Assembly: GCA_016871685.1 (NCBI GenBank)
Contig: VHCM01000008.1
Coordinates: 1-39,437 of the forward strand
Direction: 5' to 3'
From: Verrucomicrobiota bacterium
Lineage (GTDB): Bacteria > Verrucomicrobiota > Verrucomicrobiia > Verrucomicrobiales > Akkermansiaceae
Length of the DNA: 39,437 bases
The number at the start of each line of letters is the position of its first letter. Position 1 is the stretch's first letter. The position numbers were made by a program, and so were the translations under genes. A model generated the notes under the pieces. That model saw only the letters and a program-made list of their open reading frames with translations. It searched no databases and had not been told where the DNA came from. Shown in pieces: positions 1-39,437 of this stretch.

Positions 1-292
1 GACCGAGTTGTTTCGACTTTTTGCGCAGGAAGTCCACTTCGACGGTCAACTTCCCGATCTTGGCGTGGAGTTCGTCGCGCTGGCGCTCGAAGTCCTCCCT
101 GCCCGCCTTCTCCCGGCCCGGGCCGAAGATCCCAGTGGCACCTTCCGTCATGGCTTTCTTCCAGTCGGATACCTGGACCGGATGGATGTCGAAATCCTTG
201 GCGATCTGCTGGATGGTTCTGATACCCTTGAGCGCTTCGAGCGCTACGCGGGCCTTGAATTCGGGTTCGTGTCTTCTTCGTTTTGCTTTCAT
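1..292 (-). CDS. IS3-family transposase OrfA (partial, cut by the window edge)
   Basis: The reading frame starts with ATG at 292-290 and stays open to position 1, giving 97 residues that begin MKAKRRRHEPEFKARVALEA. Residues about 10-58 form the helix-turn-helix typical of IS3 OrfA, including TIQQIAKDFDIHPVQVSDWK, which binds the element ends. Residues about 67-97 are charged and heptad-like, matching the OrfA leucine zipper used for oligomerisation. In IS3 elements OrfA is made alone, and by -1 frameshifting is fused to the DDE catalytic OrfB; that site and orfB would lie beyond position 1. The frame is intact in the visible part, so the element may be active, but this cannot be decided here. 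Confidence 0.88.
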   Translation of the reverse strand, partial: MKAKRRRHEPEFKARVALEALKGIRTIQQIAKDFDIHPVQVSDWKKAMTEGATGIFGPGREKAGREDFERQRDELHAKIGKLTVEVDFLRKKSKQLG

Positions 293-355
293 TTTGTGTG
301 GTTCAGGTTCGGTTGAATCCCCGAACCCGGCCACCACAATCATCGCTTAGCACCT

Positions 356-380
356 GGCCCGATTTTCGGGGTCCACCTCA
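356..380. repeat. Probable terminal inverted repeat of the IS3 element
   Basis: On the minus strand the sequence from 380 inward begins with TG and is followed by a GC-rich stretch with a small internal palindrome (cccga/tcggg at 358-362 and 366-370). It lies about 90 bases upstream of the orfA start, as expected for the left end of an IS3 element. The matching right repeat is outside the window, so the length is an estimate. Confidence 0.55.
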
Positions 381-601
381 GCGGGTGCTTCGGGGGTTTT
401 TTTGTATCTGAAAAAAGTTAATTTCGGCACATCCTTTACGATTCCGGCGAAGAATGAAGGTGTTTGTTCCGGTGTATCTTCCTGCTTGACCCGCCCCGGC
501 GATGTATGCAAATGTATAGACAGCAATCACAGAGACGATGTCGTTCCGATGTCGACTCTGCCGTTTAAATCAGCGTTGCAAAATCCGCTCCACCATTCCT
601 C
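381..601. other. Leader region between the IS end and the giant gene
   Basis: These 221 bases carry no convincing gene. Directly beside the IS end is a GC-rich arm running into seven Ts at 397-403, which resembles the 3' half of a rho-independent terminator. Further on, a TTGACC at 486-491 and AT-rich hexamers such as TATAGA at 515-520 exist, but their spacing (23 bases) is too long for a convincing sigma-70 promoter. No clear Shine-Dalgarno sequence precedes the ATG at 602. The promoter of the giant gene probably lies here or at the IS end, but I cannot place it. Confidence 0.4.
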
Positions 602-3600
602 ATGAAACCAACCCATCGTCATCCATTCCGCCTTGCCGCGCTCGTTGCCGCAGGACTGCTGCCCGGTCATCTCCACGCCGACACGATCGTCGCCAACAAG
701 GCCGACGCCCGATTCCAGACCGGAGTGAACGGCGTCATGATCGGCGGGGCAAGTGCCGCCACGAGCGGCAGCATCTACATCGGCCGTGAGTATTACAGCG
801 AAGGGTTGCTGCACATGGTCGTGCCATTCCAGCTCCCCGATCTCGGCGAGGGCACCTTCTCGGATGTCTCGGTTTCCTTCTATGTCCCCGGGAATAGCAA
901 CTATCAGGAGGACGATGACGGAAATCCGCTGCCGTCCACGCCGACCATGCCGGCCGATGCGATCAGCCTGAACCTGCATTTGATCGACGGCGTCTCGCGT
1001 GCCTCGTCCGCGCCGATCACCAGCGACGTGTACGATCTTGCCGCCGCAACCCAGCCGGGCAATCACCTGACCCGTGGTTTCGAAGTGATGACACCCTTCG
1101 TCACACCGTCCGACGATCCAGGCTGGATCACCACGCCAGCCGATGGCGCGGAGGAAACCTTGCTCACCAACAAGCTGAACCAAGCTTATGCCAATGGTGA
1201 GAAGTCCGGGGGATTCATCTTCTTCCGTCTCAGCCCGACGGTGCTCAACCCGGATTCGCTGACCGCTTACAATCAGCCCAAAGGGTTGAGCGTCAGCACG
1301 GCGAACTCGGGCTCAGCGCCCTACCTCACGTACACGTTCACGCCGGTGAACCCCAACGCTCCGGCGATCAGCCAGTTCGTGGCCGACCGCACGACGATCG
1401 GCACCGGCGGCGGTGCGACGCTCAGCTGGACCACGGCGAACGCCACGACCCTCAGCCTGAGCAATTCACGCAACGCAACGGTGGTCGATGTCACCGGCCT
1501 GACTTCCACCGTGGTCACCCCCACGGCCACCACCACCTACACGCTGACGGCGGAGAATGCACTGGGTTCGCGCACGCGCTCGGTGACCATTGCGGTCAAT
1601 GCGGCGATCACGCTGCGTGGCACCTCGACTGCGAATGCCGCCCAGAACGCGACTTCAATCACGCTCAACAAACCGAATGGCGTCTCATCCGGTGATGTTC
1701 TCATTGCCGCTATTTCACGGAATGCGAGCACGACGGGCAATATGAGTATCCCTACCGGATGGACCTTGATCGATCAGAGGCTGCTGCGCGATCCGGGTAA
1801 CAGCAACAAGATTTGGGGAGCGGTGTTTTACCGGGTGGCCGGTGCCACAGAAGCCAGCCCCTACAGTTTCACGCTCAACGCCACCACCTCCGCGAGCACG
1901 AATAGCGGTGCATCCGGCGTGTTGCTCGCCTATTCCGGTGTTGATGTCACCAACGGGCTCAACAAAGACGGCAGCACTGGCGGGCCATTTGACATCGTTC
2001 CCGGAACCATCAACGTCAATGGCACCTCGACAACAGCCTCGGCTGTCGCCAGCAGCATCACCACCGCCACCGCGAACAGCGGCATTGTGATGCTCGGCAT
2101 GGTGGGTGGCAACAGTTTTACCTGGTCTGGCTGGAACACGCTTTCGCCGGGTTCGCTCACCGAGGTTGCTGAGATTGTGCGCGGCGGCAGTTCCGCCGCT
2201 GCTGCCTGGGCGGTGAAGTCCACGGCGGGGCCGACCGGCAACGGCACAGCGACCACTTCCGGTAATGCCCAGATCCCCGGCGCGATCCTGCTCGCGCTCA
2301 AAGAGGGCACCGCGCCACCTGCGGTCACCAGCTTCACCGCCAGCGCAAGCAGCGTGGATCCGGGTACGCCGGTCACGCTGAACTGGAACGTCATCGATGC
2401 CTCGACCATCACCATCAACAACGGCATCGGCACGGTTTCCTCCAGCGGCTCGGTGGTGGTCAACCCCACCACTACCACCACCTACACGATCACGGCGCAG
2501 AATTCCGGGGGCAAGCAGGCGACCGCCGGCGTCACCGTCACCGTGCTCGGCCCGGGCCCCTATCGCTATTACCGCTTTGTCGCGGAAGCTCTCAGGGGAT
2601 CGTTTTCGAATCCGGTGCAAATCTCCGAGTTCCAGTTGCTGCTCAACGGTGTCCGCAAGCCCGCGGTCACCGTCACGAATCCTGGCGGACAAAACACGGT
2701 CACCGCAACAGAAGGAGCCAACAAGGCCAACGACAACGACCTCAACACCAAATGGCACGACAACAACAAGGCGCCGCTGGTGTATGACATGGGGCCGAAC
2801 AGCACGAACTGGAACGTCAACGCCTACAGAATCGCCACCGCCGGTGACGCGCCCGAGCGCGATCCGGTCACATGGAGGGTCGAGGGCAGCCACGACGCAT
2901 CCACTTGGATCGAGCTCAATCGCCAGACGGATTTTCCCATCACGGAAAGCCGCAACACCTACGTCGCGCCGAATTTCTCGATCACCGACTTCAATCTGCC
3001 ATATGTCACATTTGGTGCGAGCCGCACCTCGGTGACACTCGGCGAATCGGCGAATCTGTACTGGTACGTGCAGAACGCAACCACGGTGAGTATCGACAAC
3101 GGCATCGGCACGGTCGCTGGCAGCGGTCAGATCACTGTCACGCCCTCCAACGCCACCGATTACACGATCACGGCGACCAATTCTTCCGGCCAATCGGCCA
3201 CGAAGACCGTGCGCATCAGTGTGGGTACCAATCCGTTCCTCCTGCCACTCGCCAACGCGAGCTTTGAGAGCGACGCCAACAGCGATCCTACGGGAGCGTT
3301 TTTCAATGGCCAACGCGTCGCGCTCAACGGCTGGTCAATCATCGCCACCGACAACACGTCGACTCCGCTCGGCTCACAAGTTGCCGTGGGGTCGCAGGAC
3401 CTCACACCCGCCGCCGGCAGCCAGGCGCTCGGCCTGATGTCCGGCGTGGCGATCACCCAGATGACCAATGTGCGCTGGTCGAGTCTCGGCCCCGGCGACC
3501 AATTGCGTCTCACCCTCGCGGCCGGCGACCGCTCGACTCCCGCGGCCGCCAACCCGCGCTGGGCGGATGAATCGTTCTTCGGCATCAGCGACGGCCGGAT

Positions 3601-6600
3601 CAGCAAGGTGAACGGCTCGACCCCCGCGGCGACCGGCTGGCTCAACAACGTGGTCGCGAAAAGCAGCGCCGTCGCCACTCCGCCGGGCGGATTCAAAGCC
3701 GGGACGATGGGGGATGTGACGCTGAGCTACGAGGTCACGGCCGCCGATTACGATCGCAACGGCTTCGTCGGCATCTTCATTGCCTCGCTGGGCAACCGCG
3801 ACGTGAGCGGCAACGGCACCGACATTCCAGCCAGTCAGAGCTTCTGGGACAACGTGCGGCTCGAAGTGGTCACCCCGCCAGGACCGACCATCAATCAGTT
3901 CAGCAGCGACACCACGCTCACCAACGGCGGTGCGGCGACGCTGACGTGGGACGTGCAGAACGCGGACAGCATCTCGATTTCCTCGGGCATCGGATCCGTG
4001 AATCCGTTCGGTAGCCTCGAGGTGACGCCGAGCGGCACGACAACCTACACGCTCAGCGCGACCAACTCCGCGGGTACCAAGACGCGCTCCATCACGATCC
4101 GCGTCCAAGGTCCTGCGATCTACCGCTATTTCCGCTTCAGCCCCACCGCCATCCGCAATCCGAGCGACGGCATGGTTCAGATCTCCGAGTTTGAACTGCT
4201 CTTCGGAACGAATGTCATCACCGGTGCCACCGCAACCAACCCGGGCGGATCCAAAGCAGCCGACGATTGGGAGGGCGCGAGCAAGGCGGTCGACGCATCG
4301 TTCGGCACCAAGTGGCTGGACCAGAACATCAAGCCGCTGATCCTCGACTACGGCAAGACCATCGCCGCGACTGGCTATCGCTTTGTGACGGGCAATGATG
4401 CGGACGGGCGTGATCCCGTCAGCTGGATCCTCGAAGGCAGCCATGACAAGACCACCTGGTACATCGTCGACCAGAAGGACAATGCGACGATCACCACCAA
4501 TCGTCAGATCCGGATTGCCACCATCGGCACGTTCAGCAATTCGGTTTATCCCTCGAGCCCGGGCGCGCCCACCGTCAACAGCTTCAGTGCGAGCCCTGCA
4601 AGCATCAACGAGGGCGACACGGTCACGCTCAGCTGGGATGTCACCAACTCGACCAGCGTCTATCTGGTCGGTGTGGGTGATGTGGCCGCAACCGGCAGCC
4701 TGAATCTGCAGCCAGCGATCAGCACCAACTACCAACTCATCGTCAGCAACACGTCCGGCACAGCCGTGGCGGCGACGGTGGTCCAGGTCGCGCGTCTGCC
4801 GCGCGGCACTCTCTTTGCCTCCTACGACGACGCCGAGTTCCTCACCTACACGGATGATGGCAGCCTCGTCTCCGAATTCCCCAGCGGTGAATTCTTCACC
4901 ATCCTCGATGTCGGCCGGTTCCGCTTCGACGACGTGCTCCGTCACCTTGTCATTCCGTTTCAATTGCCCAATCTCGGAGCCGGAGCTTTCACGCTCGGGG
5001 AGTTGAGCCTGCGGGTCTACGGCAGCGAGCTGGGCACTTCGGGCCGGACCAACATCCAGCTCTTCGGCATCAACGAGGCTCGCGACTCCTCCTACACCCT
5101 CGGCACCGACGTGGTCAATGGAGCGGACAACCACCTCAACAACGGCACGTTGCTCAAGAGCGGCATGCTCAACGCGACGACACCGCTCGATTCGACGGTC
5201 GGCTCCGGTGAAGTCGGCGGCAGCGCTGCGGCCATCGGCTACTGGCTGAACCAGCTCTATGCCAACGGTGCCAATGCCGGCAAGTGGGTGTTCCTCCGGC
5301 TGAGCCCGGACGCCCTGTCGATCCCGGAGGGCTACGGCTTCGGTGTGAGCACCGGCGACGACTCGGATGCGCCGACGCTCACCTACGTGTTCGACCCGAA
5401 CGGGTCGGCTGGCATGCCGGTCATCGCCGGCTTCAACTCGTCGGTATCGATCATCGAGACCGGTGCTGCCACCAACCTCAACTGGAGCGTGCTCGGCGCC
5501 GACTCGGTGTCGATCTCCGGCGGTGTCGGCAATGTCGCCGGCAGTGGCAGCGTCAGCGTGTCGCCATCGGAAACGACCACCTACACGCTCACGGCCTTGA
5601 ATGCGAACGGCCAGCGCACGGCCACGACCACCGTCACCGTGGTGGCACCAGGAGCGTACCGCTATTACCGCTTCGTGCCTCTCGCCATCAGGTCGTCGAA
5701 CACCCTCAAACTCGGCGAACTCCAGTTCCTATCCGATGGCGTCGGTCTCAGTCCGGTGGAGGTCACCTCACCATACGAGGGCAGTGATTTCCGCTGGACC
5801 TATGGCAGTCCGGCCAACTTGTCGGACGGGCTTTTCACCTGGCCGTCCCTCTGGGAGGACGAACGGCCTCAGCCGGTCATCTTTGAATTCAACAGTTATG
5901 TCTCTGCCACCAGCTACCGCTTTGGCACTTGGGAAAACACGTCGAACGACCCGGTCTCGTGGCGAATCGAAGGCAGCCGAGACAAGATCAACTGGGAGGT
6001 GCTCGACACCCGCACCAACGTTGGCGAGAAGATCACCACCGAGCGCAACACGCTCACCCGCCAGTTCTATCTGATCCCGGGTGTGCCGGACATCAACTCG
6101 TTCGCTGCGACGCCGCAAATCATTTTCCCAGGCGAATTGTCGACGCTCTCGTGGAACGTGTCCGAAGTGCCGACCGTCACGCTCAACAACGGCATCGGAA
6201 CCCAACCGTCCGTCGGCAGCATCCAAGTGTCGCCGACCACCACCACCACCTACACGCTCGGAGCCTCCGGCCAGGGTGTCACCGACATCTTGAGTCGCAC
6301 CGTTTACGTCGCGAACACCGGACTGATCGGCAGCGTTTTCGACACAATCGAGGGGGCGAGCCACCTCTCGCCGATCGCCGGTTTGCTCACCCGCACGCCG
6401 GACGGCCAGTTCGTCCAGGAGGGAATTATCACCTACGAAAACGGCTCGTTCCTGCCGAATCTGCCGGGTCTCACCACCGAGGACAGTTTCGTTGTCCTGT
6501 GGCGCGGATGGTTCGACGTCACCAAGGATGGTCCCGGCACCTACACCTTCGGCGTTGGCTCCGACGACCTTGCCGTGGTCTACATCGACCTCAACGACGA

Positions 6601-9600
6601 CGGCGACTTCGCCGATGCCGGCGAGCAGGTTGCCTATGACAGCACGAACGGCAGCGCCAGCAGCTACATCCTGGGCACGGTGAACCTCACGGCGCCCTCC
6701 TACCGCATCGCCATCGCCTTCAGCGAGGGTGGCGGCGAGGCCATCATGCGCTCCGGATTCAAGAAGGGCAGTGGATACACCTTCAACCAGCTCTCGCCGA
6801 TCGACGGCTCCACCGGTCATTTCATGCCGGCCAAGCCGCTGAACCTGCCGCTGGTCAGCTTCACCGCCAGTCCGCAGTCCCTCGTGCTCGGCCAGTCGTC
6901 GACGATCAGTTGGAACGTCAGCAACGCCAACTCGATCGCCATCTCCGGCTACGGCACCGGCCTCGCCTCGAGCGGTTCGTTCACGATCAACCCCACGGCC
7001 AACACCTCCTACACGCTCAGCGCGACCAATGCCGACGGCACCCGTACCGTGCCGCTCACCGTTGTGGTGAAGTACGGATCACTCGACGGCCGCAGCTACG
7101 ACACGCTCGACAACAACAGCTTGTTGAGCCCGATCAGCGGGCTGATCAATTCGACACCCACCGCGACCTTCGTCCAGTTGGATCCGATCGTCTATGCAGA
7201 CAACCAGATGTATGGAAAAATTCCCGGCATCACCAGCAAGGACAACTTCTCGGTGCTGTGGACCGGATGGTTCAATGTCGCCGTTGATGGGGCCGGGGCG
7301 TACACCTTCGGCAACGTCAGCGATGACACCGGCGTGATCTACCTCGATCTGAACAAGGACGGGGATTTCAATGACACGGGCGAACGCATCGTCGACGGCA
7401 ATCAGACCAGCTCGGTTGTGCTGACCGATCCGGCCTATCGCATCGCCATCGGCTACCGTCAGGGTGCGGGCAATTATTACATCGACGCCCGGTTCAAGAA
7501 GGGAAGCGGTTTGGCCTACGCCGCGCTCGATCCGATCAACAACGGCACCGCGCACTTCCAACGCACCGAACCCGTCGGCAGTGCGCCGTTCATCACCTTC
7601 GATGTCTCGCCGGCCAATATCGCCGCAGGCGGATCCTCGACGCTCACGTGGTCGGTCAGCGGCTCCACTTCGGTGAACATCGACAACGGCATTGGATCGG
7701 TCGCGGCCAACGGATCGACCACCGTATCGCCGTCGACCACCACGACCTACACGCTCACCGCCACCGGACCGGGCGGCACCAGTGACGCGACCGCCCAAGT
7801 CACGATCGTGCCGGCTCCGACCCTGTCGGTGACCGCCAACCCCGCCACCATCAAGGAAGGCGAAGAAGTGGAGGTCTCGTGGACCTCAACCAACTCGACC
7901 AATGTGTCGATCGCCGGCCACGGGAATTGGGGAGGAAGCAGCGGCAGGACGTTTGAAAGGCCGTTGACCACCACGACCTACACGCTCACGGCCTACGGCA
8001 TCGGTGGCAGCACCACCAAATCCGTGACGGTCACCGTGCTGCCCAAGCCGGTGGTCACCTTCACCGCCAGCACCACCGAGGTGCTCACTGGCGGCAGCAT
8101 CACGCTGAGTTGGAATGTCACGGGAGCCGACTCGGTGAGCATCGATCTGGGAATCGGCAATGTCGCCGCCACCGGCAGCATCACCGTTTCTCCGACGGCC
8201 AGCTCGAACTACACACTCACCGCGGTCAATACCAACGGCACCTCTGCCAAGTCGCTGCTCATCGAGGTGGTTTCCTCTCTGCCGTTGCGCTACACGTTCG
8301 ATGACCTGACCCTCCAAGGCTGGCGCAACCTGCTGAAGAACGGCAGCCCGGGCAACGGTTGGTCCGCCACCACGGGTCACGGCGTCACCGATTATTTCCC
8401 GAACACCACCGAGGAACCGCGCAGCCCCGGTGCCGCGCGTTCCACTTTCCACGACGCCTCGCATCCGACGCAGATCCTGCGCTCTCCGGAGTTCACCCTG
8501 AACAGCTACGGCGATCTGACGGCCCGCGTGGCCGGTGGCAATGGCGGCTCGCTCTCGGCGCCGGTCGCCGTAACTTCCATCCCGACCAACTCGATCGCCA
8601 ACACCTACGTCACCGGCAATGAGGACGACGGAGGGGAAATCCAGGTGAACGGCTTCATGGGCATCGCTCTGCGCAGCGTGAACAGCGGCCAGTACGTGTT
8701 GGCAGCTTCGAAAATCAACACGGGCAACCATTACGAGTCGCTCACGATTCCCGCCGTCGCGCTTGCCGGACTCAACCAGAGCCACCGCTACACGCTCGAT
8801 TTCATCGATAGCGTCCACGGCGGCTGGGGCTGGGCCTCGCTCGACAACGTGGTGATTCCCGGCAATCCGGTGCAGCAGCCGATCACCATCACGCTCACCG
8901 CGAGCCCGGCGGGCATCGCCGCGGGCGGATCCACCACGCTGAGTTGGTCGGCCACCAACGCGACCACCGTCGATATCAGCGGCGTCGGCACCGGCCTGCC
9001 CGCCACCGGCACCGCCACGGTCAGCCCGGCCACCACCACCACCTACACGCTCACCGCCAGCAACGATGCCGGCCCGGCGAGCGAGTCGGTCACCGTGAAC
9101 GTGGTCGAGAATGCGCTGATGGCCTACACCTACGACACGCGTCCCGGCGGACTCGGCGGATATCCCCTCATTCCAATCAGCAACTTGATCGATGCCGAAG
9201 CGAGTGGCTCGTTCGCGCAGGTGGGCGATCTCGAGTACGATGAGAGTGGCGCGCGTCCTTCGCTCACGACGCTACCGGGCATCACGAATCCCGACGCGTT
9301 CGCCGTGCTGTGGCTCGGTTGGTTCGATGTCACACTCGACGGCCCGGGTGCCTACACCTTCGGCCTCGAGAGCGACGACGGCAGCATCCTTTACTTGGAT
9401 TTGAACAATGACGGCGACTTTGCTGATGCAGGCGAGCGGATCCTCGACGCCTCGTACGGAGAGGGGTCCACTGCAACGGTCAACCTGCCGATGAACTACG
9501 TCCGCTTCGCCCTCGGTTACGAGGAAAACACCGGCGGCCAATTCATCCGGGCACGCTTCGCCAAGGGATCGGGTGTCTCATGGAACAGCCTGAACCCGAT

Positions 9601-11380
9601 CAACGGCTCGACTGGCCACTTCCTCGGCAACGCCCCGGGTCCGGTCAGCCCCGCGATCGTGTTGTCCGCCAGCCCCTCGATCATCAGCCGGGACGAATCC
9701 TCCGTGCTCAGCTGGTCGATTACCAACGCTACATCCGCGACCATCGACGACGGCAGTGGACCCATCGCGATCGACGCGGTCTCCGGCACGCTCACGGTCA
9801 GTCCCTCGACCACCACGACCTACACGCTCGTTGCGGAAGGCGCGGGTGGCAGCAGCAGCGATCAGGTGACCTTGACCGTCAATCCACCCGCAGGTCCCGG
9901 GCCATATCGCTACTACCGCTTTGTACCGACCGCTCTGCGAAATCCGGACGACAACAGTGTGACGCTGGGCGAGTTCCAGATGTTGCTCAACGGTGTGCGT
10001 GTCACCGGTGCCACCGCGTTTGGTACCGATGCGGTCGGCGGCATCGACGATCCGGCCGATGGCGAGGAGCCGTTCTATTCCAACGACAACGATCCCGAAA
10101 CCAAGTGGCTCGACTTCAACAAGACGAATGCTCGGTTGGTGCTCGACTTCGGCGCGCCGCAAGATGTCACCGGCTACCGCATCGGGTTCTCCGACGACAA
10201 CGGCGGTCGCGCGCCGGTCTCATGGAGAATCGAAGGCAGTCCGGATGCCGTGAGCTGGAAGGTGCTCGATGTGCAGGTGGCCTATCCGGTGCCAACCGAG
10301 ATTGGTTACCTCGCCGATTTCGAAACCTCGCCGTTCAGCGGCGCGGCAATTTCCGTCTCGGGTCATCCCGGCGGCCTCAGCACAGTCTACGGTGTGGCCT
10401 CGAGTGCCAGTGCGTTCACCGTTTCAGCCTCCGGATTGACCTCTGGCGTCACGATCACCGCGCCTGGTGGCTTCGAGGTCTCGTCCTCTGCAGCTGGATC
10501 CTTCGGCTCTTCCATCGTGATCGGTGGATCCGGTTCGCTCAGTCCGGTGCAGGCCTACGTGCGGATCGCCGCAGGTGCCAACGCGGGTTCTCCATCTGGA
10601 AATCTCACGCTGAGCAGCCCGGGCGTTGTGAGTCGCACCCTCGCCGTTGCATCCAACACGGTGGCCCCCAAGGCCTTGAGCGTCACCGCCGCTGCCAAGA
10701 CGAAGATCTACGGCGATGCCGATCCGGCGTTCACCTACAGCGCCGATGGGCTGGTGGGCAGCGACGGGTTCAATGGCGCGCTCCTGAGGAATGCCGGTGA
10801 ATCCGTCGGTATCTACGCAATCAACCGCGGAACGCTCAGTGCCGGATCGAACTATACTCTCAGCTTCACCGGGGCCGATCTGACGATCACTCCGAAAGCG
10901 CTGGGTGCTGGCGACATCACGCTCACCCGAAACGGCAACAGCTACACCGCGAGTGCCAGCGGTGTCGGCGGCTTCACCTACAGCTACGTCGGCCGCAACG
11001 GCACGAGCTATGGACCCAGCGCTGACGCGCCATCGGCCGACGGTGATTACACCGTCACCGCCACCGTCAATGATTCGAACTACACCGGATCGAAGAGTGA
11101 GGATTTCACTGTCGAGTCGGTTGAGCCGCCACAAGACCATCCCGCGTTCAAGGTCACCTCGATGACCATGGTCGGCACGGTCTGCACCATGACCTGGGAG
11201 TCCCAGCCGGGCGCCAGCTACACGCTGCAGGCCACCGACAATCCGGCGGACCCGCAGTCGTGGACCACGCTGATGACCGGCGTCGCTTCGCAGGGTTCGA
11301 CGACTTTGATGTCGCTCGACATCGCCGACACCACCCATGTCGGTGCAACCAAGCTGTTCATGCGGATCAAGGCGGAGTGA
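602..11380 (+). CDS. Giant modular secreted/surface protein (3592 aa; Ig-like, discoidin-like, PA14-like and MBG domains)
   Basis: The first 26 or so residues form a signal peptide (basic start, LAALVAAGLLPG core, cleavage near HLHA-D), so the protein is exported. Two DNRLRE-like modules lie near residues 27-250 and 1400-1600. About thirteen 75-85 residue Ig-like modules share a LSW...NA..VSI..G.G.V...GS..VSP..TTTYTL pattern. Four discoidin (F5/8C)-like modules start with YRYYRF near 653, 1173, 1685 and 3100. Three PA14-like modules with D.N.DGDF.D motifs lie near 1907, 2159 and 2838. A jelly-roll-like segment (884-1093), a lectin-like segment (2562-2757), an MBG module (about 3358-3435) and a C-terminal MTWESQPGASYTLQAT module follow. 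There is no C-terminal membrane anchor, LPXTG or PEP-CTERM signal, and no catalytic domain is recognisable. Carbohydrate binding or adhesion is inferred from the modules. The frame is open throughout. The start has no clear ribosome-binding site, but the signal peptide fixes it. Confidence 0.9.
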   Translation: MKPTHRHPFRLAALVAAGLLPGHLHADTIVANKADARFQTGVNGVMIGGASAATSGSIYIGREYYSEGLLHMVVPFQLPDLGEGTFSDVSVSFYVPGNSNYQEDDDGNPLPSTPTMPADAISLNLHLIDGVSRASSAPITSDVYDLAAATQPGNHLTRGFEVMTPFVTPSDDPGWITTPADGAEETLLTNKLNQAYANGEKSGGFIFFRLSPTVLNPDSLTAYNQPKGLSVSTANSGSAPYLTYTFTPVNPNAPAISQFVADRTTIGTGGGATLSWTTANATTLSLSNSRNATVVDVTGLTSTVVTPTATTTYTLTAENALGSRTRSVTIAVNAAITLRGTSTANAAQNATSITLNKPNGVSSGDVLIAAISRNASTTGNMSIPTGWTLIDQRLLRDPGNSNKIWGAVFYRVAGATEASPYSFTLNATTSASTNSGASGVLLAYSGVDVTNGLNKDGSTGGPFDIVPGTINVNGTSTTASAVASSITTATANSGIVMLGMVGGNSFTWSGWNTLSPGSLTEVAEIVRGGSSAAAAWAVKSTAGPTGNGTATTSGNAQIPGAILLALKEGTAPPAVTSFTASASSVDPGTPVTLNWNVIDASTITINNGIGTVSSSGSVVVNPTTTTTYTITAQNSGGKQATAGVTVTVLGPGPYRYYRFVAEALRGSFSNPVQISEFQLLLNGVRKPAVTVTNPGGQNTVTATEGANKANDNDLNTKWHDNNKAPLVYDMGPNSTNWNVNAYRIATAGDAPERDPVTWRVEGSHDASTWIELNRQTDFPITESRNTYVAPNFSITDFNLPYVTFGASRTSVTLGESANLYWYVQNATTVSIDNGIGTVAGSGQITVTPSNATDYTITATNSSGQSATKTVRISVGTNPFLLPLANASFESDANSDPTGAFFNGQRVALNGWSIIATDNTSTPLGSQVAVGSQDLTPAAGSQALGLMSGVAITQMTNVRWSSLGPGDQLRLTLAAGDRSTPAAANPRWADESFFGISDGRISKVNGSTPAATGWLNNVVAKSSAVATPPGGFKAGTMGDVTLSYEVTAADYDRNGFVGIFIASLGNRDVSGNGTDIPASQSFWDNVRLEVVTPPGPTINQFSSDTTLTNGGAATLTWDVQNADSISISSGIGSVNPFGSLEVTPSGTTTYTLSATNSAGTKTRSITIRVQGPAIYRYFRFSPTAIRNPSDGMVQISEFELLFGTNVITGATATNPGGSKAADDWEGASKAVDASFGTKWLDQNIKPLILDYGKTIAATGYRFVTGNDADGRDPVSWILEGSHDKTTWYIVDQKDNATITTNRQIRIATIGTFSNSVYPSSPGAPTVNSFSASPASINEGDTVTLSWDVTNSTSVYLVGVGDVAATGSLNLQPAISTNYQLIVSNTSGTAVAATVVQVARLPRGTLFASYDDAEFLTYTDDGSLVSEFPSGEFFTILDVGRFRFDDVLRHLVIPFQLPNLGAGAFTLGELSLRVYGSELGTSGRTNIQLFGINEARDSSYTLGTDVVNGADNHLNNGTLLKSGMLNATTPLDSTVGSGEVGGSAAAIGYWLNQLYANGANAGKWVFLRLSPDALSIPEGYGFGVSTGDDSDAPTLTYVFDPNGSAGMPVIAGFNSSVSIIETGAATNLNWSVLGADSVSISGGVGNVAGSGSVSVSPSETTTYTLTALNANGQRTATTTVTVVAPGAYRYYRFVPLAIRSSNTLKLGELQFLSDGVGLSPVEVTSPYEGSDFRWTYGSPANLSDGLFTWPSLWEDERPQPVIFEFNSYVSATSYRFGTWENTSNDPVSWRIEGSRDKINWEVLDTRTNVGEKITTERNTLTRQFYLIPGVPDINSFAATPQIIFPGELSTLSWNVSEVPTVTLNNGIGTQPSVGSIQVSPTTTTTYTLGASGQGVTDILSRTVYVANTGLIGSVFDTIEGASHLSPIAGLLTRTPDGQFVQEGIITYENGSFLPNLPGLTTEDSFVVLWRGWFDVTKDGPGTYTFGVGSDDLAVVYIDLNDDGDFADAGEQVAYDSTNGSASSYILGTVNLTAPSYRIAIAFSEGGGEAIMRSGFKKGSGYTFNQLSPIDGSTGHFMPAKPLNLPLVSFTASPQSLVLGQSSTISWNVSNANSIAISGYGTGLASSGSFTINPTANTSYTLSATNADGTRTVPLTVVVKYGSLDGRSYDTLDNNSLLSPISGLINSTPTATFVQLDPIVYADNQMYGKIPGITSKDNFSVLWTGWFNVAVDGAGAYTFGNVSDDTGVIYLDLNKDGDFNDTGERIVDGNQTSSVVLTDPAYRIAIGYRQGAGNYYIDARFKKGSGLAYAALDPINNGTAHFQRTEPVGSAPFITFDVSPANIAAGGSSTLTWSVSGSTSVNIDNGIGSVAANGSTTVSPSTTTTYTLTATGPGGTSDATAQVTIVPAPTLSVTANPATIKEGEEVEVSWTSTNSTNVSIAGHGNWGGSSGRTFERPLTTTTYTLTAYGIGGSTTKSVTVTVLPKPVVTFTASTTEVLTGGSITLSWNVTGADSVSIDLGIGNVAATGSITVSPTASSNYTLTAVNTNGTSAKSLLIEVVSSLPLRYTFDDLTLQGWRNLLKNGSPGNGWSATTGHGVTDYFPNTTEEPRSPGAARSTFHDASHPTQILRSPEFTLNSYGDLTARVAGGNGGSLSAPVAVTSIPTNSIANTYVTGNEDDGGEIQVNGFMGIALRSVNSGQYVLAASKINTGNHYESLTIPAVALAGLNQSHRYTLDFIDSVHGGWGWASLDNVVIPGNPVQQPITITLTASPAGIAAGGSTTLSWSATNATTVDISGVGTGLPATGTATVSPATTTTYTLTASNDAGPASESVTVNVVENALMAYTYDTRPGGLGGYPLIPISNLIDAEASGSFAQVGDLEYDESGARPSLTTLPGITNPDAFAVLWLGWFDVTLDGPGAYTFGLESDDGSILYLDLNNDGDFADAGERILDASYGEGSTATVNLPMNYVRFALGYEENTGGQFIRARFAKGSGVSWNSLNPINGSTGHFLGNAPGPVSPAIVLSASPSIISRDESSVLSWSITNATSATIDDGSGPIAIDAVSGTLTVSPSTTTTYTLVAEGAGGSSSDQVTLTVNPPAGPGPYRYYRFVPTALRNPDDNSVTLGEFQMLLNGVRVTGATAFGTDAVGGIDDPADGEEPFYSNDNDPETKWLDFNKTNARLVLDFGAPQDVTGYRIGFSDDNGGRAPVSWRIEGSPDAVSWKVLDVQVAYPVPTEIGYLADFETSPFSGAAISVSGHPGGLSTVYGVASSASAFTVSASGLTSGVTITAPGGFEVSSSAAGSFGSSIVIGGSGSLSPVQAYVRIAAGANAGSPSGNLTLSSPGVVSRTLAVASNTVAPKALSVTAAAKTKIYGDADPAFTYSADGLVGSDGFNGALLRNAGESVGIYAINRGTLSAGSNYTLSFTGADLTITPKALGAGDITLTRNGNSYTASASGVGGFTYSYVGRNGTSYGPSADAPSADGDYTVTATVNDSNYTGSKSEDFTVESVEPPQDHPAFKVTSMTMVGTVCTMTWESQPGASYTLQATDNPADPQSWTTLMTGVASQGSTTLMSLDIADTTHVGATKLFMRIKAE
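1385..9880 (+). repeat. Thirteen dispersed copies of an Ig-like coding module
   Basis: The conserved strand motif TTTYTL or a close variant recurs near nucleotides 1530, 2480, 3160, 4045, 4730, 5580, 6245, 7010, 7748, 7978, 8212, 9043 and 9818. At DNA level these sites share near-identical runs of accacc-tacacgctcac. Copies 9, 10 and 11 are back to back; the rest alternate with discoidin-like, PA14-like or lectin-like modules. The pattern shows growth by duplication of module pairs and offers many short homologies for recombination. Confidence 0.8.
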
Positions 11381-11402
11381 TCCGCTGCCCGTCCGGGATT
11401 TT

Positions 11403-11440
11403 AACCGGCGTGTCGTCGTGAGGCGGTACGCCGGTTTTTT
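11403..11440 (+). terminator. Rho-independent terminator after the giant gene
   Basis: A 9-bp perfect stem pairs 11403-11411 (AACCGGCGT) with 11428-11436 (ACGCCGGTT), with a 16-base loop, and runs into a T tract ending at 11440. It begins 23 bases after the stop codon. The gene on the other side converges on it, but the opposite strand has only a weak T run, so it acts mainly on the plus strand. Confidence 0.85.
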
Positions 11441-11590
11441 GTGGATGGGGCATGGATCGGTTATCGGTTATCAGGAAGAGGGATGAAGGAAAAATCCATG
11501 CGGGTGAGTGGGCAAGAGTGTGCGTTCGAGTTCGTGGCTTCGACGGCACAGGCTGACTGCTCCGGCGGCAGCGATCCGCCGCGCAGGTGA

Positions 11591-13597
11591 TCAGGGAAGA
11601 CGGTCGAGGCTCTCCTTGAGCGAGCCGAAGAATTCCGCGAGGTCGTCAGCATCGGCTTCGGCGCCGAGAATGTCGTCGTAGCTGGAAATTTCGAGATGCT
11701 CGGTGTCCAACTCGGCAATGAACGAACTGGGCGTGCAGGATGTCTGCTCGCCCCATTTCACACGGCTCGCACACCAGGTCATCGTCAGCTCCTGCTGCGC
11801 CCGGGTGATGCCGACGTAAAGCAAGCGGCGTTCCTCGTCCTTGGTGCCGTCGGCAACGCTGCGTGAGTGGGGGAGGAATCCCTCTTCGAGGCCGACCAGA
11901 TACACGATGGGGAATTCCAGGCCTTTCGACGCATGAAGAGTGATCAGGGTTGCGCCCTGCTGTTTCTCAAGATCGTCGTCGCGCTCGGACGCGAGAGCAC
12001 TGTCGTCGAGGAATGATTGCAGCGTCTTTCCCTTGGCGTGGTGGTCGCGCAGGCTGTCGATCACGAGGCGCACGCCCTCGCGACGTTGCTCGCGTTCGCC
12101 GTCCGTCTTGCATCCGCGCTCGAGCCAGGACAGATAGTCGATGTCGCGGATCAGGCCGTCCAGCACGTCTGCAGGCGGCTGTTTGGCGATGACGATCCGG
12201 TCGCGCGCCGATCCGATCGTCGCGATGAAGGATTCGATCGCGGCCCGAGCCTTCGCACCCACCGTCGCGGTGAATACCGGGTCGCAAAGCGCCTGCCAGA
12301 CGGATCCGTGATGTTCGCGGCTCCAGTCGGTCGCGAGCACCGCGGTGGCTTGGCCGATGCCACGACTCGGCGCGTTGAGGACGCGCAGCAGCGGAATGTC
12401 CGACTCGGGAGAGGCCAGCAGTTGGAGATAGGCGAGGATGTCCCGCACTTCGCGACGATCGTAGAAACTTTGCACGCCGACCACGCGGTAGGGGATGTTC
12501 CGTTCGCGGAACGCAAGTTCGAGCGTGCGGCTCTGGATGTTGGTGCGGAACAACACGGCGAAGTCCTCCCACTTGCGGTCGGGGCGCGAGCGCGCCGCCA
12601 GAATCTCCTCGGCGACGAACTCAGCTTCCTCGGCGTCGCCGGGCATCGCGACGACACGCACCTTTGTCCCTCCCGCCTTGGTTGCCCGCAGGATTTTCTC
12701 GCGCCGACCGCGGTTGTGGCGGATCAGGCTGTTGGCGGTGTGCAGGATCGCCTGCGTCGAGCGGTAGTTCTCCTCGAGCCGGATCACTTTCGGATCCGGG
12801 AAAAAGCGCTCGAACTCGAGAATGTTGGCGATCTCCGCTCCGCGCCAGCCATAGATCGACTGGTCGTCGTCGCCCACCACGCAGACGTGGTGCGGCGGAC
12901 CGACAAGCTGACGCAGCAGTCGCATCTGCAGCGCGTTGGTGTCCTGGAACTCGTCGACGGTGACCCGGCACCAAGTGCCGCGGAACTGGTCGCGGAGATC
13001 CCCGTTGCCCTCGAGCATCCTCCAGGCCAGCACCAACAGGTCATCGAAATCCACGGCGTTCTGTGCGCGCAGTTCATTGGAATAGGCGGCGGCCAGCAGA
13101 CGGAAGTAATCGTCCTGGAGTTCCTCGGCGGGATCCTTGCCGAGGTTCTTGACCTTCGAGATCGCGGCGAGCACGGCCTCCGCTTTCACCTTGGTGTCGC
13201 TGCCGCCCTTGCGGACGAGCAGTTGTTTCATGAGGCCGACCTGGTCGCTGTACGAGCAGATGGCGAAGTTCTTCTTGTAGCCGAGCCGTTCGATTCCCGC
13301 GCGGAGCAGCCGTACACACAATGAATGGAAGGTGCAGACGGTCATTTCCGCCGCCGCTTTCTTCGAGACCATGCCGGCGATGCGTTCCCGCATTTCACTC
13401 GCCGCCTTGTTGGTGAAGGTCACCGCAAGAATCTCCGCCGCAGGGATCTTCTTCTCGAGCATGTGAGCGATGCGGCAGGTGACCGTGCGGGTTTTGCCAG
13501 TACCAGCGCCGGCCAGGATCATCACTGGACCATCGAGCGCGCCGACGGCCTCGCGTTGGGCGCGGTTGAGCGAATCGAAGCGGAATGCGGAGGCCAT
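11591..13597 (-). CDS. UvrD/Rep/PcrA-type superfamily 1 DNA helicase
   Basis: This is an ATP-driven 3'-5' DNA helicase of superfamily 1A, used in repair and in clearing replication forks. Motifs appear in order: GAGTGKT (Walker A, about residue 30), VTFTNKAASEM, VDEFQDTN (Walker B), GDDDQSIYGWRGA, EENYRS, TLHASKGLEFPIVYLVG and RRLLYVGITRAQ. The length from the ATG at 13597 is 668 residues, close to E. coli Rep (673), and the C-terminus lacks the long UvrD tail. The same frame stays open upstream to an ATG at 13729, but those 44 residues (rich in K, R, P, S) look non-coding. Coding character upstream sits in another frame instead (see 13598-13835). I chose 13597 because the conserved core starts at once (FDSLNRAQREAV). 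It converges with the giant gene. Confidence 0.9.
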   Translation of the reverse strand: MASAFRFDSLNRAQREAVGALDGPVMILAGAGTGKTRTVTCRIAHMLEKKIPAAEILAVTFTNKAASEMRERIAGMVSKKAAAEMTVCTFHSLCVRLLRAGIERLGYKKNFAICSYSDQVGLMKQLLVRKGGSDTKVKAEAVLAAISKVKNLGKDPAEELQDDYFRLLAAAYSNELRAQNAVDFDDLLVLAWRMLEGNGDLRDQFRGTWCRVTVDEFQDTNALQMRLLRQLVGPPHHVCVVGDDDQSIYGWRGAEIANILEFERFFPDPKVIRLEENYRSTQAILHTANSLIRHNRGRREKILRATKAGGTKVRVVAMPGDAEEAEFVAEEILAARSRPDRKWEDFAVLFRTNIQSRTLELAFRERNIPYRVVGVQSFYDRREVRDILAYLQLLASPESDIPLLRVLNAPSRGIGQATAVLATDWSREHHGSVWQALCDPVFTATVGAKARAAIESFIATIGSARDRIVIAKQPPADVLDGLIRDIDYLSWLERGCKTDGEREQRREGVRLVIDSLRDHHAKGKTLQSFLDDSALASERDDDLEKQQGATLITLHASKGLEFPIVYLVGLEEGFLPHSRSVADGTKDEERRLLYVGITRAQQELTMTWCASRVKWGEQTSCTPSSFIAELDTEHLEISSYDDILGAEADADDLAEFFGSLKESLDRLP

Positions 13598-13835
13598 CGC
13601 CGCGCGGATCGAAGCCCGGCGTCGGCCCGATGGCGAGCCCGGAATCGGGTTTTGCGTACGCGCCCGGTGCTTCCTGCTTGGGCGAGTCGTTGGCTTCTTG
13701 GGTTTCGACGGCTTGTTTGAGCCATTCACTGGTTTCCTGGCGCGCCTGCTTGCGGGCGTCGCGAATGGCCTGATTGGCCAGGCTCTTGCGGCGGCCCTTG
13801 GGCTTGCGCACGCGATCGAGCGCGTTCATTCGCAT
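13598..13835 (-). other. Coding-like N-terminal extension in another frame, probably of the helicase
   Basis: Reading the minus strand from the ATG at 13835 gives about 79 residues starting MRMNALDRVRKPKGRRKSLA, with strong G/C at third positions and a helical, charged composition (including SEWLKQAVETQEAND). The frame has no stop before 13395, but beyond about 13597 it only reads out-of-frame helicase. The simplest view is that this is the true N-terminus of the helicase and that one base is gained or lost near 13597-13610, either in nature or in the assembly. A separate small gene overlapping the helicase by about 200 bases is less likely. Function unknown. Confidence 0.45.
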
Positions 13836-13928
13836 CAGCTCGCCAACACCTGATGGTCAGTACGGTGCTACGCCGTGACGAGGTGGTTCACGCTTGGCCG
13901 GGACCGCGAATCCGGATAGCAGTCGGAT

Positions 13929-14846
13929 GTGTGGCGTGTATGGATCATCGGGCTGTTGGTTGCGGGCGTTTGCCGTCCGGCAGCCGCGGTCGCGCTTCCG
14001 GCTCCGTCGCCGACGCGGCTGCCGATGGATGTCGTCTTCAAAGGCGAGGCGAAATTCCGCGCGGTGTTGGCCAAGGCCGAGCGGGGCCGCTGGCGCGATC
14101 TGCCGATCGGGGAACGAACGATCCGCGTGGCGCGCGAGCTGGTCGCCACGCCTTACGTCAACTACACGCTCGAAGTGGACGACCGCATCGAGTCGCCGGT
14201 GGTGAATTTCGAGGCGATGGACTGCTGGACGTTTTACGAGAACGCGCTGGCGATTGCGCGCATGCTGCGTCGCGGGCCGGGGCCCTACACGCCGCGCGAC
14301 ATGCTGCACATGATCGAGATCGAACGTTATCGCAACGGCGTGTGCACCGGCGGCTATCTCAGCCGAATGCATCACCTTGAGGAAGTGTTTGCCGACAACG
14401 AACGCCGCGGGCTGGCGCGCAACCTCACGCCGCGCCTGCCTGGTGCCCAGCGGCTGCACCGCGAGATCCGCGAAATGACCGTGCAGTGGAGGAACTACCG
14501 TTACCTCAAGTCCGATTCCGGACTGTTGCCCGCGATGGGCGAAATCGAAGCGCGCGTCTCGCGTCTGCCCGTGTGGCACGTGCCCAAGGCGCGCGTCCGC
14601 GAGGTCGAGCGGTTTCTTGCCAACGGCGACATCTGTGCGATCTCGACGAACTCGAAACACGGCTACACGTCGCACGTCGGGTTGATCGTGCGCCTCAACG
14701 GCCGCGCTTATTTCACGCATGCCACATCGGATCGCTCGAAAGGGCGGATGACGATCATCGATCGGCCGATCACCGACTATCTCGCGGGATCGTCGAAGCA
14801 TGCCGGAATCATCGTCTGTCGGCCGAACGACGTGTCCGGGCGCTGA
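13929..14846 (+). CDS. DUF1460 family exported protein (N-acetylmuramoyl-L-alanine amidase-like)
   Basis: The 305 residues begin with a signal peptide (WIIGLLVAGVCRPAAA), so the enzyme works in the envelope. The DUF1460 hallmark MDCWTFYENALAIARM places the predicted nucleophile at Cys99, and the YTSHVGLIV strand places the catalytic His at 249. This is the Cys-His arrangement of a permuted NlpC/P60-like fold. Known members of the family cleave or modify cell-wall muropeptides, so a role in peptidoglycan turnover is likely, though the substrate is not shown. The start is a GTG at 13929; the signal peptide supports it, but no clear ribosome-binding site is visible. It is divergent from the helicase and ends 15 bases before the convergent glycogen synthase gene. 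Confidence 0.85.
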   Translation: MWRVWIIGLLVAGVCRPAAAVALPAPSPTRLPMDVVFKGEAKFRAVLAKAERGRWRDLPIGERTIRVARELVATPYVNYTLEVDDRIESPVVNFEAMDCWTFYENALAIARMLRRGPGPYTPRDMLHMIEIERYRNGVCTGGYLSRMHHLEEVFADNERRGLARNLTPRLPGAQRLHREIREMTVQWRNYRYLKSDSGLLPAMGEIEARVSRLPVWHVPKARVREVERFLANGDICAISTNSKHGYTSHVGLIVRLNGRAYFTHATSDRSKGRMTIIDRPITDYLAGSSKHAGIIVCRPNDVSGR

Positions 14847-14861
14847 ATGGGGCGGAGGATC

Positions 14862-16421
14862 TCAGCCCGCCGATTCCCCGTGAGCCAGGCTTTCACCGGA
14901 CTGACGCTCAACCAGCGGGCGGTCGAGCATCTCCTCATAGATCGCGATGTAGCGACGGGCCACCTCGTGGTGGCTGAACTCGCGCGCGCTTTCCCGCATC
15001 ACCCGGGCCAGCTCACGACCGCGGATTGCGGTCGGCAGCGCGTGAAACTCCATCGCGCGATCGATCGCCCAGCGCAGGCCGCCCGTGCCGTAGTGTTCGA
15101 AGCGGAATCCGTTGCCGGTGGAGTCCTCCGCATCGATCGGCTTGATCGTGTCGTACAACCCGCCGGTGGCATGCACGACGGGCAGTGATCCGTAAAGGGG
15201 AGCGGTCATCTGCGGGAGCCCGCACGGCTCGAACAACGAGGGCATCAGCATGAAGTCCGATCCGGCGTAAGCGAGGCGCGACAAGCGCTCGTCGAAGTTG
15301 ACGACGGCCACCCGATCATGCAGGTCGAATGCCGAGACGATCTTGTCGAACCAGTGCTGGTGGGGGCCGTTGGCGACCACGACGACCTGCAGACTGCGGT
15401 TCCAGTAGTCCGAGACGATCTCATGCAGGATGTCGGTGAGCAGTTGCGGACCTTTCTGGACGGGATCGAGCCGCGAGGGCCAGAAGAACACCGCCGCGTC
15501 GGGATCCTGCTTGAGCTGCAACTCACGCTGGAGCACGAGCTTGTTCGCCGCCTTGCCCGCGATGACGTCATCGGCAGTGTAGTTGCGGACCAGCGAGGGA
15601 TCCGTGGAAGGCTGATACGAGCTGTCCGGTGCGTTGAGAATCCCGGCCGAGCAGCCGGCATGGTATTTCTGGCGCAGTTCCTCACGGACCGATGAGGGAA
15701 CCACCTCGTGCCAACCCTCGACGATCTCCCAAAGAAACCTCGGGCTCACCGTGTTGATGTAGTGTGAGGCGAAGATGCCGGAGGTGAGCAGATCCACCGG
15801 CACTTGGGATCTGGCGTGATGATAGTTCTGCGGCGGCGAGGTGAAGTACAGGTTCATCCAGAATTCCGCGGCATCGATACCCGACTCCTCGATGCGCGCC
15901 AGCGAAACCTGGCGGGTGTGGATGTTGTGGACAGTGAACAGGCACTTGATTCCCCGGCGGCGGGCCATGGCCGGGATCAGCGAGGTCATCCAGTCGTTGC
16001 AATGGATCAAATCGGGGCGGACCTGGGGGATGATGTGGTTGATCACCTCGCGCTGGAAGACGAGCGCGATGCGCAGCGATTCCTCGGAGTGATCGCTGTA
16101 AACCTGCTCGCGATAGTAAAAGATCCGGTCCTCCGCGAGATGGATGTTCGAATCGGGCAGCACTTCATGATATTTCCTCAACTCCTTTTCATGCAGGTCG
16201 AAGACATCGCCTTGAAACATGCGTCGGTAATTCGGCAAGGCGACGTGCACGTCCGCGCCGAGCTCGAAGAGCGCCGACACCAACGATGCCGAGACATCAG
16301 CCAGTCCTCCGGCCTTGGCCGACATCCGCTGCGTCATGTTCCCCATGCCCTGCGGAAGATAGGTGATCTCCGGAGTGACGATGAGAATGCGCGGGTGCTG
16401 GGATTTCGCGTCAGTGGGCAT
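14862..16421 (-). CDS. glgA: Glycogen (starch) synthase, GT5 family
   Basis: The enzyme adds glucose from ADP- or UDP-glucose to a growing alpha-1,4-glucan in the cytoplasm. The GT5 signature AKAGGLADVSASLVSAL (counterpart of K-T-G-G-L) binds the nucleotide sugar. HCNDWMTSLIPA, TVHNIHTRQ, the KGPQLLTDIL segment and the C-terminal MLMPSLFEPCGLPQMTAPLYG (GT-B acceptor/donor loop with the EPCGL motif) follow. About 15 residues (TYLPQGMGNMTQRMS) are inserted just before the GGL motif compared with E. coli GlgA, which marks a divergent subfamily. The chosen start is the ATG at 16421 (519 residues). The frame stays open to an ATG at 16538, but the extra residues look like upstream DNA. No other glycogen gene is adjacent. 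Confidence 0.88.
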   Translation of the reverse strand: MPTDAKSQHPRILIVTPEITYLPQGMGNMTQRMSAKAGGLADVSASLVSALFELGADVHVALPNYRRMFQGDVFDLHEKELRKYHEVLPDSNIHLAEDRIFYYREQVYSDHSEESLRIALVFQREVINHIIPQVRPDLIHCNDWMTSLIPAMARRRGIKCLFTVHNIHTRQVSLARIEESGIDAAEFWMNLYFTSPPQNYHHARSQVPVDLLTSGIFASHYINTVSPRFLWEIVEGWHEVVPSSVREELRQKYHAGCSAGILNAPDSSYQPSTDPSLVRNYTADDVIAGKAANKLVLQRELQLKQDPDAAVFFWPSRLDPVQKGPQLLTDILHEIVSDYWNRSLQVVVVANGPHQHWFDKIVSAFDLHDRVAVVNFDERLSRLAYAGSDFMLMPSLFEPCGLPQMTAPLYGSLPVVHATGGLYDTIKPIDAEDSTGNGFRFEHYGTGGLRWAIDRAMEFHALPTAIRGRELARVMRESAREFSHHEVARRYIAIYEEMLDRPLVERQSGESLAHGESAG

Positions 16422-16630
16422 CGCAGGCGGATCAGGAGCGGGCTTGAGACCGATGATGCGACGGATCGCCGCACCACGCCAAGGAAATCCGCCGCGAAGC
16501 GGAGCGACCCGCGAACGCGCGAGTGACAAGGATATCATTTGCCCTCGTCCGGCTCGGATGCGAGGAGGGCGAGTGGCGGATATCGTCGCGTTGTCGGCGG
16601 CAGATCCCGTGCGCCCATCATTTCGAACCG

Positions 16631-17422
16631 ATGCAAACAGCAGAACGATCCACCGCGATTCGCGAAGTGATCGAGGCCCCGGTGGTCAGAAGCCGCATTC
16701 TGGAATACCTCGGTTGCGAGCGGCTCGAAGACGCGACGTGTGACTTCATCGGCAGGTTGGATCCGGTGAATCCGTCACGCTTCGAGCGGCATCCGGCCGC
16801 GCGGCTGCAGGCCTTGCTTGATGAAGGGTGCGAGCTCGCGCGCTCGTTCGGCGACCGGGACTCGATGCTCGTCCATCTCGACATCGAGTACGTGAACTTA
16901 GACGATCCGGCTGCGGCTTATGCGAATCCGCAACGCGCCTTCGCCTTGCAGGAACCTCTGGTGGCCGCGATCGAGTCTCGTTTGCTGATGCTGGGCATCG
17001 GCTACCTGCATCTGGTGACCGGCCAAGGGCATCACTTCATCTGGCGCATCGGCAAGCGGATGCCGGTGGCGGAGAGCATCGCGTCGCTCGGTATTTGCAA
17101 CACGGCGGAGCTGGAGCATCCTCCGGATCCGCTGTTTGCCCATCTCGGGTTGTTGATGGAGCACCTGTCCCACTTGATCAAGATGGACGCGGCGCGACTC
17201 TGTTCCGTGCCGGTCGAAATCACCGCCCGACATGTCGGCCCGGGTGGTTCCGGGGCGCGTGAAATGCTTTCCATCGATCTCTCGGAATACGGTGACCCAC
17301 TGGAAAGCCGGATGATCCGCATTCCCTACACGATTTACCGCAAACCGTGGGATCTCGGGGTTGATCGACCGGAGGTCGCTGGGATCGCGGGTCCGCAGTT
17401 TTTTCACGCTGCCGCTGCATGA
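16631..17422 (+). CDS. PriS-like archaeo-eukaryotic primase (AEP) catalytic protein
   Basis: The 263 residues carry the three AEP motifs in order. Motif I is VHLDIEYVN, with metal-binding Asp84 and Glu86. Motif II is TGQGHHFIW, the sGxGxH nucleotide-binding motif, residues 130-137. Motif III is SIDLSEYGDPLESRMIRIPY, with Asp216, followed by YTIYRKPW. The stretch from Asp216 to Lys238 resembles the archaeal PriS segment that ends with RLPGSLHGKTG. Such proteins make RNA or DNA primers or fill gaps. The ATG at 16631 is preferred over 16523 because the upstream residues lack coding character. The frame ends HAAAA-stop just after a T6 run, and the next frame (17424-18029) carries a PriL-CTD-like domain. 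No helicase, ligase or nuclease domain is fused. The family call comes from motifs alone, without a search. Confidence 0.72.
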   Translation: MQTAERSTAIREVIEAPVVRSRILEYLGCERLEDATCDFIGRLDPVNPSRFERHPAARLQALLDEGCELARSFGDRDSMLVHLDIEYVNLDDPAAAYANPQRAFALQEPLVAAIESRLLMLGIGYLHLVTGQGHHFIWRIGKRMPVAESIASLGICNTAELEHPPDPLFAHLGLLMEHLSHLIKMDAARLCSVPVEITARHVGPGGSGAREMLSIDLSEYGDPLESRMIRIPYTIYRKPWDLGVDRPEVAGIAGPQFFHAAAA

Positions 17423-17426
17423 AATG
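17399..17426 (+). other. T6 run and stop/restart junction between the two primase parts
   Basis: Six Ts lie at 17399-17404. With five, the frame of the first part would run into the second (PQFF then TLPLHEMGIRELI). With six, the first part stops at TGA 17420-17422 and an ATG in the second frame follows at 17424. The site can be read as termination-reinitiation coupling, as transcriptional slippage or +1 frameshifting on the T run, or as an indel. Confidence 0.6.
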
Positions 17427-18029
17427 GGAATCCGCGAACTGATCGAGCGACGTCACCGCCCGGATGTGGTGCTGGATCTTGCGAAACGCGCAGGAGTGAC
17501 CATTCCGGTGCAGGATGCGGGCATGGAGAAGCTGCTGGATTCCTACCGCAAGTCGGGACTCGCTACGTTTCACCGCTGGTTCTACTCGCGTGGTCACGGC
17601 TGGCACCCTGCGTGCGGCAGTGAGGTCGATGATGCCGCGGTGTGCGCGCTGCCGCCGTGTGCACGGCATGTGCTGGGACATCCCAACGACCTTCTGCTCA
17701 ATCCGTCCGGCATGCAGTTGGTGACGCGCTGCCTGCTCGCGGCCGGCTGGCACCCGCGCAGCATCGCGGGACTCATCACGTCGAGATTCCAGGATCCAGC
17801 ACATGACTGGCGCGGTCAGTGGGACCACTACGATCCTGCGGTGCGCGCCGATTTCTACGTGCGGTTGTTCGCGGGTGAGATCGACCAACGCCTCGAGCTG
17901 GGCGTTGATTTCAACTGTGTCTCCCAACAAGAAAAAGGATTTTGCTGGCATCCACACCGGTGCTCGCTGGCTTCGATCCACCGACGACTCTACGTGAGCG
18001 AGTCCGAATCCGAACCGATCCCGTCATGA
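17424..18029 (+). CDS. PriL-CTD-like iron-sulfur (Cys4) primase domain protein
   Basis: The 201 residues start at an ATG one base after the stop of the PriS-like gene. Cys79 sits in LPPCARHVL, as in the PPC motif that opens the archaeal/eukaryotic PriL C-terminal domain. It is followed by a helical LVTRCLLAAGWHPRSIAGLI segment like the PriL FALAHFLLEIG helix, then Cys165, Cys174 and Cys180 in NCVSQQEKGFCWHPHRC. The gap of 86 residues between the first and second Cys, then 9 and 6, is close to the spacing in PriL, where the four Cys hold a [4Fe-4S] cluster. I infer the same cluster here. The frame is open upstream of the ATG, so this may instead be the C-terminal half of one primase (see the T6 junction). 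Its stop overlaps the next start (ATGA). Confidence 0.62.
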   Translation: MGIRELIERRHRPDVVLDLAKRAGVTIPVQDAGMEKLLDSYRKSGLATFHRWFYSRGHGWHPACGSEVDDAAVCALPPCARHVLGHPNDLLLNPSGMQLVTRCLLAAGWHPRSIAGLITSRFQDPAHDWRGQWDHYDPAVRADFYVRLFAGEIDQRLELGVDFNCVSQQEKGFCWHPHRCSLASIHRRLYVSESESEPIPS

Positions 18030-18886
18030 GCGACTGGCCCTGTGGTATCTCAACGGGATGTTTCATCCGGACGGGCATCCTCGAAGCGCTTCCCTTGGTG
18101 CGCGACGGCGGATTCACCTTGGTCGAAATCTGCTCGTTTCCCGAGCATCTGGATTATCACGACCCGGGTCACGTCCGCGAGGCCGCCGGATTGATGGTCT
18201 ACCTCGGGATCGAGGCGAATTCATTCCATGCGCCGTTCGCCGACCGGATCGACATTTCGTCGCTCGATGCCGCGCAGCGTGGTGAGTCGGTGCGCGAGGT
18301 CTTCCGTGCCGCCGATGCCGCGCGCATCCTCGGCGCGCGCTATCTCGTGCTGCATCCGGGGCCGGAGAAGGCCGGCAAAGTGCCGTCGGAGGAGTGGCAG
18401 CTGCGCATGCGCAGCGCGGCGACCTTGCTCAACGAAGTCGCGCGACACTGCCGGGACCTCGGCATCACCCTGCTGCTCGAAAACATGCTGCCACACCTGA
18501 TGTTCGGCCACACCAGCGACATGCTCTACCTGCTCGGCGCGATCCGCGAGACCAACGTCGGTACCTGCCTCGACACCGGTCATGCGTTTCTCTCCGGCGA
18601 CCTCCGCACGGTGGTTCACAAGCTGTCCGGCCATCTCCGCATGCTGCATGTGAATGACAACTTGGGGGACCGGGACGACCACCTGCCGCCAGGCGACGGC
18701 GCGATCGACTGGACCTCGCTCATGCGCCAGCTCAGGCAGTGGCGGTTTCACGGTTCGCTGATCCTCGAACTCGCCGATGCCGGAGAAGCGCATCAATCGA
18801 TCATGGAGCGGGCGCGGTCGGCGAGAGGCTATCTGGCCGAGATCCAATCGCGGATCGAGTTCCAAGACCACCAAATCGGCCAATGA
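18026..18886 (+). CDS. AP_endonuc_2 (TIM-barrel) protein with an endonuclease IV-like zinc site
   Basis: The 286 residues form an AP_endonuc_2/xylose isomerase-like TIM barrel. Every position matching a zinc ligand of endonuclease IV is filled: His68 (SFHAPF), His110 (LVLHPG), Glu152 (LLLENM), Asp183 and His186 (CLDTGHAF), His208 (MLHVND), Asp217 and His219 (DDHLPPGDG) and Glu248 (ILELAD). The same fold serves sugar-phosphate isomerases and epimerases, whose DNLGDRDDHLPPGDGAIDW-like segment looks very similar, so a sugar isomerase remains the main alternative. The start at 18026 overlaps the stop of the upstream primase gene (ATGA), so the two are translationally coupled. The RecQ-like gene follows 176 bases later. 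I am sure of the fold and not of the substrate. Confidence 0.8.
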   Translation: MSDWPCGISTGCFIRTGILEALPLVRDGGFTLVEICSFPEHLDYHDPGHVREAAGLMVYLGIEANSFHAPFADRIDISSLDAAQRGESVREVFRAADAARILGARYLVLHPGPEKAGKVPSEEWQLRMRSAATLLNEVARHCRDLGITLLLENMLPHLMFGHTSDMLYLLGAIRETNVGTCLDTGHAFLSGDLRTVVHKLSGHLRMLHVNDNLGDRDDHLPPGDGAIDWTSLMRQLRQWRFHGSLILELADAGEAHQSIMERARSARGYLAEIQSRIEFQDHQIGQ

Positions 18887-19062
18887 CCAGACTGTGACGG
18901 ATTGACCCCGCGGTCGTTCAATGGCATGCAGGTCGTGGATGATGAATGAATGGATCGGATTGCGCTTGTTACGACACGCCGCCGACGGAGTTTGGGGATG
19001 GTTGACGGGCATGCCGCGTGCCGGATGGATTGGGTCCGGGCCACCTGAACACAGCTGATCCG

Positions 19063-21006
19063 ATGTCCGGCATCATGGAGATCAACGATTCCGACGATCA
19101 GGCACGCCTGATGCTGCGTGAGCGATTCGGCTTGAGCGGATTTCGTGACGGTCAAGAGCGTGTCATCAGGACCGTGATGCAGGAAAGGCCTGCGCTGGTG
19201 GTGTTTCCCACTGGCGGAGGAAAATCGCTCTGCTTCCAACTGCCCGCCGAGTTGCTGGGCGGGCTGGTGCTGGTCGTGTCCCCGTTGATCGCCTTGATGA
19301 AGGACCAGGTCGATGCGCTGCGCGCGAGGGGGATTGCCGCGGCAAGACTCGATTCGACGTTGGATGAGGACGGGATCCGCCGCGTGCTGGACCAAGCGGA
19401 ATCCGGCGCGCTGCGTCTGCTTTACGTTGCTCCGGAGCGGCTGACCCGTCCCGACTTCCGGAATTGGCCGGGTCTTCGGAAGATCGTGATGATTGCCATC
19501 GACGAAGCGCACTGCATTTCCGAGTGGGGTCATCATTTTCGTCCGGATTACCTGAAGCTGGCGGGTTTCTGCCGTCGGCTCAAATTGCGGCGCGTGCTGG
19601 CGCTCACCGCCACGGCGTCTCCTGCGGTGGCGCGCGACATCCGTCGGCAATTCCGGATCGCGGCGCGTGACGAAGTGCGGCTGCCTTACCTCCGCCCGAA
19701 CCTCGACTTGCGGATCACCCCCTGCGCCTCGGCCCAACGCATGTCCCTGTTGGTGGGTAAACTCGAGTCGATTGACGGAGCGGTGGTCGTTTACGTGACC
19801 CGTCAGGAGACGGCCGAGGAGGTGGCCACCGAGCTCTGCCGCGCGGGCATTGCCGCGCGTGCCTATCATGCCGGGTTGACCGCGGATGTCCGTGGTGACG
19901 CGCAGCAGGCGTTCATGACAGGGGATGCGCGGGTGATGGTCGCCACGATCGCGTTCGGAATGGGAGTGGACAAACCCGACATCCGCGGTGTGATCCATTA
20001 CAACTTGCCAAAGAGCCTCGAAGGCTACGCGCAGGAAACCGGACGTGCGGGACGCGACGGTAGTCCCGCCGTGTGCGATTTGCTGGCCTGCGGCGATGAC
20101 CTCACGGTGCTCGGCAACTTCATCGGCGCGGACCATCCACCGCTTCATGCGCTGCGCTCGCTGGTCGGTCGGGTCATGCGATTGGGCAGGGAGTTCGACG
20201 TCTCGATCCGCGAGCTATCGCTGTCGATCGATCTTCGCATCAGCGCGATCGGGACCATCCTCGCCCATTTGGAGTCGCGCGGGATTATCGAGCCGCTTGG
20301 CACACACCATCAGCGCTACCGGATCCGCCCGCTGCGGTCCCACGAGCGCATGCTGCACGGCCATCCTGCGGTGCAGCGCCGTTTGTTGCGACGGATCCTT
20401 TCGCATGGCCGGGCCGCCTGGGGCTCGATCGAATTCGAGCCCACCGATCTCGCCCGGCAGCTTGGCGTCAGGCGCGAGCGGATCATCGCCGCCCTGTCAT
20501 CGCTCGAGGCAGCGGGCGATGCGGTGATGGAAGTGTCCGGAGTGCGTCATGCGTTCCGTGTCAAACGAGAGCCCGAATCCATCGCCGCGCTGGCCGACGA
20601 AATCGCCGATTTGTTCGTGCGGCGTAGAGAAGCCGACCTCGGGCGATTGCGCGACGTGGCCGCGTTCTGCGCGTCGCGCACCTGCCTGGCGGCGCGGCTT
20701 GCCCGTCATTTCGGCACGCGTGGCGCTGCGGCCTGCGGTCAATGCGACCGCTGCCGCGGTCTGCCCCCGGTGCGTTTGCAACGCCCGAGCGCGCGGGAAG
20801 TCGGCGAGGTCGAGTGGCTGAAGATCCGCGAGATCGCTGCGAGGCGTCATCCGGCGTTGGCCGCGCCGGAGCAGTTGACGAAGTTCCTCTGCGGGATGCG
20901 CAGCCCGGCCACGGTGCATGCCAGACTCACGCGCGACGCGGGTTTCGGCATGCTCGCCGATGTGTTGTTCGACGACGTGTTGCCGATCGCCACAGCGGTC
21001 ACCTGA
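19063..21006 (+). CDS. recQ: RecQ-type ATP-dependent DNA helicase
   Basis: A superfamily 2 3'-5' helicase used in recombination and fork repair. Motifs: FRDGQERVI (motif 0), FPTGGGKSLCFQLPA (Walker A), SPLIALMKDQV, IDEAHCISEWGHHFRPDY (DEAH box), LALTATASP, AYHAGL, VATIAFGMGVDKPDIRGVIH and GRAGRDG. E. coli RecQ has its zinc module right after the core, then a winged helix and HRDC. Here a winged-helix-like segment comes first (about residues 400-530), and the zinc-like Cys pattern (CASRTC...CGQCDRC) is near residues 540-570. A helical tail of about 80 residues with LTKFLCG and LARHFG-like turns follows; HRDC is not obvious. The chosen start is ATG 19063; GTG 19018 and ATG 19075 are alternatives, and none has a clear ribosome-binding site. 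It converges on ftsH 42 bases away. Confidence 0.88.
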   Translation: MSGIMEINDSDDQARLMLRERFGLSGFRDGQERVIRTVMQERPALVVFPTGGGKSLCFQLPAELLGGLVLVVSPLIALMKDQVDALRARGIAAARLDSTLDEDGIRRVLDQAESGALRLLYVAPERLTRPDFRNWPGLRKIVMIAIDEAHCISEWGHHFRPDYLKLAGFCRRLKLRRVLALTATASPAVARDIRRQFRIAARDEVRLPYLRPNLDLRITPCASAQRMSLLVGKLESIDGAVVVYVTRQETAEEVATELCRAGIAARAYHAGLTADVRGDAQQAFMTGDARVMVATIAFGMGVDKPDIRGVIHYNLPKSLEGYAQETGRAGRDGSPAVCDLLACGDDLTVLGNFIGADHPPLHALRSLVGRVMRLGREFDVSIRELSLSIDLRISAIGTILAHLESRGIIEPLGTHHQRYRIRPLRSHERMLHGHPAVQRRLLRRILSHGRAAWGSIEFEPTDLARQLGVRRERIIAALSSLEAAGDAVMEVSGVRHAFRVKREPESIAALADEIADLFVRRREADLGRLRDVAAFCASRTCLAARLARHFGTRGAAACGQCDRCRGLPPVRLQRPSAREVGEVEWLKIREIAARRHPALAAPEQLTKFLCGMRSPATVHARLTRDAGFGMLADVLFDDVLPIATAVT

Positions 21007-21048
21007 CGCTTCGGGCCGCGGATCATCCGCAGGTGCTGGAAAGAAGCA

Positions 21049-23409
<2,361 letters not shown>

Positions 23410-23535
23410 GAGGGGGGTGAACTTGCCGCGCCAGAGCGATGAGCGGCCGCAGAAGGATAATCCGGGGCGGGGGAATGCAAACCCCTTTTTTCCCGCGACC
23501 TTGCCGACCGCCCGCGGCCCTGCCTAGATCGGGGC

Positions 23536-26500
23536 GTGGACGCTTCGTCATTTCCGCCGGTGCCCCGCCCGCCGTGGTGGCGTGCGATCGGCAACACACG
23601 GGCGCTCAAGTGGTTGCGGACCGTTCCGGGGATCGGCCGACTGCGCTCGTTGCGGCCAGGGGCGGCGGCGCAGACCGGCGTTCTGGTCGATGCCTTCGCA
23701 TCCTTCGCGACGTTGGATGGCGAGTTGAGTGCCGCCGAGGGCGACCTGATTCTCGACATGCTTCGCAGCGCGTTTCCCGAGGTGGACCACCGTTGGTTGG
23801 CGCGTCGGCTTCAGCGCGCTGCGGGAAATCCGCAGCCGTTGCAGTTGATCGCGCAGGAGTTGCGTCACGTGTACGATGATGCGGGCAAGCTGGCGCTTGG
23901 CCTGCAATTGTTCACACTGGTCGATGCGGCCGGCAGGTCGGACCGCAATCGGTCGAGCTTCGAGGTGTTCATGCGCCGCTTGGGCAAGCCCGAACTGGGT
24001 GCGGCGATTTTGCGGGAGATGCGTGGTGAAGCGGACGGCGCGGATGCGGAGGAACTTCCCTTCGAGCGAGTTGTGTTCGGTCGCGATGGGGCGGATGTCG
24101 TGCTGCCCCCGGCAGCGGTCGGCCATGAATTCCGCGTCTATCGTGCGGCCGACCTGATTCTGGTGCGCAACACGGGGAACGCGCCGCTCTGGGTGCGCGG
24201 CAGGTCGCTGGCACCCGGTGGTTTCCTGCGGGTGCGCGAGCGACAGCCGTTGGTGGTGCCGGGCTGGTCACTAGTGTTCGAGGACTTGCTGTTTTTTCTC
24301 GACGTGATGCGCACGGGCAACACCCCCGCGATCTACCTTGAGAAAGGCGCGCACGGACTGCGTGCGGAGCGCACGCGCACGAGGCACAGTGTGGTCAGGG
24401 TGGCCTTTGGTTTGGACGCCCGGGTCGAAGCCCTGGGCGACAGCCGACTCTATGCCGGTGCGCATGGACCGCTGAAGCGCGGTGAAATCGTGGTCTGCCA
24501 CCATCACGAACGCCTTGGCGACGGTGCCGGGTTCTCCACCTCGATCAACGAGCTGCGTCGCAGGAACGCGGGTTCGGGACGAAGGTTCCGGCTCGCAGGG
24601 GATCGGCAGGAGTATCTCGTCTCGAACGATGCCTCGGAACTGGAAAGCGGTGATCTGCTCCTCGGACCGAAACTCGCGCCGAAAACGGTGCTGTTCATCC
24701 GCTACGATGCAGGTCAGGCCGAAGGCGAACTGCAGATCCGCGAAAGCAACGGACCGATTCTGGTCGACGGATCACCCGTGCGCCTGAGCGCGCCGCTGCG
24801 CGACGGGTCGTTGATCCGCTTGTCCGGCAGCCAAGCGGTGCGTTGCCTGTTCAGCAAGGGATTTCTCGATGAGGAACGCACCTTGATCGAGTCGCTGGAA
24901 GTCGAAGACTTGATTCACGACTTCGGTCCGGGCACGCGCGCGCTGGATCACATCAACTTCGCTGTCCGGCGTGGCGAAATGCTCTGCATCATCGGCCCGA
25001 GCGGCAGCGGCAAGAGCACGTTGCTGTCGGTGCTGTCCGGCCAGCGCGAACCGACGCGGGGGCGCGTCAATATCAATGGCTTCTCGCTCTACGAGAGGCG
25101 CGAGCGGCTCGTGCCCTTCATCGCGCACATGCCGCAGGAGGAGGCGCTCAACCCGCAGCTCACCGTGCGCGAGCATCTGCGGCACGCAGTGACGATCCGG
25201 CGTCCCGCGTTGTCACTTGCCGAGCACGAGCGTCGTGTCGACAGCATGCTCGCCGAGCTGGGCCTGCAGCCGATCGCGCGCAGGCGCGTGGGCGCGCCGG
25301 GCGAGAAAACGATCTCGGGCGGCGAGCGCAGCCGCTTGAACCTCGGTCTCGACCTCGGCAGTCGAGCCGAGGTGTTTCTTTTCGACGAACCGATTTCCGG
25401 TCTGTCTTCGAAGGACTCCGAGCACGTGGCCGAGACCCTGCGGCTGCTGTCGCGGGACAAGATCGTCATCGCCACCTTGCACCGACCCGGGCCTCCGGTG
25501 CTGCGGATGTTCGACAAAGTGCTGCTGCTCGACGGTGGCGGACGGCTGGCGTACTTCGGCACTCCGGCCGGCATGGTCGGCTATTTCCGCGAGGCCTGTG
25601 AAGAGCTCGGCATCCAGCATCCCGCGCTCGCCGAGAACGGTCCGCTCGGAGCCGACTTCGTGTTCGACGTGTTGGAGACGCCGCTTCACGGTGTCGATGG
25701 ATCGGATGGGCCCACCGGATGGCGGCGCTTTCCACCGTCCTTCTGGCAGGAGCGATTCGAAAGCGCGGACTTGATGTTGTCGATGCGCGGCAGCGAGTCG
25801 CCGTCGGCCGGGACGGGCGAAGTGCCGGCAAACCACGGGCTGTTGCCGTTGCCGCCGCGCCCGGCGCGAAGGCTTCGCGCGATGCTTGCGGTCTTCGGCA
25901 CTCACTTCATGAGGTCGCTGCTGTCGAAAGCGCGCAACCGCGGCACGTTGTATAGCACATGCCTTGAAGCACCGTTGCTCGCCGCGCTGATCGCGATCAC
26001 GCTGCGCTCGTCGCCGGAGGGTCGTTACGAATTCGCGACCGCGCTGCACATCCCCGCCTACCTGTTTCTCAGTGCGACGGTGGCGATGTTCCTCGGGCTC
26101 ACCAACTCCGCCACCGAGGTCCTGCGCGACCGACCGGTGTTGCGGCGCGAGCGCAACTGCGGACACGGCGCGTTGTCGTACATCGTGGCGAAATTCCTCG
26201 CGCTCGGCGTCGTGGGATCAGCGCAATGCCTCGCGTACCTGATCGTTGGCAACCAATTCCTCGAGATCGAGGGGATGCTCACCTATCATTGGTTGTGGAT
26301 GACGCTTGCCGCGTGGTCCGGCACGGCGCTGGCACTGCTGGTTTCGGTGCTGGTCTCCACCGAGCGGGCGGCGCTCACTTCGGTACCGCTGTTGTTGGTG
26401 CCGCAGATGCTTTTTGCCGGCGCGTTGGTTTCCTACAAGGAGATGAACCATGGGTTGTTTCAAAACACGCGTGAGGTTCGCGAGCGGGGCGGGGTGCCGG

Positions 26501-27108
26501 TACCGGCCACCCTGATGCCGCTGCGCTACGTGTATGAGGCGATGATCGTCTCGCAGGCCGTGCGCAACCCGTTCGAGGTCGAGCGGATCCGGCTGCAGCG
26601 GACGATCGATCGCGGACGCGAGACCGTCGGGGAAATGGGCGGCAACGAGGCGGAGCGCTTTGATCTGGCCAAGGAGGGACTCCGGCGTCTTGCCGCGGCA
26701 GGCGCGTCGGACAAGGACGAGGCGGTTGAACTCGTCCGGCGCATCCGGCGCATGGCGGGCAGCGCGAGCCGCATCGAGGTGGAGACGATGAAAGTCTGGC
26801 CGGAGGATCGTGAGGACGCCCGGCCGGCCTCGGAGTTTTTTGTCAACGAACGGATCGATCTGCTCGTTCGCGAGGCGGAAACCTTCCGCAACGATTATCG
26901 TCAAAAAACCAGGCGCATGGTGTTTCATGCTTTGAAAAAACCGCTACCTTGGGCGGGCCTTCCGGGAGATCACCGCGGATGGGCGGGCGATCGCAACGGC
27001 GAGGTCGAGACCCAGCGCTATTGCGGCTCGATGCTGGTGGCGTTCATTCTCGCCTGCATCGGCCTGGCGGCTTGGATGCTTTCCCGCCAGCGCAGGCGCA
27101 CCCGCTGA
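23536..27108 (+). CDS. ABCG-type ABC transporter fused to TerB-like and FHA-like domains
   Basis: A 1190-residue membrane protein. Residues about 45-160 look like a TerB-type all-helical domain (DGELSAAEGDLILDML). Two FHA-like beta regions follow (about 175-270 and 330-430). The nucleotide-binding domain lies at about 456-676, with GPSGSGKS (487-494), SGGERSR (signature, near 594), VFLFDEP (Walker B) and ATLHRPG (H-loop). An ABC2-type membrane domain spans about 805-965, a helical, charged segment follows (960-1150), and a last transmembrane helix lies near 1166-1184. The order NBD before TMD is the ABCG layout. FHA-ABC fusions are known from other bacteria without a defined cargo; no substrate can be named. 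The start is GTG 23536. It is divergent from ftsH and ends 13 bases before the convergent SDR gene. Confidence 0.85.
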   Translation: MDASSFPPVPRPPWWRAIGNTRALKWLRTVPGIGRLRSLRPGAAAQTGVLVDAFASFATLDGELSAAEGDLILDMLRSAFPEVDHRWLARRLQRAAGNPQPLQLIAQELRHVYDDAGKLALGLQLFTLVDAAGRSDRNRSSFEVFMRRLGKPELGAAILREMRGEADGADAEELPFERVVFGRDGADVVLPPAAVGHEFRVYRAADLILVRNTGNAPLWVRGRSLAPGGFLRVRERQPLVVPGWSLVFEDLLFFLDVMRTGNTPAIYLEKGAHGLRAERTRTRHSVVRVAFGLDARVEALGDSRLYAGAHGPLKRGEIVVCHHHERLGDGAGFSTSINELRRRNAGSGRRFRLAGDRQEYLVSNDASELESGDLLLGPKLAPKTVLFIRYDAGQAEGELQIRESNGPILVDGSPVRLSAPLRDGSLIRLSGSQAVRCLFSKGFLDEERTLIESLEVEDLIHDFGPGTRALDHINFAVRRGEMLCIIGPSGSGKSTLLSVLSGQREPTRGRVNINGFSLYERRERLVPFIAHMPQEEALNPQLTVREHLRHAVTIRRPALSLAEHERRVDSMLAELGLQPIARRRVGAPGEKTISGGERSRLNLGLDLGSRAEVFLFDEPISGLSSKDSEHVAETLRLLSRDKIVIATLHRPGPPVLRMFDKVLLLDGGGRLAYFGTPAGMVGYFREACEELGIQHPALAENGPLGADFVFDVLETPLHGVDGSDGPTGWRRFPPSFWQERFESADLMLSMRGSESPSAGTGEVPANHGLLPLPPRPARRLRAMLAVFGTHFMRSLLSKARNRGTLYSTCLEAPLLAALIAITLRSSPEGRYEFATALHIPAYLFLSATVAMFLGLTNSATEVLRDRPVLRRERNCGHGALSYIVAKFLALGVVGSAQCLAYLIVGNQFLEIEGMLTYHWLWMTLAAWSGTALALLVSVLVSTERAALTSVPLLLVPQMLFAGALVSYKEMNHGLFQNTREVRERGGVPVPATLMPLRYVYEAMIVSQAVRNPFEVERIRLQRTIDRGRETVGEMGGNEAERFDLAKEGLRRLAAAGASDKDEAVELVRRIRRMAGSASRIEVETMKVWPEDREDARPASEFFVNERIDLLVREAETFRNDYRQKTRRMVFHALKKPLPWAGLPGDHRGWAGDRNGEVETQRYCGSMLVAFILACIGLAAWMLSRQRRRTR

Positions 27109-27121
27109 GCAGTGGCAATCG

Positions 27122-27934
27122 TCAGAGTTGCAAGGTGCCGGCGATCGACTGGGCGGCATCAAGGAACGACGGGTGTCGCGGAGTCCACCCGGTGGCGCGC
27201 AGCCTGGCGTTGGACACCCGCTTGTGCGTCCATCCGCGTTTGCGATCCCGATCGGCTGGACGGCGGGGAGGCAGCGGCATGGAAAACATCCGGGCCAGCG
27301 ATTCGTAGCATTCGAGCTGCGACAACGAACGATCGTCGCTGATGTTGAAAATCCTTCCGCGGATGCCCGATTCCGCCAAATGCAGCATGGCGGCCGACGC
27401 GTCGTCGCGATGAATCTGATTGAGAAACCGCCTGCCCTCCTCTTCGATCACCGCCTCACCAGTGAGAAATTTTCGCAGGATCACACTGCGTCCGGGCCCG
27501 TAGATGCCCGAAAGCCGCGCGACGATGCCATTCGCATTGAGCACGATTTGTTCCGCCTCAAGCAACAGTCTCCCGGTTTCGCGTTGGGGCAGGGTCTCGC
27601 TGTCCTCATCCACCAGCGAACCGTCGGTCTGGGAGTACACCGAGGTGCTGGAGGTGAACAGGATCGGGGTGTCTGGAAAGGCCGAGGCGAGATTCCGGCA
27701 GCCGTCGACGAACACACGCCGGTAGGCATCCTCGCCGCCACGCCCGGATGAGGCGCAATGAATGATCAGGTCGGCCGCCGGACAATCGGCCACGGCCGCA
27801 GGATCCGCAAGATCACAGCGCAACAGGCCGTCGCCGCCATGGAGCGATGCCGCCGAGACCCGCCATCCTCCGGCACGGAAATCCCGGGCGATGGCCGAAC
27901 CCAGGTAGCCGTGACCAAACAACATCAACCTCAT
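27122..27934 (-). CDS. NAD-dependent epimerase/dehydratase (extended SDR)
   Basis: The protein (270 residues from ATG 27934) opens with the Rossmann loop LMLFGHGYLGSAIARDF (GxGxxG-type). It then shows IIHCASSG, LFTSSTSVYSQTDG (SDR Ser region), RLSGIYGPGR (IYGPG motif) and IHRDDASAAMLHLAE. The active-site Tyr sits in VYSQTD rather than the usual YxxxK, as in the YeeZ-like atypical SDRs, so the chemistry cannot be assigned. It ends 13 bases from the convergent ABC gene. The upstream extension to 27976 lacks conserved residues and the Rossmann strand starts right after ATG 27934, which decides the start. It is divergent from the kinase gene. Confidence 0.85.
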   Translation of the reverse strand: MRLMLFGHGYLGSAIARDFRAGGWRVSAASLHGGDGLLRCDLADPAAVADCPAADLIIHCASSGRGGEDAYRRVFVDGCRNLASAFPDTPILFTSSTSVYSQTDGSLVDEDSETLPQRETGRLLLEAEQIVLNANGIVARLSGIYGPGRSVILRKFLTGEAVIEEEGRRFLNQIHRDDASAAMLHLAESGIRGRIFNISDDRSLSQLECYESLARMFSMPLPPRRPADRDRKRGWTHKRVSNARLRATGWTPRHPSFLDAAQSIAGTLQL

Positions 27935-28072
27935 GACGGGATGGGAGCGCAGACTCGGACCGTCCGCAACCTCCAATCGGGCCGTCGGCAGGGTACGATC
28001 GGACGCGACGCGACAGGCTGCGGGCTTTTCGCTTTGCAGGCGGCAGGCGCCGCCACGTAATGTCGCGCGCGC

Positions 28073-29023
28073 ATGCCAACCGATGCGATTCTATCCACCG
28101 CCCGGCAGTACCTCGGTGTGGACCCCACCGTGCCGATCACGCTCGAGCCGATCAACCGCGGCGCGTCGGGACGCACGATCGTGCGCGTCAAAAGCGCGCT
28201 GCGCGATTCGTTCATCGGCATGCACTGGACTGACGAACGCGAGGACAACGACCGCTTTGTCCCGGTCGCCCGGTTTTTGAAACAGGCGAAACTGCCGGTT
28301 CCGGAAATCCTGCACGAGCGTCTGCGATACCGCGTGGCGTTGATTGAAGATCTCGGTGACACCGACCTGCTCTCGCTTCGCGATGCTCCATTTGAAACGC
28401 GGCTTCCGCATTACGAGTCGGCGCTGCGCATGGTCGACCGCCTGTTTTATGCGAAGGTGCCCAAGGACTTCGAGCTGATGCCGCCATTCGACGCCGCTCT
28501 CTATCGTTGGGAGCAGGAATATTTTTTCGACCATTTCGTTGAAGGACATCTCGGGATGGACGCAGGTCGGCTCCGCGGTCATGACGCGTTCCCCTCCATG
28601 GCCGCCAGGCTCGGTTCGTCTGCCAAGCATCTCGTGCATCGCGATTTCCAATCGCAGAACCTGATGATCCGCGATGACCAGGTGTGGATGATCGATTTCC
28701 AGGGATTGCGGCGCGGACGACAGGAATACGATCTCGCGTCGCTGGTCTATGATCCCTATCTCGACCACACGCTGCAGGAGCGCGAGGCTTTGCTGGACCT
28801 CTGGGAACAGATCGCCGACGAGCGCCCCGAGCCTTCGCTCTTCAAGGAGTGCGCCGCACAGCGCCTGATGCAAGCGATCGGCGCTTACTCGATGATCCTC
28901 GCCAAGCGCGGCGACGAATGGTATCGCCCGCACATCGCCTCGGCCGCACGCCTCCTGGCCGAGGTGACCGCAGGTGGTCCGCTCGAAGAACCGCTGGCAC
29001 CGGTGCTCGAAGCCGTTGCCTGA
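28073..29023 (+). CDS. Aminoglycoside phosphotransferase-fold kinase, AmgK-like (COG3178)
   Basis: The 316 residues match the APH/choline-kinase fold. The catalytic loop is HRDFQSQNLMI (about residue 189), the metal-binding segment is MIDFQGLRRGRQEYDLASLVYDPY (about 207), and the N-lobe has VALIEDLGDTDLL. The DFQ...YDLASL pattern is that of AmgK, which phosphorylates MurNAc or GlcNAc at the anomeric position in peptidoglycan recycling. Its usual partner, the MurU nucleotidyltransferase, is not next to it, so the sugar is inferred only. A drug-resistance role is less likely, since the motifs fit AmgK better than aminoglycoside kinases. The stop is eight bases before the CHASE2 gene, which suggests one transcript. 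Confidence 0.75.
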   Translation: MPTDAILSTARQYLGVDPTVPITLEPINRGASGRTIVRVKSALRDSFIGMHWTDEREDNDRFVPVARFLKQAKLPVPEILHERLRYRVALIEDLGDTDLLSLRDAPFETRLPHYESALRMVDRLFYAKVPKDFELMPPFDAALYRWEQEYFFDHFVEGHLGMDAGRLRGHDAFPSMAARLGSSAKHLVHRDFQSQNLMIRDDQVWMIDFQGLRRGRQEYDLASLVYDPYLDHTLQEREALLDLWEQIADERPEPSLFKECAAQRLMQAIGAYSMILAKRGDEWYRPHIASAARLLAEVTAGGPLEEPLAPVLEAVA

Positions 29024-29031
29024 CCGATGTC

Positions 29032-30297
29032 ATGAGCGAGCGCCGCAACCGGGACTCCGCGCCGTGGCTCGTGCTGGGCCTGACGATTGCGGCGGCCATG
29101 ACCGTGTGGTGGTTGTCACCCGGCTCCGCGATCGATCGCGCGCTGTTCACGTGGGTGGCGCGCGGCTTTTACAATCCACCTGTCCAAATCGATCCCGGAC
29201 CCGACCGGGGATGGCTTCTGTCGTTTGCGGATGGCAGGAATGCCCGGCGCGACCCGTTTGTTTCGATTTCTCTCGGGGACGATCCGCAGGGCATCTTCCA
29301 GGAGTCCCCGCAATCGCCGGTCGATCTCGCGGTCGTCTTTTCCAACACCCATCGTCTCGGGGCGCGCCACGCGGCCAGCGCTGTCGTGCTCGCTTGGGAC
29401 GATCCGGACGCAGTCGGCATTGCGGCACTCGAGCAATCGATGGATGCGTTCGATTCCATCACCACGTGCGCTCCGGTGACGCGTGGGGCAGTCCCGCAGC
29501 CGATGCCGCCCGCGTTCCGGAGGTCATCTCTGGACGCAAGCACCGTGGCGGGCGGTGGCGGTCTTCCGGTGGTGAACCGCCTGCCCGTGCCCGATGTTTT
29601 CCTCGGCGGCGATCGGTCGTTCGCGGGATTCCAGCGCATCGAGTCCGAGCCCGACGATGGTCGTCATCTGCTGGCGATCTGGGGCGACCGTGTCATTCCG
29701 TCCTTCGCTCTCGTGGTGGCCATGCAGCAGGCGGGAGTTCAACCATCGGAACTGGTGGTGAGGCTTGGAAAGTCGATCGGCCTCGGTGCTGACGGCCCGC
29801 TGATTCCGATCGATGGCGCCGGACGGCTCGATCCGCGGGTTGCATCTCCACCATCCGTCCAGCGGATCGCAGCCGAGGAGCTGATCGATCGCCGGGAGTT
29901 GATCGTCGAGACGACGGATGCCCGGGCCGTGGTACTGTACGACGATCGCTCGATTGCCGAGCCTGCGACGCGCCGGTTTTCGGAACAGTTGTCCGGCACG
30001 CTGGGTGCGATCCTCGCAACTTGCGAACCCATGCGTGCGAAGCCGTATCCGGCATCCGGCATTGCGATCGACTGGCTGCTGCTGGGCGCACTGTGTCTCG
30101 GCCTTGCGGCCGGATCGACGAGTCGGAGCAGCTTTGCCGGCGGGGTCAGTCTGTTGGTCGTGTCGGCGGGATGGGCGGCGCTGGTGATTTGCGCGTTCGC
30201 GCTGCTCGATTGCTGGCTTCCTGCATCGGCGGGCATCTCAGCGATCGCCGTGGCATTGGCGTACCGGACGGTAATCACACGACGCGGTCCTTCATGA
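29032..30297 (+). CDS. CHASE2-domain membrane protein without an output domain
   Basis: The 421 residues show one N-terminal transmembrane helix (about 10-30), a long extracytoplasmic region, and three C-terminal helices from WLLLGALCLGLAAGS to the end. The middle has CHASE2 features: FAGFQRIESEPDDGRHLLAIW, then IPSFALVVAMQQAGV, then IPIDGAGRLDPR. CHASE2 is an extracytoplasmic sensor usually followed by three helices and a kinase or cyclase. Here the protein ends about eight residues after the last helix. The ATG at 29032 is preferred because the earlier in-frame start (28849) lies inside the kinase gene. It lies 8 bases after the kinase stop, so co-transcription is likely. Its last 6 bases overlap the convergent add gene. 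Confidence 0.75.
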   Translation: MSERRNRDSAPWLVLGLTIAAAMTVWWLSPGSAIDRALFTWVARGFYNPPVQIDPGPDRGWLLSFADGRNARRDPFVSISLGDDPQGIFQESPQSPVDLAVVFSNTHRLGARHAASAVVLAWDDPDAVGIAALEQSMDAFDSITTCAPVTRGAVPQPMPPAFRRSSLDASTVAGGGGLPVVNRLPVPDVFLGGDRSFAGFQRIESEPDDGRHLLAIWGDRVIPSFALVVAMQQAGVQPSELVVRLGKSIGLGADGPLIPIDGAGRLDPRVASPPSVQRIAAEELIDRRELIVETTDARAVVLYDDRSIAEPATRRFSEQLSGTLGAILATCEPMRAKPYPASGIAIDWLLLGALCLGLAAGSTSRSSFAGGVSLLVVSAGWAALVICAFALLDCWLPASAGISAIAVALAYRTVITRRGPS

Positions 30298-31425
30298 GCC
30301 CGCGTCTCCGGCCAACAAACGTCGGAACTCACGGTATCCGGGCCTGATCAGCGAATGAATGATCTCCAAGCGGTTCTCGAATGGAGCGAACGCGCTCTTC
30401 GCGGCGTTGAGCGCGAGTTTTTCCAGATCGTCCAATCCGAGATCGAACAACCGCGTCACCGTGGCGGTCTCGTGACTCATCGACGTGTCGCTCATCAAGC
30501 GGTTGTCGGTGTTGAGGCACACGCGGAATCCGTTGCGGAAGAACAAACCGAACGGATGATCCTCGAGCTTGCTGCAAGCACCGGTGTGCAGATTGCTGAT
30601 CACGCACATTTCGAGCGGCACCCGGTGGTCGAGCACGTAGCGCGCCAGCGAGCCAAGCCGCGGCGGACCATCCGCGGTGATATCCATGTCGTCGAGCAGT
30701 CGAGTGGCATGGCCGAGGCGATGCGCACCGCAGTATTGCAGCGCCTGCCAGATCGAATCGACACCATAGGCCTCACCGGCGTGGATCGTGATGTTGAAGT
30801 TCGCCCGCTGGATCGCATGAAACGCCTCGATGTGCTTCTTGGGCGGGTGACCCGCCTCGCCGCCGGCGAGGTCGAATCCGACGACACCGATGTCGCGGCA
30901 GCGGATCGCCAGCTCGGCCGCTTCGAGCGAACTGGACAGGTGGCGCATCGCGCAGAGGATCAGCCCCCAGCGGACTCCGAAGCGCGATGACCCGCGCTCC
31001 AGCCCGCGTACCACGGCCCTTACGACCTCGTCCTGCGTCAGCCCGGCCTCCGTGTGATAGAGAGGCGCAAAGCGCACCTCCGCGTAAACCACTCCGTCCG
31101 CCGCCATGTCTTCGATGAACTCCCAGGCGACGCGCTCAAGTCCTTCGGCGGTTTGCATGATCGCCGTCGTGTGACGGAAGCATTCAAGGTATTCCGTCAG
31201 TCCGCCGCGTTGTGCACCACGGTGAAACCAGGCGGCGAGATCATCGGGATCTCGCGTCGGCAGATCCGGATAGCCGGTGTCTTTTGCCAGATCGATCACT
31301 GTTGCCGGGCGCAGTCCGCCATCGAGATGTTCGTGAAGCAATACCTTGGGAATGGCACGCACGTCGATGCGCTGCAGGAGTTCTTCGCCGCGGGGAACGG
31401 ATGATGCGGGGGAGGGCATGGCCAT
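30292..31425 (-). CDS. add: Adenosine deaminase family protein
   Basis: It hydrolyses adenosine (or a related purine nucleoside) to inosine and ammonia in the cytoplasm. The metal-binding HEHLDGG is near residue 32, TIHAGEAYG carries the catalytic Glu, HRLGHAT a zinc or catalytic His, and LNTDNRLMS the Asp pair. The TDNRLMS form is seen in actinobacterial-type adenosine deaminases. It has 377 residues from ATG 31425; ATG 31419 and a TTG at 31431 are alternatives. It overlaps the convergent CHASE2 gene by 6 bases at its 3' end. Related enzymes act on adenine or aminodeoxyfutalosine, so substrate specificity is not fixed. Confidence 0.87.
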   Translation of the reverse strand: MAMPSPASSVPRGEELLQRIDVRAIPKVLLHEHLDGGLRPATVIDLAKDTGYPDLPTRDPDDLAAWFHRGAQRGGLTEYLECFRHTTAIMQTAEGLERVAWEFIEDMAADGVVYAEVRFAPLYHTEAGLTQDEVVRAVVRGLERGSSRFGVRWGLILCAMRHLSSSLEAAELAIRCRDIGVVGFDLAGGEAGHPPKKHIEAFHAIQRANFNITIHAGEAYGVDSIWQALQYCGAHRLGHATRLLDDMDITADGPPRLGSLARYVLDHRVPLEMCVISNLHTGACSKLEDHPFGLFFRNGFRVCLNTDNRLMSDTSMSHETATVTRLFDLGLDDLEKLALNAAKSAFAPFENRLEIIHSLIRPGYREFRRLLAGDAGS

Positions 31426-31555
31426 GAGCAATGACTGGATTCAGTCCGCATGCGAAGCGGAATGCGCGAAAAAATCATCAACTTTCATGTAGCAAATGAC
31501 CGATTTTCCAGCAATGACGGGCGTTTCACAGCACTCCGCGCGATGTCGTTTTTTC

Positions 31556-31584
31556 TTGATTTCCTACATGAACCTGTTTATCAC
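31556..31584 (+). promoter_or_regulatory. Possible sigma-70-type promoter before rlpA
   Basis: TTGATT (31556-31561) and TATCAC (31579-31584) are separated by 17 bases in an AT-rich stretch about 55 bases upstream of the ATG at 31638. The -10 match is poor, so this is tentative. Confidence 0.3.
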
Positions 31585-31637
31585 ATCTGCCCCGCAGACG
31601 CTAGATCCCGTTGCTTCCGCCAATTCAATCCGCTCCC

Positions 31638-32075
31638 ATGAACATGAAACGGATTCGCATTTCACTCGTCGCAAGCCTTTGTGCATCGCTGTTTCTTCCC
31701 GCTTGCGCCAGCACCAGCCAGTCATCGGTCACGAAGCCTGAGCACGACTCAGGGTACAAGGTGGCTGCGATCGAGCACGGAAAGGCATCGTGGTATTCGA
31801 TCGCGACCAACTTCGGCACCAAGACCGCAAGCGGTCAGAAACTCTGCAATTTCAAACCGACCGCCGCACACAAGACGTTGCCGATGGGCACCAAGGTGCG
31901 CGTGACGAATCAAGCCAACGGCAAATCGGAAATCGTCACGATCAACGACCGCGGTCCTTACATCAAAGGCCGCATCATCGATGTCACGATCGGAACCGCT
32001 GAGCGACTTGGCTTCCGCCAGCGCGGCGTCGTCCCGGTGAAGGTGGAGGTGCTCAAGCCGGCGAAGAATCCGTGA
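31638..32075 (+). CDS. rlpA: RlpA-like septal ring lipoprotein
   Basis: The 145 residues open with a lipoprotein signal peptide: basic residues, the hydrophobic LVASLCASLFLP core, and a lipobox-like LPAC whose Cys would carry the lipid. The mature part is a double-psi beta-barrel: GKASWYSIATNFGTKTASGQ, then PMGTKVRVTNQANGKSEIVTINDRGPY and GRIIDVTIGTAERLGF. These are the conserved RlpA segments, including the Asp in NDRGPY. RlpA family enzymes cleave peptidoglycan strands lacking stem peptides and act at the division septum. The C-terminal SPOR domain of the E. coli protein is absent. The ATG at 31638 (or 31644) is chosen because it begins the signal peptide. Confidence 0.9.
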   Translation: MNMKRIRISLVASLCASLFLPACASTSQSSVTKPEHDSGYKVAAIEHGKASWYSIATNFGTKTASGQKLCNFKPTAAHKTLPMGTKVRVTNQANGKSEIVTINDRGPYIKGRIIDVTIGTAERLGFRQRGVVPVKVEVLKPAKNP

Positions 32076-32226
32076 GACGGCCGGATCCCCACTGATACGC
32101 GTCACGGCTTGACTTCTCCGCGATCGGTGGTTCATCATCCGCCGCATTTTGCGCTGGCGGCAGAGATCGGGATGGTTCCGCCCGATGCATCCGGCGTGGC
32201 ATGCAATCTGCTCCCACCGCATCATC

Positions 32227-35200
32227 ATGCCCAACGATTCCCCAGGCAGGCCGCCCCTTTATGATCCGTCGCAGGAGCATGACGCCTGCGGTGTTGGGTT
32301 CATCGCGCGCACGGACGGCATGCGCAGCCATCAAGTGCTCAGGCACGGACTGGCAGCGCTCAAGGGGCTTGCCCACCGCGGAGCGATCGATGCCGACTCG
32401 GCGACTGGCGACGGGGCGGGGGTGATGACCCAGCTCCCCCATGCGCTGATCCGCCGGGAATTGGAGTCACGCGGCATCCGTGTCGTCCCCGATGACCGTG
32501 ATCTCGCGGTGGCGATGCTTTTCATGCCGCACGGCGATGATCTCGCGCAGGCGCGCATTCGGAAGATTTTCATCGAGGCGGTGAAAGAAGAGGGGCTCGG
32601 GTTCGTCGGGTGGCGTGAAGTACCGGTCGATGAGTCGATCCTTGGGCGTAAGGCCGCGGAAACCCAGCCGTTCGTTGTCCAAGCGGTCATCGCCAGGATT
32701 GACGGCGCGGAGGACGACGACTTCGAGCGCTCGTTGTTTCTCGCACAAAAGGTCGCGGAGCGCAGGTGCGCGGAAGCCAGGCTCGACGGTTTCTACGTCT
32801 GCTCGTGTTCGTCGCGGACGATCGTCTACAAGGGGTTGTTCAACGCGCCGGAGGTCGGCAGATACTTTCCCGATCTGCGTGATTCGTCATACACCACCGC
32901 TTTCACGTTGTTCCATCAGCGTTATTCGACCAACACGTTTCCGACCTGGCATCTCGCCCAGCCGTTCCGCCTGCTCGCCCACAATGGCGAGATCAACACG
33001 ATTCGCGGCAACCGCGTGCGGATGCAGGCCCGCGAGCGATCGATGGCCGGCGGCATCTGGGGCGCTCGATTCGCCGATCTCCATCCGATCGTGCAGCCTG
33101 GCATGTCGGACTCGGCCAGTTTCGACAACGTCCTGCAAGTGCTCTCGCTCGGCAGTCGCTCGCTGCCGCATGCGATGATGATGATGGCGCCTCCCGCTTG
33201 GGAGAAGAACCCGCGCCTGGGCGAATCCGAACGCGCGTTCTTCCAATACCACTCGATGATGATGGAGCCGTGGGACGGGCCATCGGCGCTGGTCTTCTCC
33301 GACGGCCGCATCGTCGGTGCGACGCTTGACCGCAACGGACTGCGACCGGCGCGTTTCACCATCTACGACGACGGTCATGTGCTGCTCGCCTCGGAAACCG
33401 GCCTCGTGCCCGATCTTCCCGGACGCGTGGTGCTCAACGGACGACTCGGCCCCGGGCGGATGATTGCCGTCGACCTGGTGAAGCATCGTCTGCTGATGGA
33501 CGAGGAAATCAAACAGGAGGTCGCCGGCAATCCGGTCTACAGCGAATGGTGTGCCGGACATCTCGTCGGCCTGCGGGAGGTTCTCGCTTCTCAGGACCAT
33601 TCCGCGGTCACTCCGGTGCCGACCGACGAGGATCTTCTCATCCAGCAGCATGCGTTCGGATACGACACGGAGGAAATCGAAATGGTTCTCGGCCCGCTGG
33701 CGGAAGGCAAGGAGCCGACCGGTTCCATGGGTGACGACACGCCGCTGGCGGTGCTTTCGCGCAAGCCGAAGCTCCTCTACAGCTACTTCAAGCAGTTGTT
33801 CGCCCAAGTGACGAATCCGCCGATCGATCCGATCCGTGAGAAATCGGTGATGTCGCTCGCCGCGGCGCTCGGTCCGCGTCTCGGACTGTTCGACACCAAG
33901 CTCGCGCCCGAAGCGGTGCTGCGTCTCGACTCGCCGGTATTGCTGGATCATGAATTCGCCGCGCTCGATGCGGTGCCGTTTCTCAAGAACGCGATCGTTC
34001 GGCTGCACGCGCTGTTCGATCCCGACTCCGGACCCGACGCACTCGCCGATGCCGTCCACGATCTTGCGAGGACCGCGCTGCGTGCGGTCGAGCGCGACGG
34101 AGCGAAGATCCTTGTGCTGAGCGACAGGGATGTCTCGAAAAACCGTACGCCGATCCCGATGCTGCTCGCGGTGGGTGCGGTGCAGCATCGGCTCATCCGG
34201 TCCGGCGTGCGCCTGAAGTGCGATCTGGTCGTGCAGACCGGCGAGGCGCGCGACACCCACCAGATCGCCTGCCTCATCGGCTACGGTGCCAGCGCGGTAC
34301 ACCCGTGGCTGGCACTTGCGACGATCCGGTCTTTGGCCGCCCCGGACACGGCCCCGCCGATCGACGGCCCGTCCGTGGGGGAACGGAATTACCAGTCCGC
34401 CATCCAATCCGGCCTGCTCAAAGTGATGGCGCGCATGGGGATCAGCACCATTGCAAGCTATCGCGGTGCGCAAGTGTTCGAAGCCATCGGCATCGGCGGC
34501 AAGGTGATCGAGGAATGCTTTGTCGGCACCGCCTCGCCGATTGGCGGCATTGGCTACCGGCAGATCGCCGCGGAAACCGTACAGCGACACGAGCGCACTT
34601 TCGGAACCTCCGGAGCTTCTGCGCTTCCGGACGAGGGGAACTACCGGGTCGTCAAAAAAGGCGGGGGTGAATTCCACGGATGGAATCCCAAGGTGGTCGC
34701 GGCGATGCACAAGTTCGCGAAATCCTCCAGCGCGGATCCCTATGATGGCTTCGCCCGCAGTGCCCAAGACCATCCACCGGCCACCATCAAGGACCTGCTC
34801 CGCATTCGCTATCCGGACCATGGGATATCCATCGATGAAGTCGAACCGATCGGCGACATCCTCCGCCGCTTCACCACCGCGGGCATGTCGCTCGGCGCGC
34901 TTTCACCGGAGGCCCACGAGGCGCTTGCGATCGCGATGAACCGCATCGGAGCGAAGTCGAACTCCGGCGAAGGTGGCGAGGACCCCGCGCGCTTCAGCCC
35001 GCGCGACAACGGCGACAGCGCCAACAGCGCGATCAAGCAAGTCGCCTCGGGCCGCTTCGGCGTCACCGCGGAATACCTGGCCAACGCCCGCGAGATCGAA
35101 ATCAAGATGGCTCAGGGCGCGAAGCCGGGCGAAGGGGGGCAGTTGCCGGGCCACAAGGTGACACCGCTCATCGCCAGGCTGCGTTTTTCAGTCCCCGGGG

Positions 35201-36729
35201 TGACGTTGATCTCACCGCCGCCACACCACGATATCTATTCGATCGAGGATCTCGCCCAGCTCATCCTCGATCTCAAAGAGGTCAATCCTCGTGCGAAGGT
35301 CTGCGTGAAGTTGGTGTCGTCATCCGGCGTCGGCACCATCGCCGCCGGCGTCGCCAAGGCGTTTGCCGACGTGATCCTGATCTCCGGGCACGAAGGCGGA
35401 ACCGGGGCGTCGCCGCTCGGTTCGATCAAACACGCCGGATCCGACTGGGCGCTCGGACTGGCCGAGGCGCACCAGGTGTTGATGATGAACGGACTTCGCA
35501 ACCGCGTGACGCTGCGCACCGACGGCGGCATGAAGACCGCGCGCGACATCGTCACCGCGGCCATCCTCGGCGCGGAGGAATTCAACTTCGGCACGGCCGC
35601 ACTCATCGCCGCGGGATGCGCGATGTTCCGCGTCTGTCACAACAACACCTGTCCGGTCGGAGTCGCCACCCAGCGTGAGGACCTGCGCGCGAAGTTCCGG
35701 GGCAAACCCGAACATGTCGTCGCTTACTTCGAGGCCGTCGCGGGCGAGGTCAGGCAAACCCTCGCGAAGCTCGGCGCCCACACGCTCAACGACATCATCG
35801 GCAGGCCGGAACTGCTCGAACAAATCGACGACCCGGAAAATCCGAAGTCGCACTTCATCAATCTGTCCGGCGTGCTCCACAACGCCGATCCGGCGGGCAG
35901 GCACGATCGGTTCCACAGCCGCGAGCGCAACCAACGCTTCGGCAGTGAGGGATCGCTCGACGAGGAAATCCTGCAGGACGCGCGTCACGTCATCGTCGAC
36001 CCTGATCACCGGCGATTCACCGGATCCTACCGCATCCGCAACACGCATCGCTGCGTCGGTACGCACCTGTCCGGTCAGATCGCCTACCTGCGCGGCAGCA
36101 CCCGGCCACTCGCCCCGCGCACCATCGATCTGTCCTTCCGCGGCACGGCCGGACAAAGCTTCGGCACCTTCCTTGTCGACGGCCTGCGCCTGCACCTCAC
36201 CGGCGAAGCCAATGATTACGTCGGCAAAGGCATGAGCGGCGGCGAAATCGTGATCCGTCCTCACGAAAAAGCCGCGTTTGCCTGGGAAACCAATGTCATC
36301 ATCGGCAACACTTGCCTCTATGGCGCGACCGGCGGACGGCTTTTCGCCGCCGGCTGGGCAGGCGAGCGCTTCGCTGTGCGCAATTCCGGTGCCACCGCAG
36401 TCGTCGAAGGAGTGGGGGACCACGGTTGCGAATACATGACGCGTGGCACCGTCGTCATCCTCGGCCGCACCGGACTCAACTTCGCGGCCGGCATGAGTGG
36501 CGGCAACGTCTACATCTTCGACGAACGCGGCACATTGCCCGGCCGTTGCAATCCGGAAATAGTCAGACTCACACGCATCGGCACGAACCAAGAAGAATGC
36601 GCCACGCTCCACGACCTCATCCAGCAACACGCCGAGGCGACCGAAAGCCCGCATGCCGCTCGCATCCTGTCTGATTGGCAATCCGCGCTCGAGCACTTCT
36701 GGAAAGTCGTGCCGCAGCCTGCGGGATGA
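32227..36729 (+). CDS. gltB: Glutamate synthase, large (alpha) subunit
   Basis: It makes two glutamates from glutamine and 2-oxoglutarate. The N-terminal class II amidotransferase opens with HDACGVGF; Cys21 would become the N-terminal nucleophile after a short propeptide is removed, as in the family. The central and FMN-binding synthase domains follow (EPIGDILRRF, GEGGEDPARF, SGVGTIAAGVAKA, HEGGTGASP). The 3Fe-4S cysteines are C1131, C1137 and C1142 in CAMFRVCHNNTCPVG. The C-terminal GXGXG beta-helix follows (GEANDYVGKGMSGG, NTCLYGATGG). 1500 residues is the usual length. The start is the ATG at 32227; the open frame upstream lacks conserved residues. gltD is not beside it, so the small subunit must be elsewhere, or the enzyme uses ferredoxin. 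Confidence 0.97.
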   Translation: MPNDSPGRPPLYDPSQEHDACGVGFIARTDGMRSHQVLRHGLAALKGLAHRGAIDADSATGDGAGVMTQLPHALIRRELESRGIRVVPDDRDLAVAMLFMPHGDDLAQARIRKIFIEAVKEEGLGFVGWREVPVDESILGRKAAETQPFVVQAVIARIDGAEDDDFERSLFLAQKVAERRCAEARLDGFYVCSCSSRTIVYKGLFNAPEVGRYFPDLRDSSYTTAFTLFHQRYSTNTFPTWHLAQPFRLLAHNGEINTIRGNRVRMQARERSMAGGIWGARFADLHPIVQPGMSDSASFDNVLQVLSLGSRSLPHAMMMMAPPAWEKNPRLGESERAFFQYHSMMMEPWDGPSALVFSDGRIVGATLDRNGLRPARFTIYDDGHVLLASETGLVPDLPGRVVLNGRLGPGRMIAVDLVKHRLLMDEEIKQEVAGNPVYSEWCAGHLVGLREVLASQDHSAVTPVPTDEDLLIQQHAFGYDTEEIEMVLGPLAEGKEPTGSMGDDTPLAVLSRKPKLLYSYFKQLFAQVTNPPIDPIREKSVMSLAAALGPRLGLFDTKLAPEAVLRLDSPVLLDHEFAALDAVPFLKNAIVRLHALFDPDSGPDALADAVHDLARTALRAVERDGAKILVLSDRDVSKNRTPIPMLLAVGAVQHRLIRSGVRLKCDLVVQTGEARDTHQIACLIGYGASAVHPWLALATIRSLAAPDTAPPIDGPSVGERNYQSAIQSGLLKVMARMGISTIASYRGAQVFEAIGIGGKVIEECFVGTASPIGGIGYRQIAAETVQRHERTFGTSGASALPDEGNYRVVKKGGGEFHGWNPKVVAAMHKFAKSSSADPYDGFARSAQDHPPATIKDLLRIRYPDHGISIDEVEPIGDILRRFTTAGMSLGALSPEAHEALAIAMNRIGAKSNSGEGGEDPARFSPRDNGDSANSAIKQVASGRFGVTAEYLANAREIEIKMAQGAKPGEGGQLPGHKVTPLIARLRFSVPGVTLISPPPHHDIYSIEDLAQLILDLKEVNPRAKVCVKLVSSSGVGTIAAGVAKAFADVILISGHEGGTGASPLGSIKHAGSDWALGLAEAHQVLMMNGLRNRVTLRTDGGMKTARDIVTAAILGAEEFNFGTAALIAAGCAMFRVCHNNTCPVGVATQREDLRAKFRGKPEHVVAYFEAVAGEVRQTLAKLGAHTLNDIIGRPELLEQIDDPENPKSHFINLSGVLHNADPAGRHDRFHSRERNQRFGSEGSLDEEILQDARHVIVDPDHRRFTGSYRIRNTHRCVGTHLSGQIAYLRGSTRPLAPRTIDLSFRGTAGQSFGTFLVDGLRLHLTGEANDYVGKGMSGGEIVIRPHEKAAFAWETNVIIGNTCLYGATGGRLFAAGWAGERFAVRNSGATAVVEGVGDHGCEYMTRGTVVILGRTGLNFAAGMSGGNVYIFDERGTLPGRCNPEIVRLTRIGTNQEECATLHDLIQQHAEATESPHAARILSDWQSALEHFWKVVPQPAG

Positions 36730-36925
36730 GGTCCGGCCAACTGGGGAATTGGGCCAGTGACTCTGCTGGCCAGTGGGTGAATTTTTTGACTCAGTATTAC
36801 ATATATTGTCACAAGTAATTAGGGCGGGCGGACAATTCCTTTGATTTTCTGAATGATTCGCGGATGCGGGTCCGCTAGACCTGCGGCCCGCTAGATCCCA
36901 GACTCGGCCCATCGACCCACTGCAC
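36730..36925. other. AT-rich intergenic region before the S10 peptidase gene
   Basis: A short stem (ggccag at 36752-36757 with ctggcc at 36766-36771) and a T run at 36782-36787 may form a weak terminator for gltB. An AT-rich patch follows (36781-36850), unlike the surrounding GC-rich DNA, with TTGACT at 36786, but no hexamer at a proper spacing. This may hold the promoter of the peptidase gene. No small gene is supported. Confidence 0.35.
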
Positions 36926-38461
36926 ATGAATCCAACGTTTCCGATCCTTCATTCCTTCGCACTCGTCACCTCCTGTGTCCTCTGCGTCATGGCATCCGTT
37001 CGGGCGGCTCAGCCGCCATCGAAAGCCGCGGTGCCTGAAACCCCGGAGCCTCCGGCCAAGCCAAGAACCGTCGAGCCAGTGACGCGTCAGTCCTCGGTGA
37101 CCATCGACGGCCGCAAGGTTGCGTACGAGGTCAAGGCCGGCAAACTGACGCTCACCAAGGACGACGGCACGCCCAGCGCTTCGGTCTTTCATGTCAGCTA
37201 CGTTCGCACCGACGTGAAGGATCCCGCCACGCGTCCGGTGATGTTCGCTTTCAACGGTGGTCCGGGTTCCTCCGCCGTGTGGCTGCATCTCGGCATGCTC
37301 GGCCCGAAGATGGTCGCGCTTTCCGGTGACGGAACGGCCGCGCCGGTGCCGCCGGTGCGAGTCACCGACAATGCGTCGAGCATTCTCGACGTCTGCGATC
37401 TGGTCTTTGTGGATCCGGTGTCCACCGGCTACAGTCGCGTCGAAAACGGATCGAAGCCGGAGGAGTTCCATGGCATCAACGAGGACATCGCCGCCTGTGG
37501 TGATTTCGTGCGCCGTTGGATCTCCGAGCACGACCGCTGGGCGTCACCGAAATTCCTCCTCGGCGAGTCCTACGGCGGCATCCGGGTGGCCGGACTTTCC
37601 AAGCAGTTGCAGTCGCGCTACGGGATGATGCTCAACGGTGTGGTCCTGCTCTCATCGCTGTTGGATTTCGCGACGCTCGAGGATGCCGCGGCGAGCGATC
37701 TCACGCACCTCGTGTTTTTGCCGACCTACACCACGGTGGCGCTGCACCACGGCAGGATCGAAGGCTCGCGCGATGAACTGCTGCGCAGGAGCCGTGAGTT
37801 CGCGCTCGGGACCTACTCATCCGCCCTGTTGCGCGGCAACGAACTCGACGCCGCGTCGCGCTCGTCGGTGGCAGGCGAACTCGCCGCGCTCACCGGCATT
37901 TCCGCCGAAATCTGGCTGCGCCACGACCTTCGGATCTCGCCCTGGCTTTTTCGCAGCGAACTGCTGCGCGACCAAGGCAAGGTGATCGGCCGCTTCGACG
38001 CGCGGGTCGCTTGGGATGTCACTGATCGCAACGCGCTCGTTGCCGAGTACGATCCATCGTATTCCCTCGCGTATGGTGCGTTCGCCACCGCGCTGCTCGA
38101 CTATCTCGGACGTGATCTCGGCTACAAGGAAGACCAGCCGTACGAAATCCTCACCGGCAAGGTGCATCCGTGGAAATGGAGCGCCGACAACGATGTGGTC
38201 AATGTGAGCGGCCACCTGATGGCGGCGATGCGCGACAACCCGCGCTTGCGGATCCTCGTGATGGCCGGTCACGCCGACCTCGCCACTCCGCCGGAAGGCG
38301 TGGCCCACAGCATCCGCCACATGATCGGACTCCCGGACAGCCTCGGGAACAACATCCGCACCGTGGAATACGACGCGGGTCACATGTTCTACCTGAATCC
38401 GCCGGATCTGGTGAAATCACGCAAGGATCTGGTGGAGTTCATCGACACCGCCGTGAAGTGA
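36926..38461 (+). CDS. S10 family serine carboxypeptidase-like exported protein
   Basis: The 511 residues begin with a signal peptide (LHSFALVTSCVLCVMASVRA). A proline-rich linker (about residues 28-55) precedes the alpha/beta-hydrolase domain. Landmarks: FAFNGGPGSSAVWLHLGMLGP (oxyanion loop, S10 hallmark), GESYGG with nucleophile Ser215, MAGHADLATPP with Asp451, and YDAGHMFYL with His486, so the triad is complete. The family removes C-terminal amino acids from peptides, usually at acidic pH; some members are acyltransferases. It probably acts in the periplasm or outside the cell. It ends three bases before the convergent glnS end. Confidence 0.9.
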   Translation: MNPTFPILHSFALVTSCVLCVMASVRAAQPPSKAAVPETPEPPAKPRTVEPVTRQSSVTIDGRKVAYEVKAGKLTLTKDDGTPSASVFHVSYVRTDVKDPATRPVMFAFNGGPGSSAVWLHLGMLGPKMVALSGDGTAAPVPPVRVTDNASSILDVCDLVFVDPVSTGYSRVENGSKPEEFHGINEDIAACGDFVRRWISEHDRWASPKFLLGESYGGIRVAGLSKQLQSRYGMMLNGVVLLSSLLDFATLEDAAASDLTHLVFLPTYTTVALHHGRIEGSRDELLRRSREFALGTYSSALLRGNELDAASRSSVAGELAALTGISAEIWLRHDLRISPWLFRSELLRDQGKVIGRFDARVAWDVTDRNALVAEYDPSYSLAYGAFATALLDYLGRDLGYKEDQPYEILTGKVHPWKWSADNDVVNVSGHLMAAMRDNPRLRILVMAGHADLATPPEGVAHSIRHMIGLPDSLGNNIRTVEYDAGHMFYLNPPDLVKSRKDLVEFIDTAVK

Positions 38462-38464
38462 GCT

Positions 38465-39437
<973 letters not shown>

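Follow-up and report, generated by a model that had tools for sequence, protein, structure and literature searches.

The window, the whole 39,437-nucleotide stretch of DNA analysed here, carries a pair of adjacent genes that suggests an unrecognised stress-linked DNA-repair module of Verrucomicrobiota, Planctomycetota and a small number of further phyla. The first gene, split in this copy by a single base, encodes a putative polymerase of the archaeo-eukaryotic primase (AEP) superfamily followed by a helical domain with four conserved cysteines (Cys4), and the second encodes an endonuclease-IV-like TIM barrel. We give about an even chance to the proposal that the two form a chromosomal module for short-gap or excision repair, in which a polymerase would be coupled to an end-cleaning phosphodiesterase; the activities, substrate and pathway are predicted from sequence, modelled structure and genomic context. 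The features of the pair are as follows.

16631 to 17422, forward strand: split gene, first half, AEP catalytic domain (ATG at 16631, stop TGA at 17420-17422)
16880 to 16888, forward strand: AEP motif I, D-I-E (hhhDhE); D in 59/59 and E in 58/59
17021 to 17035, forward strand: AEP motif II, G-Q-G-H-H; both G in 59/59 and both H in 58/59
17276 to 17278, forward strand: AEP motif III Asp in SIDLSEYGDP, equivalent to D223 of the ortholog; 59/59
17349 to 17351, forward strand: frameshift site, a GGG run that is one base longer than in the relatives with which it was compared
17352 to 18029, forward strand: split gene, second half, linker and Cys4 helical C-terminal domain, in the +1 frame
17658 to 17963, forward strand: stretch holding the four conserved Cys codons (first bases at 17658, 17916, 17943 and 17961)
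18026 to 18886, forward strand: endonuclease-IV/CbiR-like xylose-isomerase-type TIM barrel (PF01261, E 6e-39)

The sequence-only reading had described the first two open reading frames as two primase parts lying side by side. Comparison with relatives indicates that ORF1 and ORF2 are the halves of one protein of ~465-470 aa. A single ORF of ~465-480 aa is found in nearly all of the 80 loci collected from GTDB genomes, and among the 59 genomes related to that of the window, 19 gave matches, with open frames of ~375-580 codons that span both halves. Separate PriS-like and PriL-like genes are thereby ruled out. The first half matches the relatives through the W codon at 17348-17350, and the frame is lost over its final ~24 codons, which end at 17422. 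At this point the window reads CCG TGG G|ATC TCG GGG where relatives read CCG TGG ATC/CTG TCC GG.., and the protein of the nearest relatives continues uninterrupted (...YRKPW-ISGL/LSGL...FFTLPLHEM). One surplus G within 17349-17351 thus appends a short spurious tail to the first half and shifts the second half into the +1 frame. ORF2 also opens independently, with an ATG at 17424, one base past the TGA of ORF1, and ends with a stop at 18027-18029; if the indel is real, this TGA-A-ATG layout could yield both halves through re-initiation. When joined, the window copy deviates at 1 of the 72 columns that are conserved at >=95%, and the median of the other members is also one. The copy thus shows no decay, so that the indel is either very recent or a sequencing or assembly error, and a long-decayed pseudogene is ruled out. 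A programmed frameshift is unsupported, since the extra base occurs in none of the close relatives. A second frameshift-broken member was observed (L100, 10001-11379, the same as L010), with the break after ...KYENPAFNWG and an intact TIM barrel behind it.

ORF1 carries VHLDIEYVN, TGQGHHFIW and IDLSEYGDP...RMIRIPYTIYRKPW, the three AEP motifs that had been recognised from the sequence alone, and their residues are kept in 58 or 59 of 59 relatives; together with the Cys4 pattern described below, this conservation greatly exceeds chance. The pattern R..R.P...Y.K downstream of motif III is invariant or nearly so among 59 sequences. The sequence-only reading had proposed structure prediction as a check, and the AlphaFold2 model of an intact ortholog (L024, Luteolibacter), built from a 59-sequence alignment, has an AEP fold (pLDDT 91.3, pTM 0.92). 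We compared this model with solved structures using Foldseek and VIA-align. The best match was Prim-PolC of Mycobacterium smegmatis (Z 17.0 over 252 residues, 3.7 Å), followed by LigD polymerase domains (Z 14-15), the CRISPR-associated Prim-Pol CAPP (12.8) and PriS/Pri1 (10-13, with PriS at ~12), and more distantly by RepB' (Z 9.7) and PrimPol (~7). Among viral structures, Foldseek returned weak matches to phage AEP/PriCT proteins and to one archaeal-virus primase large subunit, with a best E of 3e-3. In its predicted structure, the catalytic domain is nearer to the Prim-PolC and LigD repair polymerases than to PriS. The earlier description of this part as PriS-like therefore holds for the AEP fold and motifs and does not extend to the PriS subfamily, as no profile match to PriS or to other known AEP models was found in Pfam, NCBIfam or PHROG. 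Neither half of the window gene matched a Pfam, NCBIfam, PHROG or PADLOC model; 18 intact members searched against Pfam gave no AEP match, and a sequence search of the PDB with the primase-polymerase gave no match. The protein combines a predicted catalytic AEP/RRM-like fold with motifs I (hhhDhD/E), II (sxH) and III (hD), the features of the AEP superfamily. On the basis of this model, the first gene product is a member of that superfamily, a predicted polymerase whose family has yet to be named.

Prim-PolC, which is associated with LigC, resembles the window protein as the closest solved fold and as a chromosomal bacterial AEP, but the two share only 13-14% identity, no adjacent LigC gene was seen here, and the window protein has a Cys4 C-terminal domain and an EndoIV-like partner in the same operon. 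The LigD polymerase domain and other NHEJ AEPs share the AEP fold (Z ~15), a chromosomal location and a coupling to end-processing phosphoesterase activity, whereas in the window there is no linkage to a ligase or to Ku, which is absent, and no match to the family models.

In ORF2, a PPC motif is followed by Cys at +86, +9 and +6 (C79, C165, C174 and C180, or C-x85-C-x8-C-x5-C), exactly the arrangement first noted, and a strict search found the full pattern C-x84-90-C-x8-C-x3-10-C in 47 of 59 members. The C2-C3 distance is +9 throughout in members with tabulated spacing. A consensus PriL bait served solely to retrieve real PriL chains from the PDB; in these, the C2-C3 and C3-C4 spacings are +9 and +4 in Sulfolobus and +11 and +6 in Pyrococcus abyssi. 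One Heimdall PriL has C334 and C343 (+9), with a C1-C2 interval of 82 residues (PMC12770985). When ORF2 was modelled alone (pLDDT 82), the top structural row was the human PriL 4Fe-4S domain (3q36_B), a weak match with Z 3.0 over 75 residues, an rmsd of 2.8 and a Foldseek E of 8.7. By sequence, no Pfam match to PF04104/PriL was obtained, and comparisons by hhalign and hmmsearch with a fragment of yeast PriL and with the consensus bait gave no significant signal. In the ~470 aa L024 model, everything past the AEP domain is helical, with no winged helix. Of the proposed likeness to the PriL C-terminal domain, the Cys spacing, which fits archaeal PriL, is upheld, and a match at the level of sequence profiles is not. 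We consider it likely, though short of proof, that this is a PriL/PriCT-like Fe-S domain with putative cluster binding. The Cys are lost, and the catalytic motifs and TIM-barrel partner kept, in a Spartobacteria clade (L090, L091, L095, L098) and in L103. This loss agrees with the archaeal PriL cluster, which was reported to be dispensable for priming (PMC5700102), and the Cys-less members offer a natural test of the role of the Cys4 domain.

The succession of an AEP and a four-Cys helical domain, with archaeal-PriL-like Cys spacing, is shared with PriS-PriL and its single-chain forms, the Nanoarchaeum equitans primase and PolpTN2 of plasmid pTN2. Unlike PriS-PriL, the protein described here is encoded on a bacterial chromosome, with no separate PriL subunit and no PriS/PriL profile match at the sequence level. 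PolpTN2 has Gln in motif II, a PriCT-1 domain and a winged helix, whereas the present family has His in motif II and no winged helix, and differs from PolpTN2-like and PrimPol-PV1 proteins by its absence from the phage, plasmid and viral collections searched. CAPP, likewise a bacterial AEP, carries conserved Cys in a C-terminal domain of the PriCT type (PMC8211822), but the window protein has no TPR domain, no Cas genes nearby and another partner.

A PriL-like domain is typically an initiation module, and PriL-CTD, PriX and PriCT-type domains bind the initiating nucleotide in primases (PMC5700102; PMC5862659). The main rival to a repair role is thus repriming, in which the AEP and Cys4 domains would initiate primers de novo beyond lesions or where forks have collapsed, as for PrimPol, CAPP and PriSL, and the EndoIV-like partner would remove the primer, a ribonucleotide or the lesion. 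The resemblance of the 86/9/6 spacing to archaeal PriL, the human PriL domain at the top of the ORF2 matches and the D-x-E form of motif I are consistent with such a function, but the folds nearest to that of the catalytic domain belong to repair polymerases that act in gap filling and end joining, the Arg used in initiation by the human and yeast proteins (R306/R355) aligns with Met in a hand alignment, and the Cys can be lost while the catalytic motifs persist. We regard repriming as unlikely, though a serious contender.

The start of the TIM-barrel gene overlaps the stop of the primase-polymerase gene in an ATGA. The TIM barrel, absent from the sequence-only reading, is the next gene in 77 of the 78 loci with room for it, mostly with an overlap of 4 nt. 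In locus L047 (2486-4759), the AEP protein and the TIM barrel are fused in one ORF; the bin concerned is titled Planctomycetaceae yet is placed among Verrucomicrobiota in the tree, and is perhaps misbinned. Both genes occur in the identical 19 of 59 relatives and neither occurs alone in any. The divergence of the AEP protein correlates with that of the TIM barrel (r = 0.80, against <=0.17 in 2000 permutations). One genome (G039) has two complete pairs, L007 and L021.

Like endonuclease IV (Nfo) and CbiR, the TIM barrel belongs to family PF01261 and has all nine three-metal ligands. The ligands were mapped by aligning the TIM barrel with End4 of M. tuberculosis and Nfo of E. coli and correspond to H68, H110, E152, D183, H186, H208, D217, H219 and E248. 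The match of H68 comes from a profile alignment to M. tuberculosis End4, as MAFFT misplaces this residue for E. coli Nfo. All nine (H, H, E, D, H, H, D, H, E) are invariant in 36 partners. Identity to E. coli Nfo is 21-26% in the alignment, and several loop insertions of Nfo are missing. The nearest curated models are CbiR phosphodiesterase, with the best NCBIfam score, and, in third place, Nfo, both below cut-off (34.9 bits for the nfo model, against a cut-off of 129.65). The closest solved structure, PDB 3wqo (MJ1311), is that of a functionally uncharacterised protein from an archaeon, which keeps these metal ligands when aligned. Judged from these residues, the second gene encodes a putative endonuclease-IV-like three-metal phosphodiesterase, with both activity and substrate predicted.

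Since PF01261 includes many sugar isomerases as well as CbiR, a nucleic-acid substrate for the TIM barrel is not proven. The enzyme might instead be a metabolic isomerase or a CbiR-like phosphodiesterase of a small-molecule pathway, with the AEP protein as a nucleotidyltransferase, as the predominance of sugar isomerases in the family and the CbiR score would allow. We find this improbable, since the AEP polymerase motifs are all invariant, the metal ligands match the set found in three-metal phosphodiesterases and the surroundings contain no fixed metabolic gene.

The preferred repair reading draws on Prim-PolC, which acts in the base excision repair of mycobacteria by filling short gaps; this repair was most efficient when endonuclease IV processed the gaps (PMC5663958). 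A short-gap excision-repair module accords with a Prim-PolC-like AEP next to an EndoIV-like phosphodiesterase, often amid stress genes. The TIM-barrel enzyme would cut abasic sites or clean blocked 3' ends, and the AEP protein would fill the resulting gap of one to a few nucleotides, possibly with ribonucleotides. The Cys4 domain may hold the template or the 5' phosphate or initiating nucleotide, a ligase supplied by the host would seal the nick, and the module would act under stress or dormancy. The genome of the window, a draft of 2.27 Mb in 189 contigs, encodes DnaG and XthA; AP-endonuclease activity is thus not missing from it, a point against the module. In favour of the module, it contains no canonical Nfo above cut-off. 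It also has no PF04104 protein and no Ku, and Ku does not track with the AEP-TIM pair among the relatives. The idea of a little-described primase on a bacterial chromosome is borne out as regards chromosomal location and the lack of a described family, and gives way as regards function: a fold nearer to Prim-PolC and LigD, together with an obligate EndoIV-like neighbour, makes a repair role likelier than that of a replicative primase. On the best reading, the AEP-Cys4 protein is not a replicative primase; its own genome encodes DnaG.

Besides the TIM barrel, no gene is fixed around the 80 loci. Hsp20 genes lie near 21 and universal stress protein (USP) genes near 17 of them, where ~0.3 and ~0.7 were expected from background densities of 0.32 and 0.71 per Mb, taken from the 59 relatives only. 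The excess persists at five times the background density; as the loci are akin to one another and include phyla beyond the background sample, P values are indicative only. Other recurrent neighbours are CBS, BON, LuxR-type response regulators and P-type ATPases, each cluster being identified from one Pfam-tested representative. Against a stress-linked repair module count the neighbours of the pair in the window itself, glgA and recQ, and the finding that neither DNA ligase nor Ku nor a glycosylase is a conserved neighbour in the 80 loci.

The tree covers Verrucomicrobiota, Planctomycetota, Acidobacteriota, one Fibrobacterota bin and one Deltaproteobacteria bin (names as in the submitters' titles), mostly grouped by phylum. 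Cultured planctomycetes with the pair include Lacipirellula limnantheis I41 and Roseiconus nitratireducens. Prevalence is low (10 of 384 genomes of the phylum), and the patchy occurrence among close relatives, together with the compact operon, could suggest an anti-phage defence cassette of two genes; this is very improbable, since PADLOC gave no match for either protein and the neighbours are unlike defence genes. The least probable reading of all is a primase serving the replication of a mobile element or prophage, as for most bacterial AEPs: the patchiness and the precedent of bacterial PrimPol-PV1 AEPs, found almost exclusively in integrated mobile elements (PMC5862659), would agree with it, but the AEP was not found in 50,697 phages, 72,556 plasmids or IMG/VR, no replication helicase, integrase, capsid or other mobile-element gene was seen among the conserved neighbours, GC is even with the surroundings, and housekeeping and stress genes lie nearby. 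The pair is chromosomal and, by the collections searched, probably non-mobile.

AEP polymerases in bacterial repair and the combination of an AEP with a PriL/PriCT domain are already known. Bacterial AEPs have mainly been described in LigD/LigC repair, in CRISPR loci and on mobile elements. In the libraries and papers searched, we did not find the family, the chromosomal single-chain AEP-Cys4 architecture or the obligate EndoIV-like partner. Our literature search, made outside subscription journals, found no paper describing an AEP-Cys4 family, and an earlier description is possible. We propose tentatively, and as somewhat short of an even bet, that the pair represents a new non-mobile repair pathway, with a single-chain primase-polymerase bearing a PriL-type Fe-S domain, an obligate EndoIV-like phosphodiesterase and a location in stress or dormancy islands, in at least 3-4 phyla. 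If true, bacteria would possess a further route of excision or gap repair, one that employs an archaeal-type primase, possibly with an Fe-S domain. The fixed operon partner gives a pointer to function and, if confirmed, the family would provide a bacterial setting in which to ask what a PriL-type cluster does, its naturally Cys-less members included.

The glycogen/starch synthase gene glgA (14862-16538, reverse strand) is divergent from the pair, and a homolog occurs in the cassette flanks of six other loci (L031, L050, L069, L070, L074 and L079). The RecQ-family helicase gene lies directly downstream of the pair (19018-21006, forward strand) and is not a conserved neighbour in relatives; PADLOC DpdF models and general RecQ models alike give its product high scores. 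Elsewhere in the window (602-11380, forward strand), a 3592-aa ORF with MBG, PA14, F5/8 type C and Ig-like domains encodes a giant surface or secreted protein.
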